From Sinomonas cyclohexanicum (GTDB taxonomy: Bacteria > Actinomycetota > Actinomycetes > Actinomycetales > Micrococcaceae): a stretch of DNA of 64,000 nt. The DNA is taken from the NCBI RefSeq assembly GCF_020886775.1, contig NZ_AP024525.1, forward strand, positions 930,001 to 994,000. Direction: 5' to 3'. Below are positions 1 to 64,000 of this stretch, piece by piece; position 1 is the stretch's first letter; the number at the start of each line of letters is the position of its first letter. The notes beneath the pieces were generated by a model. That model did no database searches, had not been told where the DNA came from, and worked only from the letters and a program-made list of their open reading frames with translations. A program made the position numbers and the translations under genes.

Positions 1-240
<240 letters not shown>

Positions 241-245
241 TTCGG

Positions 246-313
246 CACTGACGTACGACGGCGGCCGGTCGCCTTCCCCGTGGGAGGCGACCGGCCGCCG
301 TCGTACGTCAGTG
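246..313 (+). terminator. Terminator hairpin after sucD
   Basis: Two perfectly complementary 29-base arms (246-274 and 285-313) flank a 10-base loop, starting 5 bases after the sucD stop codon. There is no T-run, as is usual in high-GC actinobacteria. The arm carries a CGTACGACGGC core resembling the CGCACGACGGC word repeated elsewhere in the window. Confidence 0.85.
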
Positions 314-314
314 T

Positions 315-553
315 GTCAGCTTCTGAGTGTCACATCCTGACGGTCGGCCGCACTCCTCCCCAACTTTGGCTGCACCCTTCCCCACCGCCTACGTGCCCTT
401 GGCCGCCGCCTGCGGCGTGGTTCGGCCGGTGTCCGATCCCCGGTGCGGCCAATCTTGGGGAGCAGTGCAGGGAAGGCTGGGGAGGAGTGCAGGCCCCGGC
501 CTTGTCCGCACCCACCGGAGGTGACCTACAGGAGGTGACCCCCAGAAGCTGAC
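315..553. repeat. Intergenic element with nested inverted repeats
   Basis: This gene-free stretch lies between the convergent sucD and monooxygenase genes. GTCAGCTTCTG at 315-325 is perfectly inverted at 543-553, and GCACTCCTCCCCA at 350-362 is perfectly inverted at 478-490. CTGAGTGTCACATCCTGA at 323-340 matches 16 of 18 bases at 45767-45784. The right side (510-575) carries repeated GGTGAC words. It may be a mobile-derived (MITE- or REP-like) element, a structured RNA or a complex bidirectional terminator. The short ORFs across it show no protein-like features. Confidence 0.5.
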
Positions 554-580
554 TCACAGAAGGTGACTCCCAGACGGCGG

Positions 581-1708
581 CTAGGGGGTTGAGACGGGGG
601 TGCGTGACCTCGCACCGATCATCTCCGCCACGAGCTTCGCGTCCTTTCCCACCCCGCCCACGAGGTGCGAGGCGAAGGTGCGCTGGAACACGAGGCCTAC
701 GAAGTACAGGCCCGGAACGCCCTCGGCGGCGCCGTCGTGCTCGAGGGGGAAGCCGTCGTCGCCCACCGTCGCGGCGGGCACGAAGGAGTAGTCTGCCCGA
801 TAGCCTGTGCACCACAGGACGTTCGCGACGTCGAGCACGGTGCCGTCGTCGAGCTGCGGCTTCCCGTCGACGGCGCCCACGGCCCGCGCCTGCGTGCGGT
901 GGATGCCCGCGGCGTCCAAGTCCGCGCGCTTGGTGCGCACGAGCGGGGCGCTCCCGCCGCGGATCTTCGGCCGGGCCTTCCGCCCGATGGGGTTCTTGAG
1001 GCTCAGGACGTAGTTCGAGACGAACCAGAAGATCGGGCCCCGGACACGCTCGCTGCCAGGGATCTCCCCCGGATGGCGGCCGGAGAGCCACGTCTCGTGC
1101 CCGGACCGGACCGCCTCGAGGGCGAGGTCCGCCCCCGAGGTCCCCGCACCGACCACGAGCACGGGCCCGGGGAGGAACTGGTCCGGGTTCCGGTAGCGGC
1201 TCGAGTGCATCTGGCGGATACCCGGGTCGAGCTGCCCGGCGACCTCGGGCACGGTCGGCATGGCGTCGGATCCGATGGCGATCACCACGTTGTCCGCCCT
1301 GTACTCGCCCGCGCTCGTCTCGACGCGGAACCCGCCGCCGTCGAGAGCGTCCACCGCGGTGACCCGCGCCCCGGTGAGGATCCGCTCGGCGAACGGCGCG
1401 GCGTAGGCCTCGAGGTAGTCGGCGAGTTCGCGGGCGCTCGGGAAGGTGAACCTGGGGCCGGGGAACGGCTCGCCGGGCAGCCCATTCGCAATGCCCGGCG
1501 TGAAGAGGCGGAGGGAGTCGTAGCGCTCGCGCCACTGAGTGCCGATCCGCTCGCTGGCCTCGATGACGAGGAACTCGCGGCCCGTCTCGGCGAGCCAGTG
1601 TGCCGTGGCGAGGCCGGCCTGGCCGCCGCCGACGATGATCGTCTCGATGATTCGGGGGCGGCGATCGCGTCCGGTGGGGAGGGATGTCTGGGGCTGGGTG
1701 CTGGTCAT
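581..1708 (-). CDS. Flavin-containing monooxygenase (CzcO/FMO-like)
   Basis: This 375-residue protein has two dinucleotide-binding motifs in the FMO order: an FAD site GGGQAG at about residues 27-32 and an NADPH site VGAGTSGAD at about 186-194. The end segment GLYFVGLVFQRTFASHLVGGVGKDAKLVA is typical of CzcO-like and Baeyer-Villiger-type enzymes, which use NADPH and O2 to oxygenate a small organic substrate. The substrate cannot be told from sequence. I chose the ATG at 1708 because homology begins near residue 20; an in-frame ATG at 1783 would add 25 arginine-rich residues with no family match. It lies downstream of a LuxR-type regulator on the same strand, which may control it. Confidence 0.8.
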   Translation of the reverse strand: MTSTQPQTSLPTGRDRRPRIIETIIVGGGQAGLATAHWLAETGREFLVIEASERIGTQWRERYDSLRLFTPGIANGLPGEPFPGPRFTFPSARELADYLEAYAAPFAERILTGARVTAVDALDGGGFRVETSAGEYRADNVVIAIGSDAMPTVPEVAGQLDPGIRQMHSSRYRNPDQFLPGPVLVVGAGTSGADLALEAVRSGHETWLSGRHPGEIPGSERVRGPIFWFVSNYVLSLKNPIGRKARPKIRGGSAPLVRTKRADLDAAGIHRTQARAVGAVDGKPQLDDGTVLDVANVLWCTGYRADYSFVPAATVGDDGFPLEHDGAAEGVPGLYFVGLVFQRTFASHLVGGVGKDAKLVAEMIGARSRTPVSTP

Positions 1709-1881
1709 GCCTCGACGGTACGGCTGGGGCGCGCGGCGGCGCGTCGGGCGGATGGTGCATCCCGCGTGCTGGGGCATGGGCATTTCTGTGCAGCCGGCCG
1801 CCGCCCGGGGCTACTCCTTGGGGCCGTGGCGCCCGCGACGCCCGAGGGAGATGAGCCCTCAGCCCTCAACGTGAGGGGAGG

Positions 1882-3537
1882 TCAGACGAGGCGGTGGTCG
1901 TAGGCGTAGGCCGTCGCCGCGGCGCGCGAGGCGATGCCGAGCTTTGCGTAGATGTTCGCGAGGTGCCGGGCCACGGTCTTCTCGCTCAGCACGAGCCGGT
2001 TCGCGATCGCCCGGTTCGTGAGGCCCTCAGCGACGAGCCGCATCACTTCTACCTCCCGCTCGGTGAGGGGACCGGCGGGCGACGGCGCGTGGGCGGCGGC
2101 CGTCGTCGTCCCATCAGGGCTGGTGGGCAGGGCCGCAAGGTCCGGCGCCGCGCCGAGCCGCTCGAAGGCGGTCCGCGCGGCGTCGACCTCGAGCACCGCC
2201 GCCTCGTCGTCGCCGAGTGCCGCGTAGCACCGGCCGAGCACCGCCCGGGCGCGGGCCTCGAGGTACGGCATGCCGAGGTCGTGCCATGCGAGGGACGCGT
2301 CGCGGAGGGCAGCGACCGCACGCGAGGCCTCGCCCGCTGCGCACAACGCCGTGCCCTCCGCTGCGAGCGCCCGGGCACGGGGAACCGGTGCACGCCCGGG
2401 CCGCTCCCGCTCGGCCCGGTCCGCGATCCGCGCGAGCTCCTCGGCGGCTTCGAGCGCGGCGTCGGCGTCCCCGGCGGCGGCCATCACCTCGACGAAGGCG
2501 GGCAGGAACTCCTCCCGTTCCGAGCGGCGGGTCAGCTCGGTGTCGAGCCTGCGAGCCGTTACGGCCGCCGCATCGGTGCGGCCCTGCGCGAGCCGGAGCA
2601 GCATGAGCCCGGGCTCGGGCCGGCGGCCGGCTGAGTTCGCGAGTCGATACGCGTCCTCCGCCTCGGCGAAGCGTCCCGCGAGCCGGTGGACCTCGCCGAG
2701 CTGGTAGCTGGCCAGTCCCGCGTCCGCGGGGAGCAGCCGCCGGGCCGCGCGGAGGGCCTCCTCGAGGGCGCCCGGCCAGTCGCCGTCGAGCGTCTTCACC
2801 TGCGAGCGGTGCACGAGGCACTGGCCACGGAACGGCACCAGCTCCGGGCTCCGGTCGCACCACGCGGTCGCGACCGCGGTCCACTCGCGGGCCCTCGCCA
2901 CGTCATCGGCCCAGAGGGACGCGGAGATCACCGAGCAGTAGGCCACGCCGTTCACGATCGGCGTCCGCACCTCGTCGGAGGCCACGGTGGCCATCGCTTC
3001 GTCGAGCTCGCCGAGGCCCTCCGTGGTGCGCCCGAGCCGGAGCAGGGCCCACCCCGCGCTCAGCCGCGAGAAGACCTCCGTGTCCGTGTCCCGGGCGGGC
3101 CGGGCGATCGCGAGCGCCTCCCGCGAGAGCTCGAGGGCGCGCCGGGTGTCGGCGGCATCCGGCGAGGCGAGGCTCCGGTGGCCCAGCCCGGAGAGGAGGA
3201 GCGCCCGTTCGGCCGTGAGGCCGGCCTCATCGATGATCCCCGCGAGGCGGCGTCCCCAGGCCTCGGCTTGGGCACGGTCCCCGCGCGTGTCGTGCGTGAA
3301 CGAGAGCCAGAAGGCGGCGCGGGCGGCAGCGGCGTCGTCGTGCGTCCCGAGGAACTCCCGGAAGGCGCGGCCGAGAAGGTCGATGCTGCGCTCCTCGCGC
3401 CCCAGGAGGTACGCGCTGAAGGCCGTGAGCATGAGATCGCTGCCGGCGAGGGGCGCGGCCGAGTCTGCACGCTCGAACGCCTCGAGCGCGCTGGTCCAGG
3501 AACCGGCCTCGTAGAGGCGGCGCCCGTCGTCGAGCAT
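1882..3537 (-). CDS. LuxR-family transcriptional regulator with TPR-like repeats
   Basis: This 551-residue protein is mostly alanine-rich helical repeats of TPR character (for example LGRCYAALGDDEAAVLEVDAA). It ends in a LuxR-type helix-turn-helix: LTEREVEVMRLVAEGLTNRAIA followed by LSEKTVARHLANIYAKLGI. No ATPase (LAL-type Walker) domain is evident. It is probably a regulator in which the repeats bind a partner or ligand. The start is uncertain: the ATG at 3537 gives a clean N-terminus and leaves an 85-base divergent promoter region before the alcohol dehydrogenase, but its ribosome binding site is poor, and a GTG at 3561 is an alternative. Neighbours suggest it controls the monooxygenase, the divergent dehydrogenase-deaminase pair, or both. 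Confidence 0.75.
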   Translation of the reverse strand: MLDDGRRLYEAGSWTSALEAFERADSAAPLAGSDLMLTAFSAYLLGREERSIDLLGRAFREFLGTHDDAAAARAAFWLSFTHDTRGDRAQAEAWGRRLAGIIDEAGLTAERALLLSGLGHRSLASPDAADTRRALELSREALAIARPARDTDTEVFSRLSAGWALLRLGRTTEGLGELDEAMATVASDEVRTPIVNGVAYCSVISASLWADDVARAREWTAVATAWCDRSPELVPFRGQCLVHRSQVKTLDGDWPGALEEALRAARRLLPADAGLASYQLGEVHRLAGRFAEAEDAYRLANSAGRRPEPGLMLLRLAQGRTDAAAVTARRLDTELTRRSEREEFLPAFVEVMAAAGDADAALEAAEELARIADRAERERPGRAPVPRARALAAEGTALCAAGEASRAVAALRDASLAWHDLGMPYLEARARAVLGRCYAALGDDEAAVLEVDAARTAFERLGAAPDLAALPTSPDGTTTAAAHAPSPAGPLTEREVEVMRLVAEGLTNRAIANRLVLSEKTVARHLANIYAKLGIASRAAATAYAYDHRLV

Positions 3538-3622
3538 GGGTGCGGGGGTGAGAGCCGCCACGAGAAGAGGATAGACCGGAGTAGGTTTGACCTGATACTG
3601 CCGCCACGTCAGGAGCCTGCCC

Positions 3623-4693
3623 ATGCGCGCCACCATGATCCACGGAACCCGCGACATCCGCGTCGAAGACCGGCCCGACCCCGAGCTCCGCCTTCCCGGC
3701 GATGCCCTGGTCCGCGTGACGGCTGCGTGCGTGTGCGGCTCGGACCTCTGGCCCTACCGCGGCGTCCGGGAGATCACCGACGCCAAGCCCATCGGGCATG
3801 AGTTCGTCGGTGTGGTGGAGGCGGTGGGAGATGACGTCACCGCCGTGAAGGTGGGCGACTTCGTTGTCGCACCGTGGGCCATCTCGTGCGGGGAATGCCC
3901 CTCGTGCCGCAATGGGGTGCAGGTCGCGTGCGAGCACCGCGCCGCCTGGGGGGCCACCGACGAGCATGGCGTCCCCGTGGACGGCGGTCAGGGCGAGCGC
4001 GTCCGCGTGCCGATGGCCAACGGAACGCTCGTGGCCGTCCCCGGGGTCACCGAGCCGGACGAGGCGCTGACCAAGAGCCTTCTGACGCTCTCCGACGTCA
4101 TGGGCACCGGGCACCACGCTGCGCTCGCCGCCCACGTGGGCCCGGGGCGGAGCGTCGTGGTGGTGGGCGACGGCGCCGTGGGCCTCTGCGGGGTCCTCGC
4201 GGCGAAGCGGCTGGGCGCCGAGAGGATCATCGCGATGTCCCGCCACGAGGACCGGGCCGCGATCGCGCGCGAGTTCGGCGCGACCGACGTCATCGCGGAG
4301 CGGGGCAAGGAGTCCGCGGAGAAGGTGCGGGAGATCCTCGGGGGCGTCCTGGCGGACTCCGTGCTCGAGTGCGTTGGGACGCACGAGTCCATGGATCAGG
4401 CGCTGCGCTGCACGCGCCCGGGCGGGAGCCTCGGGTTCGTAGGCGTCCCGGCCGGCGGGTCCGAGCTGCCGATTGGCACGCTGTTCTCGAAGAACATCTC
4501 CGTGGGCGGCGGGGCGGCCTCGACGCGCGCCTACCTGCCGGAGCTCCTCGACGACGTTCTCTCCGGCGCCATCAACCCCGGCCTCGTGTTCGACTCGGTC
4601 ATGCCGCTCGAGGAGGCCCCCGAGGCGTACCGGGCCATGGACGAGCGCCGCGCGACCAAGGTCATGCTCGTCCCGGCGGGCGCGCAGCGATGA
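3623..4693 (+). CDS. Zinc-dependent medium-chain alcohol dehydrogenase
   Basis: This 356-residue medium-chain dehydrogenase has the catalytic zinc region VCGSD near residue 38, GHEF near 59, the four-cysteine structural zinc loop CGECPSCRNGVQVAC near 89-103, and a Rossmann motif VVVVGDGAVGLCG. It should oxidise an alcohol or reduce an aldehyde with NAD(P). The ATG at 3623 follows a CAGGAG site. Its TGA overlaps the ATG of the deaminase (ATGA), so the two are probably translationally coupled. The link between a dehydrogenase and a cytosine/creatinine-type deaminase is unexplained; the substrate is unknown. Confidence 0.85.
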   Translation: MRATMIHGTRDIRVEDRPDPELRLPGDALVRVTAACVCGSDLWPYRGVREITDAKPIGHEFVGVVEAVGDDVTAVKVGDFVVAPWAISCGECPSCRNGVQVACEHRAAWGATDEHGVPVDGGQGERVRVPMANGTLVAVPGVTEPDEALTKSLLTLSDVMGTGHHAALAAHVGPGRSVVVVGDGAVGLCGVLAAKRLGAERIIAMSRHEDRAAIAREFGATDVIAERGKESAEKVREILGGVLADSVLECVGTHESMDQALRCTRPGGSLGFVGVPAGGSELPIGTLFSKNISVGGGAASTRAYLPELLDDVLSGAINPGLVFDSVMPLEEAPEAYRAMDERRATKVMLVPAGAQR

Positions 4694-5157
4694 CCGCCGC
4701 CGCGCCCGTCACCCCGCCGAAGAGCCGCGACGCCGGGTTCGAGGCCGCTTTCGCGGCCGCCCGCGAGGGCCTCTCGCAGGGTGGGATCCCGATCGGTGCC
4801 GCGCTGGTCCGCGGTGGCGAGCTGCTTGCCGCCGGGCACAACAAGCGCGTCCAGGGTGGGGACCCGATCGCGCACGGGGAGATGTCCGCTCTCCGGGCGG
4901 CGGGGCGCCAGAGCAGCTACCGGGACACGGTCATGTACACGACGCTCGCCCCGTGTGCGATGTGCACCGGGACGATCATCCAGTTCAAGATCCCGCGGGT
5001 CGTGGTGGGGGAGGCCCGCACCTACCCCGGCGAGCTCGAGCTGCTGCGCTCGCGGGGCGTCGAAGTCGAGGTGCTCGACGACGAGAGGTGCGTCGAGATG
5101 ATGTCCGCGTTCATCCGTGAGAACCCCGAGTTGTGGGCCGAGGACATCGCCGAGTGA
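4690..5157 (+). CDS. Fcy1-type cytosine deaminase / possible creatinine deaminase
   Basis: This 155-residue zinc deaminase has H62, E64, C89 and C92 (HGE and PCAMC motifs), almost the same positions as yeast cytosine deaminase (H62, E64, C91, C94). The C-terminus VLDDERCVEMMSAFIRENPE plus the following WAEDIAE closely resembles the yeast lid (DDERCKKIMKQFIDERPQ and WFEDIGE), which suggests a narrow Fcy1-like enzyme rather than a general CMP/dCMP or tRNA deaminase. Known members deaminate cytosine; some bacterial cytosine deaminases also convert creatinine to N-methylhydantoin. N-methylhydantoinase and N-carbamoylsarcosine amidase lie downstream in this window, so a creatinine deaminase role is attractive but inferred. 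The gene overlaps the dehydrogenase stop (ATGA). Its own stop falls inside a tandem repeat. Confidence 0.8.
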   Translation: MTAAAPVTPPKSRDAGFEAAFAAAREGLSQGGIPIGAALVRGGELLAAGHNKRVQGGDPIAHGEMSALRAAGRQSSYRDTVMYTTLAPCAMCTGTIIQFKIPRVVVGEARTYPGELELLRSRGVEVEVLDDERCVEMMSAFIRENPELWAEDIAE

Positions 5158-5268
5158 CCCCTCGTCGCAGGGAAGTGACCCGTCAGCGGGGAAGTGACCC
5201 CTCAGCGGGGAAGTGACCCGTCAGCGGGGAAGTGACCCCTCAACGGGGAAGTGACCCCTCAACGCTAG
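5153..5268. repeat. 19-bp tandem repeat, about six copies
   Basis: Six near-identical units start at 5153 (21 bases), 5174, 5193, 5212, 5231 and 5250, with consensus AGTGACCCSTCARCGGGGA. The stop codon of the deaminase lies in the first unit and the stop codon of the convergent IclR gene lies in the fifth, so both genes end inside the array and the last residues of the IclR protein are encoded by it. Confidence 0.85.
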
Positions 5269-6052
5269 GGGAGGGGGCGCCGCCGAGGCGGCGCGTGACG
5301 TCCGCGGCTGCCTTCGCGCAGGCCTCGCCCAGTGCTCCGAGCTGCGCCTCGGACACGCGGAACCGCGGCGCGGAGACGAGGACCGCCGCGACGACGTCCC
5401 CGCGGTGGTCGCGCACGGGCGCGGCGACGCCGACCTCGTCGATCGACGTCTCGCCGTAGTTGACCGCATACCCGCGCCCCGTCGCCTCGGTGAGGCGCAC
5501 CGCGTAGGCGTCCAGCCCGGCGTCGTCCGTGGCGGGGAGGCTCACCGCGCCGCTGGCGATCAGCGCCCGGACCCGTTCCGGCGGCAGCGTCGCGAGGAAC
5601 ACCTGGACCGACGCCGAGAGCGCGGTCGCGTAGCGGGTGCCCAGCGCCGTGGTGTGCTTGACCTGGTGGGGGCTCGGGACCTGCTCGACCGCCACGGCCT
5701 CGTGACCGCTCCACAGCAGGAGCGCGCTTGTCTCGCCGGTGCGTTCCGTCAGCTCGCGCAGCGTCGGGATGGCCACGCGCCGGACGTCGAGGTCTGCGAG
5801 CAGGGGCCCCGCGATCGCGATGATCCCGAGCCCGAGCCGGTACCGCCGGGAGGCGGGGTCGCGTTCCACGAGGTCCTCGGACTCGAGCGTGGCCAGGATC
5901 CGGGACGCGGAGCTCTTGTGCATTCCCAGTCGGGCGGCGATCTCGGTGACGCCCAGGAGCGGCTCGTCGACGCTGAAGCAGCGCAGCACGGCGATCGCGG
6001 TCGAGACGGGGGAACCCCCGCGCCCCTCGGACGCGTCGCTGTTCTCAGTCAT
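5240..6052 (-). CDS. IclR-family regulator (creatinine cluster copy 1)
   Basis: This 270-residue protein has an N-terminal winged helix (LGVTEIAARLGMHKSSASRIL, about residues 35-55) and a C-terminal IclR effector domain (VEQVPSPHQVKHTTALGTRY and a conserved VRDHRGDVVAAV strand). It is clearly paralogous to the regulators at 7598 and 22864. The ATG at 6052 was chosen because the paralogue starts the same way (MTEN). The last residues (SVEGSLPR) are encoded by the tandem repeat. The MFS gene upstream on the same strand is a likely target; a 17-bp dyad lies in front of that transporter. Confidence 0.9.
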   Translation of the reverse strand: MTENSDASEGRGGSPVSTAIAVLRCFSVDEPLLGVTEIAARLGMHKSSASRILATLESEDLVERDPASRRYRLGLGIIAIAGPLLADLDVRRVAIPTLRELTERTGETSALLLWSGHEAVAVEQVPSPHQVKHTTALGTRYATALSASVQVFLATLPPERVRALIASGAVSLPATDDAGLDAYAVRLTEATGRGYAVNYGETSIDEVGVAAPVRDHRGDVVAAVLVSAPRFRVSEAQLGALGEACAKAAADVTRRLGGAPSPSVEGSLPR

Positions 6053-6101
6053 GGACCCCACCCTATCGGCGCGCCGGAACCGGGGCACCAGGAGCACGAC
6101 G

Positions 6102-6139
6102 GCGGCGCCGCACCTCGCGAGGGCGGGGTGCGGCGCCGC
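6102..6139 (-). terminator. Terminator hairpin after the MFS gene
   Basis: Perfect 13-base arms GCGGCGCCGCACC (6102-6114) and its complement (6127-6139) lie just beyond the MFS stop codon. The same GCGGCGCCGC core is reused in the hairpin after creatinase. Confidence 0.75.
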
Positions 6140-6154
6140 TGGGCTCGGCTAGGG

Positions 6155-7524
6155 TCAGTGCGCGAGCGGCCGGCGGGAGGTCTCCTTGGCGCACAGGACG
6201 GCGATGAGGGAGATGACGGCGGCGGCCACGAGGTACCAGGCCGGGGCGAGCTTGGTGTGCATGAGCCCGATGAGCAGCGTGGCCATGAACGGTGCCGTGC
6301 CGCCGAAGACGGCGTTGGCGAGGTTGAAGCTGACCGCGAAGCCCGAGTAGCGGATGCGGGTGGGGAACAGCTCGGCGAGGAAGCTCGGGAGGGTCCCGTC
6401 ATTGAGAGCGTGAGCATGGCGCCGAGGAACACCTCGACGAGCAGGATCACCGCGAAGTTGCCGGTGTCCAGGAGCATGAAGGCCGGGACCGTGAGGAGGA
6501 TGAACAGCACCGAGGCCGTGATGAGCACGCGCTTGCGGCCGAACCTGTCCGAGGCGAGGCCCGTGAGGAAGATGAAGCCGATGTACGTCAGCAGGGCGAT
6601 CGTCGTGGCGAAGAAGGATTCCGTGGCCCCGAACCCGAGCTCCGTGGAGAGGTACGTGGGCATGTAGGAGAGGATCACGTAGAAGCCGACCGCGTTCAGC
6701 AGCACCGCGCCCACGGCGAGCAGGAGCGAGCGCCAGTGGTTGGCGAACATGTCCTTGACGGGGGCGTGGATGACCTCGTCCTCCTTGGCGAGCTCGCGGA
6801 ACACCGGGGTGTCCTCGAGCTTGGTGCGGATGTACCGGCCGATCAGGCCCATGGGCGCGGCGAGCAGGAAGGGCAGGCGCCAGCCCCACTCGGCCATCTG
6901 CGAATCGCTGAGGATGATCGAGAGCAGCGCGGCGAGGAGCGAGCCGAGGAGGAGCCCGGCCGCGGTCGAGGCGGGCACGACGGCCGCGTAGAGCCCGCGC
7001 CGGTTGGCCGGGGCGTACTCGACGAGGAAGGCGGAGGCCCCCGCGTACTCGCCGGCGGCGGAGAAGCCCTGGATCACGCGGATCACGAGGAGGATGATCG
7101 GCGCGCCCATGCCGATGAGGCTGTACGAGGGGATGAGGGCGATGCAGAACGTCGCGCCGCTCATGATGAGGATCGAGAGGGAGAGGGCGGTGCGCCGGCC
7201 GAGGCGATCGCCGATGTGGCCCCACACGAATCCGCCGAGCGGGCGGACGAAGAAGGAGATGGCGAAGACGGCGAACGTCGCCAGGAGCGCGGTCTGCTTG
7301 TCAGACTCCGGGAAGAACGCGGCGGCGATCGTCGAGGCGAGATAGCCGTAGACGGCGTAGTCGAACCACTCGACGAAGTTGCCGATGAAGCTGCCCCAGA
7401 TGACCCGGCGGCGCGCGTCCTTGCCGATGCCGTGGCCTTCGTTGGGACGGGACTGGCCGCTCAGCGACGTGTCGCCGTCGACGCCGTTCGCTGAGGCCAT
7501 CCGAGGGAAGTGATCGGTGCTCAT
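6155..7524 (-). pseudogene. MHS-family MFS transporter with a one-base frameshift
   Basis: A metabolite:H+ symporter-type MFS protein is encoded in two frames. The first runs from the ATG at 7524 (preceded by AGGTGG) through GSFIGNFVEWFDYAVYGYLA, the DRLGRR loop and about ten membrane helices to EVFLGAMLTL. The rest (NDGTLPSFLAELFPTRIRYS to the end) continues in another frame. The break is near 6402-6408, and adding one base would restore a 456-residue protein. The family includes ProP-like carriers of betaine and organic acids; creatine or creatinine uptake is inferred only from the neighbours. If the base is truly missing, the last two helices are lost and the carrier is probably dead; a sequencing error is also possible. 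A 17-bp IclR-like dyad lies 27 bases upstream. Confidence 0.8.
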
Positions 7525-7550
7525 GGAATAGAAACCACCTGAACTCATGG

Positions 7551-7567
7551 GTTGCGATTCGCGCAAC
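7551..7567. promoter_or_regulatory. Putative IclR operator (GTTGCG type) before the MFS gene
   Basis: GTTGCGATTCGCGCAAC is a perfect 6-5-6 dyad. It shares the pattern GTTGCG-N6-GCAAC with two sites before creatinase (9914 and 9986), and a GTTGCATCA half-like site follows at 7571 as it does at 9974. It is probably the site of the adjacent IclR regulators. Confidence 0.65.
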
Positions 7568-7597
7568 TCGGTTGCATCAGGATAGGTGTGCTTGGCA

Positions 7598-8425
7598 TCA
7601 CATGGCAAGGGCCCGTGTTCTGACCGCGACTTCAGGCGACCGTGTGACCTCGCCGCCGAGACGGCGCGTGATCTCGGCGGCGGCTTGGGCGCACGCCGCG
7701 CCGAGGGCCTCGAGCTGCTCCGGCGAGACGCGGAATCTGGGTGCGGAGATGAGCACGGCCGCGACGACATCGCCGCGATGGTCGTGCACGGGCGCGGACA
7801 CCCCGACCTCCTCGAGGGAGGTCTCGCCAAAGTTCGCCGCGTAGCCCCGCTCCGCCGCCTCGGCGAGGCGCGCCGCCAAGGCGTCCAGGCCGGCGTCGTC
7901 CGTGTGGGCGTACGCGACCGTGCCGTCGCCGACGAGGGTGCGCATCCGCGCGGCGGGCACCGCGCCGAGGAACACCTGCACCGATGCCGAGAGGGCCGTC
8001 CGGTAGCGCGTGCCGAGGGCTGTCGTGTGCTTGACGAGGTGGGGGCTCGGGACCTGCTCGACCGAGACGGCCTCGTGGCCGCTCCACACGAGCAGTGCGC
8101 TCGTCTCGCCGGTGCGCTCGGTGAGGTCGCGCAGGGCCGGGTACGCGACCCGGCGCACGTCGAGCTCCGCGAGCAGGGGGCCGGCGATGCCGATCACCCC
8201 GAGTCCCAGCCGGTACCGCCGCGTCTCGGAGTCGCGCTCGACGAGGTCCTCCGCCTCGAGCGTCGCGAGCATCCGGGACACCGAACTCTTGTGCAGACCG
8301 ATGCGCGCGGCGATGTCTGTGACACCCAGGAGCGGCTCGTCCACGGTGAAGCACCGCAGCACGGAGATGGCGTTGGTGATGGGGGACGTGCCGCGCGCCT
8401 CGGGCTGCTCGCCGTTCTCAGTCAT
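7598..8425 (-). CDS. IclR-family regulator (creatinine cluster copy 2)
   Basis: This 275-residue protein has a winged helix (LGVTDIAARIGLHKSSVSRML) and an IclR ligand domain (VEQVPSPHLVKHTTALGTRY). It is the closest relative of the protein at 5240 and probably arose by local duplication. It starts at the ATG at 8425 (MTEN). It lies between the MFS gene and creatinase on the same strand, and both flanking promoters carry the same 17-bp dyad. The effector may be creatinine, creatine or sarcosine, which is inference. Confidence 0.9.
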   Translation of the reverse strand: MTENGEQPEARGTSPITNAISVLRCFTVDEPLLGVTDIAARIGLHKSSVSRMLATLEAEDLVERDSETRRYRLGLGVIGIAGPLLAELDVRRVAYPALRDLTERTGETSALLVWSGHEAVSVEQVPSPHLVKHTTALGTRYRTALSASVQVFLGAVPAARMRTLVGDGTVAYAHTDDAGLDALAARLAEAAERGYAANFGETSLEEVGVSAPVHDHRGDVVAAVLISAPRFRVSPEQLEALGAACAQAAAEITRRLGGEVTRSPEVAVRTRALAM

Positions 8426-8494
8426 GGTGCACCTTCTGCAGTCTCTGGATGCGCCACGGGTGCGCGCTGTGCTGTCGGGTGGTCGCGGACGACG

Positions 8495-8541
8495 GCGGCG
8501 CCGCACCACAGCTGACGGTGTCAGCCGGGATGCGGCGCCGC
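8495..8541 (-). terminator. Terminator hairpin after creatinase
   Basis: GCGGCGCCGCA (8495-8505) pairs with 8531-8541; a second small stem (CTGAC/GTCAG) sits inside the loop. It lies between the creatinase stop and the IclR start, so the two are probably separate units. Confidence 0.65.
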
Positions 8542-8604
8542 TGTGCTCACCGGGTCCGGTCCCCGTGACGAGCCCGGCCCCGGAGGCGGGATCGAGGGCC
8601 CGGA

Positions 8605-9855
8605 TCAGGCCTCGACGATGTTGTGCTCGGGGCCGAACCCGAACTTGGTGATGTTCTCGACGGTGTCCTCGCCGATGACGAGGATGTCGTGCTCGCGGTA
8701 GCCGCCGGCGCCCGGCTGGCCGTCCGCAACCGTGATCATCGGCTCCATCGAGACGACCATGCCCGGCTCGAGGACGGTGTCGATGTCCTCGCGGAGCTCG
8801 AGGCCCGCCTCGCGGCCGTAGTAGTGCGAGAGGACGCCGAACGAGTGGCCGTAGCCGAACGTGCGGTTGGGGAGGAGGCCGTAGCCGATGTAGATCTCGT
8901 TGAGCTCGGCCGCGATGTCCTTGCAGACGGCGCCCGGCTTGATGAGCTCGAGGCCGCGGCGGTGCACCTCGACGTTGATGTTCCACAGGCGCAGGCTCTC
9001 CTCGTCCGGCTGGCCGAGGAAGAGGGTGCGCTCGAGGGCGGTGTAGTAGCCGGAGGTCATCGGGAAGCAGTTGAGGGAGAGGATGTCGCCCTTCTGCAGC
9101 TTCCGGGTCGTGGCCCAGTTGTGGGCGCCGTCGGTGTTGATGCCGGACTGGAACCAGACCCAGGTGTCGCGGACCTCGCGGTCCGGGAACGTCTTGGCGA
9201 TCTCGTGCACCATGGCCTCGGTGCCGATGAGGGCGACCTCGTACTCGGTGATGCCCTCGCGGATCGCGTTGCGGATGGCCTCGCCGCCCAGATCGCCGAT
9301 GCGGGCGCCGTGCTTGATGACCTCGATCTCCTCCGCGGACTTGATCATGCGCTGGCGCATGGCGTCCTGGGAGACGTCGAGGAGCTGCGCACCCGGGAAG
9401 GCGGCGGCGATCTTCTCGCGGGTCAGGCCCGGGAGGAAGTCGTCCTCGACGCCGAGGCGGGTGGCCTTGACGCCGCGCTGGCGCAGGGCCTCCTGCAGGC
9501 CGAAGTAGAAGTTGTCCCGGCGCCAGTCCGTGTAGACGATGTTCTCGCCGTACGAGGTGCGCCACGGCATGCCGGCGTCGATGTTCGCGGTGATGGTGAC
9601 CGAGTCCTCCGCCGTGACGACGAGGGCATAGTTGCGGCCGAACGTCGTGTAGAGGAAGTCGGAGTAGTACTTGATGCCGTGGTAGCTGGTCAGGATGACG
9701 GCATCCAGGTCCTTGGCGGCCATGATCTGGCGGAGGCCGCCGAGGCGGCGCTCGAACTCGGCATCGGAGAACGTCAGCTTGCCCTTGCTGCCGTTGTGGA
9801 GCACCTTGAGGCGCTCGAGCTCGGCGACGGTGGTGACGGCGTTGTCGACGGACAT
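8605..9855 (-). CDS. Creatinase (creatine amidinohydrolase)
   Basis: This 416-residue enzyme of the M24 'pita-bread' fold hydrolyses creatine to sarcosine and urea. FQSGINTDGAH with H245 corresponds to catalytic H232 of Pseudomonas putida creatinase, and KGDILSLNCFPMTSGYYTAL matches the family closely. The metal ligands of M24 aminopeptidases are not expected in creatinase. The ATG at 9855 has a strong GAAGGAG site. It lies downstream of creatininase on the same strand with a 160-base gap holding two 17-bp dyads, so it probably has its own regulated promoter. The sarcosine made here can feed the sox operon at 38-45 kb. No urease genes are in the window. Confidence 0.95.
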   Translation of the reverse strand: MSVDNAVTTVAELERLKVLHNGSKGKLTFSDAEFERRLGGLRQIMAAKDLDAVILTSYHGIKYYSDFLYTTFGRNYALVVTAEDSVTITANIDAGMPWRTSYGENIVYTDWRRDNFYFGLQEALRQRGVKATRLGVEDDFLPGLTREKIAAAFPGAQLLDVSQDAMRQRMIKSAEEIEVIKHGARIGDLGGEAIRNAIREGITEYEVALIGTEAMVHEIAKTFPDREVRDTWVWFQSGINTDGAHNWATTRKLQKGDILSLNCFPMTSGYYTALERTLFLGQPDEESLRLWNINVEVHRRGLELIKPGAVCKDIAAELNEIYIGYGLLPNRTFGYGHSFGVLSHYYGREAGLELREDIDTVLEPGMVVSMEPMITVADGQPGAGGYREHDILVIGEDTVENITKFGFGPEHNIVEA

Positions 9856-9913
9856 GATGGTCTCCTTCTGAAGGGATTGTGTGTGCGTGGGATGAAGTGG
9901 AGGTCCAGAGCCT

Positions 9914-9930
9914 GTTGCGAACAATGCAAC
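9914..9930. promoter_or_regulatory. Putative IclR operator 1 before creatinase
   Basis: GTTGCGAACAATGCAAC has the GTTGCG-N6-GCAAC pattern seen at 7551 and 9986. It is 59 bases upstream of the creatinase start. Confidence 0.6.
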
Positions 9931-9985
9931 CGGGTTGTTCTCAATGTATGTGTGGTGGCGATCACGGTCAAGTCGTTGCATCAAA

Positions 9986-10002
9986 GTTGCGTTGATCGCA
10001 AC
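9986..10002. promoter_or_regulatory. Putative IclR operator 2 before creatinase
   Basis: GTTGCGTTGATCGCAAC has the same GTTGCG-N6-GCAAC pattern and is preceded by a GTTGCATCA word at 9975. Two sites 72 bases apart (about seven helical turns) would suit cooperative binding. Confidence 0.6.
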
Positions 10003-10015
10003 GAATCGGTGCGCG

Positions 10016-10819
10016 CTAGTGTGCGGCCGCGGCGCTGACGCCCAGGCCGAGCTCCGCCCCGATCTCGTCGGCCAGGGCCGCGGAGGTGCGCTCGAGGAGC
10101 AGCTCGCCGGCCTCACGGGACGCCGCGGCGGCGGAGGAGAGGCACCCCGACTCCGGGGTCAGTTCGGCGCGGACGGGCAGCACGTCATACCTGGGCAGCT
10201 GCGCGGCCGGCAGGTCCATGACGCGGTCCAGGCGGACCAGTTCGGGGTGGAGGTGCAGCATGAGGGACGTCTCGAGGACACCGCCATGCTCGACGTCCCA
10301 CCCGGGGAACGCGCCCTGGTAGATCGTCTCGATCGTGTCCTCGTCCACGAAGTCCCAGTAGGAGAGCAGCACGGCGGCCACGTCCTGGCCGCGCAGCGAG
10401 AGTTCAGCCGTGGCCTGCTCCACGCCCTCGTACAGGAACTGGTAGTTCTCGAAATGGCCGTTGAGGAATACGAGCCGGCGCGCCCCGTGCCGCGCGAACT
10501 CGAGCGTCAGGGTCTTCGCAATGGAGATCAGCGTTGTTCCATCGAGGCTCGTGGTGCCGCCCAGGTGGTTCCCCCCGCCCGAGCGCTGCTGCGACTTGTA
10601 CCCGTACACGATCGGCGCGGCCACGAGCCCGCCGAGCGCGCCCGCGAGCCTGGCGCTCATGGCCTTGGACAGGATGACGTCCGTGTTGAGCGGAAGGTGC
10701 GGTCCGTGCTGTTCGATCGACCCGACCGGGATGATGATCGGCGCTCCGTCCGCGATGGCCTCGCGGTACGTGAACGCATCGATCTCCTCCATGAAGACAC
10801 TGAAGTCGCTGGCAGTCAT
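10016..10819 (-). CDS. Creatininase (creatinine amidohydrolase)
   Basis: This 267-residue enzyme interconverts creatinine and creatine. The two-metal site is recognisable: E36, H38 and D47 in PVGSIEQHGPHLPLNTD, and H122 and E124 in NGHFEN, each offset by two from the P. putida enzyme (E34, H36, D45, H120, E122). The KSQQRSGGGNHLGGTTSLDG loop is also family-like. The ATG at 10819 has an AAGGAGG site. It follows the NCS1 permease by 77 bases on the same strand, so import and first hydrolysis are probably co-transcribed; creatinase comes next. Confidence 0.95.
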   Translation of the reverse strand: MTASDFSVFMEEIDAFTYREAIADGAPIIIPVGSIEQHGPHLPLNTDVILSKAMSARLAGALGGLVAAPIVYGYKSQQRSGGGNHLGGTTSLDGTTLISIAKTLTLEFARHGARRLVFLNGHFENYQFLYEGVEQATAELSLRGQDVAAVLLSYWDFVDEDTIETIYQGAFPGWDVEHGGVLETSLMLHLHPELVRLDRVMDLPAAQLPRYDVLPVRAELTPESGCLSSAAAASREAGELLLERTSAALADEIGAELGLGVSAAAAH

Positions 10820-10896
10820 GGCTCCTCCTTGAAAGGGCATGGTGGCATGGGGGCGGCGGCGGACCAGGAGCCCGCCGCCGCCCTGAGTTGGAAGGC

Positions 10897-12489
10897 CTAG
10901 GAGGCCGAGGCCGTGTCCACGGCAGCCGGGGCGACCCCGGCGGAAGGCGAGGCGGGGTGCAGCGCCGCGCGGTCGCCGTCGTGCGTCGACGCGTCGCCGT
11001 GGGTGTCGAGGTACTCCTGGTCGCTCAGGTCGCCCCTGATGCCCAGCGGGACACCGTGGTGGATGCGGTTCTTGAACCGCGGGTAGCCGAGGGCGAAGTA
11101 CAGGCCTGCCGAGGTAGCGGTTCCGGCGAGCCACGAGAGGTCCACGCCGCCCATCGCCATCGCGATGGGGCCCTGGAAGATCGGGATGGCGCCGTCCATG
11201 AACAGCCACGTCATGATCAGACCGGCGAAGAACGCGATGAGCGCTACGGGGTTGACGGCCTTGAGGCGGGTGTCCTTGGGGCTCAGGAACAGGTAGTCGA
11301 ACTTCTTGTGGCGGCGCTCGAAGACGAAGTAGTGCACCGCCATGATGCCGCCCCACGTGGACACCCAAGCCGCGATCGCCACGACCCAGCCGTCCAGGAG
11401 CGTTGCGAAGTCCTCGGCGAAGAGGAAGAGGATCACGGCGCACATCGAGAAGATGCCCACGAGGATCGAGATCTTCTTCCGGGAGATCTTGATGTCCAGG
11501 GCCTGGGTGGCCACGCCGAACGTGTACAGGTTGATGATGTTGGTGGCGATCGGGCCGTGGATCACGAGCAGGATGACCGGGATGGCCATGACGCCGAAGC
11601 TCTTGACGATCAGCTCGCCCGGGTCCGCCGTGCCGTTCATGGTCGCGAGGCTCGCGCCGAGCAGGCCGAGCCAGATGACCGGGAGGAACTGGCCCAGGAC
11701 CGAGGTGAGGTACAGCTTCTTCTTGGGGATGCTCTTGGAGACGAAGCGCGAGTAGTCGGGGGCATACGTGAACCAGCCGATGCCCCAGCCGATGCCGATT
11801 GCGGTCATGATGCCGGACATCGCGGCGATGCGCTCGCCGCCGGTGAGGATGTTGCCGACGGGGCCGGCGTAGCTCCAGTCGATGGGCAGCTGGGTCCACG
11901 CGATGATGGACATGGCCACGAGCACCAGGAGCGTGGGCGGCATGGTGATGCGCTCGAACTTGGCGATCGCGCCGTAGCCGCGGTAGCAGATGGCCACCTG
12001 GACGCTCATGATCACGGCCGCGACCGCGATCTTCCAGCCCAGGTTCATCTGGGTCGGGTCGACCCAGCCGATCATGCCGAACAGGGCCATGACCAGATCG
12101 AGGATGACCCACGTGTTCACGGCGGACCAGCCCACGGCGACGATCGCCTGGATGGCGGCCGGGATGTAGGCGCCGCGGCGGCCGAACGCGCCGCGCGCCA
12201 GGAGCATGCCGGTCGCGCCGGTCTTCTGCCCGAGGAGGACGAAGAAGCCGAAGCCGAACATGCCGATGATGTTGCCGAGGACGAGCACCGTCATGGTGTC
12301 CGCGAGGCCGAGGCCCATATTGATGCCGAGGGCACCAAGGATCCAGTTGATGGGGGCGACGTTGGCCCCAGCCCAGATCCAGAACTGTCCGGAGACCTTG
12401 GTGGTGCGAGCTGACTCCGGAACGGGCTGCAGCACGTCCTCGACGACGTGCGTGGCGTTCTCAGAGTGGCTCTGAGTGCGAAGGCTCAT
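10897..12489 (-). CDS. NCS1-family permease, probable creatinine transporter
   Basis: This 530-residue membrane protein has about twelve hydrophobic segments. The family signatures include the early WIWAGANVAPINWILGALGI segment, and the overall look is of the CodB/cytosine-permease group (nucleobase:cation symporters). Its position first in a run with creatininase and creatinase suggests creatinine, a small cyclic amide similar to cytosine, as substrate; that is inference. It starts at the ATG at 12489. Upstream is a divergent PucR-type gene with a dyad operator, so PucR control is likely. The tail after about residue 490 is hydrophilic. Confidence 0.85.
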   Translation of the reverse strand: MSLRTQSHSENATHVVEDVLQPVPESARTTKVSGQFWIWAGANVAPINWILGALGINMGLGLADTMTVLVLGNIIGMFGFGFFVLLGQKTGATGMLLARGAFGRRGAYIPAAIQAIVAVGWSAVNTWVILDLVMALFGMIGWVDPTQMNLGWKIAVAAVIMSVQVAICYRGYGAIAKFERITMPPTLLVLVAMSIIAWTQLPIDWSYAGPVGNILTGGERIAAMSGIMTAIGIGWGIGWFTYAPDYSRFVSKSIPKKKLYLTSVLGQFLPVIWLGLLGASLATMNGTADPGELIVKSFGVMAIPVILLVIHGPIATNIINLYTFGVATQALDIKISRKKISILVGIFSMCAVILFLFAEDFATLLDGWVVAIAAWVSTWGGIMAVHYFVFERRHKKFDYLFLSPKDTRLKAVNPVALIAFFAGLIMTWLFMDGAIPIFQGPIAMAMGGVDLSWLAGTATSAGLYFALGYPRFKNRIHHGVPLGIRGDLSDQEYLDTHGDASTHDGDRAALHPASPSAGVAPAAVDTASAS

Positions 12490-12604
12490 GTGAGACTACT
12501 TTCTCGTGGGATTCGCTGGGGGAGCGAGTAGCCGGCTGCATCCAGCGTAGGTGTGTGACGGATCACCTTCTAGACTCGTTCTGTCGCCTACCCAAGAGTT
12601 CTAA

Positions 12605-12621
12605 GGCGACACAATGTCGCC
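12605..12621. promoter_or_regulatory. Putative PucR operator between pucR-like gene and NCS1 permease
   Basis: GGCGACACAATGTCGCC is a perfect 7-3-7 inverted repeat just upstream of the regulator's ribosome binding site, and a third TGTCGCC copy lies at 12582. The position suggests autoregulation plus control of the divergent permease gene. Confidence 0.6.
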
Positions 12622-12639
12622 CGATGGAGGTCTGTTGTC

Positions 12640-14145
12640 GTGTCACTGCCCTTGAGCGAGATCCTTGCCGGCGGGGTCCTCGCCGTCGGCGCCCCCGTGG
12701 TGGTGGGCGGCAGCGCCGGCGTTCCCCAGGCCCGCGTCCGGTGGGTCCACTCGAGTGAGGTCCTCGAGATCGCCCCCCTGCTCTCCGGCGGGGAACTCCT
12801 GCTCACCGGTGGCGCCGCGCTCCTCGCGCTCAAGCCCGCCGCTCAGGCCGAGTACGTGTGGAGCCTCGCGTCGCGACGGGTCGCGGCGCTCGCCGTCGAG
12901 ACCGCCGGCACCGGTGCACGGCTCCCAACCGAGCTCATCGAGGCGGCGGATGAGGCCGGGCTGCCCCTCATCGAGCTGCGCCAGGTGGTGCCGTTCGTCG
13001 AGGTCGCGGAGGCGGTCAACCGACGCATCGTCTCGGCCCAGGTCGACGCGCTGCAGACCGCCGACCGGCTCTCCCAGGCCCTGACCGAGCGGATCGCCAG
13101 CTCCGGCGCACTGCTCAGCCCACTCATCACGCTCATCGCCGAGACCCTCGACGTCCACGCCCGGGTCGTGGACACCCGAGGTGTACTCCTGGCCTCGGCC
13201 GGCCCCGAGCCCGCACAGGGGGCGCACGGGCCGGACGCCGAGCTGACCGTGGGCGGGATCGGCGCCGCGCGGCTCGAACTCATCGGCGGGCCCGGCGCCG
13301 ACGCGGAGCTGCTCGAGACCGTGCTCGCCCGGGTGCGCAGCATCGTGGCCCTCGCCCTCGCCCAGCAGCACCGGCCAAGCCTTGCCCGGCTCGCCGAGGA
13401 CGAGCTCCTGCGCATCGTCGGCGCCGGCGGCGGCGGCGACCGGCTCATCGAGCTGTGCCAGGCCGCGGGGATCTCCGCGAACCAGCCGCTCGTGATGGCG
13501 GCCGTCCGGCGGCCGGCGGACGGGGCCGGAGACATCGAGCAGCGGGCCCGCACGGCACTGCCAGGCGCCCTGCTGATCGTGGACGGCGCCTGGGTGGACA
13601 TCCTCATGCCCCTGCCCGCGCCCAGCGGCCACGCCGAGCGGGAGCAGATGCTCGGCGTCCTGCGCGAGGCGGTGGCGCGCGCGGGGCTCACCGGCGCGCT
13701 GGGGCCCACCGCGCCGACCATCCGACAGGCCGCGTTCTCACTCGCCGAGGCGAAGGTCACGTGGCGGCTGGGCCGATCCTCGAAGTGGACAGACGCGATC
13801 CACGACGCCTCCGACTTCCTCGTGGAGCGCACGGCCGAGCGGTCCCTCTCCCGCGGTGCGGTGGACTCCATCGTCGAGGAGGTGCTCGGGGAACTCATCC
13901 GGCTCGATCGTCGCAACGGCGGCGAGCTGGTCCGCACCCTCGACGTATGGATCACCTCCGGGTGCAACGCGACCGATGCGGCGCAGGTCCTCTTCCTCGA
14001 GCGCCAGTCACTGCACAAGCGGCTGCGGCGGATCTTCTCCGCGATCGGTGGCGACCCGCGCGGGCGCGGCAAGCTCGGAACCCTCGCGTTCGCGGTCAAG
14101 CTCGTGCGCGGCAACGCCCAGCTGCGGGACGATCCCCGCGCCTAG
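12640..14145 (+). CDS. PucR-family transcriptional regulator
   Basis: This 501-residue protein starts at GTG 12640 after GGAGG. The N-terminal PucR domain begins with LSEILAGGVLAVGAPVVVGG; the C-terminal PucR/CdaR helix-turn-helix has LDVWITSGCNATDAAQVLFL followed by ERQSLHKRLRRI. Family members sense nucleobase or amide compounds and usually activate nitrogen-scavenging genes (purine or allantoin use). It is divergent from the NCS1-creatininase run, with a dyad between them. It probably controls creatinine uptake and opening of the ring, separate from the IclR layer that covers creatinase. Confidence 0.9.
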   Translation: MSLPLSEILAGGVLAVGAPVVVGGSAGVPQARVRWVHSSEVLEIAPLLSGGELLLTGGAALLALKPAAQAEYVWSLASRRVAALAVETAGTGARLPTELIEAADEAGLPLIELRQVVPFVEVAEAVNRRIVSAQVDALQTADRLSQALTERIASSGALLSPLITLIAETLDVHARVVDTRGVLLASAGPEPAQGAHGPDAELTVGGIGAARLELIGGPGADAELLETVLARVRSIVALALAQQHRPSLARLAEDELLRIVGAGGGGDRLIELCQAAGISANQPLVMAAVRRPADGAGDIEQRARTALPGALLIVDGAWVDILMPLPAPSGHAEREQMLGVLREAVARAGLTGALGPTAPTIRQAAFSLAEAKVTWRLGRSSKWTDAIHDASDFLVERTAERSLSRGAVDSIVEEVLGELIRLDRRNGGELVRTLDVWITSGCNATDAAQVLFLERQSLHKRLRRIFSAIGGDPRGRGKLGTLAFAVKLVRGNAQLRDDPRA

Positions 14146-14148
14146 CCT

Positions 14149-14162
14149 CGCCGAGATCGGGT
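14149..14162. repeat. Inverted-repeat partner flanking the DUF2087 gene (left)
   Basis: CGCCGAGATCGGGT here is perfectly inverted at 14742-14755. It lies in the promoter of the DUF2087 gene and could be an operator. Confidence 0.5.
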
Positions 14163-14220
14163 GGTGTGAGCGCGAGGTCGGGCCTCCTGATGCCGAGGCC
14201 ACCCGTGTGAGAGTGGTGGC

Positions 14221-14685
14221 ATGCAACAGCAGCTCATCCAATTCATGGCGGCGCTCGCGAATCGGCGCACGCGCGAACGCTTCGCCGCGATCGTTGCGGG
14301 CGGAACAGGCGGGGTACCCTCCGGTGCGGCGGACGATGCGCTCCTGCTCTCGGCCGGCGTGGTCGAGCCGCTGGGCGATGACCTCGTCCGAGTCTCAGAG
14401 TCCCGGATCCGAGCGCTCCTCGGGCATGCTCGGGAGGGGATTCCGGCGAGACCCGAGGGCAAGATCGATCAGCTTCCGCGGCAGCACAAGCGGCGGCTGG
14501 AGGTGCTGCGGGGCCTCGCGGGCCGGATCCTCAGTGCGGGGGAGCGGATTCCGGAGCGCGAGCTCAACGCGCGGCTGGGCGAGCACGTGATGGACATCCC
14601 CGGTGTGCGGCGGGCGCTCATTGATGAGGACATCCTGCGCCGCGAGGCCGACGGAAGCGCTTACTGGCTCGCCGTCAACGGGTGA
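14221..14685 (+). CDS. DUF2087 domain protein, probable small transcription factor
   Basis: This 154-residue protein has an N-terminal helical part (QFMAALANRRTRERFAAIV) resembling ArsR-like recognition domains and a C-terminal DUF2087-like region (RIPERELNARLGEHVMDIP followed by RRALIDEDILRREADGSAYW). DUF2087 modules are often found attached to small HTH regulators. No metal- or ligand-binding motif is evident. The gene is bracketed by GAGATCGGG-containing repeats (one copy before, three after), which may be its own binding sites. Its target is unknown. Confidence 0.65.
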   Translation: MQQQLIQFMAALANRRTRERFAAIVAGGTGGVPSGAADDALLLSAGVVEPLGDDLVRVSESRIRALLGHAREGIPARPEGKIDQLPRQHKRRLEVLRGLAGRILSAGERIPERELNARLGEHVMDIPGVRRALIDEDILRREADGSAYWLAVNG

Positions 14686-14697
14686 TTTCGGGCCACA

Positions 14698-14755
14698 CGC
14701 CCCGATCTCGCGGTCACACGCCCCGATCTCGCGATCAGGGGACCCGATCTCGGCG
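14698..14755. repeat. Three direct CCCGATCTCG repeats after the DUF2087 gene
   Basis: Two copies of CACACGCCCCGATCTCGCG-like sequence (starting about 14694 and 14715) are followed by ACCCGATCTCGGCG at 14742-14755. That last copy is the exact inverse of the sequence before the gene at 14149. Confidence 0.7.
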
Positions 14756-14770
14756 GATGGCAGGACGGGA

Positions 14771-14786
14771 CCGCCCTTTCGGGCGG
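14771..14786. terminator. Short GC hairpin between convergent genes
   Basis: CCGCCC (14771-14776) and GGGCGG (14781-14786) surround a TTTC loop. It can serve the DUF2087 gene or the convergent MFS gene. Confidence 0.55.
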
Positions 14787-14852
14787 CCCCTCCTGATGAT
14801 GGTCCGGTGATGGCCTTCGCACACCTGACCTGGCCTGTGGACAGCGTGCCGC

Positions 14853-16211
14853 TCAGGCGCTCTGCGAGACTGAGCCTCGCGGCGCCGTCGTGCGTCCGTC
14901 GAGCGGGCGGTGTGCCGTCTCCGGGAGCAGCCACGCCGCGACGAGCGCGCCGACGGCGATGACGGTCAGGTAGATCGCCGGGGCCATGGGGTTGCCGGTC
15001 GCCGCGATGAGCCACGTGGCCACGAACGGCGCGGTCCCGCCGAACACCGCGTAGCTCACGTTGTAGGTGATGGCCGACGCCGTGTAGCGCACCTCGGTCG
15101 GGAAGACCTCCGAGAGCAGGACGGCGGTCACGACGTTCGCCGTCACGGCGCCCACCGCGAGCAGCGCCTGGCCGCCGAGGGCCGCCCCGAAGGATCCGCC
15201 CGAGGCGAGCAGGTACGCCGGCACGGCGAGCGCGCCGAGCAGCAGCGACGAGGCGAGCATCGTGGGGCGGCGGCCGATCCGGTCGCACACGCGGCCGAGG
15301 ACCGGGGCGAGGGCCGCGGCGAACGCGAGGGCGATGACATTGCTGAACAGCACGAGGTCGGCGGGCATCTTCACGACCTCGCGCAGGAACGTGGTCATGT
15401 AGGTGGAGAAGGTGTAGAAGCTCAGGGCCGTGAGGGCGATGTACCCGCCCAGGATGAGCATGGGCCGCCACTGGAGGGCGAAGGTCCGGCGGAGGGGAGC
15501 GTGCTCCTTGCCCCGCTGCGCCTCGAGGGCCTCCTGGAAGACCGGCGACTCGTCGAGGCGGCGCCGGATGTAGAAGGCGACGACGCCGAGCGGCGCGGCG
15601 ACGAGGAACGGGATGCGCCAGCCCCACTCGTTCATCGTGGCGGTGCCGAGCCCTGCCGTGAGCCCCCAGCAGAGGAGGGCGGCGCCGGAGAACGAGCCGA
15701 ACGTCGCGGCGGGCATCCAGGAGGAGTAGCGCGAGCGCTGGTCGGCGGGCGCGTGCTCGATCACGTACGCGACGGCGCCGGCGTACTCGCCGCCGGCGGA
15801 GAGGCCCTGGACGCTCCGGGCGAGGGTGAGGAGGAGAGGCGCGACGACGCCGACAGCACCGAACGTCGGCAGGAGGCCTATGGCCATGGTCGCGCCGGAC
15901 ATGAGGAGGACGGTCAGGGCGAGCACCCGCTTGCGGCCGATCCGGTCGCCGAGGACCCCGAACACCGCCCCGCCGATGGGCCTCAGCGCGAACGCGACGG
16001 CGAAGACGGCAAAGGTCTGGAGCAGGCCGACGACGCCGTCGCTGGCCGGGAAGAAGGCGTGCGCGAGCTGGGTCGCGAGGAAGCCGTACACGGCGAAGTC
16101 GAACCATTCGACGACGGTGCCGGCGGCCGCGGCGCCGGTGACCTTGCGGAGGACCGACTGGGGGACGGGGGCGGTCTGGCCGCCAGGGGTGGAGGGAACT
16201 GCGGGGTTCAT
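14853..16211 (-). CDS. MHS-family MFS transporter
   Basis: This 452-residue, roughly twelve-helix carrier has the metabolite:H+ symporter signatures AAAAGTVVEWFDFAVYGFLA near the start, GDRIGRKRVL after helix 2 and SAGGEYAGAVAYVIEHAP in helix 5. It is intact and resembles the frameshifted transporter at 6155. It follows N-carbamoylsarcosine amidase by 111 bases on the same strand, although a strong hairpin separates them. A substrate in the creatinine/hydantoin/sarcosine series is plausible but not shown by sequence. Confidence 0.85.
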   Translation of the reverse strand: MNPAVPSTPGGQTAPVPQSVLRKVTGAAAAGTVVEWFDFAVYGFLATQLAHAFFPASDGVVGLLQTFAVFAVAFALRPIGGAVFGVLGDRIGRKRVLALTVLLMSGATMAIGLLPTFGAVGVVAPLLLTLARSVQGLSAGGEYAGAVAYVIEHAPADQRSRYSSWMPAATFGSFSGAALLCWGLTAGLGTATMNEWGWRIPFLVAAPLGVVAFYIRRRLDESPVFQEALEAQRGKEHAPLRRTFALQWRPMLILGGYIALTALSFYTFSTYMTTFLREVVKMPADLVLFSNVIALAFAAALAPVLGRVCDRIGRRPTMLASSLLLGALAVPAYLLASGGSFGAALGGQALLAVGAVTANVVTAVLLSEVFPTEVRYTASAITYNVSYAVFGGTAPFVATWLIAATGNPMAPAIYLTVIAVGALVAAWLLPETAHRPLDGRTTAPRGSVSQSA

Positions 16212-16277
16212 GGAGGGCTCCCGGGGAGGCTGCGGATCGTTCGGGGGCGTCCGACGTGCTCGACGCCAGAGTACGCG

Positions 16278-16311
16278 CAGCGCCCGCTGTCCGAGAAGAC
16301 AGCGGGCGCTG
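16278..16311 (-). terminator. Terminator hairpin after N-carbamoylsarcosine amidase
   Basis: Perfect 14-base arms CAGCGCCCGCTGTC (16278-16291) and GACAGCGGGCGCTG (16298-16311), with a six-base loop, lie just downstream of the amidase stop codon. Confidence 0.8.
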
Positions 16312-16322
16312 TACGCTGCGAC

Positions 16323-17102
16323 TCAGGCCGGATCTGAGGGGGCCTGGACCTCGGGCTGGGGGTCCGCGAGGGTCTTGGGGACGGTGTCCTCGAACTGCGG
16401 GAGGCGGTTGAGGTACTCCACCACCGAATCCGTGGACTCCACGTCACCGAACTTGTTGTCGATGTCGTAGAGGTTCCACTGCACGACGCCCGGGACACGG
16501 TCGCCGATGGTCTCCCTCGCGATGATCGGGCGGAACCCCTTCGCGATGGCGTCCTCAACGGTGTGGCGCACGCACCCGGCCGCGGTCGCACCGGTCACGA
16601 TCAAGGTGTCGATGCGGTTGGAGGTCAGGAAGAGCTCGAGGTTCGTCCCGGGGAACGCCGAGGCGCGGTTCTTCTCGATCACGACCTCGCCTTCTGCGGG
16701 CGCGATGCGGTCATCGATCTGGGCCCAGTAGGAGTCCGCCGGAAGGGTCTCCACGGGGATCTTCGAATACCACAGGCCCATGTCGTTCGTGCCGGAGGAG
16801 GCGTCGCGGTTGCGGTACACGTTGGTGGTGTAGAAGACGGGGACCCCCTTGGCGCGCGCGGCCTCGTTGATCCGCTGGACGTTGGGGATGATCGTCTCCA
16901 TGCCCGGGCAGCTGAACGGGTGGCCCGGACGCGTCCAGGCGTTGGCGAGGTCGATGTGGATGACGGCGGGGCGGTTGCCGTAGCCGACCCGGCGCTTGAA
17001 GCCGCGCTCGTTGTAGATGTCTGTGCCGGCTTCGAACGCCTCCTCCAGCACTGCTGCAAGACGGGCTTCGATGTCCTGGGCCACTTCGAGGTCCTGGCTC
17101 AT
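16323..17102 (-). CDS. N-carbamoylsarcosine amidase
   Basis: This 259-residue cysteine hydrolase of the isochorismatase fold converts N-carbamoylsarcosine to sarcosine, CO2 and ammonia. The catalytic triad falls at D51 (VIHIDLANAW), K144 (VVIEKNRAS) and C177 (GATAAGCVRHT), the numbers reported for the Arthrobacter enzyme, together with the usual cis-peptide segment before the cysteine. The ATG at 17102 has a GAGGAG site. It is the last step of the N-methylhydantoin route of creatinine breakdown; the preceding enzyme is encoded at 18761-22615. Its own 161-base upstream region carries two 17-bp dyads matching those in front of the hydantoinase gene. Confidence 0.95.
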   Translation of the reverse strand: MSQDLEVAQDIEARLAAVLEEAFEAGTDIYNERGFKRRVGYGNRPAVIHIDLANAWTRPGHPFSCPGMETIIPNVQRINEAARAKGVPVFYTTNVYRNRDASSGTNDMGLWYSKIPVETLPADSYWAQIDDRIAPAEGEVVIEKNRASAFPGTNLELFLTSNRIDTLIVTGATAAGCVRHTVEDAIAKGFRPIIARETIGDRVPGVVQWNLYDIDNKFGDVESTDSVVEYLNRLPQFEDTVPKTLADPQPEVQAPSDPA

Positions 17103-17138
17103 GGTGTACTCCTCGGAATTTGCTTGGTGTGGGTCTAA

Positions 17139-17155
17139 TTTGCTGTCTTAGCAAC
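17139..17155. promoter_or_regulatory. Putative IclR operator 1 before the amidase
   Basis: TTTGCTGTCTTAGCAAC fits TTGCT-N5-AGCAA. It is nearly identical to GTTGCTGTCCTAGCATC at 22775 in the hydantoinase/IclR promoter. Confidence 0.65.
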
Positions 17156-17206
17156 TCGATGAGATTGTGTGATGCACCTCTCGTTTGTTGCTGTGTGACC
17201 AATCTA

Positions 17207-17223
17207 TTTGCTTATCCAGCAAC
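17207..17223. promoter_or_regulatory. Putative IclR operator 2 before the amidase
   Basis: TTTGCTTATCCAGCAAC fits TTGCT-N5-AGCAA and is preceded by AATCTA, as is the related site at 22686. A GAGGTGCATCACACA word lies nearby in inverse orientation (17166-17180) and recurs at 22736. Confidence 0.65.
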
Positions 17224-17263
17224 ACGCAAGAGGTCGCCGGAACTTTCTTCCGGGGGACTCGGA

Positions 17264-18613
17264 CTAGTCCTGGCGGACGGTGCGCGGGTTGACGTTCCGG
17301 GCCGCGAGAATGAGCAGCCCCGAGGCGAAAATGGGCACGCAGCCGATCCAGAAGGCCGCCGTGCTCCACGTCCACCCGGCGCCCAAGGCGAGCGTGATGA
17401 GGAAGCTGCTGATGATCGCACCGACCTGCCCGCCAGCGTTGATGATTGAGCCGCCGGTGGCACGCGTCCGCACGGGGAAGCTCTCGCCGTTGAAGAACAG
17501 CAGCGCGGAGAACGGGCCGATGAGGAAGAACAGACCCGCGCTGTAGAACGCGACGACGACCCCGAAGTTCCCCGACGGCGCGAGGAGCATCGCCGTGAAC
17601 GAGGCCCCGCACAGGATCCAGCCGAGGGCGATCGTGTTGCGCCGGCCGATCCGGTCGCCCAGCCAGCCGTGGAACACGTAGCCCGCGAATGCGGTGGCAT
17701 TCGAGACGACGAGGATCACGAGGGCGTTCGTGAACGGGATGTCCTTGCCGTCCGGGGCGCTCAGGAGGGACGTCCCGAGGATCGCGAACACGAGGACGCC
17801 GACCCAGTTGAGCAGGAACGAGAGGCCGATCACCACGGTCGAGCGCAGCGACTCTCCCCGGAACGCCTCGGCGAGCGGCGAGCCGGTCGTATTCGCGTGC
17901 CGGTGTGCCTCGAACTGCGGGCTCTCCTTGAGCCAGCGCCCCGCGATGACGATGAAGATCGCAGGGAACGCGGCGACGATGAAGCACAGCGCCCACCCGC
18001 CCACGGGGAACAGCAGGTAGATCGACGCCGCCGCGAGCACAGAGCCGATCGGCCAGCCTGACTGCACGAGGGAGTAGATCAGGCCGCGGCGCCGCGCCTT
18101 GGCCGGATCGGTGTAGGCATGGGCGAAGAGCTCGTTGAGGTAGGCCGCATTGACCGACTGCTCGGCGTAGCCGAGACCGGCGGCCGAGCGCACGAGGATC
18201 AGCAGCACGACGCCGATACCGCCCACGATGCCCACCGCCCAGCCGGCGACGGCGGTCAGGAGCGAGGCAATCGCCGCGCCGATGACGGAGATGAGGATGC
18301 CCTTGCGGCGCCCGATCCGGTCCACGAGGGGGCCGACGGCGAACGCCACGAGCGCCGTGCCGGCCGTGACCCACGTGTTGACCGCGGTGGACTGCGAGGG
18401 GGCCCAGCCGACCTCAGCCGCGAGGACGGGGAGCAGGTTGCCGAACAGGACGAAGTCGTACACGGCGAACGTCCACGCGAAGAAGCAGATCCACGTGGCA
18501 ATGCGGACGTCGCGCGGGGTGAGCTGTCCGGCGGCGGGGGCGGCCGCCGTCGTGCGCGCGCGGGGCGACCCGGCCGCGGTCGTCGGATCGAGGGTGCTTT
18601 CCATCGGTTCCAT
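17264..18613 (-). CDS. MFS transporter (sugar/organic acid:H+ symporter type)
   Basis: This 449-residue, twelve-helix protein has the MFS loop GPLVDRIGRRKGI after helix 2 and FHGWLGDRIGRRN in the second half. The N-terminal 35 residues are polar. The ATG at 18613 is preceded by AGGAGT and was preferred to one at 18664. It sits between the hydantoinase (upstream) and amidase (downstream) genes on the same strand, so uptake of N-methylhydantoin, creatinine or a related amide is a reasonable guess. A strong hairpin separates it from the hydantoinase gene. Confidence 0.8.
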   Translation of the reverse strand: MEPMESTLDPTTAAGSPRARTTAAAPAAGQLTPRDVRIATWICFFAWTFAVYDFVLFGNLLPVLAAEVGWAPSQSTAVNTWVTAGTALVAFAVGPLVDRIGRRKGILISVIGAAIASLLTAVAGWAVGIVGGIGVVLLILVRSAAGLGYAEQSVNAAYLNELFAHAYTDPAKARRRGLIYSLVQSGWPIGSVLAAASIYLLFPVGGWALCFIVAAFPAIFIVIAGRWLKESPQFEAHRHANTTGSPLAEAFRGESLRSTVVIGLSFLLNWVGVLVFAILGTSLLSAPDGKDIPFTNALVILVVSNATAFAGYVFHGWLGDRIGRRNTIALGWILCGASFTAMLLAPSGNFGVVVAFYSAGLFFLIGPFSALLFFNGESFPVRTRATGGSIINAGGQVGAIISSFLITLALGAGWTWSTAAFWIGCVPIFASGLLILAARNVNPRTVRQD

Positions 18614-18668
18614 GAGTACTCCTGGGGTGAGTTGGTTGTGCGCGGGAGGGGATGGGGCAGACACAGAA

Positions 18669-18710
18669 GAGGCGGCCGGGTGGGACGCTGTGCGTCCCCC
18701 CGGCCGCCTC
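18669..18710 (-). terminator. Terminator hairpin after the hydantoinase gene
   Basis: Perfect 12-base arms GAGGCGGCCGGG (18669-18680) and CCCGGCCGCCTC (18699-18710) are extended by an inner GGGACGC/GCGTCCC stem. It lies 51 bases past the hydantoinase stop and may reduce read-through into the MFS gene. Confidence 0.8.
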
Positions 18711-18760
18711 AGTGAGTGGATTCAGTGCGGTGTTGCTGGGTGCTGCTGCGTGTTGCGGAA

Positions 18761-21700
18761 CTAGAGCGTGGCGTATGCGGGTGCCGGGGACCGGCGTTCC
18801 GCGGTGAGCGCGGCGTCGACCGTCATGGTGGTCGCGTCGATCACCACGCCGTAGTCGCGCTCGGCGGCCTCGAGGGTGGTGAAGCCGTCGAGGACGTCTT
18901 CCAGGACCTTCTGGGGATCGCGCCGGAGCGGATCGCCGAAGCCGCCGCCGCTGGGCACGGTGATCTGGAGGGAGTCCCCGGCCAGGAGCTGGCGACCGGT
19001 CACCTTGGACGGCCAGGACTCTTCGCCTGCCCGGCCGGGGTTCTTCACCAACGAGCCGTTGAGGCCGTCGTGGCCTCCGAAGGCGCCCCATGGTGCGTCG
19101 GACTCGTGGCGTTCGCCCTCGCACGTGATCGCAGTGTCGGTCAGGAACGTGTTCTCGCGGACGATGCCGATGCCTCCGCGGAACTCACCGGCGGCCGCGG
19201 GCTCGGACCGCAGTTCGTAGCGGTCGGTGCGCATGGGGAACCGCCACTCGAGCTCCTCGATCGGGTTGTTGCGCGTGTTGGCGATGAGGTTGTCCACAGA
19301 GTCCGGACCGTCGCTCGTGGCGCGGGCGCCGTAGGATCCCTCGTTGACCTCGAGGTAGACCCAGTACTCGCCCTGCTTCTCGTCCCATCCGGAGTAGGAG
19401 ATGAAGTGGATGTGGGCGGAATTGCCGGCGGTGACGCGGTCGGGGATCACCGGGGCGAGTGCGCGCAGGGCGAGGTCTACGGCGCGCTGGACCTGGGAGA
19501 ACCGCGAGAAGGTCGCAGCCGGGTACTTCGGGTTGAAGATGGTGCCCTCCGGGGCGATCACCTTCAGCGGCTTGAGCATGCCCTCGTTCTGCGGCACGAA
19601 CACGGGGAACGCGACCTCGTCGAGGAACATCATCCGGGTGATGAAGGTGAATGCCGAGACCGTGGTGCCCTCGAAGGCGCAGTTGTAGGCGGTGGGCACC
19701 TGGGGGCTCGAGCCGGTGAGGTCGTAGGTGATCTCGTCGCCCTCGATGATGACCTTGACCTTGATCGGCAGCTTCTTGCCGTAGTTGCGGCCGTCGTCGT
19801 CCAGGTAGCCGACCTCGGTCTCGTAGACGCCGTCCGGGATCTTGGCGATCTCCTGGCGCAGCATCCGCTCCGAGTAGTCGATCCAGCTCTGGCCAGCCTC
19901 GCGCACCGCGTCGAAGCCGTAGCGCTCGATGAGGGCGAGGTAGCGGGCCTTGGCCAGCTCGCAGGCGGCGATCATGGCCTGGAAGTCGCCCTCGTTGGAG
20001 GTGGGCGTGCGGGTGTTGTTGAGGATGTGCCGGATGAGCGATTCCTGCCGGACGCCCTTTTCGTAGATCTTGATCGCGCGGAAGATGGTGCCTTCGGACT
20101 GGATGTCCTGGATGTCCACCATGAGGCCGGAGTAGGCGCCGCCGTTGTCGATCAGCTGGCCGGAGGCGCCGGCGAAGCCCACGAGCTGCCCGTCGTGGAA
20201 GATCGGTTCGATGATCGCCACGTCGGGGGAGTGGGTGGCGCCGAGGTACGGGTCATTGTGCAGGATGACGTCGCCCTCATGGATGTCCTCGCCGAGGACC
20301 GAGATGACGCCCTTGACGATCTTGGGCATGGAACCCATGAACATCGGTGTGGAGTCGGACTCGGCGAGTACGTTGCCGTCCTTGTCGAACAGGCCAGCGC
20401 CGAGGTCCTCGGACTCGCGGATGATCGAGGAGTAGGCCATGCGGAACAGCACGGAGGCCATTTCCTTCGCCGCGGAGTTCAGGGCGCCCCCGATCACGCG
20501 CATCAGGATCGGAGTGGCGAGCTTCTCTGCGGTCTGGGTGGCGACCGGGCAGTCGATGACGAGGTTGCCGGCCGGGTCCACTGTTCCGGAGAACCTCGGG
20601 GGGACGACAACGGTGGAGTCGTACTGCTCGATGATGGCGGGTCCGATGAAGGTGGTGCCGACGCCCATCTTCTCCCGGTCGTAGAAGGGGGTGTCCACCG
20701 TGACGGGCTTGCCGTCCTGCTCGAACGTCACCGCGCGGGTCTCCACGAGGGCCTCATGGAGGGAACCGGACGATGTCACCTCCGGCGTGGGCAGCTCATC
20801 CATCACGGCGCTCGCGTCGACGCGGATGTTGATGACCTCGACGGTGCCGTTCTTGAACTGGTGGCCGTACTCCTCGAAGTGGGCGTCGTGGAAGGCTGCC
20901 TCGGCCTTCTCGAGCCAGGCCTGGTCGACCGGCCCTTCGGGGGCGACGAAGCGGATCTCGTAGCCCTGGCCCTCATAGCGCGCGTCGGCGAGCCAAACGA
21001 GCTTGCGCCGTTCGGCCGGGACGTCCTCAGAGTCGAGCTGCGCGTGGGCCTCGCCCTCCAGCGCCTCGTAGGAGGCCTGGATGGCGGCGGGGTCGGCATT
21101 GGCGAACGTGAACCGCCGCGTGGCCACGAACTCGTACTTCTCGTCGGTGGCCAGCAGGCCGGTCGCGGCGATGATGCCGGGGTGGGCCGGGATCAAGACC
21201 TTCGGGACCTCGAGCTCCGCGGCGATCTCGCAGGCGAACAGTGCGCCGGCACCGCCGGCGGCGACGAGGGTGAAGTCGCGCGGGTCGTAGCCGCGGCGCA
21301 CGGAGTTCTGCTCGATCGCCTGGGTCATGCCGAACTTCTGGACCTGGAGGGCGCCGAGCGCGGCCTCCTCGACACTCATGCCGAGCTTGTCTGCGACCTT
21401 GGCCATCGCGGTCCGCGAGGCCGCGACGTCGAGCTTCATCTCGGCGCCGGCCAGGGTGCGGCGGTCGCGCATGCGGCCGAGGACGAGCTGGGCATCCGTC
21501 GACGTCGGCTCCGTGCCGCCGCGGCCGTAGCAGACTGGGCCCGGAACGGCGCCAGCCGACTGGGGCCCGACGCGGAAGACCCCGCCGGCGTCGACGTAGG
21601 CGATGGAACCGCCGCCGGCGCCGATGGTGTCGATGTCCACCATGGGCACCATCGCCTGATGGTCGCCGATCTTGGTGTCCAGCAGGTGGCGCATGCGCAG

Positions 21701-22615
21701 CTCCCCCTGGTAGGCGACGCCGATGTCCGCCGAGGTCCCTCCGATGTCCAGGGTGACGACGTTGTCGAAGCCGGACTGGCGGCCGGCCCACATGCCGCCG
21801 ATCAGGCCGCCGACCGGTCCGGACATCATCAGCGTGACCGGCCTCTTGGCGGCCTCCTTGATCGGCACCATGCCGCCCGAGGACTGCATGAGGAGGACCT
21901 CGCGCTGGTAGCCGAGCGCCTTGACCTGGGACGCGAGCCGGGCCAGGTACTTGGAGACCTTGGGCCCCACGTAGGCGTTGAGGGCCGTGGTGGAGAACCG
22001 CTCGTACTCCCGGTACAGCGGCACGATGTCGCTGGAGAGGGACAGGTAGGCCTCGGGGAACTCCTCGGTGACGATCTGACCGATCCGCTGCTCGTGGGCC
22101 GGGTTCAGGTAGGAGTGCAGCAGGCAGACCGCGACCGCCTCGACGCCGGCAGCCTTCAGCTCCCGCACGCGCTCACGGACCTCGTCCTCGTCCAGGGGAA
22201 CCAGGACATCCCCGTTCGGGGCGGTGATGCGCTCCTTGACGGTGAGGCGGTGGCGGCGCTTGATGAGGGGCTTGGCCTGCCAGGGCATGTCCTGCTGCAG
22301 CGAGAAGTTGTGCGGCTTCTTGTGCCGGGCGATGTGCAGGATGTCCCGGAACCCCTCGGTGGTGATCATGCCCACCTCGGCCCCGGTGTGCGTCAGGGCG
22401 ATGTTCGTGGCCACCGTGGTGCCGTGGACGAGCTGGTCGACCTCGGCCAGGCTCGTGCCGGCCTTGGCCACGAGCCGCTTGAGGCCGTCGATGACCGCCC
22501 GTGAGGGATCGTCCGGGGTAGAGGGGACCTTCTCGATGACTGCTCTTCCGACTTCATCGTCGGAGAAGTAGAGGTCGGTGAATGTGCCGCCAACGTCAAC
22601 GCCTATACGCTTCAT
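18761..22615 (-). CDS. Fused HyuA-HyuB: ATP-dependent N-methylhydantoin amidohydrolase
   Basis: This 1284-residue fusion has a HyuA-like half (GVDVGGTFTDLYFSDDEVGR at residues 5-24, the ATP-grasping actin-like fold, LMMSGPVGGLIGG, TLDIGGTSADIGV) and a HyuB-like half from about residue 690 (RVIGGALNSAAKEMASVLFR, RESEDLGAG, LHNDPY). Members hydrolyse hydantoins or 5-oxoproline with ATP; many bacterial versions are two separate subunits. N-carbamoylsarcosine amidase lies downstream, so N-methylhydantoin to N-carbamoylsarcosine is the favoured reaction; 5-oxoprolinase, also often fused, is the main alternative. The ATG at 22615 follows GAAAGGAAAG. It is divergent from an IclR gene across a promoter with two dyads. 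It would act on N-methylhydantoin made by the deaminase at 4690. Confidence 0.85.
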   Translation of the reverse strand: MKRIGVDVGGTFTDLYFSDDEVGRAVIEKVPSTPDDPSRAVIDGLKRLVAKAGTSLAEVDQLVHGTTVATNIALTHTGAEVGMITTEGFRDILHIARHKKPHNFSLQQDMPWQAKPLIKRRHRLTVKERITAPNGDVLVPLDEDEVRERVRELKAAGVEAVAVCLLHSYLNPAHEQRIGQIVTEEFPEAYLSLSSDIVPLYREYERFSTTALNAYVGPKVSKYLARLASQVKALGYQREVLLMQSSGGMVPIKEAAKRPVTLMMSGPVGGLIGGMWAGRQSGFDNVVTLDIGGTSADIGVAYQGELRMRHLLDTKIGDHQAMVPMVDIDTIGAGGGSIAYVDAGGVFRVGPQSAGAVPGPVCYGRGGTEPTSTDAQLVLGRMRDRRTLAGAEMKLDVAASRTAMAKVADKLGMSVEEAALGALQVQKFGMTQAIEQNSVRRGYDPRDFTLVAAGGAGALFACEIAAELEVPKVLIPAHPGIIAATGLLATDEKYEFVATRRFTFANADPAAIQASYEALEGEAHAQLDSEDVPAERRKLVWLADARYEGQGYEIRFVAPEGPVDQAWLEKAEAAFHDAHFEEYGHQFKNGTVEVINIRVDASAVMDELPTPEVTSSGSLHEALVETRAVTFEQDGKPVTVDTPFYDREKMGVGTTFIGPAIIEQYDSTVVVPPRFSGTVDPAGNLVIDCPVATQTAEKLATPILMRVIGGALNSAAKEMASVLFRMAYSSIIRESEDLGAGLFDKDGNVLAESDSTPMFMGSMPKIVKGVISVLGEDIHEGDVILHNDPYLGATHSPDVAIIEPIFHDGQLVGFAGASGQLIDNGGAYSGLMVDIQDIQSEGTIFRAIKIYEKGVRQESLIRHILNNTRTPTSNEGDFQAMIAACELAKARYLALIERYGFDAVREAGQSWIDYSERMLRQEIAKIPDGVYETEVGYLDDDGRNYGKKLPIKVKVIIEGDEITYDLTGSSPQVPTAYNCAFEGTTVSAFTFITRMMFLDEVAFPVFVPQNEGMLKPLKVIAPEGTIFNPKYPAATFSRFSQVQRAVDLALRALAPVIPDRVTAGNSAHIHFISYSGWDEKQGEYWVYLEVNEGSYGARATSDGPDSVDNLIANTRNNPIEELEWRFPMRTDRYELRSEPAAAGEFRGGIGIVRENTFLTDTAITCEGERHESDAPWGAFGGHDGLNGSLVKNPGRAGEESWPSKVTGRQLLAGDSLQITVPSGGGFGDPLRRDPQKVLEDVLDGFTTLEAAERDYGVVIDATTMTVDAALTAERRSPAPAYATL

Positions 22616-22685
22616 GTGGCTTTCCTTTCGATGCTGCCGGCCCTGGGCTGATCGGCAGGTGGAGGGTTGCTTTCTCCACAATCTA

Positions 22686-22702
22686 TTTGTGCAGGGAGCA
22701 AC
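22686..22702. promoter_or_regulatory. Putative IclR operator 1, hydantoinase/IclR promoter
   Basis: TTTGTGCAGGGAGCAAC matches the right half AGCAAC of the amidase sites, and the preceding AATCTA is also conserved at 17201. Confidence 0.5.
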
Positions 22703-22774
22703 GTGGGTTTCGGACAGGTAAGACATTTCGCACGTGAGGTGCATCACACATGATGTTGCTGTGACACCAAAATA

Positions 22775-22791
22775 GTTGCTGTCCTAGCATC
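22775..22791. promoter_or_regulatory. Putative IclR operator 2, hydantoinase/IclR promoter
   Basis: GTTGCTGTCCTAGCATC is nearly the same as TTTGCTGTCTTAGCAAC before the amidase. It lies 72 bases before the divergent IclR start. Confidence 0.6.
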
Positions 22792-22863
22792 GGGCAAGGG
22801 TTGCGGCGAAGATGATCGTGGACTCTAAGATGGGTCAGCCCCAACGAGCGCAAGGAGAGCAGC

Positions 22864-23685
22864 GTGGTAGGACGCCCCCGCACGAGCGATGAGGCCCCGC
22901 AGGGGGCCGCCGCATCCCTGCTCAACGGCCTCGGCGTGCTCGAGGCGTTCTCGATTGAGAGGCCGATCCTCGGTGTCACCGAAATCGCCCAGCGCGTGGG
23001 CCTGCACAAGAGCACGGTCTCCCGCATCCTTGCCGGTCTCGCCGAGGCGGGATATGTCCAGCGCGACGAGGCGACAGGCCGGTACCGATTGGGACTCGGC
23101 CTCCTGGCCCTCTCGGGGCCCCTCCTCGCCGACCTCGACGTGCGCCGCGCCGCGCTGCCCTACCTCGAGGAGCTGACTGAGCGGACGGGGGAGACGAGTG
23201 CGCTGGCCGTGTGGAACGGCGCCGAGGCCATCGTCGTCGAGCAGGTTCCGAGCCCCCACCAGGTCAAGCACACGGCGTCGATCGGAACCCGGTACAACAA
23301 GTTCGCGTCCTCGTCGGTCCAGGTGTTCCTCGCCGGACTCACGCCGGACGCGGCGCGCGGCCTGCTCGCCTCGGGCGAGGTGGTGCTGCCGGGGACGCAC
23401 GACGGCGGCGCCTCCGCTGCCGCCTCCGCTCGTGCCCTGGAGGTGCTCGCCACAGTGGCGGCGGACGGCGTCGCGGTGAACGACGGCGCCACGACGCCCG
23501 AGGAGTTCGGCGTGTCCGCGCCCGTGTGGGACTACCGCGGGCGCATGGTCGGGTGCGTGACGGCATCGGCGCCGCGCTCGCGCGCTCAGGGTGACGTCGC
23601 CGAGCGGCTCGGGGCCGCGGTCATCGAGGCTGCGGCCCACGTCTCCGCGCGCCTCGGGTACGGGGCCAAGCGCGCCGAGGCCTGA
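22864..23685 (+). CDS. IclR-family regulator of the hydantoinase/amidase genes
   Basis: This 273-residue protein starts at GTG 22864 after CAAGGAGAG. It has a winged helix (LGVTEIAQRVGLHKSTVSRIL) and an IclR effector domain with VEQVPSPHQVKHTASIGTRY, nearly identical to the paralogues at 5240 and 7598. It is divergent from the fused hydantoinase. The shared TTGCT-N5-AGCAA sites in both the hydantoinase and amidase promoters make it the likely common regulator. N-methylhydantoin or N-carbamoylsarcosine are possible effectors. Confidence 0.9.
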   Translation: MVGRPRTSDEAPQGAAASLLNGLGVLEAFSIERPILGVTEIAQRVGLHKSTVSRILAGLAEAGYVQRDEATGRYRLGLGLLALSGPLLADLDVRRAALPYLEELTERTGETSALAVWNGAEAIVVEQVPSPHQVKHTASIGTRYNKFASSSVQVFLAGLTPDAARGLLASGEVVLPGTHDGGASAAASARALEVLATVAADGVAVNDGATTPEEFGVSAPVWDYRGRMVGCVTASAPRSRAQGDVAERLGAAVIEAAAHVSARLGYGAKRAEA

Positions 23686-23844
23686 CGGCCGATCTGTGGC
23701 AGTGCCCCGTCCTCGCGGCGGCCCGCCGTGAGGGGGTGGACCTGGAGGCGACGCAGCTCGAGGCCCTCTCCAGCGGCGAGCAGCCCGTCGTCTGGGGGCT
23801 CGCCAGGCGCGGACCGGACCGCGGGCAACGGACAGCGGCAGAGA

Positions 23845-23889
23845 GGTCCGGCCCCCACCCCAGGAGCGATCTTGGGGCCGGACCCTTTT
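23845..23889 (+). terminator. Rho-independent terminator after the IclR gene
   Basis: GGTCCGGCCCC (23845-23855) pairs perfectly with 23874-23884, and CTTTT follows. It is one of the few terminators here with a T-tract. The 160 bases before it contain only a start-less ORF remnant (about 23688-23840) that I could not identify. Confidence 0.85.
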
Positions 23890-23923
23890 CAGTGCCCGCG
23901 ATCCGCGGCACGGGGCGACGGCG

Positions 23924-24478
23924 TCAGCCCCGCAGCAGAGCCATCGCGTCGTCCTGGCCGAGCAGCTCCTGTCGGTACTCCTCGAGCAGGACGGCGAGCA
24001 TCGCCTGGGCGCGCCCGGGGGACTCGGCGCCCATGGCATCCCGGGCGAACACCGCCCGGATGTTGTGGGCGTACGCGTCCGCGGCCGTCTGCGCAAGGCA
24101 GAGATGCGTGGAGACGCCAGCCAGGAGGACCTGATCGACCCGCCACGCGAGGAGTCGCTGCCGCAGGTCCGTTCCGATGAACGCGCTGTCGCGGTGCTTG
24201 ACGAGCTGCGGGAGGTCCCGCGTGTCGAGCTCCGCGAGCGGCGCGGCCTGCTCGGTGCCGCGGAACGAGAAGCCCTGGCCGTCGTCGAGCATCGACAGTG
24301 TCCAGGTGGACTCGTCCGGTTCGTGCTCAGTGCGGACGATCAGCGTCGGGGTGGCCGCGGCCCGGGCGGCGCCGATGAGCTGGTTGCAGGCGCCCACAAG
24401 ACGGTTCCGCTGGGCTGCCAGCGATGGGTTCTCGAAGAACGCGTTCTGCATGTCGATGACGAGCAGTGCGGTGCGCAT
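23924..24478 (-). CDS. Isochorismatase-family cysteine hydrolase
   Basis: This 184-residue member of the isochorismatase-like fold has the triad at D9 (LLVIDMQNAFF), K94 (LVKHRDSAF) and C127 (GVSTHLCLAQTA). Enzymes of this group hydrolyse small amides such as nicotinamide, ureidoacrylate and N-carbamoyl compounds. It is shorter than, and not closely similar to, the N-carbamoylsarcosine amidase at 16323. It stands alone on the minus strand, flanked by hairpins. A role in amide scavenging near the creatinine genes is possible; the substrate is unknown. Confidence 0.8.
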   Translation of the reverse strand: MRTALLVIDMQNAFFENPSLAAQRNRLVGACNQLIGAARAAATPTLIVRTEHEPDESTWTLSMLDDGQGFSFRGTEQAAPLAELDTRDLPQLVKHRDSAFIGTDLRQRLLAWRVDQVLLAGVSTHLCLAQTAADAYAHNIRAVFARDAMGAESPGRAQAMLAVLLEEYRQELLGQDDAMALLRG

Positions 24479-24526
24479 GCCCGTGACCCTACCCGGGCCC
24501 GGGGCCGTTCACACGCACCCGCCACG

Positions 24527-24573
24527 CACGACGGCGGCCGGTGCCTTCCGCTCGGAAGGCGCCGGCCGTCGTG
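24527..24573 (-). terminator. Terminator hairpin after the MBL gene
   Basis: An imperfect long stem is built from CACGACGGC...GCCTTCC and GGAAGGC...GCCGTCGTG. It resembles the hairpin after the YdeP-type gene (37389-37441). Confidence 0.75.
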
Positions 24574-24591
24574 GTCGCGGGGGCGCGGGGC

Positions 24592-25233
24592 TCAGTGGCC
24601 GCGGTTGATCCATTCCTGCAGGTGGGGGGCCTCGGTGCCGATGGTGGTGGGGTCGCCGTGGCCGGTGTTGACCACGGTTTCCGGGGGGAGGGTGAGGAGG
24701 CGGGTGCGGATGGAGTCGATGATGGTGGGGAAGTCGGAGTAGGTGCGTCCGGTGGCGCCGGGGCCGCCGGCGAAGAGGGTGTCGCCGGTGAAGACGGTGT
24801 CCAGGGCCGGGGCGTGGAAGCACACGGAGCCGGGGGTGTGGCCGGGGGTGTGCAGGGCGGTGAGCTCGGTCCCGGCCACGGAGAAGATCTCCCCGTCGGC
24901 GATCTCGGCGTCCGGGGCGGTGCCGGGGTAGACGGCCTCCCAGAGCATCTGGTCGGCCGGGTGCAGGAGCACGGGCGCGCCGACCTTCTCGGCGAACTCG
25001 CGGGCGTGGCGGATGTGGTCGTCGTGGCCGTGGGTGAGCAGCACCGCGGTCACGGTGCGGCCCGCGACCGCGCCGGCGGCGGCGCCGGCGTCGTGCGCGG
25101 GGTCGATCACGATCGCCTCGGTGCCGTCGCCGATGATCCAGACGTTGTTCTCCACCTCCCATGTGCCCCCGTCGAGGGAGAACGTGCCGGAGGTGAGGAT
25201 CCGCTCGATGCGGGCGTGCCCTGCCCCGCTCAC
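24592..25233 (-). CDS. Metallo-beta-lactamase-fold hydrolase of the mycothiol/formaldehyde pair
   Basis: This 213-residue MBL protein has the metal motif LTHGHDDH (H68, H70, D72, H73), a later [21 protein letters not shown] and TGHGDPT. It begins at a GTG (25233) that overlaps the dehydrogenase stop (GTGA). In mycobacteria and other actinobacteria an MBL protein next to the S-nitrosomycothiol reductase/mycothiol-dependent formaldehyde dehydrogenase is common. It may hydrolyse S-formylmycothiol to formate and mycothiol (the glyoxalase II/FGH role); this is inferred from family and linkage. Confidence 0.8.
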
Positions 25234-26339
25234 AGCTCGACCACCGAGCGCAGGACGGCCCCGGAGTGCATCTTGGCGAAGGCGGCCTCGACGTCGTCCA
25301 GGCCGATCCGCTCGGTCACGAACGCGTCCAGGGGCAGGCGGCCGAGCTTGAACTGCTCCACGAGCATCGGGAAGTCCCGGGACGGCAGGCAGTCCCCGTA
25401 CCAGGAGGACTTCAGCGACCCGCCGCGCCCGAACACGTCCAGCAGCGGCAGCTCGAGGGTCATCTGCGGGGTCGGGACGCCGACCAGGACCACGCGGCCG
25501 GCCAGGTCCCGGGCGTAGAAGGCCTGCCGGTACGTCTCCGGGCGGCCCACGGCATCGATCACGACATCCGCGCCGTGCCCGCCGGTGAGGTCGCGGATCG
25601 CCTCGACGGGGTCGGTCTCGCTCGAGACGACCCCGTGCGTCGCGCCCAGGCCCTTGGCGAGCTCGACCTTGGCCGGGTCCAGGTCCACGGCGATGATCGT
25701 CGTGGCCCCCGCGAGCCTGGCCCCGGCGATGGCGGCGATGCCCACCCCGCCGCAGCCGATCACGGCCACGGACTCCCCGCGGGCGACCTCGCCGGTGTTG
25801 ATCGCGGCGCCGATGCCGGCCATGATGCCGCAGCCGAGCAGGCCCACCGCGGCGGGGTCGACGTCCTCGTCGATCCTGGTGCACTGGCCGGCCGCGACCA
25901 GGGTCTTCTCCGCGAACGAGCCGATCCCGAGGGCGGGGGTGAGCGGGGTGCCGTCCTCCAGGGTCATCTTCTGGGTCGCGTTGTGGGTCGCGAAGCAGTA
26001 CTGCGGCTGGCCCTTCTTGCACGCGCGGCACTGCCCGCACACCGCCCGCCAGTTCAGGATCACCCGGTCCCCGGGCTTGAGGTCGGTCACGTCCGGGCCC
26101 ACGGCGGAGACCACGGCGGTGGACTCGTGCCCGAGCAGGTACGGGTAGTCGTCCCCGATCCCGCCGAGCTTGTAGTGCAGGTCGGTGTGGCACACCCCGC
26201 AGGTCAGCACGTCCACGAGCGCCTCGCCCGGACCCGGATCCGGGACCAGGATCGTCTCCACCGCCGCCGGCGCACCCTTCTCACGCACGACGACCGCCTT
26301 CACCTCGTGCGTCTGCTGTCCGGGGGCTGCAGTGGTCAT
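25230..26339 (-). CDS. mscR: Mycothiol-dependent formaldehyde dehydrogenase / S-nitrosomycothiol reductase
   Basis: This 369-residue class III-type alcohol dehydrogenase has catalytic zinc ligands C47 (TCGVCHTD) and H71-E72 (LLGHES), four structural zinc cysteines C101, C104, C107 and C115, and a Rossmann motif [12 protein letters not shown]. It should oxidise S-hydroxymethyl-mycothiol with NAD. The ATG at 26339 has an AGGAGG site; an upstream ATG at 26432 lacks support. It is overlapped by the MBL gene. A perfect TCTGATATATCAGA palindrome lies 129 bases upstream. Free formaldehyde escaping from sarcosine oxidation is a natural substrate source. Generic alcohol dehydrogenase is the alternative. 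Confidence 0.85.
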
Positions 26340-26467
26340 GGGGAATCCTCCTGTGGATCGTGAAACGTGGGCCGCGCCCATCATGACCGGCGCCCGTGGT
26401 GCGCGTCCACGTGGCCTGCGGCATGACCCCACGGCAGGGAAGCCTGAGGTCCCCAGACTGGTATAGC

Positions 26468-26481
26468 TCTGATATATCAGA
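26468..26481. promoter_or_regulatory. Putative GntR operator upstream of mscR
   Basis: TCTGATATATCAGA is a perfect 14-base palindrome in a GC-rich context. One-mismatch relatives lie before the YdeP-type gene (35021) and between gntR and glyA (38234). Confidence 0.7.
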
Positions 26482-26609
26482 CCAGCCTAAAGCCGGCGCC
26501 GTCCGGGGTCAAGAAGGCCTCTCTCGCCTCGTGACATTCTTCCCTCACCTTTCCGAAAGTGCTTGACACCCCTCTGTGACCTGACTCACTGTTGTGCATG
26601 CCGAATCAC

Positions 26610-26626
26610 GTTGCAGCCAGTGCAAT
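26610..26626. promoter_or_regulatory. Putative IclR operator (TTGCA type) before betA
   Basis: GTTGCAGCCAGTGCAAT is a 17-base dyad of the same form as the other IclR-like sites but with A/T at the discriminating position. A TTGACA hexamer lies at 26562-26567. The IclR gene at the end of the betaine cluster (34107) is the candidate binder. Confidence 0.5.
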
Positions 26627-26691
26627 TCATGGCGGGAGCCTTTGGCGCCGGGGACGTCTGGGACCCACTCTCTAAGGAGCAGCACGCATTC

Positions 26692-28368
26692 ATGACATCC
26701 AAGCACTTCGACTACATCATCGTCGGCGGTGGCAGCGCCGGCGCCGTTCTGGCCGACCGCCTGAGCGCGGACGGTAACCGCACTGTCCTCGTCCTCGAGG
26801 CCGGCCGCAGCGACTACCCGTGGGACCTGTTCATCCAGATGCCGGCGGCGCTCACGTTCCCCAGCGGCAACCCGCTCTACGACTGGCGCTACGAGTCGGA
26901 TCCCGAGCCGTTCATGGGTGGCCGCCGCGTGGCGCACGCCCGCGGGAAGGTCCTCGGCGGCTCGAGCTCCATCAACGGCATGATCTTCCAGCGCGGCAAT
27001 CCGCTCGACTACGAGCGCTGGGGGGCCGACGCCGGGATGGGGACCTGGGACTTCGCCCACTGTCTCCCGTACTTCAAGCGCATGGAGAACGCCCTGGCGT
27101 CGTCCCCCGATGACCCGTACCGCGGCCACGACGGCCCGCTCATCCTCGAGCGGGGCCCGGCCACCAATCCGCTCTTCCAGGCCTTCTTCGACGCCGCCGT
27201 CGAGGCCGGCTACCCACGGACGGGCGACGTCAACGGCTTCCGCCAGGAGGGCTTCGGCCCGTTCGACCGCAATGTCCACAAGGGGGAGCGCTACTCCGCA
27301 TCCCGCGGCTACCTGCGCCCAGCGCGGAAGCGACCGAACGTCACGGTGCAGACGCTGGCCTATGTGACGGGCATCGAGCTCCAGGGCACACGTGCCACGG
27401 GCGTCACGTACCGGCGCGGCGGGCAGAACCACACCGTGGGCGCCGGAGAGGTGATCCTGTGCGGGGGCGCATTCAACACCCCGCAGCTCCTCCAGCTCGC
27501 AGGCATCGGCGACCCGCAGCACCTGAGCTCGGTCGGCGTCACCCCGCGCGTGGCCCTCTCAGGAGTCGGCGAGAACCTCCAGGACCACCTCGAGGTCTAC
27601 ATCCAGCACGCGTGTCTGGCTCCCGTGTCCCAGCAGCCCTCGCTCGACCTGTGGCGCATGCCGTTCATCGGGCTCGAATGGCTTCTGGGACGCAAGGGCC
27701 CGGCGGCGACCAACCACTTCGAGGGCGGGGGGTTCGTCCGCTCGAACGACGACGTCGAGTACCCGAACCTCATGTACCACTTCCTCCCGGTCGCGGTGCG
27801 CTACGACGGCCAGAAGGCTCCCGTCGAGCACGGCTACCAGGTCCATGTGGGGCCGATGTACTCTGACGCGCGCGGCCGGCTCCGGATCCGCTCGGCCGAT
27901 CCGATGGCCCGTCCGTCGATCCTCTTCAACTACCTCTCGACCGAGCAGGACCGCCGCGAGTGGATCGAAGCGATCAGGGTCTCGCGCGAGATCCTGCGCC
28001 AGCCGGCCATGGCTCCGTTCAACGGCGGAGAGATCTCGCCCGGGTCGTCCGTGGGCACGGACGCCGAGATCCTCGACTGGGTCGCCCGCGACGCAGAGAC
28101 CGCCCTGCACCCGTCCTGCACCGCGAAGATGGGCCCCGCCTCGGACCCGATGGCCGTCGTCGACCCTCTCACGATGAACGTGCACGGCACCGAGGGGCTC
28201 CGCGTCGTCGATGCCTCGGCGATGCCCTACGTGACGAACGGGAACATCTTCGCCCCGGTCATGATGCTCGCCGAGAAGGCAGCAGACCTCATCCTCGGCC
28301 GGGCGCTCCCGGCCGAGCCCGAACCGTACTACCGACACGCCGTGAGCCAGACCGAGGAGGCCGCATGA
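26692..28368 (+). CDS. betA: GMC-family choline dehydrogenase
   Basis: This 558-residue FAD enzyme has [19 protein letters not shown] at the N-terminus, [18 protein letters not shown] (GMC signature 1 region) and the C-terminal [11 protein letters not shown]...[20 protein letters not shown] with the catalytic histidine region. It should oxidise choline to betaine aldehyde. The ATG at 26692 has a TAAGGAG site with long spacing. It starts a tight cluster with an osmolyte ABC importer and betaine aldehyde dehydrogenase, and its TGA overlaps the proV ATG. Substrate is assigned by this context; other GMC alcohol oxidases are possible. Confidence 0.85.
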
Positions 28369-29473
28369 GCGCCAGTGTCCTAGAACCCCGTACCGCGCGG
28401 CGCGCGGCCCCCAGCGGACCGTCGGAAGCCGCCCTCAAGGTCGAGGGGCTGTGGAAGATCTTCGGCCCGAAGTCGGACAGGATCATCGGCACGCCCGACG
28501 AGCAGCTGACCCGGAAGGAGCTCCAGCGCAAGACCGGCTGCCTCGCGGCCGTCAAGGACGTCTCCTTCGAGGTCGCCCCGGTGAGGTCTTCGTGGTGATG
28601 GGCCTGTCGGGGTCCGGCAAGTCGACGCTCGTGCGCCTGCTGACGCGGCTGATCGAGCCGACCGCGGGAACGGTGACCATCGACGGCGAGGACGTCACCC
28701 GCGCCAGCAAGGCGAAGCTGCGCGAGATGCGCCGCAGCCACATGGCGATGGTGTTCCAGCAGTTCGGCCTCCTCCCGCACCGCAAGGTGATCGACAACGT
28801 CGCCTACGGCCTCGAGGTCAGGGGCGAGGGCAAGGCCAAGCGGCTCGCCCGCGCCCAGGAGATGGTCGACCTCGTCGGCCTGGCCGGCTATGAGCGCTCC
28901 TTCCCGGACCAGCTCTCGGGCGGCATGCAGCAACGCGTCGGCCTGGCCCGCGCCCTCGCTGTCGATCCCCAGGTCCTCCTGTTCGACGAGCCCTTCTCCG
29001 CGCTCGACCCGCTCATCCGCAGGGATATGCAGAACGAGGTGTGCCGCCTCCACGAGGAGGTCGGCAAGACCATGGTCTTCATCACCCACGACCTCCAGGA
29101 AGCGCTCAGACTGGGCGACCGCATCCTCATCATGCGCGACGGAGAGGTCGTCCAGATCGGGACGCCCTCCGAGGTCGTCGCGAACCCCGCGGACGACTAT
29201 GTGCGCGAATTCGTCTCCGACGTCCCGCGCTCGCACGTGCTGACCCTGCGGTACGTGGTCCGGGCGCCCCGCGCGGCGGAGTCCCTCGAGGGTCCGGTCA
29301 TGCGCGCGGACTGCGTGGTCCGCGACGCCGCGCGGCAGGTCCTGGAGTCGTCGCTCCCCGTCCGGGTGTACGACGGCGAGCGGTTCCTGGGCGTGGTCGA
29401 CGACGAGGACATCCTCCGCGTCGTCGTAGCCGAAGAGGCGTCCCCCGCAGCAGCCAACGGCGGTGCGGCGTGA
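28365..29473 (+). pseudogene. proV: Choline/glycine betaine ABC ATPase with a one-base frameshift
   Basis: The first 71 residues (to [10 protein letters not shown]) are in one frame. The rest, including [20 protein letters not shown] (Walker A), [16 protein letters not shown] (signature), [13 protein letters not shown] (Walker B), the H-loop ITHDLQEAL and a C-terminal CBS-like region, is in another. One G seems missing in the run at about 28577-28581; restoring it gives a normal 369-residue OpuA/ProV-type ATPase. It overlaps betA (ATGA) and proW (GTGA). If real, Walker A is out of frame and the importer would lack its ATPase, although every downstream gene is intact; sequencing error is therefore plausible. 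Confidence 0.85.
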
Positions 29474-31548
29474 GCGCGCTGGCCACCGAGCGCGAACGTG
29501 CCGATGCAGCAGCGGCCCCGCCCGCGGGGGCGAGGGAGCGTGCCGCGGAGCCCGCGACCCGCCCTCCGACGGGCGCCCCACACTCCGTCGTCCGCCGCCA
29601 TTGGCGCCTGCTCCTCGGTGCCGGCGTCGTGGCCGCATGGCTCGTGCTGTGGGCGCTTCTGAAGGGGACGCAGACCCTCGAGCTCGGCGGGGCGGAGAAG
29701 ACCGACGTCCACGTCTGGTTCAACGGCCTGAGGGACGGCTTCGATGCGGCCCGTGCGAACTCGGCCGTCTTCGAATACGTCGTCCAACCGGTCACGAACG
29801 GCCTCAACGGGGCCGTCGCCTTCCTCCAGCACCTGCTGAGCCAGCCATCCGCTGTCCGCCCGGTGCCCGAGGTCGGCTGGCTGGGCGTCGTCGTGCTCCT
29901 CGCCTGGCTCACCTTCGCCTCCGCAGGCATCCGGTCGACGCTCCTGGTCGCCGGCTGCGTGCTCCTGTTCGGCTTCTTCGGCTACTGGCAGCAGAGCATC
30001 GACACACTCATCGTGACGTCCGTCGCCGTCGTCATCTGCGCGGTCCTCGGGCTCCCGCTGGGCATCCTCGCAGCGAGGAACCCCAAGGTCTCGGCCGTGG
30101 TCACACCCGCGCTGGACCTTGCGCAGACTCTGCCCTCGTTCGCCTACCTCGCCCCGCTCGCGCTCGTCTTCGGGATCGGCCCGGCAGCGGCCATCGTCAC
30201 GACGATCATCTACGCGCTGCCCCCGCTCGTGCGCATCACGGAGCACGGAATCCGGGCCGTCTCGCCGACCACTCTCGAGGCCGTGACGTCGATGGGCGGC
30301 ACCGCCTGGCAGACGCTGACCAAGGTGGAACTGCCCATGGCGCGGCGCACCATCGTGGTCGGCATCAACCAGTGCACGATGGCCGCCCTGTCCATGGCGA
30401 CCATTGCGACGCTCATCAACGGGCCCGGGCTCGGCGGACCCGTGCTCCAGGCGCTCCAGTCGCTCGACGTGGGATCCGCCTTCGTCTCGGGCCTGGCGAT
30501 CGTCCTCATGGCGATCATGCTCGACCGCACGACGACGGCGGCCTCCGAGCGCTCCGGCATCGAGGCCCGTGTCCAGCGGGGCACGAACGGGTCCGGGCTC
30601 CGAGGGCCGCGCGTCAGGCGTGTCGCCCTGGTCGTCGGGGCGGTCGTCACCGTCATCGCCATCTACCTCTCGCGCACGTACCTCGCGTTCGCGAAGTTCC
30701 CCTCCGCGCCGGACTTCGGGAGCCCGCTCGCGAAGGCCGTCTCCGCCGCGACGGACTGGACCGTCGGCACGTTCTCGGGCTTCACCGGCTGGGTGCGGGA
30801 GGCCGTCACCGCCGGGCTTGTGAACCCGCTCGAGTCGCTCCTGGCGCAGTCGCCGTGGTGGGTCATGGCCCTCGTGCTGCTCGCCCTCGCGTTCGCCCTC
30901 GGCGGCTGGCGTCCGACCGTCGTCACGCTCGTCTGCGAAGCCGTGATCCTCGGGACAGGCCTGTGGAACGAGAGCATGAAGACCCTCGCCACCACGCTCG
31001 TCGCGACCCTCCTCGTGGTCGTCGCGGCCGTCGCCGTGGGCGTGTGGATGGGCAGGAGCAGGCTCGTGGACTCGATCGTGAGGCCGGTGCTCGACGCCTT
31101 CCAGACGATTCCGCCGTTCGTCTACCTCGTGCCCGCCCTCGCCCTCTTCGGACCCACGCGGTTCACCGCGATCGTCGCCGCGCTCGCCTACGGCGTGCCG
31201 ATCGCCACCAAGCTCGTCGCCGACGGCATCAGGGGCGTCTCCCCGGTCAGTGTCGAGGCCTCGGAGTCGATGGGGACCACGACGTGGCAGATGGTCTCCA
31301 AGGTCCAGCTGCCCATGGCCCGCTCGGCCGTCGTCCTGGCCGCCAACCAAGGCCTCCTGTACGTCCTGGCCATGGTCGTCGTGGGCGGCCTGGTCGGAGG
31401 CGGCGGACTCGGCTACCTCGTCGTGTCCGGCTTCTCCCAGAGCCAGCTCTTCGGCAAGGGACTCGCCGCCGGCATCGCCATCACCGCACTCGGAATCATG
31501 CTCGACCGCATTGCCCAGCATGCCGCTGCCCGCTTCGGCAGCGCCTGA
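29470..31548 (+). CDS. proW: Double-domain choline/glycine betaine ABC permease
   Basis: This 692-residue membrane protein contains two ProW-type permease domains. Both repeat the same motif order: [20 protein letters not shown] ... [20 protein letters not shown] in the first half and [20 protein letters not shown] ... [20 protein letters not shown] in the second. Normal ProW carries one such domain and works as a dimer; this tandem form supplies both. The GTG at 29470 overlaps the proV stop. The first 50 residues are polar and alanine-rich. Confidence 0.9.
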
Positions 31549-31561
31549 ACAAGGAAGTGCC

Positions 31562-32557
31562 ATGAAAATCTCGATCAAGGAACGCCTCCGCCCCGCCGCC
31601 GGGCGACGGGGCAGCGCGAAGGCGCTCGCCGCCGTCGTGCTCACCGCCACGCTCGGGCTCACCGCCTGTGGCGGGGACATCTCCGCCGCGTCCTCCTCGT
31701 CCAGCGGCGCGAGCTGTGGGACCTTCAACGTTGCCGTGAACCCGTGGGTCGGCTACGAGGCGGACGCCTACGTGGTCGGCACGCTCGCCAAGGAGAAGCT
31801 CGGCTGCACCGTGAACTACAAGACCCTCAAGGAAGAGGTGGCTTGGCAGGGCTTCGGCAGCGGCGAGGTCGATGTGGTCATGGAGAACTGGGGCCACCCG
31901 GACCTCACCGAGAAGTACATCACCCAGCAGAAGACGGCCGTCGATGCCGGCTCCACCGGCAACACCGGGGTGATCGGCTGGTTCGTGCCGCCATGGATGG
32001 CCAAGCAGTACCCGGACATCACCGACTCGAAGAACCTCAACAAGTACGCGGACCTGTTCAAGACCTCCGAGTCCGGTGGCCAGGGCCAGCTGCTCGACGG
32101 CGACCCCTCGTTCGTCACCAACGACGAGGCGCTCGTGAAGAACCTCGGCCTCAACTACAAGGTCGTGTACGCAGGCAGCGAGCCCGCCCTCATCCAGGCG
32201 TTCCGCCAGGCCGAGCAGAACCACACCCCGCTCATCGGCTACTTCTACGACCCCCAGTGGTTCATGGCCGAGGTCCCGCTCGTGAAGGTCAACCTCCCCG
32301 CCTACACCGACGGCTGCGACGCCGACGCGGCCAAGGTGGCCTGCGACTACCCGAAGTACGACCTCAACAAGGTGGCCTCGACGAAGTTCGCGAACTCGGG
32401 CAGCCCCGCCTACAGCCTCGTGAAGAACTTCCACTGGACCAATCAGGACCAGAACACCGTCGCCGGCTACATCGCCAAGGACGGCATGAGCCCCGACGCG
32501 GCTGCCCAGAAGTGGATCGACGCCAACCCCGACAAGGTCGCGGCATGGCTCAAGTAG
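31562..32557 (+). CDS. proX: Choline/glycine betaine-binding lipoprotein
   Basis: This 331-residue substrate-binding protein has a lipoprotein signal (positively charged start, hydrophobic stretch, lipobox LTAC at about 33-36) and an OpuAC/ProX fold (VNPWVGYEADAYVVGTLA, VMENWGHPDL). Conserved tryptophans and tyrosines could form the aromatic cage for quaternary ammonium groups. The ATG at 31562 has an AAGGAAG site, 13 bases after proW. Its last 13 bases overlap betB. Confidence 0.9.
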   Translation: MKISIKERLRPAAGRRGSAKALAAVVLTATLGLTACGGDISAASSSSSGASCGTFNVAVNPWVGYEADAYVVGTLAKEKLGCTVNYKTLKEEVAWQGFGSGEVDVVMENWGHPDLTEKYITQQKTAVDAGSTGNTGVIGWFVPPWMAKQYPDITDSKNLNKYADLFKTSESGGQGQLLDGDPSFVTNDEALVKNLGLNYKVVYAGSEPALIQAFRQAEQNHTPLIGYFYDPQWFMAEVPLVKVNLPAYTDGCDADAAKVACDYPKYDLNKVASTKFANSGSPAYSLVKNFHWTNQDQNTVAGYIAKDGMSPDAAAQKWIDANPDKVAAWLK

Positions 32558-34092
32558 CGACGCTGGCCCCGGAGACTCAGAGCCGGACCGTCAAGGGACT
32601 CTACGTCGACGGCGCCTGGTGCGTGGCGCACGACGGCGCGACCGCCGTCGTGCGGTGTCCCGCGGACGGGAGCGAGGTGGCGGTCGTCGCCTCGTCCACC
32701 GTCGACGACGCGGAGCGGGCGATCGCGAGCGCCCGCGCCGCGTTCGACGGCGGACCGTGGAGGCGCCTCACGGACATCGAGCGCGGGGCGGTCATGCTGC
32801 GCGTCGCCGACCTCCTCGAGCGTGACCGCGCAGCCTACGCCCGGGCCGAGGCGCTCGACACCGGCAAACGCCTTGTCGAAGCCGAATACGACGTCGACGA
32901 CGTCGCGGCGTGCTTCCGCTACTACGGGAAGATTGCGGGGCTCGACGCGGGCCGGGTGATCGATACCGGCCGGCCGGACGCCATCAGCCGAGTCGTCTAC
33001 GAGCCGGTGGGGGTCTGTGCCCTCATCGCCCCGTGGAACTACCCGCTCCTCCAGGCAGCATGGAAGGTGGCCCCGGCCCTCGTCGCCGGGAACTCGTTCG
33101 TCCTCAAGCCGAGCGAACTCACGCCGTCGACCTCGATCCTGCTCATGGAGACTCTCGCCGAGGCGGGGGTCCCGGCCGGGGTGGCGAACCTCGTGACAGG
33201 CCGCGGGGCCACCGTGGGAGCCCCGCTGAGCTCGGACCCGCGCGTCGACCTCGTCTCCCTCACGGGCAGCCTCCAGACGGGGCAGACCATCATGGCCGCC
33301 GCGGCGCAGACTGTGAAGGGCGTGGCCTTCGAGCTCGGCGGGAAGAACCCCAACGTCGTCTTCGCGGACGCTGACTGGGATGCGGCCGTCGACAACGCAC
33401 TCACCGCCGTCTTCCTGCACTCCGGCCAGGTGTGCTCGGCCGGTGCTCGGCTCGTGGTCGAGGAGACGATCGCCGAGCGCTTCGTCGCCGAGGTCGTGGA
33501 GAGGGCCGGGCAGATCAGGATGGGAGGTCCGTTCGACCCCGAGGCCGAGACGGGGCCGCTCATCTCCGCGAAGCATCGCGCTCAGGTCCATGCCTACGTC
33601 CAGTCGGGTATCGCGGAGGGTGCCACGCTGCTCTGCGGCGGCTACATCCCCGATGAGGGGCCGCTAGCCGAGGGTTTCTTCTACCCGCCCACCGTGCTCG
33701 GCGGCTGCAGGTCCGGGATGGGCGTGGTCCGGGAGGAATCGTTCGGGCCGGTCCTCACCGTTGAGACGTTCCGTGACGAGGCGGAGGCGATCGCGATTGC
33801 GAACGACACCGACTACGGTCTGGCGGGCGCCGTGTGGACCTCGGACGCGTCGAAGGCCCAGAGGGTCGCGGGCGCGCTGAGGCACGGAACGGTGTGGATC
33901 AACGACTACCATCCGTACGTGCCGCAGGCGGAATGGGGCGGATTCGGGAAGTCCGGCATCGGGCGCGAGCTCGGCCGCGCCGGCCTCGACGAGTACCGCG
34001 AGGCGAAGCACATCTGGCAGAACGTGAGCCCGTCACCGAGCGGGTGGTTCGGCACGGGCTCCGCACACCAGCCGAACCACATCACGGCATGA
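32545..34092 (+). CDS. betB: Betaine aldehyde dehydrogenase
   Basis: This 515-residue aldehyde dehydrogenase has APWNYPLLQAAWKVAPALVAG, FELGGKNPN (catalytic Glu) and HSGQVCSAGAR (catalytic Cys). The C-terminus WGGFGKSGIGRELG is typical of BetB/GbsA. It oxidises betaine aldehyde to glycine betaine with NAD(P). It starts at an ATG inside the end of proX and completes a choline-to-betaine pathway with betA. Codons about 28-37 contain a perfect GC hairpin (32627-32654). Confidence 0.85.
   Translation: MAQVATLAPETQSRTVKGLYVDGAWCVAHDGATAVVRCPADGSEVAVVASSTVDDAERAIASARAAFDGGPWRRLTDIERGAVMLRVADLLERDRAAYARAEALDTGKRLVEAEYDVDDVAACFRYYGKIAGLDAGRVIDTGRPDAISRVVYEPVGVCALIAPWNYPLLQAAWKVAPALVAGNSFVLKPSELTPSTSILLMETLAEAGVPAGVANLVTGRGATVGAPLSSDPRVDLVSLTGSLQTGQTIMAAAAQTVKGVAFELGGKNPNVVFADADWDAAVDNALTAVFLHSGQVCSAGARLVVEETIAERFVAEVVERAGQIRMGGPFDPEAETGPLISAKHRAQVHAYVQSGIAEGATLLCGGYIPDEGPLAEGFFYPPTVLGGCRSGMGVVREESFGPVLTVETFRDEAEAIAIANDTDYGLAGAVWTSDASKAQRVAGALRHGTVWINDYHPYVPQAEWGGFGKSGIGRELGRAGLDEYREAKHIWQNVSPSPSGWFGTGSAHQPNHITA
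32627..32654. other. Hairpin inside the betB coding sequence
   Basis: CGCACGACGGC (32627-32637) is perfectly inverted at 32644-32654 with a six-base loop. The same word builds several intergenic terminators here. It begins 82 bases into betB and could attenuate transcription or be a tolerated repeat insertion; the encoded residues are AHDGATAVVR. Confidence 0.6.
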
Positions 34093-34106
34093 TCAGGTCC
34101 GGCCTC

Positions 34107-34904
34107 TCAGGAGCGATCCCGGGAGGTCGGACCGCCCATGAGCTCAGTGATCTCCTCGCCGGCGGCGACGATGGCCTTCGCGATGCCGGGGTTCGCCTCG
34201 GGATCGAATCGGAACGCCGGTCCCGAGAGGCTCACCGCGCCGATCACGTCCCCCGTGTGGCCGAACACCGGCGCGGCGATGGCATTGAGCCCCTCTTCGA
34301 GCTCCCCGCGGGTCGACGCAAAGCCGTGCTCGGCGATGCCTGAGAGCTCCTTCTCGAGCTGTTCGCGGCCATGCGTGTGCGGCGTGAACGATGTGAGCTC
34401 GACCCTCTGGAGGAGCTCGTCCCGCTCGCCCGGGTGGAGGTATGCGAGGAAGACCTTGCCGCTCGAGGTCGCGTGGAGCGGCGTGAGGCTTCCGATCCAG
34501 TCGAAGCTCGCCACGGTGGCGGAGCCCATCGCCTGGTCCACGTTGACCGCATAGACGTCGCGGCGCACGGCCAGGTTCACGGTTTCCCCGAAGTTCTCGG
34601 CGAGGTCCTCGAGCACGGGCCGCGCGGCGTTGACGAGGCTGAGCCGGCGCGGGATGGAACTCGCGATGCGCAGGAGCCCCACGCCGAGCTGGTACTTGCC
34701 GCGCCGGCTGCTCTGCTGGACGAAGCCGTGCGTCTCGAGCGCGCCGAGGATGCGCGACGCCGTGGACTTGTGCACGCCCATGCGGTCGGCCATGTCGCCG
34801 ACCGCCGCGCTTCCCTCCTTGGCGAGGATCTCGAGGGCCCTGACGACACGCTCGACGGCCTGCACCCCGTTTGCGGACCGTGCCTCGTCTGGCTCCTCAG
34901 ACAT
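34107..34904 (-). CDS. IclR-family regulator of the choline/betaine cluster
   Basis: This 265-residue protein has a winged helix (AVGDMADRMGVHKSTASRIL) and an effector domain (LTPLHATSSGKVFLAYLHPGE, GELEEGLNAIAAPVF) of the common IclR type. It is more distant from the three creatinine-cluster paralogues. It is convergent with betB with a 14-base gap. The start is uncertain between the ATG at 34904 (weak AAGG site) and one at 34919. The TTGCA-type dyad before betA is a possible target. Confidence 0.85.
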   Translation of the reverse strand: MSEEPDEARSANGVQAVERVVRALEILAKEGSAAVGDMADRMGVHKSTASRILGALETHGFVQQSSRRGKYQLGVGLLRIASSIPRRLSLVNAARPVLEDLAENFGETVNLAVRRDVYAVNVDQAMGSATVASFDWIGSLTPLHATSSGKVFLAYLHPGERDELLQRVELTSFTPHTHGREQLEKELSGIAEHGFASTRGELEEGLNAIAAPVFGHTGDVIGAVSLSGPAFRFDPEANPGIAKAIVAAGEEITELMGGPTSRDRS

Positions 34905-35020
34905 GATTGCCTTCCCCATGGGCCGATTCTGCCAGACCGTGTGCTATCGGTCATGGTGGTCGAGCGGCTGCAGCCCGCGACCGTCCGCCGGGTCCAGTTC
35001 ATCCACGCCGACCGCTTGCA

Positions 35021-35033
35021 TCTTATATATCAG
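35021..35033. promoter_or_regulatory. Putative GntR operator before the YdeP-type gene
   Basis: TCTTATATATCAG differs at one base from TCTGATATATCAG upstream of mscR. It lies 43 bases before the GTG start in an AT-rich patch. Confidence 0.6.
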
Positions 35034-35075
35034 TTGTTTATTTTTAGTATTCCACCATCACCGAGGGAGTTGCAC

Positions 35076-37379
35076 GTGTTTGCGCAGAAGCCCCAGATTG
35101 AGGACATCGACGAGGGAGCCCTCGAGGTCCACGCGCCGAAGACCTACGCCGCCGGCGTGAAGGCGGTGACGGTTGCGCTCGAGCGGGGGCTCGCGCAGGC
35201 GGGGGTCGCACGGACAGTGCGTTCGATGCTGCGGGTGAACCAGCGGGACGGGTTCGACTGCCCGGGGTGCGCGTGGCCGGAGTCGATTTCCGGCCGGCGC
35301 AAGCCGGCCGAGTTCTGCGAGAACGGGGCGAAGGCGATCGCGGAGGAATCCACGGTGCGCACGGTGGGGCCGGAGTTCTGGGCCGAGCACCCGATCTCGG
35401 TCCTCGAGGGGAAGAGCGAGTTCTGGCTGGGCAGCCGGGGCCGGATCACCGAGCCGGTCGTGATCAGGCCCGGGGAGACGCACTACTCGCCGATCTCCTG
35501 GCAGGATGCGTTCGCCCTCATCGGTGAGCACATCAAGGCCACGACCCCGGATCGGTGCGTCTTCTACACCTCGGGGCGGACGGCGAACGAGACCGCGTTC
35601 ATGTACCAGCTCCTCGCCCGGAGCCTGGGTACGAACAACCTTCCGGACTGCTCGAACATGTGCCACGAGTCCTCGGGCTTCGCGCTCAACCCCACGATCG
35701 GCGTGGGCAAGGGCACTGTCTCGCTCGAGGACATCCACCACGCCGAGCTCGTGCTCGTGATCGGCCAGAACCCGGGCACGAACCACCCGCGGATGCTCTC
35801 GGCGCTGGCGGAGTGCAAGGCCAACGGCGGCAAGGTCGTCGGTGTGAACCCGCTGCCGGAGGCGGGGCTCATGGGCTTCAAGGACCCGCAGACCGTCGCC
35901 GGGGTCGTGGGGGACGGCGTCGCGATCGCGGACGAGTTCCTCAAGGTCAGGGTCGGCGGAGACCTCGCGCTCCTCCAGGCCCTCGGGCACCTGCTCCTGG
36001 AGGCCGAGGACCGGAACCCGGGCGGCGTCGTCGACCGCGAGTTCGTGGCGGCGCAGACGGTGGGCTTCGAGGAGTACCGGCAGGCCCGCCGCAGCATCGA
36101 CTGGGAAGCCACCCTCTCCGCGACGGGGCTCACCCGGGCGGAGATCGAGACGGTCGCGGAGCTGATGATCGCCTCCAAGGCCACGATCGTGTGCTGGGCG
36201 CTGGGCCTGACGCAGCAGCCCCACTCGGTCAACACGCTGAAGGAGATCGTGAACCTGCTCCTGGTGCAGGGGAACTTCGGCAAGCCCGGGGCAGGGGCGT
36301 GTCCAGTCCGCGGGCACTCGAACGTCCAGGGCGACAGGACCATGGGCATCTGGGAGAAGCCCACCGAGGCGTTCATCGCCGCCCTCGAGGCCGAGTTCGG
36401 GCTCCCGCTGCCCAGGGAGCACGGGTTCGAGTCGGTCGAGACCCAGCACGCGCTCGAGGCCGGGGAGGTGGACGTGTTCGTCTCGATGGGCGGGAACTTC
36501 CTCTCCGCGGCCTCGGACACCGCCAACACGGAGAAGGGGCTCAGGCGCACGGGCCTGACGGTGCACATCTCCACCAAGCCCAACCTCTCCCACGTCGCCC
36601 ACGGCCGCACTTCGCTGATCCTGCCCACCCTGGGCAGGACCGACGTGGACGACAAGCACGCCGCCGGGCGGCAGTTCGTCACCGTGGAGGACTCGATGTC
36701 GGTCGTGCACCGCAGCCAGGGGCGCCTGCGCCCCGTCTCCGAGCACCTCCTGGCCGAGCCCGTGATCGTGGCCCGCATGGCCGTCGCCGCGCTCGGCGAG
36801 GACCACCCTGTCGATTGGCGGGCCATGGCCGAAGACTATGACGTCGTCCGCGACCACATCTCGCGCGTCATCCCCGGGTTCGAGGACTTCAACGCCCGCG
36901 TGCGCACCAAGGACGGCTTCGTCCTGCCCAGCCCGCCGCGGGACACCCGCACGTTCGCCACGGACGTGGGCCGGGCCCGCTTCACCGTCAGCCCGCTCGA
37001 ATACCTCGAGGCGCCACCGGGCCACCTCATCCTGCAGACCCTGCGCAGCCACGACCAGTACAACACCACCATCTACGGCCTCGATGACCGTTACCGTGGT
37101 ATCTCCAACGCCCGCCGCGTGGTCCTGGTCAACCCGGACGACCTCGCCGACCTCGGGTACGCCGACCGCGACCTCGTCGACGTCGTCTCGACCTTCAACG
37201 GCGACGAGCGCCGCGCCGAGGGCTTCCGCCTCGTCGCCTATCCGACCGCGCGAGGCTGCGCCGCCGCCTACTACCCCGAGGCCAACGTCCTGGTCCACAA
37301 GGACCTCGTCGCCCGCGAGTCCAACACGCCAGGCTACAAGGCCGTCACGGTGCGGTTCGAACGGGGGAGCGCGGGCTGA
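35076..37379 (+). CDS. FdhF/YdeP-type molybdopterin oxidoreductase
   Basis: This 767-residue alpha-subunit-like molybdopterin enzyme has GFDCPGCAWPE near residue 52 and conserved YTSGRTANETAFMYQLLARS, GTNNLPDCSNMCHESSGFAL and LTQQPHSVNTLKEIVNLLLV. The C-terminal molydopterin-dinucleotide domain is complete (LQTLRSHDQYNTTIYGLDDR). Family members (E. coli YdeP, FdhF-like) are annotated as formate dehydrogenase-like, but reaction and electron partner are poorly known. The GTG at 35076 follows GAGGGAG; an ORF extension to 34371 is not supported. The shared operator with mscR and glyA/sox suggests oxidation of formate from demethylation. Confidence 0.8.
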   Translation: MFAQKPQIEDIDEGALEVHAPKTYAAGVKAVTVALERGLAQAGVARTVRSMLRVNQRDGFDCPGCAWPESISGRRKPAEFCENGAKAIAEESTVRTVGPEFWAEHPISVLEGKSEFWLGSRGRITEPVVIRPGETHYSPISWQDAFALIGEHIKATTPDRCVFYTSGRTANETAFMYQLLARSLGTNNLPDCSNMCHESSGFALNPTIGVGKGTVSLEDIHHAELVLVIGQNPGTNHPRMLSALAECKANGGKVVGVNPLPEAGLMGFKDPQTVAGVVGDGVAIADEFLKVRVGGDLALLQALGHLLLEAEDRNPGGVVDREFVAAQTVGFEEYRQARRSIDWEATLSATGLTRAEIETVAELMIASKATIVCWALGLTQQPHSVNTLKEIVNLLLVQGNFGKPGAGACPVRGHSNVQGDRTMGIWEKPTEAFIAALEAEFGLPLPREHGFESVETQHALEAGEVDVFVSMGGNFLSAASDTANTEKGLRRTGLTVHISTKPNLSHVAHGRTSLILPTLGRTDVDDKHAAGRQFVTVEDSMSVVHRSQGRLRPVSEHLLAEPVIVARMAVAALGEDHPVDWRAMAEDYDVVRDHISRVIPGFEDFNARVRTKDGFVLPSPPRDTRTFATDVGRARFTVSPLEYLEAPPGHLILQTLRSHDQYNTTIYGLDDRYRGISNARRVVLVNPDDLADLGYADRDLVDVVSTFNGDERRAEGFRLVAYPTARGCAAAYYPEANVLVHKDLVARESNTPGYKAVTVRFERGSAG

Positions 37380-37388
37380 CGCACTGAC

Positions 37389-37441
37389 GCACGACGACGG
37401 CCGGTGCCTTCTTGCGGGGAAGGTGCCGGCCGTCGTCGTGC
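37389..37441 (+). terminator. Terminator hairpin after the YdeP-type gene
   Basis: Near-perfect 22-base arms (37389-37410 and 37420-37441) contain GCACGACGACGGCCGG. The sequence is related to the hairpin at 24527-24573. Confidence 0.8.
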
Positions 37442-37502
37442 GGCGCCCGCCGTGATGCCGGTGCCCGCCATGGTGCAGGCCCACGGCGATGCGGCCGACG
37501 CG

Positions 37503-38168
37503 TCAGAGTGCCTTGCGGATCGTCGCCTCGAAGCTCGTCACGTGCTCGAGGGCCATGTGGCCGGCGGTCTCGGCGTCACCATCGGCGATCGCGCGCAGGA
37601 GGTCGGCGTGCTCCTGGACGTGGCCGGCCACGGAGGGCACCTTGTCCAGGACGAGGCACCAGATCCGCGTGGCGAGGTTGTCGTAGCGGATGAGGGCATC
37701 GGTGAGGTGCGGGTTTCCGGCGGCGGCGTAGATGAGCCTGTGCACCGTGATGTCGTAGCGCATGAGCTCGCGCTGGTCGATCGGTTCGGTCAACGCCTCG
37801 ATGGTGTCCGCGGTCTCACGGAGCCGTTCGCGCATGGCCGGCGATGCGTCGCGCGCGGCCCGGCGTGCCGCGAGCGGCTCGAGCTGCTCGCGGATCTCGG
37901 ACACGTCGGCGAGCTCGGTGATGTCCACGGCGGTCGCGAATGTTCCGCGCCGCGGGTAGGAGACCACGAGGTGGTCCACCTCGAGCCGTTTGAGCGCCTC
38001 GCGGACTGGCGTCCGCCCGACTCCGAGCTCCGCGGCGAGGGCCGTGTCGTTGATCGGGGCACCCGGCTTGATCTCGAGCATGATGAGCCGGTCGCGCAGC
38101 GTCAGGTACGCCTGTTCGGCGAGGGAAACGCCCGACGCCGCGCCCTCCACAGCAGCTGTCATCGTCAC
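37503..38168 (-). CDS. GntR-family (FCD) regulator of one-carbon genes
   Basis: This 221-residue FadR-type regulator has a winged helix (LAAELGVGRTPVREALKRLE) and an FCD ligand domain (EIREQLEPLAARRAAR, DITVHRLIYAAAGNPHL with likely metal-binding Asp/His). GTG 38168 has an ideal AAGGAGG site; ATG 38162 is an alternative. It is divergent from glyA-sox. The AT-rich palindrome between them and its relatives before mscR and the YdeP-type gene suggest it controls a sarcosine/formaldehyde regulon, with sarcosine, glycine or a related acid as effector. Confidence 0.85.
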   Translation of the reverse strand: MTMTAAVEGAASGVSLAEQAYLTLRDRLIMLEIKPGAPINDTALAAELGVGRTPVREALKRLEVDHLVVSYPRRGTFATAVDITELADVSEIREQLEPLAARRAARDASPAMRERLRETADTIEALTEPIDQRELMRYDITVHRLIYAAAGNPHLTDALIRYDNLATRIWCLVLDKVPSVAGHVQEHADLLRAIADGDAETAGHMALEHVTSFEATIRKAL

Positions 38169-38233
38169 CTTGCACCTCCTTTCCCAGGGCCGCTTGACTC
38201 CCTGTGATGTGAACCATACTATCGATCTCAGAA

Positions 38234-38245
38234 CTAATATATCAG
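38234..38245. promoter_or_regulatory. Putative GntR operator between gntR and glyA
   Basis: CTAATATATCAG, in the longer near-palindrome AACTAATATATCAGTT (38232-38247), is one base from CTGATATATCAG. A partial second copy (TCAGATATCAA) follows at about 38257. It is placed for autoregulation and control of glyA-sox. Confidence 0.65.
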
Positions 38246-38293
38246 TTGATGATTAGTCAGATATCAATATCGTTCCAGACGCCAGGAGGCACG

Positions 38294-39619
38294 ATGGAGA
38301 ACCTTCTCGATCTCCCGCTCGCGAGCGCAGATCCCGAGGTCGCCGCCGCTATCGCGGCCGAGCTCGGACGCCAGCAGGAGACCCTCGAGATGATCGCGAG
38401 CGAGAACTTCGCCCCCACCGCGGTCATGGAGGCGCAGGGCTCGGTCCTGACCAACAAGTACGCCGAGGGCTACCCGGGCAAGCGGTACTACGGCGGCTGC
38501 GAGAACGTCGACGTGATCGAGCAGCTCGCCATCGACAGGGCAAAGACGCTCTTCGGCGCCGAGTACGCGAACGTCCAGCCGCACTCGGGCGCCCAGGCGA
38601 ACGCGTCCGCGATGCACGCGCTCATCCAGCCGGGCGACACGATCATGGGCCTCGACCTGGCCCACGGTGGCCATCTCACGCACGGGATGAAGATCAACTT
38701 CTCGGGCAAGCTCTACAAGGTGGTCCCGTACCGTGTCTCCGAGAAGGACCACCGGATCGACATGGCCGAGGTCGAGCGGCTCGCCGACGAGCACCGGCCC
38801 CAGCTGATGATCGCGGGCTGGTCCGCCTATTCCCGCCAGCTCGACTTCGCCGAGTTCCGCCGCATCGCGGACAAGGTCGGCGCGTACCTGCTCGTGGACA
38901 TGAGCCACTTCGCCGGCCTCGTGGCCGCGGGCCTGCACCCGAACCCCGTCCCGCACGCCCACGTCACGACCACCACGACGCACAAGACCCTGGGCGGCCC
39001 GCGCGGCGGGATCATCCTGACCAACGACGCCGCACTGGCCAAGAAGATCAACTCGGCGGTGTTCCCGGGCCAGCAGGGCGGCCCGCTCGAGCACGTGATC
39101 GCCGGCAAGGCGGTCGCGTTCAAGTTCGCCGCGACCGAGGAGTTCAAGGACCGCCAGCACCGCACTCTCGAGGGCGCGCGGCTCCTCGCGGAGCGCCTGC
39201 TGCAGCCCGACCTCGCGGAGGCGGGGATCGGCGTCGTGAACGGAGGCACCGACGTGCACCTGGTCCTCGTGGACCTGCGGAACTCCGAGCTGGACGGCCA
39301 GCAGGGCGAGGACCGCCTTCACCGCATCGGGATCACGGTCAACCGCAACGCCGTCCCGTTCGACCCGCGCCCGCCGATGGTCTCCTCCGGCCTGCGGATC
39401 GGCACGCCCGCCCTGGCGACCCGGGGCTTCGGCGCCGAAGAGTTCATCGAGGTGGCAGAGATCATCGCCGCCGCCCTCAAGCCAGAGTTCGACGACGAGC
39501 TGGCCGCCTCGCTGCGCAGCCGCGTCGCCGTCCTCGCCGACAAGCACCCCCTCTACCCGAACCTGACCCCGGGCCAGAACGACCTGGCCGGGGCCCACAC
39601 CGAGAACGGAGCCCAGTGA
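38294..39619 (+). CDS. glyA: Serine hydroxymethyltransferase
   Basis: This 441-residue PLP enzyme has the cofactor lysine in [14 protein letters not shown], plus [20 protein letters not shown] and [17 protein letters not shown] near the start. It condenses glycine with methylene-THF to serine, here probably using both products of sarcosine oxidase. The ATG at 38294 has a CAGGAGG site. It is the first gene of a tightly packed operon (TGATG overlap with soxB), the order described in Arthrobacter. It is likely a catabolic paralogue rather than the housekeeping copy, but the window cannot show that. Confidence 0.95.
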
Positions 39620-40836
39620 TGGCGGATCTGCTGCCCGAACACCCGGACTTCCTCTGGCGCAACCCAGACCCGAAGCCCTCGTACGACGCTGTGATCGTCG
39701 GCGGCGGCGGGCACGGCCTCGCCACCGCCTACTTCCTGGCGAAGAACCACGGGATGACCAACATCGCGGTCCTCGAGCGCGGCTGGCTCGCCGGCGGCAA
39801 CATGGCCCGCAACACCACGATCATCCGCTCGAACTACCTGTGGGACGAGTCGGCCGGCATCTACGAGCACTCCCTCAAGCTGTGGGAGCAGCTCCCCGAG
39901 GAGCTCGAGTACGACTTCCTGTTCAGCCAGCGCGGCGTCATGAACCTCGCGCACACGCTGCAGGACGTGCGCGAGTCGGTCCGGCGCGTGGGCGCGAACA
40001 AGCTCAACGGAGTGGACGCCGAGTGGCTCGACGCGGACCAGGTCAAGGAACTCTGCCCGATCATCAACACGAGCGAGGACATCCGCTACCCCGTCCTCGG
40101 CGCGACCTACCAGCCCCGAGCCGGCATCGCGAAGCACGACCACGTCGCGTGGGCCTTCGCCCGCAAGGCGGACGAGCTCGGCGTCGACATCATCCAGAAC
40201 TGCGAGGTCACCGGCTTCGTCAAGGACGGCAACCGTGTGGTGGGCGTCCAGACGAACCGCGGCACGATCGCCACGGGCAAGGTCGCCCTGTGCGCGGCCG
40301 GCCACTCGAGCGTCCTCGCGAAGCTCGCGGGCTTCGACCTGCCGATCCAGTCCCACCCGCTCCAGGCGCTCGTCTCCGAGCTCCACCAGAAGGTCCACCC
40401 CACGGTGGTCATGTCCAACCACGTCCACGTGTACGTCTCCCAGGCGCACAAGGGCGAGCTGGTCATGGGCGCGGGCATCGACTCGTACAACGGCTACGGC
40501 CAGCGCGGCGCGTTCCACGTCATCGAGGAGCAGATGGCCGCGGCCGTGGAGCTCTTCCCGATCTTCTCCCGCGCACACCTCCTGCGCACCTGGGGCGGAA
40601 TCGTGGATGTCACGCTCGACGCCTCCCCGGTGGTCGGCAAGGCCCCCGTGGACGGCATGTACATCAACTGCGGCTGGGGTACGGGCGGCTTCAAGGGCAC
40701 CCCGGGCGCCGGCTGGACCATGGCCCACACGATCGCCAACGACGAGCCCCACGCCCTCAACGCACCGTTCGCCCTCGAGCGCTTCGAGACCGGCGCCCTC
40801 ATCGACGAGCACGGCGCCGCCGCCGTCGCCCACTGA
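39619..40836 (+). CDS. soxB: Heterotetrameric sarcosine oxidase, beta subunit
   Basis: This 405-residue subunit has an FAD motif [16 protein letters not shown] and the histidine pair H173/H175 ([10 protein letters not shown]), the region of covalent FMN attachment in this enzyme class. It oxidatively demethylates sarcosine to glycine with O2; with alpha, delta and gamma subunits the C1 unit is passed to tetrahydrofolate. The start overlaps the glyA stop. The C-terminal [15 protein letters not shown] is family-typical. Confidence 0.95.
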
Positions 40837-40873
40837 GCCGCGGCTCAGACAAGAACTGGAAGGAGCCAAGAGC

Positions 40874-41191
40874 ATGCTTCTCATCACCTGCCCGAACTGC
40901 GGGCCCCGCGACGAGACCGAGTTCCACTACGGCGGCCAGGCCCACGTGGCCTACCCCGAGAACCCCGCCGAGCTGTCCGACACCGAGTGGTCCCGGTACC
41001 TCTTCTACCGCGAGAACACGAAGGGCAACTTCGCGGAGCGCTGGACCCACAGCGGCGGCTGCCGCAAGTGGTTCAACGCCATCCGCGACACCGTGACCTA
41101 CGAGTTCAAGTCCGTCTACACCGGCGCCTCGCCAGCTGAGAACGCCGACAGGCAGAACACCACTGCATCCACGAATGGAGGCCAGAAGTGA
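40874..41191 (+). CDS. soxD: Heterotetrameric sarcosine oxidase, delta subunit
   Basis: This 105-residue zinc subunit has C6, C9, H59 and C63 (CPNCG and HSGGCRKWF), matching the zinc ligands known for this subunit. AAGGAG precedes the ATG at 40874. Its stop overlaps the soxA GTG start (GTGA). The C-terminal 20 residues are polar and may be disordered. Confidence 0.95.
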
Positions 41192-44154
41192 CCAACCAGA
41201 GCCACCGTCTCCCCGCAGACAAGCCCGCCGGTCGGCGGACGAACGAGCGGATCGACCGCGGCACGCCGGTGACCTTCACGGTCGACGGCACCGAGTACAC
41301 CGGGTTCGCGGGGGACACCGTTGCCTCGGCCCTCCTCGCCAACGGCGTGGCCGAGACCGGCCCGTCCATGTACCTGGGCCGCCCGCGCGGCATCCTCGCC
41401 GCAGGCGTCGAGGAGCCCAACGCGCTGCTCACCGTCAAGGACCGCGGCGCCGGCGGCGTCGACGAGACGATGCTTCCCGCCACGATCGTCGAGCTCACCG
41501 ACGGACTGGCCGCCACGTACCTCTCCGGCCTCGGCACGCTCGACCCCCGCCAGGACACTGCCGTCTACGACAAGAAGCACGTCCATACCGACGTGCTCGT
41601 GATCGGCGCGGGCCCCGCCGGCCTCGCCGCGGCCCGCGAGGCCGCCGCGACCGGCGCCCGCGTGATCCTCATCGACGACCAGCCGGAGCTGGGCGGCTCG
41701 CTGCTCTCCTCTCCCGGCGAGACGGTCGACGGCGTCCCCGCACCCGAGTGGATCGCCGCGGCCGCCGCTGAGCTCGCCGCGGCGGACGAGGTCACGGTCC
41801 TGACCCGCACGAACGCGTTCGGCTCGTACGACTCCAACTACGTCGTGGCCCTCGAATCCCGCACGGACCACCTCGGCGCCGCCAAGGCCCGCGAGCTGGA
41901 CGCCCAGGGCGTCTCGCGCCAGCGGCTGTGGCACATTCGCGCCGCTCAGGTGGTCCTCGCGACCGGCGCCCACGAGCGCCCGATCGTGTTCGCGGACAAC
42001 GACCGCCCGGGCATCATGCTCGCCTCCGCGGCCCGCACGTACCTCAACCGGTATGCCGTGCGCCCCGGCTCCGCCGCGGTCGTGTTCACCACGAACGATT
42101 CGGCCTACGCCACCGCGACCGACCTTGTCGCCGCCGGCGTCCCGGTCGCTGCCGTCGTGGACGCGCGTCCGGAGAAGACCGCAGTGGCCACCGCCGCCGA
42201 GGCGGCCGGAATCCGCGTGATCCCCGGCTCGGTGGTGAGCAGCACGGAAGGCTCCGAGAGCGGCCGGGTGAGCGCCGTCGTCGTGCGCGGCCTGGATGCC
42301 GCCGGCGGGCTGACCGGCGCCGGCGAGCGCCTCGAGGCGGACCTCCTGGCCGTCTCCGGCGGCTGGAGCCCCCTGGTGCACCTGTTCAGCCAGCGCCAGG
42401 GCAAGCTGCGCTGGGACGAGGACCTCGCGGGCTTCGTGCCGGCGAGCACCGTCACGGCCCAGCAGGTGGTCGGCGCGGCCCGCGGTTCGTACGCGACAGC
42501 GGATGCCGTCTCCGAGGGCGCCCACGCCGGCGCGGTTGCGGCGTTCAACGCGGGCTTCGTGACCGAGGCCGGCCAGCACGCCACCGCGGTCTCCGCCCAC
42601 CCGGCCGTGGCTTCCGCACCGACACGCCAGGTCTGGCTCGTCCCTGGCGAGACCGGCGGCCCGGCCGACTGGAACACCCACTTCGTGGACTTCCAGCGCG
42701 ACCAGACCGTCCACGACGTGCTCCGCGCGACCGGCGCGGGCATGCGCTCGGTCGAGCACATCAAGCGCTACACCTCGATCTCCACCGCAAACGACCAGGG
42801 CAAGACCTCGGGCGTCAACGCGATCGGCGTGATTGCGGCGGCGCTCAAGGGAGACGGGGGCGTGGCGCCCGGCATCGGCGAGATCGGCACGACGACGTTC
42901 CGCGCCCCGTACGCACCGGTCGCCTTCGCGGCGCTGGCCGGCCGCAAGCGCGGCGAGCTGTTCGACCCGGAGCGCATCACGTCCGTGCACCCGTGGCACG
43001 TGGCGCACGGCGCGAAGTTCGAGTTCGTGGGCCAGTGGCTGCGCCCGTGGTACTTCCCGCAGGGCGAGGAGACCATGGACGAGGCCGTGCTGCGCGAGTG
43101 CGCTGCCGTGCGCGAGTCCGTGGGCTTCATGGACGCCACGACCCTCGGCAAGATCGAGATCTGGGGCGCGGACGCGGGCGAGTTCCTCAACCGCATCTAC
43201 ACCAACGCGTTCAAGAAGCTCGCCCCGGGCATGGGCCGCTACGGCGTCATGTGCGGGCCGGACGGCATGATCTTCGACGACGGCGTGACCCTCCGCCTGG
43301 ACCAGGACCGGTACTTCATGACCACCACCACCGGTGGCGCCGCGAAGGTCCTCGACTGGCTCGAGGAGTGGCACCAGACGGAGTGGCCGGAGCTCGACGC
43401 GAACTTCACGTCCGTGACCGAGCAGTGGACCACGGTCGCCGTGGTCGGCCCGAAGTCCCGCGCGGTCATCGCGAAGGTGGCCCCGGAGCTGGACGTGGAC
43501 AACGACGCGTTCCCGTTCATGGCCTGGCGCGAGACGACCCTCGCCTCCGGCATCCCGGCCCGCGTGTGCCGCATCTCGTTCTCCGGCGAGCTCGCCTACG
43601 AGATCAACGTGGCCACGTGGTACGGGCTGCAGGTGTGGGAGGACGTCGCCGAGGCCGGCGCCGAGTTCAACATCACCCCGTACGGCACCGAGACGATGCA
43701 CGTGCTGCGCGCCGAGAAGGGCTACCCGATCGTGGGCCAGGACACCGACGGCACCGTGACGCCGCAGGACGCGGGCATGGAGTGGATCGTGTCCAAGGCG
43801 AAGGACTTCGTGGGCAAGCGTTCGTACTCCCGCGAGGACACGGCCCGCACGGACCGCAAGCACCTCATCTCCCTGATCCCGGTCGATCCGTCCTTCCGCC
43901 TCCCGGAGGGCACGCAGATCATCGAGCAGGGCATCTCCACTGACTCCTCGAACGGCCCCGTGCCGATGCAGGGGTTCGTCACGTCGAGCTACCACTCGGC
44001 AGCGCTGGGGCGCTCGTTCGCCCTGGCCCTCATCAAGAATGGCCGCAACCGCATCGGCGAGACCCTCACCGCCGTCGCCGGGGACCGGCTCGTGGATGTC
44101 ACGGTCGGAGAGACCGTCCTGTTCGATCCTGAAGGGAAGCGCCGTGATGGCTGA
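41188..44154 (+). CDS. soxA: Heterotetrameric sarcosine oxidase, alpha subunit
   Basis: This 988-residue subunit has an N-terminal 2Fe-2S-ferredoxin-like segment ([20 protein letters not shown]) lacking cluster cysteines as in the family, then a dinucleotide-binding domain ([20 protein letters not shown]) and a C-terminal aminomethyltransferase/GcvT-like folate domain from about residue 600 ([20 protein letters not shown]). The folate domain takes the methylene group to make 5,10-methylene-THF. Start is a GTG overlapping soxD; the end overlaps soxG. Confidence 0.95.
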
Positions 44155-44839
44155 GACGATTGAAGTGAATGCAGGTACCCTCCGCCGCAGCCCCGCGGCC
44201 CAGCTCGCGGAGGCATTCGCCGCGGCGACCGTCTCGGGCAAGCACGCTGTGTCGGTGCGGGAGGTCCCGTTCCTGACCCAGCTCGGCCTCCGGGCCGTGC
44301 CGGGCTCGGCCGGGGCCGCCGCCCTCGAGACCGCCCTCGGCGTCTCCCTCCCCACCGGGCACGGGAGCACGACGGCGGGCGGTGGCTACACCGTCCTGTG
44401 GATCGGGCCGGACGAGTTCCTGGCCGTCGGCGATCTGAGCGGCGATGAGAACGGCCACGAGGACGGCGACTCGGCGTCCCAGGACCGCGGCCCGGCCGAG
44501 GCCGCCCGGGTGGGTGCTGCGCTCGGTGAGGTCGGCGCGCGGACGCCCGGCGCCGTCGTCGACCTCTCCGCCAACCGCACCACGTTCGAGCTGACCGGAC
44601 CGAGCGCCCTCGCGGTGCTCGAGAAGGGCGTCTCCTTCGACCTGCACCCGCGGCAGTTCGCCGTCGGCCGGGCGATCGCGACCGTTCTGGACCACGTCCC
44701 CGTGCTGCTGTGGAAGACGGGCGAGGAGACCTACCGGATCCTGCCGCGCGCCTCCTTCGCGGACCATGTGGGCCGGTGGCTCGTCGATGCCATGCGCGAG
44801 TTCGCCGTCGGCGACCTCACAGGGCCGGGCGTACGGTAA
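44147..44839 (+). CDS. soxG: Heterotetrameric sarcosine oxidase, gamma subunit
   Basis: This 230-residue subunit has GcvT-like features ([34 protein letters not shown]). The ATG at 44147 overlaps the soxA end by 8 bases. A polar insert at about residues 100-118 ([17 protein letters not shown]) is probably a loop. It completes the soxBDAG set. Confidence 0.9.
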
Positions 44840-44843
44840 AAGC

Positions 44844-45716
44844 ATGACTACAGATCCGGTTGAGTATGTCCTCACGCTGGACTGCGCCGAGGGGCCGGGG
44901 ATCGTGTACGCGGTCTCCGGGTTCCTCGCCGAGCGCGGCTGCGACATCGTGGACATCAAGCAGTTCGGGGACCGCCGCGCGGGGCACTTCTACATGAGGG
45001 TGCACTTCGAGGCGCCGTCCCAGGGTTCAACGGACGACGACGGCGATCGCCTCCGTGCGGAGTTCGCCTCAGTCGGGGCGAAGTTCGGGATGACCTGGAA
45101 GATCCGGCCGGCCGCGGAGAGGACCCGCGTGCTGCTCATGGTCTCCAAGTTCGGGCACTGCCTGAACGACCTGCTCTTCCGGGCGCGGATCGGTGAGCTG
45201 CCGATCGACATCGTCGCGGTCGTCTCCAACTGGGAGGACCAGCGCAGCCTGGTCGAGTGGCATGGGATCCCGTACCACCACATCCCGGTGACCAAGGAGA
45301 CGAAGCCGGAGGCCGAGGAGAAGCTTCTGGCGCTCGTGGACTCGTACGACGTGGAGCTCGTGGTCCTCGCCCGGTACATGCAGGTGCTCTCGGACGCGCT
45401 CGCCACGAAGATGGCGGGACGGGTGATCAACATCCACCACTCGTTCCTTCCGTCCTTCAAGGGCGCGAAGCCGTACCACCAGGCGTGGGAGCGCGGCGTC
45501 AAGACCGTGGGCGCGACAGCGCACTACGTCAACGCCGAGCTCGACGAGGGGCCGATCATCGCCCAGCAGGTCATCGAGGTGGATCACACCCACTCGCCCG
45601 AGGACCTCGTGGCGGTGGGCCGGGACGCGGAGACCAAGGCACTCTCCAACGCGGTGCGCTGGCACTGCGAGGGACGCGTGATCCTCAACGGCAACCGCAC
45701 GGTGGTGCTCCGCTAG
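44844..45716 (+). CDS. purU: Formyltetrahydrofolate deformylase
   Basis: This 290-residue protein has an N-terminal ACT domain (LTLDCAEGPGIVYAVSGFLA) and a formyltransferase-like catalytic domain (RVINIHHSFLPSFKGAKPYH, GATAHYVNAELDEGPIIAQQ). It hydrolyses 10-formyl-THF to formate and THF, regenerating the acceptor needed by sarcosine oxidase. It follows soxG by four bases and is the last gene of the operon. The formate could be used by the YdeP-type enzyme. Confidence 0.95.
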   Translation: MTTDPVEYVLTLDCAEGPGIVYAVSGFLAERGCDIVDIKQFGDRRAGHFYMRVHFEAPSQGSTDDDGDRLRAEFASVGAKFGMTWKIRPAAERTRVLLMVSKFGHCLNDLLFRARIGELPIDIVAVVSNWEDQRSLVEWHGIPYHHIPVTKETKPEAEEKLLALVDSYDVELVVLARYMQVLSDALATKMAGRVINIHHSFLPSFKGAKPYHQAWERGVKTVGATAHYVNAELDEGPIIAQQVIEVDHTHSPEDLVAVGRDAETKALSNAVRWHCEGRVILNGNRTVVLR

Positions 45717-45766
45717 AAGCCCCGGAAGCTGGAAGCGCTGGAAGCCCCCGCCGTCTGGATACGCGT

Positions 45767-45863
45767 CTGAGGGTCACCTCCTGAAGGCCATCTTCTGGGA
45801 GTCACGTTCTGGAGGTCACGTCACGTGACACTCAGGACCTGACTCTCAGGAGGTGGCCCTCAG
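45767..45863. repeat. Structured intergenic repeat between convergent genes
   Basis: CTGAGGGTCACCTCCTGA (45767-45784) and TCAGGAGGTGGCCCTCAG (45846-45863) pair with one mismatch, and the loop is filled with further GGAGTCAC/GGAGGTCAC words. The arm matches the element at 323-340 (16/18). It may also act as a bidirectional terminator for purU and the gene at 45877. Confidence 0.7.
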
Positions 45864-45876
45864 ACGTTGGGGGACC

Positions 45877-46230
45877 TCAGCGCTCCCTCCCGTCTTGCGC
45901 GGCGCCGCCGCGTCCCATCCAGTCCTCCGACACGGCTGGCGGGAAGTCGACGGACTCAAGCGTCTCGACCACGGCGGAGACCTCTGGGTGCGCCCGGGTG
46001 ATCCTGGCGCGCAGGAGGGCGATGATCGAGATGAGGAACCAGGCGATGTTCGTGACGACGGACGGCCACGCACCGTGGTAGGCGCCATTGACCATGAAGG
46101 CGCATGAACCCAAGAGGTTTGCCGTCTGGAATCGGCGGCCCGGCCGGAGCCAGCCCATCGAAACAGAGAGGTATGCCGCCAGCACCGCGAGTGCTCCGAC
46201 CCAACCGGTGACTTCAATCGGCACGTCCAA
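45877..46230 (-). CDS. Small membrane protein, CBU_0592-like
   Basis: This 117-residue protein has three hydrophobic segments (VTGWVGALAVLAAYLSVSMG, TANLLGSCAFMVNGAYHGAW, VVTNIAWFLISIIALLRA) and a polar tail. The pattern resembles the CBU_0592/YgjV-type small inner-membrane proteins of unknown function. TTG at 46230, after AGAAGGGA, is the best start; GTG 46224 is close. It lies downstream of the GntR-Cache gene with a 45-base gap, probably in one unit. Confidence 0.65.
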   Translation of the reverse strand: MDVPIEVTGWVGALAVLAAYLSVSMGWLRPGRRFQTANLLGSCAFMVNGAYHGAWPSVVTNIAWFLISIIALLRARITRAHPEVSAVVETLESVDFPPAVSEDWMGRGGAAQDGRER

Positions 46231-46275
46231 CGGTGTTCCCTTCTGATGTCGACCGCGCCCGGGAGCGCAGCGCGG

Positions 46276-47706
46276 TCACGGTGTGTCCGGTTCCGCGACG
46301 TGGAGGCGCCACGGGACGGTGGGCAGGGCGACGGTCCGGGCCACCTCGCCGTCGGGGGAGAAGATGTCCCCGACAAGACTGCCTGAGTTGGCGGCGATGA
46401 CGACGTCCATCTGGTCGACGATGCAGGATCCGACCGGCAGCAGCTCCAGGAACGGCGCGAACCGTTCCTGGAGGCGCGAGACCAGCACATCGGCCGCGGC
46501 GACGCCGACGGACCTGCCATCCTTCACGACGCGCTTGCTGAAGGTGACGAGGTACGCGTTGGAGCCGAGCGCATCGACGAAGGAGTAGCTCGTCTGGACG
46601 CCGCCCCGGTCATCCTTCGGCCACCATGGGGAGCTCGAATAGTCGTAGTACTGCAGATCCATCTCGAGCCTGCGGGGCGCCTGCTGGCCGACGGGCACGT
46701 AGGACCACACGATGCCCGTGTCCCCGAAGTACGTCGCGTCCGCGAGGAACCCGACCCCGTACAGGACAGACCGGGCCTCCTCCAGGGCCTCGAGGGTGAC
46801 GCCATAGACGCCCTCGAGCGAGTCCAGCCCGCCGTCCTTCGAGGAGTCGAGGGCGGCGAGGATGGCATCGTCGACGGCGCGGATCGCGGCAACCGCGGCC
46901 ATCTCGATCTCCACTGCGAGCGCCTCGATGGAGGCGATGATGCCGGGCTCGCCGCCGGCCGGCGGGGGAGCCTTCGCGGCCGGTCCCTCCATCGACATGC
47001 GCAGATCGATGAGGGCATTCATCTCGTGGCGGATGTGCTCTTCCGCGCGGGCGCGCGCGATGAGGGGGTCGCCGGCCTGGATCGCCTCCACGATCTCGGT
47101 GTGCTCCCGGGCCGCTCGGCGGCCGTCCCCGGCCGCGCTCGTCCAGATCAGCGGCCCGACCTCGGCCTGCAGCGCCATCTCCTGACGCGTGAGCCGGACG
47201 GACCTCGACGCGGCAGCAAGCTCGAGGTGGAACCGGCTGTCGGCCCGGGCCATGTCGGCCGGCTCGGTGGCGGTCTCGACCATGGCGCCGAGCGACAAGA
47301 GGCGCGCAACGGAGATCTGCTGTGGCCTCTCGGCAGCGGCCGCCGCCGCTGAGCCGGCCAGAACGGCACGGTATTCCCGGATGTCGCGGAGGCCGTCGAG
47401 CGTGTAGGCGGCGAGGGTGTCCCTGCGGGCCCGCGCGATATCTCCCGTGTTGGCCTTGACGAAGCTGCCGCCGCCCCGGCCCCGGCGCGTCTCCACGAGG
47501 CCGAGATGACGCAGCTCCGCCAAGGCTGCCCGCAGCGTCTGGGTCGAGACGCCCATCATGGCCGCGAGATCGTTCTCGCTCGGAAGCTGGGTCCCGTCTT
47601 CGAGGACGCCGAGCTCGATGGCATGGCGGATCCGGCGCCCGATCTCCTCGCCGCGCTCGGCGGTCTCGAGGGGAGCGAACGCGAGTTGTTCTCTCCACGT
47701 GCTCAT
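46276..47706 (-). CDS. GntR-FCD regulator fused to a Cache-type sensor domain
   Basis: This 476-residue protein has a GntR winged helix (residues about 20-80, QLPSENDLAAMMGVSTQTLR), an FCD-like helical domain (about 90-245) and an extra C-terminal region (about 255-470) with Cache/PDC features: YYDYSSSPWWP, GGVQTSYSFVDALGSNAYLV, TFSKRVVKDGRSVGVAAADV. Cache domains normally sense small molecules outside the cell in chemoreceptors; no transmembrane segment is visible, so sensing here would be cytoplasmic. The ATG at 47706 has GCAGGAGG. It is divergent from two small ORFs with a strong promoter, which it may control. Confidence 0.85.
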   Translation of the reverse strand: MSTWREQLAFAPLETAERGEEIGRRIRHAIELGVLEDGTQLPSENDLAAMMGVSTQTLRAALAELRHLGLVETRRGRGGGSFVKANTGDIARARRDTLAAYTLDGLRDIREYRAVLAGSAAAAAAERPQQISVARLLSLGAMVETATEPADMARADSRFHLELAAASRSVRLTRQEMALQAEVGPLIWTSAAGDGRRAAREHTEIVEAIQAGDPLIARARAEEHIRHEMNALIDLRMSMEGPAAKAPPPAGGEPGIIASIEALAVEIEMAAVAAIRAVDDAILAALDSSKDGGLDSLEGVYGVTLEALEEARSVLYGVGFLADATYFGDTGIVWSYVPVGQQAPRRLEMDLQYYDYSSSPWWPKDDRGGVQTSYSFVDALGSNAYLVTFSKRVVKDGRSVGVAAADVLVSRLQERFAPFLELLPVGSCIVDQMDVVIAANSGSLVGDIFSPDGEVARTVALPTVPWRLHVAEPDTP

Positions 47707-47742
47707 GTGCCCATCCTCCTGCCCCGCCTCCCGTGCACTGGT

Positions 47743-47789
47743 CTGAAATCAGTATAAACCCTTGACATGTGAACTCACAGGTTTAGAGT
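47743..47789 (+). promoter_or_regulatory. Promoter with possible operator before the small ORF pair
   Basis: TTGACA (47762-47767) and TAGAGT (47784-47789) are 16 bases apart. CTGAAATCAG just upstream (47743-47752) is a short dyad that the divergent GntR-Cache protein might bind. Confidence 0.55.
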
Positions 47790-47861
47790 TAAAACAACAG
47801 CGGGAAGGGATCCAGATCCCGGACCGGCCGACCAACTAGCAGGACAGAGGAGGCGGGGACC

Positions 47862-48056
47862 ATGGTGGATGTCAACGAAGTCGTCCATGTGTGGAGCCGC
47901 GCCGGTCACGGAACTCTTGATGACCGACTGGGCCTCTACGCCCAAGCACTGACCGCAGATCGTCCGGTGGGCCCGTACCGCGCCCTCGACGACGCGCAGT
48001 CGCGTGAGGGCGGTCCACGCGACGGCGTGGGCGCGCGGATCGGAGATCGGCCATGA
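47862..48056 (+). CDS. Small ORF 1 (64 residues), unknown
   Basis: I do not recognise this protein. Support for expression comes from the promoter upstream and a strong GAGGAGG site before the ATG at 47862. The sequence is polar with no membrane segment or cysteine motif (begins MVDVNEVVHVWSRAGHGTLD). Its stop overlaps the ATG of ORF 2 (ATGA). It might instead be the start of a gene decayed by frameshifts, since an open +1 frame (SRVRAVHATAWARGSEIGHE) continues plausibly. Confidence 0.45.
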   Translation: MVDVNEVVHVWSRAGHGTLDDRLGLYAQALTADRPVGPYRALDDAQSREGGPRDGVGARIGDRP

Positions 48057-48220
48057 AGCGCCGCACGCCCCATACGCCGGGCGGGTTCATCTCCCCGATG
48101 GTGTCCCAGCGCGATGGCTCCGTGACCGCCCCGGTGACAGGCCATGCCTCCCCAATGGAGTCGCACGAGCGGCTCATCCGCCAGCTCGACCTCGAGATCC
48201 TCCTCAGCGACCTGCTCTGA
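48053..48220 (+). CDS. Small ORF 2 (55 residues), unknown
   Basis: I do not recognise this protein (MKRRTPHTPGGFISPMVSQR ... ERLIRQLDLEILLSDLL). The ATG at 48053 is coupled to ORF 1. The C-terminal LIRQLDLEILLSDLL is amphipathic. It could be a small partner of ORF 1 or the tail of a frameshifted gene. Confidence 0.4.
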   Translation: MKRRTPHTPGGFISPMVSQRDGSVTAPVTGHASPMESHERLIRQLDLEILLSDLL

Positions 48221-48269
48221 CTTGCGCTTCACCGGGCGCCGCCCCACCTGACGCCCCACTTGGCGCCGT

Positions 48270-49208
48270 TCAGGGCCGCCGGGCGGCACGGGGGAAAGCT
48301 GACCGGCTCGCCCCAGTGGGAGAGTGCAGGGCTGTATACGCGCCGGCGGCCACGAGCAGTCCGCCCGCGAACAGCGAGGCGGTGAGCGGCTCGGCGTCCA
48401 GCAACGCCGAGAGGAGCACCGAGGGAATCGGCAGCAGGAGGAACTGGTAGGAGGTCGCCGACGCGCTCCACCGCCGGATCACGAACAGGAATGCCGCGAA
48501 GAGGATGATCGTCGAGACGATGAGGAACCCGACTGCGGCGAGTGTCTCCGGCCGGGTCGGCACGCTCCAGTGCTCGCCGGTCACGAGTGAGGCGATCCCG
48601 AGGAGCACAGCACCGACCGCCATCCCGATCGCGTTGAGCGCGGCGCCAGGCGCCGGGGGGAAGAGTTTCACGACGACGGCGCCCCCGGCGATCGACACGG
48701 CCGCCGCGATCATCGCGCCGATTCCGAGGAGCGAGAAGGCGGGCGCCCCCGCGCTGCCCAGTCCACTGACAACTCCTATGCCCAGGACCGCCACGCCGGT
48801 GCCCGCGAGGCGGCGCCAGCTGAACGACTCAAGGCCGAACGCGGCCGCAAGGAGGATCGTGGCCAAGGGCGCGGCGGCGAGGATGACCTGGGCGATGCCC
48901 GCATGGATGCTGCGCAGCCCCTCGTAGATGAAACCGTAGGCCAGCGCGAAGTTGAGCACGCCGTAGAGGACAGCCCCGAGGAGTGCGCGACCGCGCGGCC
49001 ACGCAGCGTGCCCGGTGACCACAACCACGGCGAACACGAGCGCCGCGATCGCGAAGCGGCCCGCTGCTCCGTAGAGCGGATCGATCTCGCGGTTGCTGAT
49101 GCGGATCGCCACCGCGTTGCCGCCGGCCACGATGACGGCGACGCCGAAGACGAGCGCCGTCTGGACGCGCCGCGACGTCGCCGCGCCGGGACCCGCTGCG
49201 TGGCTCAT
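48270..49208 (-). CDS. DMT-family (EamA) transporter
   Basis: This 312-residue protein has about ten hydrophobic helices in two EamA-like halves (FGVAVIVAGGNAVAIRISNR; YGFIYEGLRSIHAGIAQVIL; LGIGAMIAAAVSIAGGAVVV). Family members export amino acids and metabolites. The ATG at 49208 overlaps the flavodoxin-like gene stop (ATGA), so the two are coupled. Substrate unknown. Confidence 0.85.
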   Translation of the reverse strand: MSHAAGPGAATSRRVQTALVFGVAVIVAGGNAVAIRISNREIDPLYGAAGRFAIAALVFAVVVVTGHAAWPRGRALLGAVLYGVLNFALAYGFIYEGLRSIHAGIAQVILAAAPLATILLAAAFGLESFSWRRLAGTGVAVLGIGVVSGLGSAGAPAFSLLGIGAMIAAAVSIAGGAVVVKLFPPAPGAALNAIGMAVGAVLLGIASLVTGEHWSVPTRPETLAAVGFLIVSTIILFAAFLFVIRRWSASATSYQFLLLPIPSVLLSALLDAEPLTASLFAGGLLVAAGAYTALHSPTGASRSAFPRAARRP

Positions 49209-49957
49209 CGGTACTCGGGGTTCGGATGGTCCTGGTCGCCGAGGTCCCAGTTCGCGATGATGTTCCCGTGCGCCGGGATGCCGCCGGCGTCCTTGATCCG
49301 GCGGGCCGCATGGAGCATGTTCCACGCGGCGAAGACTGCGTTCCGGGTGGTCCAGTGGTTCTGGGCGCCGCGGTTGTCGTCGAGGTACGAGGGCCCGGGC
49401 CCGGCCTCGCCGTTCCAGTAGGTGTCCGCCTGGGGCGGGATCGTGAACCCGATGTGGCTCAGCGCGTACAGCAGCTGCGCGGCGCAGTGCTTGCCGCCGT
49501 CCTCGTTCCCGGTGACGACGACGCCGCCCACCTTGCCGTAGTACGCCCACTGGCCCTTGGCATTGACTTCACCGGACCAGCCGTAGAGGCGCTCGACCAT
49601 CTTCCGCGTCAGCGAGGACTGGTCGCCGAGCCAGATCGGGGTGGCGAGGACCACGATGTCCGCCGGCTCAATGAGCGAACGGTAGAGGTCCGGGAAGTCG
49701 TCGGTGGCCCAGCCGTGCTCACGCATATCGGGGTACACCCCCGGCGGGATGTCGTGGTCAACAGTGCGGATCTCGTCCACATGCACCCCCACGCCCTCGA
49801 ACACGTGCCGGCCGACCGCGATGAGCCCGTCCGTGTGGCTCACCTCGGGGCTGCGCTTGAGCGTGCCGTTGACGTACACCGCACGCAGGTCGGTGAAGTC
49901 CGTGGTGCTGGCTGCGATCTCGGCGTCGATGAAGGCCTGGACTGATTCCGGGAGCAT
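49205..49957 (-). CDS. Flavodoxin-fold NAD(P)H-dependent oxidoreductase
   Basis: This 250-residue protein begins its fold with DLRAVYVNGTLKRSPEVSHT and has VVLATPIWLGDQSSLTRKMV and VGGVVVTGNEDGGKHCAAQL, as in NADPH-dependent FMN reductases/flavodoxin-like proteins. It probably reduces a flavin or quinone-like substrate. The ATG at 49957 has a GGAAGGAG site. It is coupled to the DMT gene; function in the pair is unknown. Confidence 0.8.
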   Translation of the reverse strand: MLPESVQAFIDAEIAASTTDFTDLRAVYVNGTLKRSPEVSHTDGLIAVGRHVFEGVGVHVDEIRTVDHDIPPGVYPDMREHGWATDDFPDLYRSLIEPADIVVLATPIWLGDQSSLTRKMVERLYGWSGEVNAKGQWAYYGKVGGVVVTGNEDGGKHCAAQLLYALSHIGFTIPPQADTYWNGEAGPGPSYLDDNRGAQNHWTTRNAVFAAWNMLHAARRIKDAGGIPAHGNIIANWDLGDQDHPNPEYR

Positions 49958-49998
49958 CGCCGGCTCCTTCCGCTGGTGGCTCCTCCCCACCCACGATG

Positions 49999-51315
49999 CT
50001 AGGCGCGCCCGGCACCCGGGGCGAGGGCCGGCGTCGTGCGCGAGCGGATCGCGAGGAAGCCCGTGGCCGCCATGCCCACGAGCGCGGCGAGCACGAACGC
50101 CAGGGGCGCCTGCCAGTTGCGCGCCGCCTCGTGGAGTCCGCCGATGACGATCGGCCCGGTCGAGGCGATGGCGTAGCCGACGGTCTGGATGAGCGCCGTC
50201 ATGCGCCGGTTCTCGTCGAGGCTCCGCGCCCGGTTGATCACCACGGTGAACACGACCGTGAACGTGCCGCCCTGCGCGATGCCGCCCAGCACCGCCCACA
50301 GCACCCAGGCCCCGGGCGCGAGCAGGAGTCCGCTGGGGAGCACCACCCAGCACACCGAGACGAGCGCGAAGAGCCTCATGGGCCCCCACCCGAGCAGGTG
50401 CATGAGCGCGGGGATGAGCAGCGGCCCGGCGATCGCGAACACCTGCAGGAGGCTCGCGCCGAGCCCGGCCTCTGACGGCGTCATGCCCTGAGTGTCCACG
50501 AGGTAGGTGGGCAACCACAGCGTCATGGCGTAGTAGCCCACGTTGTGCAGCGCGAAGGTCACGGTGAACAGCCACATCATCCGCCGGTTGGCGGGGCTGA
50601 TCGTGGCTGCCCGCCCGCGAGCGGGGAGCATGGGGAGCGGCCCGGTCCCTGTGCCCGGGTGTCCCTGCGCCGCCCGCAGCTCCGCACGACGCCGCGCGGC
50701 CGCCTTCGCCGCGCGGCCGGGGAAGTCGGCGTCGGACCACCGGGGCCCGTCCTTGCCCGCGGGGAAGACGAAGATCCACAGGCCAGCCGCAACCGCGGTC
50801 AGGTCCAGCCAGGACACGAGGGACGCCTGCCAGCCGATCGCGCCCGCGAGCGGGGCGGCAAGGGCGGAGGCGAGGGTCGTGCCCACGTTGACGGCGGCGG
50901 TCGTGACGCCCGTCATGAGGGCCGCACGCAGCGGGAAGTCCCGCCCCACGAGCAATGGAGTGGCCACGTTGACGATCGTCATCGACACGCCGATGACCAC
51001 CGTCCCGATGAGTGCCCCAGCGGCCCCGCCGTACGAGCGGACCACGACGCCGGCCGCGAGCCCGCCGAAGAAGTACAGGACCGCGTGGTTGATGCCGATG
51101 CGCCCCACGAGCCAGGCTGCCGCAGGGGTGACGAGCCCGAAGCACAGCACCGGGATCGCCGCGAGGAGGCCCACCACCGCGGAGCCGAGACCGATGCTCG
51201 CCTGGATGTCGCCGAGCACAGGACCGAGTTGCACGATCGGGGCGCGGGAGTTCAGCGACATGAGGCCGACGGCGATCAGGGCCAACGCCGCGGTGCGGCT
51301 GATGCGGCGGGTCAC
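49999..51315 (-). CDS. CynX/NimT-type MFS transporter
   Basis: This 438-residue MFS protein has the early LMSLNSRAPIVQLGPVLGDI segment characteristic of CynX/NimT-like carriers. A long polar central loop (about 195-240) separates the two six-helix halves. GTG 51315 is the start. It lies upstream of the flavodoxin-like gene on the same strand with a 41-base gap. Cyanate or nitroimidazole links are only names of relatives. Confidence 0.8.
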   Translation of the reverse strand: MTRRISRTAALALIAVGLMSLNSRAPIVQLGPVLGDIQASIGLGSAVVGLLAAIPVLCFGLVTPAAAWLVGRIGINHAVLYFFGGLAAGVVVRSYGGAAGALIGTVVIGVSMTIVNVATPLLVGRDFPLRAALMTGVTTAAVNVGTTLASALAAPLAGAIGWQASLVSWLDLTAVAAGLWIFVFPAGKDGPRWSDADFPGRAAKAAARRRAELRAAQGHPGTGTGPLPMLPARGRAATISPANRRMMWLFTVTFALHNVGYYAMTLWLPTYLVDTQGMTPSEAGLGASLLQVFAIAGPLLIPALMHLLGWGPMRLFALVSVCWVVLPSGLLLAPGAWVLWAVLGGIAQGGTFTVVFTVVINRARSLDENRRMTALIQTVGYAIASTGPIVIGGLHEAARNWQAPLAFVLAALVGMAATGFLAIRSRTTPALAPGAGRA

Positions 51316-51491
51316 GGGAGTCCTTAGGGGTGGGTGGGGGTGGGTGGGCCGGGATGAGGGCGGGCGGTGGGGGTGCGTGGGAGAGCCCTTTCCACCTTCT
51401 CACGCGCCGGGACCCGCGCCGCGCGGCGGTCCCCGTGTGACACAGGAGGCCGGGGGAGTAGGGTGCGTCTGGAGGCCCCGAAGGAGTTGCC

Positions 51492-52883
51492 ATGACGGAC
51501 GCGTCCCCCGCCGCTGCCGGAATCCCTGCGGATGACGGCATCGCGGCGATCCTCGCCGCGCACCCCCGCGCCACCGCCGATCCCGAGGCCCTCCGGGCTG
51601 TGGCGACCGACCGCTCGGGCTACGTGCCCGCGACGCTGCCGGGCGCCGTCGTGCGCGCGCAGACGCACGACGACGTGTCCCTCGCCCTCCGCCTCGCACA
51701 CCGGCACGGGGTCGAGGTGGTCCCGCGCGGGGCGGGGACGGGCCTCGCGGGCGGCTCGAGCGCGCACGCGCGCCAGCTCGTGGTGGACGTCTCGCGGATG
51801 AACCGGATCCTGGACATCGACCCGGTGGAGATGATCGCGGTCGTGGAGCCGGGCGTGCTGAACGCCGAGGTCAACGCCGCCGTGGCCGGGCACGGCCTGT
51901 TCTACGCGCCGGACCCGGCGAGCACCGCGATCTGCTCGATCGGCGGGAACGTCGCGACGAACGCCGGCGGCATGTGGTGCGCCAAGTACGGGGTTACGCG
52001 CGAGTCGGTGCTGGGGCTGCGGGTGGTGCTCGCGGACGGCCGCGTGCTGAGGACGGGGCGGCGGACCATCAAGGGCGTCACGGGCTACGACCTCAACGCG
52101 CTGTTCATCGGCAGCGAGGGGACTCTCGGGATCGTGGTCGAGGCGACGCTGCGGCTGCGCCCGCGGCCGGTCCGCACGGAGACGCTCGCGGCGTACTTCG
52201 ACGACATCGAGGCCGCGGGACGCGCGGCCTCGGCCATCACTGCGGCGCGGATCCAGCCCTCGATCCTCGAGCTCATGGACGGGCCCACGCTCGAGGCCGT
52301 GGACCGGGCCCGCGGAACGCGCCACCGGGAGCTCGGCGGCGCGTTCCTGCTCGCGCAGACGGACGGCTACGGGGCGCACCTCGAGCTGGACGCGATCGCC
52401 GAGGCGATCGGTCCGCTCGCCTCGCACGTCCACAGGGCCGGGGATGACGCCGAGGCCGCGGCCCTCGTGCAGGCACGCCGGGACGCGATCCCGGCGCTCG
52501 AGCAGTTGGGCCGGGTCTCGATCGGGGACATCGCGGTGCCCCGCAATCGGCTCGCCGACGCGTTCGCGGGTCTCGCCGAGATCGCAGCGGCCACGGGCGT
52601 GCGGATCTTCTCGATCGCGCACGCTGCGGACGGCAACCTGCACCCCATGATCGTGGTCGAGCCGGACGAGTCGATCACCGAGGGCCCGGCGAAGGCCGCC
52701 CTCGGGGAGATGTTCCGACTGGCCCAGCGCCTCGGTGGCACGCTGACCGGCGAGCACGGCGTGGGGCTGCTCAAGCGTGAGTGGGTGGGGGAGGAACTGG
52801 GGGAACTCTCGCTCGAGCTGCAGCGGGCGGTGCGCGCGGCGTTCGACCCGTCGGGGATACTCAACCCGGGCAAGGCGATCTGA
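51492..52883 (+). CDS. FAD-binding oxidase, GlcD/D-lactate dehydrogenase type
   Basis: This 463-residue FAD_binding_4 enzyme has VVPRGAGTGLAGGSSAH, the FAD-contacting CSIGGNVATNAGGMWCAKYG and IKGVTGYDLNALFIGSEGTL, and the C-terminal LTGEHGVGLLKREW. It oxidises a 2-hydroxy acid (glycolate or D-lactate are usual). The ATG at 51492 has an AAGGAG site. It is 107 bases before the IolR-like operators and is probably a separate unit. Confidence 0.9.
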   Translation: MTDASPAAAGIPADDGIAAILAAHPRATADPEALRAVATDRSGYVPATLPGAVVRAQTHDDVSLALRLAHRHGVEVVPRGAGTGLAGGSSAHARQLVVDVSRMNRILDIDPVEMIAVVEPGVLNAEVNAAVAGHGLFYAPDPASTAICSIGGNVATNAGGMWCAKYGVTRESVLGLRVVLADGRVLRTGRRTIKGVTGYDLNALFIGSEGTLGIVVEATLRLRPRPVRTETLAAYFDDIEAAGRAASAITAARIQPSILELMDGPTLEAVDRARGTRHRELGGAFLLAQTDGYGAHLELDAIAEAIGPLASHVHRAGDDAEAAALVQARRDAIPALEQLGRVSIGDIAVPRNRLADAFAGLAEIAAATGVRIFSIAHAADGNLHPMIVVEPDESITEGPAKAALGEMFRLAQRLGGTLTGEHGVGLLKREWVGEELGELSLELQRAVRAAFDPSGILNPGKAI

Positions 52884-52901
52884 GCGTCCTGCCGTTCGAA
52901 A

Positions 52902-52917
52902 CTTTGTCAGGACAAAG
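52902..52917. promoter_or_regulatory. Putative IolR operator 1
   Basis: CTTTGTCAGGACAAAG is a perfect 7-2-7 dyad 73 bases before the tautomerase gene. It resembles TGTC-AN-GACA sites of inositol regulators. Confidence 0.65.
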
Positions 52918-52952
52918 TGTTGCCCTCGGAGCGTCCCTGGCCTAGTCTGAAT

Positions 52953-52966
52953 ATGTCAGTACAAAG
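52953..52966. promoter_or_regulatory. Putative IolR operator 2
   Basis: ATGTCAGTACAAAG is a degenerate copy of the 52902 site, 24 bases before the tautomerase ATG. Confidence 0.55.
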
Positions 52967-52989
52967 TTCCGAGCAAAGGTATCCCGCAC

Positions 52990-53394
52990 ATGCCCCTCGT
53001 CCGCATCGACGTCACCGCCGGCCGCACCCCTGAGCAGCTCTCCCGCATCAGCCGGGCGATCCACGAGGCGGTCCTGGCCGAGTACCGGATCCCCGAGCGC
53101 GACTACTTCCACATCATCACCGAGCATGCCCCCGGCCAGATCATCGCGCAGGATGCCGGACTCGGCTTCGAGCGCACGGGCGGCGTCGTGATGGTCCAGA
53201 TCTTCACGCAGGGCGGCCGCAGCCAGGAGGCGAAGGAGTCCCTGTTCGCGGCCGTCGCGGCGCGGCTCGCCGATGCCGGCATCCCCGGGGAGGACGTCTT
53301 CATCGGCTATGTCGAGAACGGCGCCGGCGACTGGTCCTTCGGGTTCGGCCGCGCCCAGTACATGACGGGCGAGCTCGCGGCCCCCGCGCGCTAG
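52990..53394 (+). CDS. 4-oxalocrotonate tautomerase-family protein
   Basis: This 134-residue protein has Pro2 after the initiator Met (MPLVRIDVTAGRTPEQLSRI), the catalytic N-terminal proline of the tautomerase superfamily after Met removal. The length and GFGRAQYMTGEL ending fit the malonate-semialdehyde-decarboxylase/cis-CaaD-like branch. It is bracketed by four IolR-like sites and precedes iolC, so a role on inositol intermediates (keto-enol or semialdehyde chemistry) is likely but unproven. Confidence 0.8.
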   Translation: MPLVRIDVTAGRTPEQLSRISRAIHEAVLAEYRIPERDYFHIITEHAPGQIIAQDAGLGFERTGGVVMVQIFTQGGRSQEAKESLFAAVAARLADAGIPGEDVFIGYVENGAGDWSFGFGRAQYMTGELAAPAR

Positions 53395-53397
53395 CCG

Positions 53398-53430
53398 AAT
53401 GTCAGAACAAACTTTTGACAGGACAATAAA
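53398..53430. promoter_or_regulatory. Putative IolR operators 3 and 4 before iolC
   Basis: AATGTCAGAACAAAC (53398-53412) and TTTTGACAGGACAATA (from 53413) are two more copies of the TGTC/GACA element, side by side and about 90 bases before iolC. Confidence 0.6.
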
Positions 53431-53515
53431 TCTGTAGCAGAGTGGACCTGTGGCCGACGCCACAGGCAGCGAAGCCGGCCCGGGACACCGGGCGTATCAG
53501 GAAGGGCACCGAGAC

Positions 53516-54503
53516 GTGACCTACGACCTTCTCACGATGGGACGCATCAGCGTCGACATCTACCCCAACGACATCGGCGTCGGACTGGCGGACGTGGAGA
53601 GCTTCGGCAAGTACCTGGGCGGCTCGCCGTCGAACGTCGCCGTCGCCGCGGCGCGGCACGGGCGCACGACGGCGGTCATCACCCGCACGGGCGACGACCC
53701 GTTCGGTGAGTACCTCCACCGCGAGCTGGCCAAGTTCGGCGTGGACGACCGGTACGTGGCCCCCGTGGCGGGCCTCCAGACCCCCGCGACGTTCTGCGCG
53801 ATCATGCCGGCCACGCACGAGTTCCCGCTCTACTTCTACGGCCGCTTCCCCACGGCCCCGGACCTGCAGATCCGCGCGGAAGAACTCGACCTCCGGGCCA
53901 TCCGGGACGCCCGCATCTTCTGGTCCACCGTGACCGGCCTGTGCCAGGAGCCGAGCCGCTCCGCGCACATTGCTGCCCACGAGGCCCGGCCGCGCGCCGG
54001 CCTTGCAGAGGGCCAGTTCACCATCCTCGACCTCGACTACCGCCCGATGTTCTGGGATTCCGAGGACGCCGCCCGCGAGCAGGTTGCCAAGGTCCTGCCG
54101 CACGTGACGGTCGCGATCGGCAACGAGGAGGAGTGCGCGGTCGCCGTCGGCTACGGAACCCCCGACGAGCAGGCCGACCGCCTCCTCGCGGCGGGCGTCG
54201 AGATCGCCGTGGTGAAACTCGGCCCCGAGGGCGTCATGGCGAAGACCCGCACCGAGCGCGTCGTCTCGGCCCCGGTCCCCGTCGAGACCCTCAACGGCCT
54301 CGGGGCCGGCGACTCGTTCGGCGGCGCGTTCTGCCACGGCCTCCTCTCCGGCTGGTCCCTCGCCCAGGTCCTCGACTACGCGAACGCCTCCGGCGCGATC
54401 GTTGCCTCGCGCCTCTCGTGCGCGGACGCGATGCCGACGCCGGCCGAGGACGTCGCTGCTGGCCGAACGCGGCCGCCTCGTCCCCGAGGCGGTGGCCCGG
54501 TGA
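53516..54503 (+). CDS. iolC: 5-dehydro-2-deoxygluconokinase, with a terminal indel
   Basis: This PfkB-family kinase (GRISVDIYPNDIGVGLADVE, LGGSPSNVAVAAARHG, LNGLGAGDSFGGAF with the catalytic Asp) phosphorylates 2-deoxy-5-keto-gluconate in inositol breakdown. Near 54448-54453 the frame changes: the normal tail SLLAERGRLVPEAVAR then TGA at 54501-54503 is read in another frame. As the sequence stands, the kinase frame runs without a stop into the next gene, giving one 672-residue kinase-aldolase polypeptide from GTG 53516. One extra base (or two missing) explains this. Confidence 0.85.
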
Positions 54504-55531
54504 CCACCGCTACGACTCCCGTGTCCTCCACCCCGCCCGCCCGCGCCGGCTCTGCCGTTCGGGGAACGTTCGACGGCGACCCCCGCCGCTACGAGTACCT
54601 CACCAAGATCCGGCTCGAGGACCCGCAGGCCGTGGCCCGCGCGGCCAAGGGCCGCCGCCGCCACCCCGGCCCCGTGCTGGGCAGGCAGAACTTCATCGTC
54701 GCTGCCGACCACCCCGCCCGCGGCGCCCTGGCCGCCCAGGGGCGGCCCGAGGCGATGGCTGACCGGCGCGAGCTGCTCGACCGGCTCCAGATCGCCCTCG
54801 CGAATCCCGCCGTGGACGGCGTCCTCGCGAGCCCGGACATCATGGATGACCTGCTGCTGCTCGGGGCCCTCGAGGGCAAGCTCGTCTTCGGCTCGATGAA
54901 CCGCGGCGGCCTTGCCGGGTTCGTCAATGAGTTCGACGACCGCTTCACGGGCCACACCGCCGAGGCCCTCGCGGCTCTGGGCGCGGACGGCGGCAAGATG
55001 CTCACGCGCATCGCGCTCGGCGACCCCGCGACCGCGTCGATCCTCGAGAGCACCGCCAAGGCCATCGATTCCCTCGCCGAGCGCGGCCTCATCGCCATGG
55101 TCGAGCCGTTCCTCTCGAACTGGGTCGACGGCAAGGTCAAGAACGACCTCTCCCCGGAGGCCGTGATCAAGTCCATCGGGATCGCGCAAGGACTCGGCTC
55201 GACGAGCGCTTACACGTGGATGAAGCTGCCCGTCGTCGACGAGATGGAGCGCGTCATGGCGGCCACGACCATGCCGACCGTGCTCCTCGGCGGCGACCCG
55301 ACCGGCCATCAGGACGAGGTCTTCGCCTCGTGGGGCCGTGCCCTCGCCCTGCCCGGTGTCCAGGGGCTCACCGTGGGCCGCACCCTGCTCTACCCGGCCG
55401 ACGGCGACGTGGCCGGTGCCGTCGCCGCCGCGGCGTCGCTGCTGCGGACCGAAGAAATCGCCCCAGAGGCCACAACACAGGCGCCCGTGGGCGCACCGGA
55501 TCGCACCACCGGCAAGGAGGCCGCACAGTGA
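54500..55531 (+). CDS. DUF2090/Cgl0158-type aldolase of the inositol pathway
   Basis: This 343-residue TIM-barrel protein (from GTG 54500) belongs to the DUF2090/deoxyribose-phosphate aldolase-like group (LLGALEGKLVFGSMNRGGLA, VEPFLSNWVDGKVKNDLSPE, AYTWMKLPVVDEMERVM). It probably cleaves 2-deoxy-5-keto-gluconate 6-phosphate to DHAP and malonate semialdehyde in place of IolJ. Some bacteria carry a natural IolC-DUF2090 fusion. Here the GTGA overlap with the expected iolC stop indicates two genes. It overlaps iolD. Confidence 0.8.
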   Translation: MTTATTPVSSTPPARAGSAVRGTFDGDPRRYEYLTKIRLEDPQAVARAAKGRRRHPGPVLGRQNFIVAADHPARGALAAQGRPEAMADRRELLDRLQIALANPAVDGVLASPDIMDDLLLLGALEGKLVFGSMNRGGLAGFVNEFDDRFTGHTAEALAALGADGGKMLTRIALGDPATASILESTAKAIDSLAERGLIAMVEPFLSNWVDGKVKNDLSPEAVIKSIGIAQGLGSTSAYTWMKLPVVDEMERVMAATTMPTVLLGGDPTGHQDEVFASWGRALALPGVQGLTVGRTLLYPADGDVAGAVAAAASLLRTEEIAPEATTQAPVGAPDRTTGKEAAQ

Positions 55532-57492
55532 CCACTCGCAGGATGACCGTTGCCCAGGCGCTCGTGGAGTTCCTCGGCCGCCAGTACACGGTTGATACCG
55601 TCGGGGGGCCTGATGGGGGCGCGTACAGGGAGCGCCTCATCCCCGGGATGTTCGGAATCTTCGGTCACGGCAACGTGGCCGGCGTGGGCCAGGCGCTCAA
55701 GCAGTGGCAGGCCGCGGACCCGACGCTCATGCCGTACTACCAGGGCCGCAACGAGCAGGCCCAGTCGCACCAGGCCGTCGGCTACGCCCGTCACACGCGC
55801 CGCCGCCAGACGTTTGCCGTCTCGACGTCGATCGGCCCCGGCTCGTCCAACCTGCTCACCGGCGCGGCGCTCGCCACGGCGAACCGCCTCCCGGTCCTGC
55901 TCCTGCCCTCGGACACGTTCGCGACGCGTGCCGCGGACCCGGTCCTGCAGCAGCTCGAGCAGCCGCATGGGTACGACATCACGGTCAACGACGCGTTCCG
56001 GCCGCTCTCGAAGTACTTCGACCGGGTCAACCGGCCGGAGCAGCTCTTCTCGGCGCTCCTGAATGGCCTGCGCGTCCTCACGGACCCGGCCGAGACCGGC
56101 GCCGTGACGATCGCGCTGCCGCAGGACGTCCAGGCCGAGGCGTTCGACGTGCCCGTCGAGTTCCTCGCCGAGCGCGAGTGGCGCATCCGCCGCCCCGAGC
56201 CCGAGGCCGAGGACATCGCCGAGGCGGCCCGCCGCATCCGCGCCGCGAAGCGCCCTGTCATCATCGCCGGCGGCGGTGTGCTGTACGCGTTCGCCACGGA
56301 CCAGCTCCGGGAGTTCGCCGAGGCGACCGGCATCCCCGTCGGGTGGACCCAGGCCGGCGTCGGCTCCCTCGCCTGGGACCACCCCCAGGCGGTCGGAGCG
56401 GTCGGTTCCACGGGCACCACGGCCGCGAACGCGCTTCTGCGCGATGCGGACCTCGTGATCGGGATCGGAACGCGCTACGAGGACTTCACCACGGCATCCC
56501 GCACGGCGTTCCAGCACGACGGCGTGAGCTTCGTGAACATCAACGTCGCCGCGATCGACGCCTACAAGCACGGCACCTCGCTGCCGATCGTCGCCGACGC
56601 CCGCAAGGCACTCGCCGGGCTCACGACGGCGCTGGGCGGCTACCGTGTCGGCGTGGAACTCGAGCGGGTGGTCGCCGACGAGAAGGCGGCCTGGGACGAC
56701 ACGGTCGACTCGGCGTTCGCCCAGGACGACGAGCCGCTCGTGTCGCAGAACGCGATCATCGGCGCGGTCAACCGCACGATGGACCCGCGCGACGTGGTGG
56801 TCTGCGCCGCCGGCTCGCTGCCCGGCGACCTGCACAAGATGTGGCGCGTCCGCGATCCGTTCGGCTACCACGTCGAGTACGGGTTCTCGTGCATGGGCTA
56901 CGAGATCCCCGGCGGGCTGGGCGTCAAGCGCGCGGCGCTCGACGCTGCTGCTCGCGGCGGAGACGGCAGGGAGGACAACCGCGACGTCGTCGTCATGGTC
57001 GGCGACGGCTCGTACCTCATGATGCACACCGAACTCGTCACCGCGGTCGCGGAGGGCATCAAGCTCATCACCGTGCTTATCCAGAACCATGGCTACGCCT
57101 CGATCGGCGCGCTGTCCGAATCCCTCGGCTCGCAGCGCTTCGGCACGAAGTACCGAACCCTCGACCGGGAGCACCACACATTCGACGACGGGGACAAGCT
57201 CCCGATTGACCTCGCCACGAACGCCGAGAGTCTCGGCGTCACCGTGTACCGGATCGAGCCCGGGCCCAACGCGATCGCCGACCTCGAGGCAGCCCTCGGG
57301 AAGGCCAAGGCCGCACCCGAGGGCTCGGGCCCGATCGTGATCCACATCGAGTCGGACCCGCTCATCGACGCACCGAGCTCCGAGTCCTGGTGGGACGTGC
57401 CCGTCTCCGGTGCCTCCGAACTCGAGTCCACCCAGAAGGCCTTCGAGGTCTACGCCGACCACAAGAGCCGCCAGCGGCCGCTGCTCGGGTGA
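55528..57492 (+). CDS. iolD: 3D-(3,5/4)-trihydroxycyclohexane-1,2-dione hydrolase
   Basis: This 654-residue ThDP-dependent enzyme has IPGMFGIFGHGNVAGVGQAL, the catalytic Glu-type region GRNEQAQSHQAVGYAR, and the ThDP/metal motif VVMVGDGSYLMMHTELVTAV. It opens the ring of the trione from scyllo-inosose dehydration. GTG 55528 overlaps the preceding stop (GTGA), and AAGGAGG precedes it. Confidence 0.95.
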   Translation: MTTRRMTVAQALVEFLGRQYTVDTVGGPDGGAYRERLIPGMFGIFGHGNVAGVGQALKQWQAADPTLMPYYQGRNEQAQSHQAVGYARHTRRRQTFAVSTSIGPGSSNLLTGAALATANRLPVLLLPSDTFATRAADPVLQQLEQPHGYDITVNDAFRPLSKYFDRVNRPEQLFSALLNGLRVLTDPAETGAVTIALPQDVQAEAFDVPVEFLAEREWRIRRPEPEAEDIAEAARRIRAAKRPVIIAGGGVLYAFATDQLREFAEATGIPVGWTQAGVGSLAWDHPQAVGAVGSTGTTAANALLRDADLVIGIGTRYEDFTTASRTAFQHDGVSFVNINVAAIDAYKHGTSLPIVADARKALAGLTTALGGYRVGVELERVVADEKAAWDDTVDSAFAQDDEPLVSQNAIIGAVNRTMDPRDVVVCAAGSLPGDLHKMWRVRDPFGYHVEYGFSCMGYEIPGGLGVKRAALDAAARGGDGREDNRDVVVMVGDGSYLMMHTELVTAVAEGIKLITVLIQNHGYASIGALSESLGSQRFGTKYRTLDREHHTFDDGDKLPIDLATNAESLGVTVYRIEPGPNAIADLEAALGKAKAAPEGSGPIVIHIESDPLIDAPSSESWWDVPVSGASELESTQKAFEVYADHKSRQRPLLG

Positions 57493-57559
57493 GCAGCGCC
57501 GTCGTCCGCCACAGACCCTCCACCTGCCCCCCGCGAAGAATTCACACAGGAGCAAGAGC

Positions 57560-59059
57560 ATGACCATCAAGACCATCCCGCATTACCTCAACGGTGAGGA
57601 GACCAACGGCTCCGGCGAGCGGACGCAGGCGGTGTTCAACCCGGCCACGGGTGAGCAGACCGGCGAGCTGCGGCTCGCGGATGCCGCGGACCTGGAGACC
57701 GCGGTTGCGAACGCCCGCAAGGCCGCGGATTCGTGGGGGGACATCTCCCTGGCCAAGCGGACCGCGGTGCTGTTCCGGTTCCGTGAGCTCGTCGCGGCGC
57801 ACGTCGATCAGCTGGCCGAGCTCGTGACCTCCGAGCACGGCAAGGTGATCTCGGACGCGAAGGGCGAGATCGGCCGCGGCCTGGAGGTCGTGGAGTTCGC
57901 GTGCGGGATCCCGCAGCTTCTCAAGGGCGCCTACTCGGACCAGGCCTCGACCGGGATCGACGTGTTCTCCTACCGCCAGCCGGTCGGGGTCGTTGCGGGC
58001 ATCACCCCGTTCAACTTCCCGGTGATGGTGCCGCTGTGGATGGCCCCGGTGGCGATCGCCACGGGCAACGCGTTCATCCTCAAGCCCTCCGAGCGGGACC
58101 CCTCCGCCTCGATGCTGCTGGCCAGGCTGTGGACCGAGGCAGGCCTGCCGGACGGTGTGTTCCAGGTCCTGCACGGCGGGAAGGAGACCGTGGACGGGCT
58201 CCTGACGCATCCGGACGTGGACGCGATCTCGTTCGTGGGCTCGACCCCAATCGCGAAGTACGTTCAGGAGACGGCCACGGCGCACGGCAAGCGCGTCCAG
58301 GCCCTGGGCGGGGCGAAGAACCACGCGATCATCCTCCCGGACGCGGACCTGGACAACGCCGCGGACCACCTCTCGGCCGCCGCCTTCGGCTCCGCCGGGG
58401 AGCGGTGCATGGCGATCTCCGTGGCCATCGCGGTCGGGCAGATCGGCGACGACCTCGTGGGCAAGGTCGCCGAGCGGGCCGAGGCGGTCAAGGTTGCCGA
58501 GGGCACCGAGCCGGACGCGGAGATGGGCCCGATCATCACCGCCGCCTCCAAGGAGCGGATGAAGGGCATCGTCACGGCCGCGGCCGAGTCCGGGGCCGAG
58601 CTCGTGGTGGACGGGCGCGAGTTCACCGTGCCCGGCAAGGAGGGCGGCTTCTGGTTCGGCCCGACCGTGATCGACAAGGTCGCCACGGACACCCAGGCGT
58701 ACACCGAGGAGATCTTCGGCCCCGTCCTGGCGGTGGTGCGGGTCGAGACGGTCGAGGAGGCCATCGAGCTGATCAACGCCAATCCCTACGGTAACGGCAC
58801 CGCGATCTTCACCTCCTCCGGCTCCAACGCCCGCAAGTTCCACCGCGGCGTGCACGTGGGCATGATCGGGGTCAACGTCCCGATCCCCGTCCCCGTCGCG
58901 TACCACTCCTTCGGCGGATGGAAGGACTCCCTCTTCGGCGACACGCACATCTACGGCGAGGAAGGCGTGGCCTTCTACACCCGCGGCAAGGTCATCACCC
59001 AGCGCTGGCCCGAGCCCACCCACGCCTCCGGCGCCTCCTACAACTTCCCGTCCAACTGA
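57560..59059 (+). CDS. mmsA: Methylmalonate/malonate semialdehyde dehydrogenase (CoA-acylating)
   Basis: This 499-residue aldehyde dehydrogenase has the family's ITPFNFPVMVPLWMAPVAIA, LGGAKNHAIILPDADLDNAA and catalytic cysteine FGSAGERCMAIS. It converts malonate semialdehyde to acetyl-CoA (IolA role), the exit of the inositol pathway. The ATG at 57560 has a CAGGAGCAAGAGC leader. Gap to iolD is 67 bases. Confidence 0.95.
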   Translation: MTIKTIPHYLNGEETNGSGERTQAVFNPATGEQTGELRLADAADLETAVANARKAADSWGDISLAKRTAVLFRFRELVAAHVDQLAELVTSEHGKVISDAKGEIGRGLEVVEFACGIPQLLKGAYSDQASTGIDVFSYRQPVGVVAGITPFNFPVMVPLWMAPVAIATGNAFILKPSERDPSASMLLARLWTEAGLPDGVFQVLHGGKETVDGLLTHPDVDAISFVGSTPIAKYVQETATAHGKRVQALGGAKNHAIILPDADLDNAADHLSAAAFGSAGERCMAISVAIAVGQIGDDLVGKVAERAEAVKVAEGTEPDAEMGPIITAASKERMKGIVTAAAESGAELVVDGREFTVPGKEGGFWFGPTVIDKVATDTQAYTEEIFGPVLAVVRVETVEEAIELINANPYGNGTAIFTSSGSNARKFHRGVHVGMIGVNVPIPVPVAYHSFGGWKDSLFGDTHIYGEEGVAFYTRGKVITQRWPEPTHASGASYNFPSN

Positions 59060-59082
59060 GCGCAGCCGCGCGGAGGAACACC

Positions 59083-60006
59083 ATGACCGAGAACAAGCTC
59101 ATCATCGGCACGGCCCCCGACTCGTGGGGCGTGTGGTTCGCCGACGACCCGAAGCAGACCCCGTGGGAGCGCTTCCTGGACGAGGTGGTCGAGGCCGGGT
59201 ACAAGTGGATCGAGCTCGGCCCGTACGGCTATCTCCCCACCGACCCCTCCCGCCTCGCCGACGAGCTCAAGGCCCGCGACCTCAAGGTTTCCGCGGGCAC
59301 CGTGTTCACCGCGTTCCACCGCGGCGGCCGGCCTGGGGACGCTGCCTTCGAGGAGGCATGGGAGCCCGCCCGCCGGGTCGCCGAGCTGACGGCGGCAATC
59401 GGCGGCGAGCACATCGTCGTCATCCCCGCGATGTGGCGCGACGACGTCACGGGCCAGGCCCTCGAGAACCAGGTCCTCACCGGCGAGCAGTGGGACGCGC
59501 TGTTCAACGGGCACGACGAGCTGGGCCGCCGCCTCTGGGAGGACTTCGGCCTGAAGCAGCAGTTCCACTCGCATGCCGACTCGCACGTGCTCACCCAGAC
59601 GGACATCGAGACGCTCCTGAAGAACACTGACCCTGCGCTGCTCAACCTGTGCCTCGACACGGGCCACGCCGAGTACGGCGGCGCGTCCAGCGTGGACCTC
59701 ATCCGCAAGTACCCCGAGCGCATCGGCTACCTGCACCTCAAGCAGGTGGACCCGGGCGTCATGGAGCGGGTCCGCGCGGAGAACCTCACCTTCGCCGCGG
59801 CGAACACGGCCGGCGTCATGACCGAGCCCCCCGGCGGCCTGCCGGACCTGCGCGAGGTCATCGAGGAGGTCGAGAAGCTCGACCGCCCGATCTTCGGCAT
59901 CGTCGAGCAGGACATGTACCCCGTCGCGTTCGACGTCCCGCTCCCGATCGCCAAGCGCACCCGCAACTACCTCCTCTCCTGCGGCTCCCGCACGCGAGTG
60001 GCCTGA
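59083..60006 (+). CDS. iolE: Myo-inosose-2 dehydratase
   Basis: This 307-residue TIM-barrel protein of the xylose-isomerase-like fold starts with IIGTAPDSWGVWFADDPKQT, exactly the IolE pattern, and holds metal ligands in QQFHSHADSHVLT and LCLDTGHAEYGG. It dehydrates scyllo-inosose to the trione. CGGAGG precedes the ATG. Confidence 0.95.
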   Translation: MTENKLIIGTAPDSWGVWFADDPKQTPWERFLDEVVEAGYKWIELGPYGYLPTDPSRLADELKARDLKVSAGTVFTAFHRGGRPGDAAFEEAWEPARRVAELTAAIGGEHIVVIPAMWRDDVTGQALENQVLTGEQWDALFNGHDELGRRLWEDFGLKQQFHSHADSHVLTQTDIETLLKNTDPALLNLCLDTGHAEYGGASSVDLIRKYPERIGYLHLKQVDPGVMERVRAENLTFAAANTAGVMTEPPGGLPDLREVIEEVEKLDRPIFGIVEQDMYPVAFDVPLPIAKRTRNYLLSCGSRTRVA

Positions 60007-60045
60007 TCCATTCCTTCCACCAAGAGCCCCAGAAAGGCAGATCCC

Positions 60046-61098
60046 ATGGCTGAGAACCTGCGCGTCGCCGTCATCGGCGCCGGCCGCATGGGCGCGGACC
60101 ACATCCAGCGCCTGCACACGCGCATCCACGGCGCCGAGGTGGCCGCCGTGATCGACATCGACCTCGACCGCGCCAACGCCGCGATCGCTGACATCCCCGG
60201 AGCGAGGGCGTACGCCACGGCGGCCGAGGCCTACTCTGTTGATCCCTCCTCCGGCGGCGTGAACGCGGTCCTCATCGCCACGCCCGGCTTCCTCCACGAG
60301 GTCGCCCTCCTCGAGGCCCTCGAGCGGGACATCCCGATCCTGTGCGAGAAGCCGCTCACCCCGGACGCCGCCTCGGCCTGGAAGATCGTCGAGGCGGAGC
60401 AGAAGCTCGGCCACCAGCGCATCCAGGTGGGGTTCATGCGCCGCTTCGACCAGGGCTACATGGACCTCGGCGGCCTGGTCCGCTCGGGCGAGCTCGGCGA
60501 GCTGCTCATGCTCCACTGCCGCCACCGCAACCCGGACACCCCGGCCGGCTTCACGAACGAGATGCTCATCAACGACTCGGTGGTCCACGAGTTCGACGCG
60601 ATCCGCTACCTGACCGGTGAGGAGATCACGTCCGTGCAGGTCCGCCTCGGCAAGGCGACCTCGAAGGCGCCGAACGGCCAGCACGATCCGCAGCACGTCC
60701 TCATCGAGACGGCCTCGGGCGTCCTCGTCGACGTCGAGATCTTCGTCAACGCCCAGTTCGGCTACCAGGTCGCGACCGAGGCCGCGTTCGAGGACGGCAT
60801 CGTCACGATCGGCGGCGACGGCGGTCCCTACATCCGTCGCGCCGGCCGCTGGGGCGGCGCGGTCACCCCCGGCTTCGAGGCCCGCTTCGGTGCCGCGTAC
60901 GACGTCGAGGTCCAGTCGTGGGTCGACGCCGCCCTCCGGGGCGAGATCGGCGGCCCCTCCGCCTGGGACGGCTATGCCACCGCTGCCTGCTGCGAAGCGG
61001 GAGTCGAGGCGCAGAAGAGCGGCGAGAAGGTCGCAGTCATGCTCAATGAGAAGCCTGCGCTCTACAGCGCGGGCGAGGCCAAGGGGCAGGGCAAGTGA
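60046..61098 (+). CDS. iolG: Inositol 2-dehydrogenase
   Basis: This 350-residue Gfo/Idh/MocA oxidoreductase has VIGAGRMGADHIQRL, the EKPLTPDAASAW catalytic lysine motif and a C-terminal sheet domain with GFMRRFDQGYMDLG. It oxidises myo-inositol to scyllo-inosose with NAD. It is the first enzymatic step though sixth in the gene order. The stop overlaps iolH (GTGA). Confidence 0.95.
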   Translation: MAENLRVAVIGAGRMGADHIQRLHTRIHGAEVAAVIDIDLDRANAAIADIPGARAYATAAEAYSVDPSSGGVNAVLIATPGFLHEVALLEALERDIPILCEKPLTPDAASAWKIVEAEQKLGHQRIQVGFMRRFDQGYMDLGGLVRSGELGELLMLHCRHRNPDTPAGFTNEMLINDSVVHEFDAIRYLTGEEITSVQVRLGKATSKAPNGQHDPQHVLIETASGVLVDVEIFVNAQFGYQVATEAAFEDGIVTIGGDGGPYIRRAGRWGGAVTPGFEARFGAAYDVEVQSWVDAALRGEIGGPSAWDGYATAACCEAGVEAQKSGEKVAVMLNEKPALYSAGEAKGQGK

Positions 61099-61979
61099 AG
61101 CTCGCGCTCGATCCCACCCCGTTCCACTCGACGCACTCGCTCCTCGAGTTCCCCGCCCTCGCCGCGGAGCTCGGGTACGAGTACCTTCAGATGACTCCGC
61201 ACCGGGACTTCATCCCGTTCTTCACGCACCCCAAGGCCGACGACGAGCTGGTCCGCCAGTTCCGCAAGGCGTGCGCTGACGCGGGCGTCGAGGTGGCCTC
61301 GGTGCTGCCGGTGCTGCGCTGGTCCGGCCCGGACGAGTGGGCCCGCGAGGCCGCCGTGCGGTACTGGAAGCGCGCCGTCCAGATCACCGTCGACCTCGGC
61401 GTGAACCAGATGAACACCGAGTTCTCCGGCCGTCCCGAGCGCCCCGAGGAGTCCGAGGCGGCGTTCTACCGGTCCATGGAGGAGCTCGTGCCGGTCTTCG
61501 AGCGCGAGGGCGTCCACGTGGCGATCGACCCGCACCCGGACGACTTCGTCGAGGAGGGCCTCGCCGCCCTGCGCGTGATCCGCGGGATCAACTCGCCGAA
61601 CGTGGGCATGGTCTACGTCGCGTCGCACACGTTCCACATGGGCGACGCGCCCCTTGACATCATGCGCGCGGCGGGGGAGCGGATCCGCGTGGTCCACGTC
61701 TCCGACACGATGAACCACCACGCCTCCCACGGCCTGCGGTACATCACGAACCCGCCGGGCAACGAGGTGCGGGTGCACCAGCACCTCAGGATCGGTGACG
61801 GCGACGTGAACTGGGACGAGTTCTTCTCCGGCTTGGGCGAGATCGGCTTCCTGGACCGCGACGACACAGTCATGGTCTCCTCAGTCTTCGCCGAGAACGA
61901 GAACGCCGACGAGGTCTCCCGCTACCAGCTCGCCGAGATGAAGGACCGGGTGGCCAAGGCCAAGGCCGCCAAGGCATAG
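61095..61979 (+). CDS. iolH: IolH-like sugar phosphate isomerase/epimerase
   Basis: This 294-residue TIM-barrel protein begins MKLALDPTPFHSTHSLLEF, close to corynebacterial/Bacillus IolH, with potential metal ligands in VAIDPHPDDFVEEG and VVHVSDTMNHH. Its exact reaction is not established for the family. GTG 61095 overlaps iolG. It ends the + strand iol operon. Confidence 0.85.
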   Translation: MKLALDPTPFHSTHSLLEFPALAAELGYEYLQMTPHRDFIPFFTHPKADDELVRQFRKACADAGVEVASVLPVLRWSGPDEWAREAAVRYWKRAVQITVDLGVNQMNTEFSGRPERPEESEAAFYRSMEELVPVFEREGVHVAIDPHPDDFVEEGLAALRVIRGINSPNVGMVYVASHTFHMGDAPLDIMRAAGERIRVVHVSDTMNHHASHGLRYITNPPGNEVRVHQHLRIGDGDVNWDEFFSGLGEIGFLDRDDTVMVSSVFAENENADEVSRYQLAEMKDRVAKAKAAKA

Positions 61980-61987
61980 CCCACCGT

Positions 61988-62005
61988 CTGGGGGTCACCT
62001 CCCAA
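61988..62005. repeat. Partial copy of the GGGTCACCTCC intergenic repeat
   Basis: CTGGGGGTCACCTCCCAA matches 14 of 18 bases of CTGAGGGTCACCTCCTGA (45767), and a second GAGTCACCTCC follows. The preceding CCGTCTGG is also shared with the 45.7 kb element. Confidence 0.6.
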
Positions 62006-62028
62006 GAGTCACCTCCCGCGGGCCACCC

Positions 62029-62046
62029 ATCTCGGGTACACCAACC
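62029..62046. repeat. Left flank repeat of the lipoprotein gene
   Basis: ATCTCGGGTACACCAACC is perfectly inverted at 63305-63322. A separate 34-base direct repeat pair lies at 62179-62212 and 63223-63256. Both pairs bracket the lipoprotein gene. The 340-base gap before that gene (61980-62319) holds nothing else but repeats and a terminator. Confidence 0.75.
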
Positions 62047-62109
62047 ACGCTCCCAGGGCGTCTCAGGTACGCGAAACGCGCCGCCACGGGGGTTCCTGGT
62101 ACGCGAAAC

Positions 62110-62141
62110 GAGCCGCCAGACTCCCCGGGGTCTGGCGGCTC
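62110..62141 (+). terminator. Terminator hairpin of the iol operon
   Basis: Perfect 12-base arms GAGCCGCCAGAC and GTCTGGCGGCTC lie around an 8-base loop, about 130 bases past the iolH stop. Confidence 0.8.
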
Positions 62142-62319
62142 GCGGCGTTCCCGACGCCCGACGGCGGGTGCGTGGCCTGCGCGGGCCGGGCACACGCCGT
62201 CGTGCGTACCCGAAACGTCCAGGCCGCGGATTAGCTGTACCCGCAAGGCGGGCGAGGGTTGGACTCACGGCCGGCGGGTAACCCTCCCGGGTGACGCGGT
62301 GCGTCGGACGGAGGATGAG

Positions 62320-63189
62320 ATGGACATCAGGAAAGCTCTCGGCGTCAGCGCGGTGGGTGCGGCGGCCGTGATGCTGGCGGCGTGCTCGGGCGGTGGCGGC
62401 AGTGCGCCCTCGGCCTCGCCGTCCGGATCGGCCAGCGGCTCGGCGAGCCCGAGCGCGAAGGTCTACTCGGAAAATGACCTGCGCAGCATGGTCTCGGGCC
62501 TGAAGGACTCCGACGGCAACGAGCTGACGCCGTACTCCCAGGATCAGGTGACGGCGGCCAAGGACCTCGGGAAGATCCTCCTCGACGCGGCGACCGTGGA
62601 TCCGAGCGACTGCAAGTCGATCGCCACCGCTGGCCTCGTCAAGAGTGTTGAGAACGGCTCCGTGGCCGTGGCGATCTCCGAGAGCCAGATGCCCCGGACT
62701 GCGTCCGCGCAGTCGAGCGGCCAGGGTCCGGATGCCCAGCAGCTTCTGAACGACATCAGCGGCAAGATGAGCCAGTGCTCCACGTTCACGGTCTCCGCAC
62801 TGGGCCAGAAGGTCACCGTCACGAGCAAGGAACTGCAGGCCAAGACCGACGCCGCGCAGACGTTCGGCACGGTCAGCACGCGCGGCGGCAACAGCTCGGA
62901 CATGCTCATGCAGGTCTCGGGCGCGCAGGGGCGACTGCTCGTGGTGGCTACGAAGAGTGGCGGGAACCTCGGCGACAAGGACCAGTCAGAACTCGAAGGC
63001 CTCGTGAACCAGATGCTCTCGAAGGCCTCGGGCTCCGCTCCTGCCTCGCCGTCAGGGTCCGCGGGCATGGGCAGCTCGACGTCGACCACGTCAGGTTCGC
63101 CCGGCTCATCGGAGTCGATGAGCCCATCGGGCAGCTCCGGCGCGAGCTCGAGCTCAGGCGCGTCGAGCTCGCCGAGCCCCTCGCAGTAG
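62320..63189 (+). CDS. Secreted serine-rich lipoprotein, unknown function
   Basis: This 289-residue protein has a signal (MDIRKALGVSAVGAAAVML) ending in a lipobox LAAC at about 20-23, a Ser/Ala/Gly-rich linker, a folded middle (about 45-235) that looks like sensor-domain lipoproteins of actinobacteria (two cysteines, DPSDCKSIA and KMSQCSTFTV, could pair), and a low-complexity Ser/Gly/Pro tail of about 45 residues. ATG 62320 follows GGAGGATGAG and is preferred to GTG 62299. It is flanked by repeats and unrelated to inositol use. Confidence 0.75.
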   Translation: MDIRKALGVSAVGAAAVMLAACSGGGGSAPSASPSGSASGSASPSAKVYSENDLRSMVSGLKDSDGNELTPYSQDQVTAAKDLGKILLDAATVDPSDCKSIATAGLVKSVENGSVAVAISESQMPRTASAQSSGQGPDAQQLLNDISGKMSQCSTFTVSALGQKVTVTSKELQAKTDAAQTFGTVSTRGGNSSDMLMQVSGAQGRLLVVATKSGGNLGDKDQSELEGLVNQMLSKASGSAPASPSGSAGMGSSTSTTSGSPGSSESMSPSGSSGASSSSGASSSPSPSQ

Positions 63190-63194
63190 TCCTC

Positions 63195-63254
63195 GGTACG
63201 CACGACGGCGTGTGCCCGGCCCGCGCGGGCCGGGCACACGCCGTCGTGCGTACC
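63195..63254. terminator. Perfect long hairpin after the lipoprotein gene
   Basis: Two perfect 29-base arms (63195-63223 and 63226-63254) are separated by two bases. The outer part is GGTACGCACGACGGC and its inverse. The right arm recurs alone at 62179-62212. Confidence 0.85.
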
Positions 63255-63261
63255 CGCAACG

Positions 63262-63300
63262 CCCTGGGGCGCGATGCCGCGTTCCCGAGACGCCCCAGGG
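63262..63300 (-). terminator. Terminator hairpin after iolB
   Basis: CCCTGGGGCG (63262-63271) pairs with CGCCCCAGGG (63291-63300), just past the iolB stop codon. Confidence 0.7.
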
Positions 63301-63304
63301 GGCG

Positions 63305-63322
63305 GGTTGGTGTACCCGAGAT
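63305..63322. repeat. Right flank repeat of the lipoprotein gene
   Basis: GGTTGGTGTACCCGAGAT is the exact inverse of 62029-62046; it abuts the iolB stop codon. Confidence 0.75.
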
Positions 63323-64000
63323 CAGGCGGTGAAGGGCAGGCGCGGGTCGACCTGCTGGGAGTCCCAGGTCGAGCGGATCCAGCCGTGGTGCGGGTCGTCG
63401 CTGATGAGCCACTCGCGCACGCGGCCCGGTCCGGCCATGACGTTGAGGTAGTACAGGTCGTAGCCCGGCGCGGCCATCGCGGGGCCGTGCCAGCCGTAGG
63501 GGACGAGCACGACGTCGCCCGTGCGCACCTCTGCGTTGACGTCGATGGGCCGCTCGTCCGAGGCATACACGCGCGCGTACCCCACAGGGTCCTGCCCAGC
63601 CGCCCGCGCGTCCCCGGTCGGGGAGCCGGGCGCGAGGCGCGTTTCGAAGTAGTAGACCTCCTCGAGGAAGGTCTCGCCGTCCTTCTCCTCGTCGTGCTTG
63701 TGCGGCGGGTAGGAGGACCAGTTGCCCGCCGGCGTGATGACCTCGCACACGATGAAGCGGTCCGCCTCGAGCGCGGCGGGAGTGCCGAAGTTGTGCACCT
63801 GGCGCGAGCAGTTCCCGGCCCCGCGCAGCTCCACGGGGGTCTCCTCGGCCCGGATCAGGCGTGTGGGGTACGCGGCGCTGGCGGGGGCGAGCGCGACGGC
63901 GACCCGGCCGCCGTCGTGCGAGCGGATCTCCGCGGCCTTCCCGATCCCCGTGTAGAGCACGTCGCTCGGGCCCGCGAAGACCGAGCCGCGGCCACGCAGG
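63322..64000 (-). CDS. iolB: 5-deoxy-glucuronate isomerase, partial (5' end outside window)
   Basis: The frame runs from the right edge of the window to the stop at 63322, giving about 226 residues. It reads GRGSVFAGPSDVLYTGIGKA, the middle of the IolB N-terminal cupin, and later WSSYPPHKHDEEKDGETFLE with the metal-binding histidines and VLVPYGWHGPAMAAPGYDLY. The true start lies beyond 64000; an internal GTG at 63960 is not the start. It isomerises 5-deoxy-glucuronate to 2-deoxy-5-keto-gluconate, between IolD and IolC. It is on the opposite strand from the other iol genes. Confidence 0.9.
   Translation of the reverse strand, partial: LRGRGSVFAGPSDVLYTGIGKAAEIRSHDGGRVAVALAPASAAYPTRLIRAEETPVELRGAGNCSRQVHNFGTPAALEADRFIVCEVITPAGNWSSYPPHKHDEEKDGETFLEEVYYFETRLAPGSPTGDARAAGQDPVGYARVYASDERPIDVNAEVRTGDVVLVPYGWHGPAMAAPGYDLYYLNVMAGPGRVREWLISDDPHHGWIRSTWDSQQVDPRLPFTA

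What the first reader, a model, noticed from the sequence alone, without database searches (positions are those of the whole stretch)
46276..47706. GntR regulator carrying a Cache-type sensor domain in the cytoplasm
Residues about 255-470 have Cache/PDC hallmarks (YYDYSSSPWWP, a later Tyr-Asp pair and TFSKRV) following complete GntR and FCD domains. Cache modules are typically extracytoplasmic; I see no membrane segment. This would be a one-component regulator with two stacked ligand domains.
Basis: partly seen in the sequence, partly recalled or inferred. Interest (0 to 1): 0.65.

Follow-up and report, generated by a model that had tools for sequence, protein, structure and literature searches.

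The report
GntR regulator with cytoplasmic Cache sensor
A soil actinobacterium's gene switch carries a sensor domain normally found outside cells, and in over a hundred relatives that sensor is a separate small soluble protein made by the gene directly next to the switch, which points to an undescribed two-part way of sensing amine-type nutrients inside the cell.

Summary
Confirmed, and larger than reported. The gene (minus strand, 476 aa) encodes GntR wHTH, FCD and a dCache domain with no membrane segment. AlphaFold models the Cache part well (pLDDT 84). Its nearest solved structures are amine-type chemoreceptor and kinase sensor domains (CqsR, McpX, McpU, TlpQ, PctD; Z 17.7-18.8). A genome survey shows the fusion is the exception. 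Among 131 distinct relatives of this Cache, 114 are separate soluble genes (median 238 aa) directly downstream of a GntR-FCD gene, 66 with an exact 4-nt stop/start overlap. Four have the order reversed, 12 are fused and one is cut by a contig end. No evaluable copy lacked a GntR-FCD partner. The two ligand-amine aspartates of PctA are invariant (131/131), whereas the partner FCD metal site has collapsed in 51/127, against 1/37 unpaired FCDs. Paired loci are enriched for PotA-like polyamine ABC transporters (36/83 vs 1/49). Best reading: the Cache is a cytosolic amine or amino-acid sensing subunit of a GntR repressor, split in most lineages and fused here, where the FCD site is also intact. GntR-dCache fusions appear in one published figure; I found no description of the split pair. 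Ligand, protein contact and regulon are inferred, not shown.

The parts
46276..47706 (-). Fused GntR-FCD-dCache regulator gene, 476 aa
47473..47649 (-). GntR winged helix-turn-helix DNA-binding domain (residues 20-78)
   Evidence: PF00392
47029..47385 (-). FCD effector domain (residues 108-226) with the four canonical metal-ligand residues D156, H160, H202, H224
   Evidence: PF07729; residues invariant in A1
46297..46959 (-). dCache sensor domain (residues 250-470): long N-terminal helix 252-288, then two alpha/beta subdomains
46489..46647 (-). Predicted dCache ligand pocket: Y354, S359 (Arg126 of PctA replaced), W361, W362, F376, D378 (=D146 of PctA), D406 (=D173 of PctA)
   Evidence: PctA alignment; column census
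47765..47782 (.). Candidate operator, 18-bp dyad ACATGTGAACTCACAGGT, 59-76 nt upstream of the start codon; present in two Sinomonas relatives with at most one base different, and the only match in this genome at up to one mismatch

Best explanation
This is a fused form of a GntR-FCD transcription repressor plus a cytosolic dCache sensor subunit. In most relatives the Cache is its own soluble protein of about 238 aa, encoded immediately next to the GntR-FCD gene, often through a 4-nt stop/start overlap; here the two are one chain. Proposed mechanism: the Cache pocket binds an intracellular amine or amino-acid-like metabolite through the two conserved aspartates and an aromatic wall. Binding changes the Cache dimer, whose first long helix follows the last FCD helix, and this alters GntR binding to an operator dyad in the regulator's own promoter and in nearby uptake or catabolism promoters. 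Shown: architecture, fold, obligate gene pairing, overlap, co-inheritance, pocket conservation, FCD-site loss in many partners, enrichment of polyamine-type transporter genes. Inferred: physical contact of the split proteins, ligand binding, direction of regulation, operator, regulon. In this genome the amine involved may belong to choline/betaine/sarcosine or polyamine/agmatine metabolism (low confidence).
For: Fold: Cache-only AF2 model pLDDT 83.7; CqsR Z 18.8 (200 aligned, 3.3 A), McpX 18.4, McpU 18.4, TlpQ 17.8, PctD 17.7, PacA 16.5. Profile A3 versus PDB sequences: PctA E 1e-13. All 28 A3 members match PF22673 and 22 match PF02743. Pairing: of 131 distinct Cache sequences, 114 lie just downstream of GntR-FCD (66 with exactly 4-nt overlap), 12 are fused, 4 are in reverse order, 1 is at a contig end. 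Shine-Dalgarno-like bases precede 99 of 114 starts, and the distance matrices of Cache and GntR-FCD correlate at r = 0.90. Pocket: D146 and D173 equivalents 131/131, aromatic at 128 and 144 in 131/131. FCD site collapsed (0-1 of 4 ligands) in 51/127 partners versus 1/37 unpaired FCDs. Context: PotA-like ATPase near 36/83 pairs versus 1/49 unpaired FCDs (p 4e-8) and SBP 22/83 versus 0/49. PotA, YdcS-like SBP, PotB, SSADH, BetA and PurU named by NCBIfam; agmatinase beside the A. globiformis orthologue; sarcosine oxidase soxAB and purU beside the window gene.
Against: No binding, interaction or expression data. The full-length model is weak (pLDDT 70.9, pTM 0.50), so domain packing is not predicted. 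The Cache profile was built from paired members, so lone relatives of low similarity could be missed. The R126 carboxylate contact of the amino-acid motif is missing here (S359), so ligand class is uncertain. The candidate operator occurs once in the genome, at the gene's own promoter, so regulation of the neighbouring sox operon is not supported by sequence. The sox/purU neighbourhood is kept only in Sinomonas, not in the Arthrobacter orthologues. Counts across related genomes are not independent events.
Confidence: 0.68

Rival explanations
1. The Cache is only a dimerisation or structural module for GntR; ligand sensing stays in the FCD metal site and the Cache pocket is empty.
For: FCD ligands D/H/H/H are intact in the window gene and 58/127 partners.
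Against: Both ligand aspartates and the aromatic wall are kept in 131/131 Cache sequences while the FCD site is lost in 51/127 partners, the opposite of what this predicts.
Confidence: 0.12
2. The Cache is a cytosolic amine/amino-acid binding protein translated with GntR but working elsewhere (buffering, enzyme or transporter control); the fusion is incidental.
For: Most copies are separate proteins; transporters are common neighbours.
Against: Exclusive pairing with GntR-FCD, in-frame fusion in two to three lineages, kept pairing in reverse order with the overlap retained, and co-inheritance r = 0.90.
Confidence: 0.1
3. The protein is peripheral to the membrane or extracytoplasmic by an unusual route, as for ordinary Cache receptors.
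For: Cache domains are mostly extracellular (78% in PMC4822843); the Cache N-terminal helix reaches hydropathy 1.76 in this one protein.
Against: It is fused behind a DNA-binding domain, and 19-residue hydropathy maxima of solo relatives are 0.95-1.76 with starts of polar, signal-free sequence.
Confidence: 0.03
4. The window regulator senses a choline/betaine/sarcosine pathway metabolite and controls the adjacent glyA-soxBDAG-purU operon.
For: Convergent sox/purU operon beside the gene in three Sinomonas; a related reversed-order pair sits between purU and betA; closest folds bind ethanolamine, quaternary amines or betaine.
Against: Arthrobacter orthologues lie elsewhere, e.g. by agmatinase and aminobutyraldehyde dehydrogenase; the candidate operator is absent from the sox side.
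Confidence: 0.3

Closest known systems
FadR/FCD subfamily GntR regulators (DhdR, NanR, VanR, CGL2915)
   Same: wHTH plus FCD helical domain with four metal-ligand residues; matches 9jpj, 2di3, 6on4 by sequence and VanR, NanR, DhdR by fold
   Different: A second, C-terminal sensor domain; many paired relatives have lost the FCD metal site
dCache_1 amine receptors (CqsR, McpU, McpX, TlpQ, PctD, PacA)
   Same: Fold over 200-220 residues, Z 16.5-18.8; conserved Asp at the PctD D235 position
   Different: No membrane anchor, no kinase/MCP output; cytosolic; joined to or paired with a transcription factor
dCache_1AA amino-acid receptors (PctA)
   Same: Best PDB sequence match of the family profile; W128, aromatic 144, D146, D173 kept
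   Different: R126, the ligand-carboxylate contact, is Ser here and Arg in only 24/131 relatives
GntR-dCache_1AM architecture listed in Cerna-Vargas et al. 2023 (PMC10104139, Figure 4 legend)
   Same: GntR output domain joined to dCache_1 is listed there among amine-receptor architectures
   Different: No mention found there of the cytosolic location, the FCD domain or the two-gene form

Membership tests
FCD/FadR subfamily of GntR regulators | N-terminal GntR wHTH above Pfam cut-off | tested here: met
   PF00392 58.1 bits, cut-off 27
FCD/FadR subfamily of GntR regulators | FCD domain above Pfam cut-off | tested here: met
   PF07729 60.3 bits, cut-off 24.3
FCD/FadR subfamily of GntR regulators | Asp and three His metal ligands | tested here: met
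   D156, H160, H202, H224 present and invariant in orthologues; metal binding itself not tested
Cache (dCache) superfamily | Fold: long N-terminal helix and two PAS-like subdomains | tested here: met
   Helix 252-288 and Z up to 18.8 to dCache structures
Cache (dCache) superfamily | Sequence match to a Cache/PDC family model | tested here: met
   PF22673 28.9 bits over cut-off 27; PF02743 31.8 bits, significant but under its cut-off 45
Extracytoplasmic Cache receptors | Cache between two transmembrane helices | tested here: not met
   No membrane segment in the gene or relatives
dCache_1AA amino-acid sensors | Complete motif Y121, R126, W128, Y129, Y144, D146, D173 (PctA numbering) | tested here: not met
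   R126 is S359; W361, F376, D378, D406 present
dCache_1AM amine sensors | Conserved Asp (D235 of PctD) in the pocket | tested here: met
   D406, invariant in 131/131
dCache_1AM amine sensors | Additional helical element with the R103-D133 pair above the pocket | not tested
   PctD was not aligned residue by residue here
dCache_1AM amine sensors | Binds amines | not testable with these tools
   Needs calorimetry or thermal shift

The most novel reading that the evidence does not exclude
A widespread actinobacterial two-protein transcription control system in which a solo, soluble dCache protein is the ligand-sensing subunit of a GntR-FCD repressor. In many lineages the repressor has given up its own FCD ligand site, making this a sensor/repressor pair that works in the cytosol without phosphotransfer. 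The window gene is a natural fusion of the two.
Probability: 0.6. Interest if true: 0.72.

Novelty: new variant of a known kind. Interest (0 to 1): 0.62.

Why it matters
Cache domains are treated as the main extracytoplasmic sensors of prokaryotes. A family of soluble Cache proteins tied to a transcription factor shows the module also works inside the cell, and suggests how a one-component regulator can gain or hand over its sensor: a neighbouring gene, a 4-nt overlap, then fusion. The natural fusions and the split pairs make sensor-repressor contact directly testable. The pocket motif and transporter neighbours give testable ligand candidates for many regulators annotated only as 'FCD domain-containing' and 'cache domain-containing' proteins.

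Tried and rejected
Lone Cache genes: five copies first lacked an upstream GntR-FCD. Four have it directly downstream, also with ATGA overlap (L170), and one is cut by a contig end. Programmed frameshift between overlapping GntR and Cache frames: rejected, because the downstream frame has its own start at the overlap in most pairs and often a Shine-Dalgarno-like sequence. Background bias for FCD site loss: the first control held only high-scoring FCDs, so lower-scoring ones were added and the difference stayed. Weak profile hits under about 56 bits are long ORFs of 500-800 aa, not solo Cache genes; a similar weak plasmid hit is an annotated chemoreceptor. A Pseudomonadota survey could not be centred. 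Phage-collection hits are 'diguanylate cyclase' frames in Acinetobacter records. Literature searches for GntR with Cache or related terms returned only PMC10104139 as relevant.

Full report
Observation. The gene is a 476-aa ORF at 46276-47706 on the minus strand. It lies in a 4.41-Mb single-contig genome whose closest named relatives are Sinomonas. Pfam gives GntR 20-78, FCD 108-226 and Cache/PDC signal 307-448; PF22673 is over its cut-off and PF02743 is significant but below its own. No membrane segment is predicted from hydropathy. Orthologues with the same layout are found in Sinomonas and Arthrobacter at 52-84% identity. A paralogue with the same layout lies elsewhere in the genome at 34% identity, divergent from a succinate-semialdehyde-type dehydrogenase.

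Fold. The full-length AlphaFold model is moderate (pLDDT 70.9), but its Foldseek hits are of two kinds, dCache sensors and FCD regulators. The Cache part predicted alone is good (pLDDT 83.7, pTM 0.83). Its best structural neighbours are CqsR with serinol or ethanolamine (Z 18.8, 18.6), McpX (18.4), McpU with putrescine (18.4), TlpQ (17.8), PctD (17.7) and PacA (16.5), aligned over 200-221 residues at 3.3-3.9 A. The alignment used for modelling held only six sequences. A family profile made from 28 sequences finds PctA as its best PDB sequence match, E 1e-13.

Survey. A profile of the Cache part matched 120 of 395 genomes of the family. With the wider profile A3 it matched 84 of 396 in the order (weak receptor hits included), 47 of 394 in the class and 15 of 396 in the phylum. 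The strong matches are mostly not fusions. In 131 distinct Cache sequences extracted, 114 are separate genes immediately downstream of a GntR-FCD gene and 12 are fused. Four sit in front of their GntR-FCD gene, in one genus, with choline dehydrogenase downstream and, in two of them, purU upstream; in L170 the overlap is again ATGA. One is cut by a contig end. One 'separate' case (L079) has a gap of about 0.77 kb. Of the 114, 66 have the stop of GntR and the start of Cache overlapping by exactly 4 nt (ATGA or GTGA), 84 overlap by some amount, and 99 have Shine-Dalgarno-like bases before the Cache start. Of nineteen class-survey loci, several repeated from earlier surveys, all carry a GntR-FCD signal beside or within the Cache frame, but L184 and L190 show only a partial one. 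Plasmid records show the pair annotated separately as 'FCD domain-containing' or 'GntR family' and 'cache domain-containing' or 'hypothetical' proteins.

History. On a tree of the 131 Cache domains the window gene belongs to one fused clade (Sinomonas and some Arthrobacter-like genomes). The second copy of this genome (L088) is fused while its nearest relative in the same genus (L075) is split by a TAA codon and a 15-nt gap. L144 is fused but on a long branch. So fusion happened at least twice, probably three times. Cache and GntR-FCD distances correlate at r = 0.90 against at most 0.07 in 500 permutations.

Pocket and FCD site. In PctA numbering, D146 and D173 are Asp in 131/131, position 128 is aromatic in 131/131, 129 in 129/131 and 144 in 131/131. 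R126 is Arg in only 24/131, which include the betA-linked group with the complete motif. In the window gene these are W361, W362, F376, D378, D406, with S359 in place of R126. The partner FCD site Asp/His/His/His is whole in 58/127 and reduced to 0-1 ligands in 51/127, against 1/37 in unpaired FCDs of the same and related genomes (related sequences, so the Fisher p of 4e-6 is only a guide). The natural reading is that sensing is carried by the Cache and, in part of the family, only by the Cache.

Context. The commonest neighbours are PotA-like ATPases, YdcS-like binding proteins and PotB-like permeases, mostly divergent from the pair, then aldehyde dehydrogenases, amino-acid permeases and a cluster recognised by eye as glutamine-synthetase-like. 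PotA occurs near 36/83 pairs against 1/49 unpaired FCD genes. The A. globiformis orthologue lies by an agmatinase and an aminobutyraldehyde-dehydrogenase-like gene. The window gene is convergent with glyA-soxBDAG-purU, conserved in three Sinomonas. All of this points to amines or amino-acid-like compounds, but the exact ligand for this gene is open.

Operator. An 18-bp dyad, ACCTGTGAGTTCACATGT on the gene's strand, lies 59-76 nt upstream of the start codon. It is present in two Sinomonas relatives with at most one base different, sits at the place where two Arthrobacter orthologues have another inverted repeat (GACCTT-N8-AAGGTC in L012 and L013), and is unique in the genome at up to one mismatch. 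It suits autoregulation. No copy lies near the sox operon.

What is known. Cache domains were reported as principally extracellular, 78% confidently so, with two small intracellular families (PMC4822843). A GntR-dCache architecture is listed in a figure legend on amine receptors (PMC10104139). The library searched holds only open-licence papers, so earlier description elsewhere cannot be excluded; the amino-acid sensor paper in PNAS was not held.

Noticed in passing
47862-48056 (+): Divergent small ORF starting MVDVNEVVHVWSRAG is the front of a ~100-aa uncharacterised gene that is longer in L009 and, downstream of the orthologue, in L013 (no Pfam match); in this genome the frame is broken after about 46 residues.
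   Followed up: partly
L002 / own genome 3837741-3839114 (-): Second GntR-FCD-Cache fusion in the same genome, divergent from an SSADH-like gene and close to a class I glutamine amidotransferase-like gene; the nearest relative in the same genus is split by a stop codon.
   Followed up: yes
L158, L166, L170, L171: Reversed order, Cache then GntR-FCD, followed by choline dehydrogenase betA; serine dehydratase-like and purU genes lie upstream in L170 and L171. The Cache has the complete amino-acid motif.
   Followed up: partly
L132 (Gordonia KTR9 plasmid pGKT2): GntR-FCD/Cache pair on a mobilizable plasmid next to cytochrome P450 and cupin genes.
   Followed up: no
51492-59059 (+): Neighbouring block with an FAD-linked oxidase, a PfkB kinase fused to a Cgl0159-like domain, and an aldehyde dehydrogenase, resembling an inositol catabolism locus (resemblance from memory).
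   Followed up: no

What the first reader, a model, noticed from the sequence alone, without database searches (positions are those of the whole stretch)
52902..53430. Tautomerase brought into the inositol regulon
Four TGTC/GACA dyads surround a tautomerase-family gene between an FAD oxidase and iolC; the first is a perfect 7-2-7 repeat. A tautomerase is not a standard iol enzyme; with catalytic Pro2 it could speed keto-enol steps or act on malonate semialdehyde. No iolR gene is in the window, so the regulator acts from elsewhere.
Basis: partly seen in the sequence, partly recalled or inferred. Interest (0 to 1): 0.5.

Follow-up and report, generated by a model that had tools for sequence, protein, structure and literature searches.

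The report
Malonate-semialdehyde decarboxylase of inositol regulon
A small decarboxylase-type gene sits at the head of the inositol-degradation genes of soil actinobacteria and carries its own copies of the inositol control sites, which suggests a side exit for the reactive aldehyde made when inositol is broken down.

Summary
Four TGTC/GACA dyads flank a 134-aa tautomerase-superfamily gene (52990-53394) directly upstream of iolC, and the first is a perfect 7-2-7 repeat. The regulon claim also holds at sequence level. The gene is directly upstream of iolC in 80 of 80 close relatives fetched, and 80 of 80 carry a dyad upstream of it. Eight of the genome's 22 best sites cluster at this locus, one at the promoter of a GntR/UTRA regulator gene 281 bp beyond the window edge, so the likely regulator is next door. 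The protein is a malonate semialdehyde decarboxylase (MSAD) of the FG41 type: 54% identity, nine signature residues kept. The most likely role is an inducible exit for the malonate semialdehyde made by the iol aldolase. IolA is co-encoded, so this is an accessory branch and not a missing step. An MSAD in an iol operon has a precedent, Lactobacillus casei IolK. New here are the actinobacterial form, its own operators, and a second MSAD sub-clade placed before iolC in another family. Activity, regulator binding and induction are inferred.

The parts
52990..53394 (+). tautomerase-superfamily gene, FG41-type malonate semialdehyde decarboxylase (134 aa, Pro after the start Met)
   Evidence: Tautomerase_2 E 1.3e-28; FG41 MSAD 3mjz E 5.1e-43; 9 signature residues kept. 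NCBIfam gave only tautomerase matches below their cut-offs
52902..52917 (.). operator O1, perfect 7-2-7 dyad CTTTGTC-AG-GACAAAG, just upstream of a weak -35-like TTGCCC (52920-52925, my reading)
   Evidence: eight Sinomonas loci also have two upstream dyads 48-49 bp apart
52952..52965 (.). operator O2, starting 3 bp after a weak -10-like TAGTCT (52943-52948, my reading) and ending 24 bp before the start codon
   Evidence: a dyad upstream of the gene in 80 of 80 relatives
53398..53411 (.). operator O3 (3 mismatches), just after the tautomerase stop codon, in the iolC promoter region
   Evidence: same place in the aligned consensus of 55 relatives
53414..53427 (.). operator O4, overlapping a TTGACA -35-like box of the likely iolC promoter
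   Evidence: same 16-bp spacing to O3 in the consensus of 55 relatives
53516..54499 (+). iolC, 5-dehydro-2-deoxygluconokinase (its frame runs into the next gene here)
   Evidence: TIGR04382 349 bits over a cut-off of 300, scanned as ORF 53450-55528
54500..55531 (+). Cgl0159-like aldolase, the likely step that makes malonate semialdehyde
   Evidence: PF22649 E 1.6e-118; role inferred
55528..57492 (+). iolD
   Evidence: TIGR04377 820 bits over a cut-off of 715
57560..59059 (+). iolA, CoA-acylating (methyl)malonate-semialdehyde dehydrogenase: the competing fate of malonate semialdehyde
   Evidence: TIGR01722 700 bits over a cut-off of 448.5
59080..61979 (+). iolE-, iolG- and iolH-like genes downstream
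   Evidence: NCBIfam matches are below their curated cut-offs; names rest on best match and position
63322..63960 (-). iolB, which continues past the window end; the GntR/UTRA regulator gene follows at genome C1:994281-995021
   Evidence: KduI/IolB E 1e-65; GntR + UTRA domains; sequence

Best explanation
The gene is an IolR-repressed malonate semialdehyde decarboxylase (an IolK-like enzyme of the FG41 sub-type). Inositol breakdown ends with the aldolase, which releases DHAP and malonate semialdehyde, a reactive 3-oxo acid. IolA turns that into acetyl-CoA. The tautomerase-fold enzyme would decarboxylate the excess to acetaldehyde and CO2, using Pro1 with Asp37, Gln73, Arg76 and Tyr123, and so would act as an inducible CoA- and NAD-independent exit. 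The GntR/UTRA regulator encoded about 11 kb downstream would bind the dyads, which lie over the promoter regions of this gene, of iolC, of its own gene and of transport and dehydrogenase genes beyond, and would release them when inositol is present. Shown here: family, residues, synteny and operator-like sites. Inferred: substrate, which regulator binds, direction of control, inducer, physiological role.
For: Best solved relatives are FG41 MSAD (E 5.1e-43) and Pseudomonas MSAD (E 1.7e-25). Eight of nine signature positions are kept in 81 of 81 iol-linked proteins and Pro1 in 80 of 81. The gene is directly upstream of iolC, same strand, in 80 of 80 named loci, gap 45-261 bp. In 197 genomes of the family it occurs in 46 of 75 with iolD and 0 of 122 without. 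A dyad lies upstream in 80 of 80 and in the 200 bp after the gene in 59 of 80, at 5.3 and 4.4 per kb against 0.015 per kb in the rest of the same loci. Where the gene sits away from iolC but in the iol locus, a dyad lies within about 50 bp upstream of it in G163, G062 and G160, and iolC keeps its own dyads in G163 and G062. A second MSAD sub-clade sits directly upstream of iolC in G425 and in 9 of 9 further genomes of that genus examined. The regulator's own promoter region carries a dyad.
Against: No assay, expression or binding data exist here for this organism. IolA is in the same cluster (79 of 80 loci; the last is cut by its contig end), so no pathway step is missing. 29 of 75 iolD genomes in the family lack the gene; the six of them that I fetched keep iolC and a dyad before it. 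In G161 (47% identity, linked) no dyad lies within 200 bp upstream of the gene, and in G106 (64%) and G085 (42%), where it is not on the iolD contig, none with up to 2 mismatches was found in the stretch. Of 25 loci outside the family found with the window protein, 24 show no iol cluster nearby. The regulator matches no iol-specific NCBIfam model; its best matches are PhnF and HutC, below their cut-offs. The consensus promoter scan found nothing. Counts are not corrected for relatedness.
Confidence: 0.7

Rival explanations
1. The enzyme is a true tautomerase or hydratase of a pathway intermediate, for instance speeding the enol-keto step of the IolE product (trihydroxycyclohexane-1,2-dione) or an open-chain form between IolD and IolB.
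For: It has the tautomerase fold with Pro1, and the iol pathway has several enolisable intermediates (recalled).
Against: The residues listed for FG41 MSAD in PMC10606566 (Asp37, Thr72, Gln73, Arg76, Tyr123) and the wall residues listed there for MSADs (Trp114, Phe116, Leu128) are invariant in 81 of 81 iol-linked proteins. The gene is missing from 29 of 75 iolD genomes, so such a step would have to be dispensable.
Confidence: 0.15
2. A general detoxifying or haloacrylate-type MSAD that merely lives at the iol locus and serves other sources of malonate semialdehyde (for example beta-alanine or halogenated C3 acids).
For: MSADs are discussed with 1,3-dichloropropene degradation (the FG41 context is recalled), and relatives of 55-60% identity in other families (G403, G508, G574) are not iol-linked.
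Against: Co-occurrence with iolD and its own conserved iol-type dyads in the home family.
Confidence: 0.1
3. The dyads bind a regulator other than the neighbouring GntR/UTRA protein, for example one of the LacI-family proteins encoded nearby.
For: One strong site lies about 25 bp before a LacI-family gene, between it and a Gfo/Idh dehydrogenase gene, at C1:1014497. The GntR/UTRA protein matches no iol-specific model.
Against: Separate palindromes such as GGAACGTTCC, of the kind LacI proteins bind (recalled), stand next to the dyads. A dyad is also at the GntR gene's own promoter, and GTC-N2-GAC dyads are typical of the GntR/HutC group (recalled).
Confidence: 0.12

Closest known systems
IolK of the Lactobacillus casei BL23 iol operon
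   Same: An MSAD-family enzyme encoded inside an inositol operon; listed among MSADs in PMC10606566 and as an L. casei iol gene in PMC2530867 (passages seen).
   Different: It belongs to a Firmicute operon; the window gene heads an actinobacterial cluster and has its own dyads. The original L. casei paper is not held.
FG41 malonate semialdehyde decarboxylase (PDB 3mjz, 3mlc, 4lho, 4lhp)
   Same: 54% identity; all nine signature residues P1, D37, T72, Q73, R76, W114, F116, Y123, L128.
   Different: Studied in a haloalkene-degradation setting, with no iol linkage known to me (recalled).
Pseudomonas pavonaceae MSAD (PDB 2aag, 2aal)
   Same: Same family, Pro1, Asp37, Trp114, Phe116, Leu128.
   Different: 36% identity; uses the Arg73/Arg75 pair and Phe123, of which only the second Arg has a counterpart here.
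IolR regulon of Corynebacterium glutamicum (GntR type)
   Same: A GntR-type repressor of inositol genes (title of Klaffl 2013, seen in a reference list); a TG(T/A)C...ACA motif is recalled.
   Different: The published motif (recalled as KGWCHTRACA) differs at a central base from the dyads here and could not be checked (one search found no paper). The two regulator proteins were not compared.

Membership tests
Tautomerase superfamily, MSAD subgroup, FG41 type | Pro as first residue after Met | tested here: met
   Window protein MPLVRID...; 80 of 81 iol-linked proteins; the exception is L085, whose other iol genes are read in many pieces
Tautomerase superfamily, MSAD subgroup, FG41 type | Asp37, Trp114, Phe116, Leu128 | tested here: met
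   81 of 81; residue list from PMC10606566
Tautomerase superfamily, MSAD subgroup, FG41 type | Thr72, Gln73, Arg76, Tyr123 in place of the Arg73/Arg75 pair | tested here: met
   81 of 81. The second sub-clade (G425, G161) differs here: Thr/Phe72, His/Gln73, Arg76, Phe123
Tautomerase superfamily, MSAD subgroup, FG41 type | Decarboxylation of malonate semialdehyde | not testable with these tools
   Needs an enzyme assay
IolK (MSAD of an iol operon) | MSAD-family gene within an inositol catabolic cluster | tested here: met
   80 of 80 loci
IolK (MSAD of an iol operon) | Orthology to L. casei IolK | not tested
Inositol (IolR) regulon | Operator-like sites shared with other iol genes and with the candidate regulator's own promoter | tested here: met
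Inositol (IolR) regulon | The neighbouring GntR/UTRA protein is IolR | tested here: inconclusive
   GntR and UTRA domains; no iol-specific NCBIfam model, best PhnF/HutC below cut-offs; position and dyad fit
Inositol (IolR) regulon | Binding by IolR and induction by inositol | not testable with these tools
   Needs binding and expression experiments

The most novel reading that the evidence does not exclude
Inositol catabolism is a native job of actinobacterial MSADs: at least two sub-clades of the family were drawn separately into iol regulons, each placed before iolC, giving aerobic soil actinobacteria a CoA-free acetaldehyde exit beside IolA. The MSADs known from haloalkene degradation may have been borrowed from such stock.
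Probability: 0.35. Interest if true: 0.5.

Novelty: new member of a known kind. Interest (0 to 1): 0.4.

Why it matters
MSADs are known mainly from the breakdown of man-made halogenated fumigants, and their natural role is often unclear (recalled). A widespread, regulon-bound MSAD in inositol degradation gives a natural substrate source that can be tested directly. It also predicts a branch point (acetyl-CoA or acetaldehyde) at the end of the inositol pathway in Arthrobacter, Sinomonas and relatives.

Tried and rejected
Considered and set aside: (1) a chance cluster of dyads, against (0 of 100 shuffles); (2) the MSAD replacing a missing IolA: IolA is in the window and in 79 of 80 loci; (3) the FAD oxidase as part of the unit: 3 of 80 loci hold it; (4) the GntR-FCD regulator in the window (46279-47706) as IolR: it has FCD and Cache-type matches and the only dyad-like match there is a 3-mismatch one inside its coding region (47450), whereas the GntR/UTRA gene has one before its start; (5) the strong site at C1:277063, which lies inside the start of a YbhB-like gene (my reading of the translation), probably chance. 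A site at C1:3404189 near a DAHP synthase gene was not pursued, nor were the other 13 weaker sites outside the locus.

Led nowhere: the promoter scan (nothing at its thresholds); the literature searches for the C. glutamicum motif and for tautomerase or MSAD with inositol, which, judged by titles and starts of abstracts, listed no paper on such a link in actinobacteria in the open-licence library. The iol survey PMC9430895 has no occurrence of 'tautomerase', 'malonate semialdehyde' or 'decarboxylase' in its main text. No structure was predicted, because solved homologues at 54% identity exist.

Errors of mine, corrected: (a) the iolC probe was translated one base out of frame (start 53517 instead of 53516; 4 stops). 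With the right probe the gene is directly upstream of iolC in 29 of 30 loci (not L046), 80 of 80, 1 of 25 (G425), 1 of 18 stretches (G425) and 9 of 19, so the conclusions stand. (b) One search prints 35 of 46 adjacent to iolD; it missed G152, whose second iolD copy masked the first, so the figure is 36 of 46. Of the other ten, seven (G122, G062, G176, G163, G160, G184, G161) have iolD on the same contig at 4.6-13.3 kb, and three (G106, G085, G169) do not. G085 and G169 are only 42% identical. G122, G176 and G184 were not read for dyads.

Full report
WHAT IS THERE. The window is C1:930001-994000 of a 4.41-Mb single-contig genome. Its nearest named relatives are Sinomonas and Arthrobacter. At 52990-53394 (+) lies a 134-aa gene; flanking it are an FAD-linked oxidase (51492-52883) and iolC (from 53516), followed by a Cgl0159-like aldolase, iolD, iolA, and iolE/iolG/iolH-like genes, with iolB on the other strand. 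iolC, iolD and iolA exceed their NCBIfam cut-offs; the iolE, iolG and iolH matches do not and are named by best match and position.

DYADS. Four copies of a TTTGTC-N2-GACAAA dyad flank the gene: 52903 (0 mismatches, perfect 7-2-7 with the outer bases), 52952 (2), 53398 (3), 53414 (2). The window search gave 6 rows against a shuffle mean of 0.69, and 0 of 100 shuffles reached 6. In the whole genome 22 places match with up to 2 mismatches against 7 for the reversed pattern. Eight of the 22 lie between C1:982903 and C1:1014510; for a stretch of that length the binomial chance is 2e-12, though the stretch was chosen after the fact. Besides the three at the tautomerase, these eight are before a GntR/UTRA regulator gene (995081; about 60 bp before its start), before a substrate-binding protein of a sugar ABC transporter (995228), before two Gfo/Idh dehydrogenase genes (998485, 1001748), and between a LacI-family gene and a third Gfo/Idh gene (1014497) (the transporter and dehydrogenase names are my reading of the translations). 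The regulator gene, C1:994281-995021 on the minus strand, begins 281 bp past the window's edge, so 'the regulator acts from elsewhere' is replaced by 'the likely regulator is in the same locus'. NCBIfam has no iol-specific match for it; its best matches, PhnF and HutC, are below their cut-offs, so the name IolR rests on position, domains and the dyads.

CONSERVATION. A search of public genomes returned the best 80 of 253 related loci. In 80 of 80 the gene is directly upstream of iolC on the same strand, 45-261 bp away (repeated with a correctly framed iolC probe), and the aldolase and iolD follow; iolA was found in 79 of 80, the remaining locus being cut off after iolD. The 80 are the closest relatives, so this is a conserved arrangement within Micrococcaceae and not 80 independent events. 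In a sample of 197 genomes of the family, 46 have the gene at E <= 1e-10, 75 have iolD over its cut-off, and all 46 are among the 75 (0 of 122 without iolD; not corrected for relatedness). In 36 of 46 it lies within 2.6 kb upstream of iolD on the same strand (35 by the script plus G152, see Tried and rejected).

OPERATORS IN RELATIVES. With up to 2 mismatches, a dyad lies within 200 bp upstream of the gene in 80 of 80 loci, its first base mostly 28-42 bp before the start codon, and in the 200 bp after the gene in 59 of 80. The rates are 5.3 and 4.4 per kb against 0.015 per kb (23 in 1.5 Mb) in the rest of the same loci. The aligned consensus of the 80 upstream regions shows the dyad overlapping a TAGTAT -10-like element, and the consensus of 55 iolC promoters shows two dyads 16 bp apart, the second holding TTGACA. 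This is the layout of a repressor. The consensus-promoter scan of the window itself found nothing at its thresholds, so the window's -35/-10 boxes are my reading of weak matches.

NATURAL EXPERIMENTS. I read six genomes in which the gene is not next to iolC. In three a dyad lies just upstream of it: G163 and G062 (35 bp before the start, iolC keeping its own dyads) and G160 (a perfect dyad about 50 bp before the start, in a stretch shared with a diverging IolR-like gene). In three it does not: G161 (47% identity; a 2-mismatch dyad more than 500 bp away, nearer to iolE), and G106 and G085, where the gene is not on the iolD contig. Six of the 29 genomes with iolD but without the gene were fetched (G104, G037, G177, G028, G195, G142); all six keep iolC with a dyad of at most 2 mismatches before it. 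So the gene is accessory, and its operators are its own.

WHAT THE PROTEIN IS. The best matches among solved structures are FG41 MSAD (E 5.1e-43) and Pseudomonas MSAD (E 1.7e-25). Identity is 54% and 36%. Of the residues named for MSADs in PMC10606566 (passages), Asp37, Thr72, Gln73, Arg76, Trp114, Phe116, Tyr123 and Leu128 are in 81 of 81 iol-linked proteins and Pro1 in 80 of 81. Malonate semialdehyde is the product of the aldolase step of inositol breakdown (established pathway knowledge, recalled), so an MSAD here has an obvious substrate. IolA uses the same substrate, hence the reading as a side exit or overflow valve.

WIDER PICTURE. In a sample of 394 genomes of the class, 28 have a match. 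Of the 25 loci outside the family, one (G425) has the gene directly upstream of iolC; the other 24 show no iol gene within about 1.5 kb beyond a 28% aldehyde-dehydrogenase match in L146, and some of these loci are cut short by contig ends. G425 belongs to another family of the order; its iolC is confirmed by TIGR04382 (381 bits, cut-off 300). Its MSAD falls in a separate sub-clade (support 96/89) with that of G161 of the home family, which is also iol-linked, but also with three from other families (L132, L133, L134) for which no iol gene was seen nearby. The FG41-type group as a whole has support 91/83 only. Searching 297 genomes of the order with the G425 protein gave 34 with a match, 23 of them outside the home family. 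Besides G425 I examined 19 of those 23 (not G665, G788, G796). In 9 of 9 from G425's own genus the gene is directly upstream of iolC (in G779 it is read in two overlapping pieces); in G699 of another family it follows iolG- and iolH-like genes; the other nine show no iol core gene within 1.5 kb, four of them only a Gfo/Idh-like neighbour. A dyad of at most 2 mismatches lies between the gene and iolC in G425 and in 7 of those 9. Separate recruitment is the simplest reading, but the tree is unrooted and many forks are unresolved.

PRECEDENT AND NOVELTY. PMC10606566 lists IolK of L. casei BL23 among studied MSADs, and PMC2530867 names iolK as part of the L. casei iol operon. I saw only these passages; the original papers that I asked for are not held. 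So an MSAD in an iol cluster is known in kind. I found no paper in the open-licence library that describes it for actinobacteria (listings only), which says nothing about subscription journals. The finding is best filed as a new, well-supported and widespread member of a known kind, with a regulatory arrangement that makes the natural function of FG41-type MSADs testable.

Noticed in passing
window 54449-54450 (iolC 3' end): Compared with 6 of 6 relatives displayed (13 loci matched), 2 bases are missing near the end of iolC, which changes its last residues and joins its frame to the aldolase as one 693-aa ORF (53450-55531). Real fusion or sequencing error cannot be told.
   Followed up: partly
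window 46279-47706 (-): GntR-FCD regulator with a C-terminal Cache-type match in one protein (GntR 20-78, FCD 108-226, dCache 315-448, the last below its cut-off). It recurs in 3 of 80 related loci.
   Followed up: no
genome C1:998485, 1001748, 1014497 (L015, L011): Gfo/Idh-like dehydrogenase genes carry both an iol-type dyad and, close by, a palindrome such as GGAACGTTCC or GGAGCGCTCC of the sort LacI proteins bind (recalled), hinting at dual control.
   Followed up: no
window 52903-52965 and Sinomonas loci L047, L048, L050, L051, L052, L054, L055, L057: Two upstream dyads lie 48-49 bp apart in these eight loci and in the window, a spacing that might allow cooperative binding or looping.
   Followed up: no
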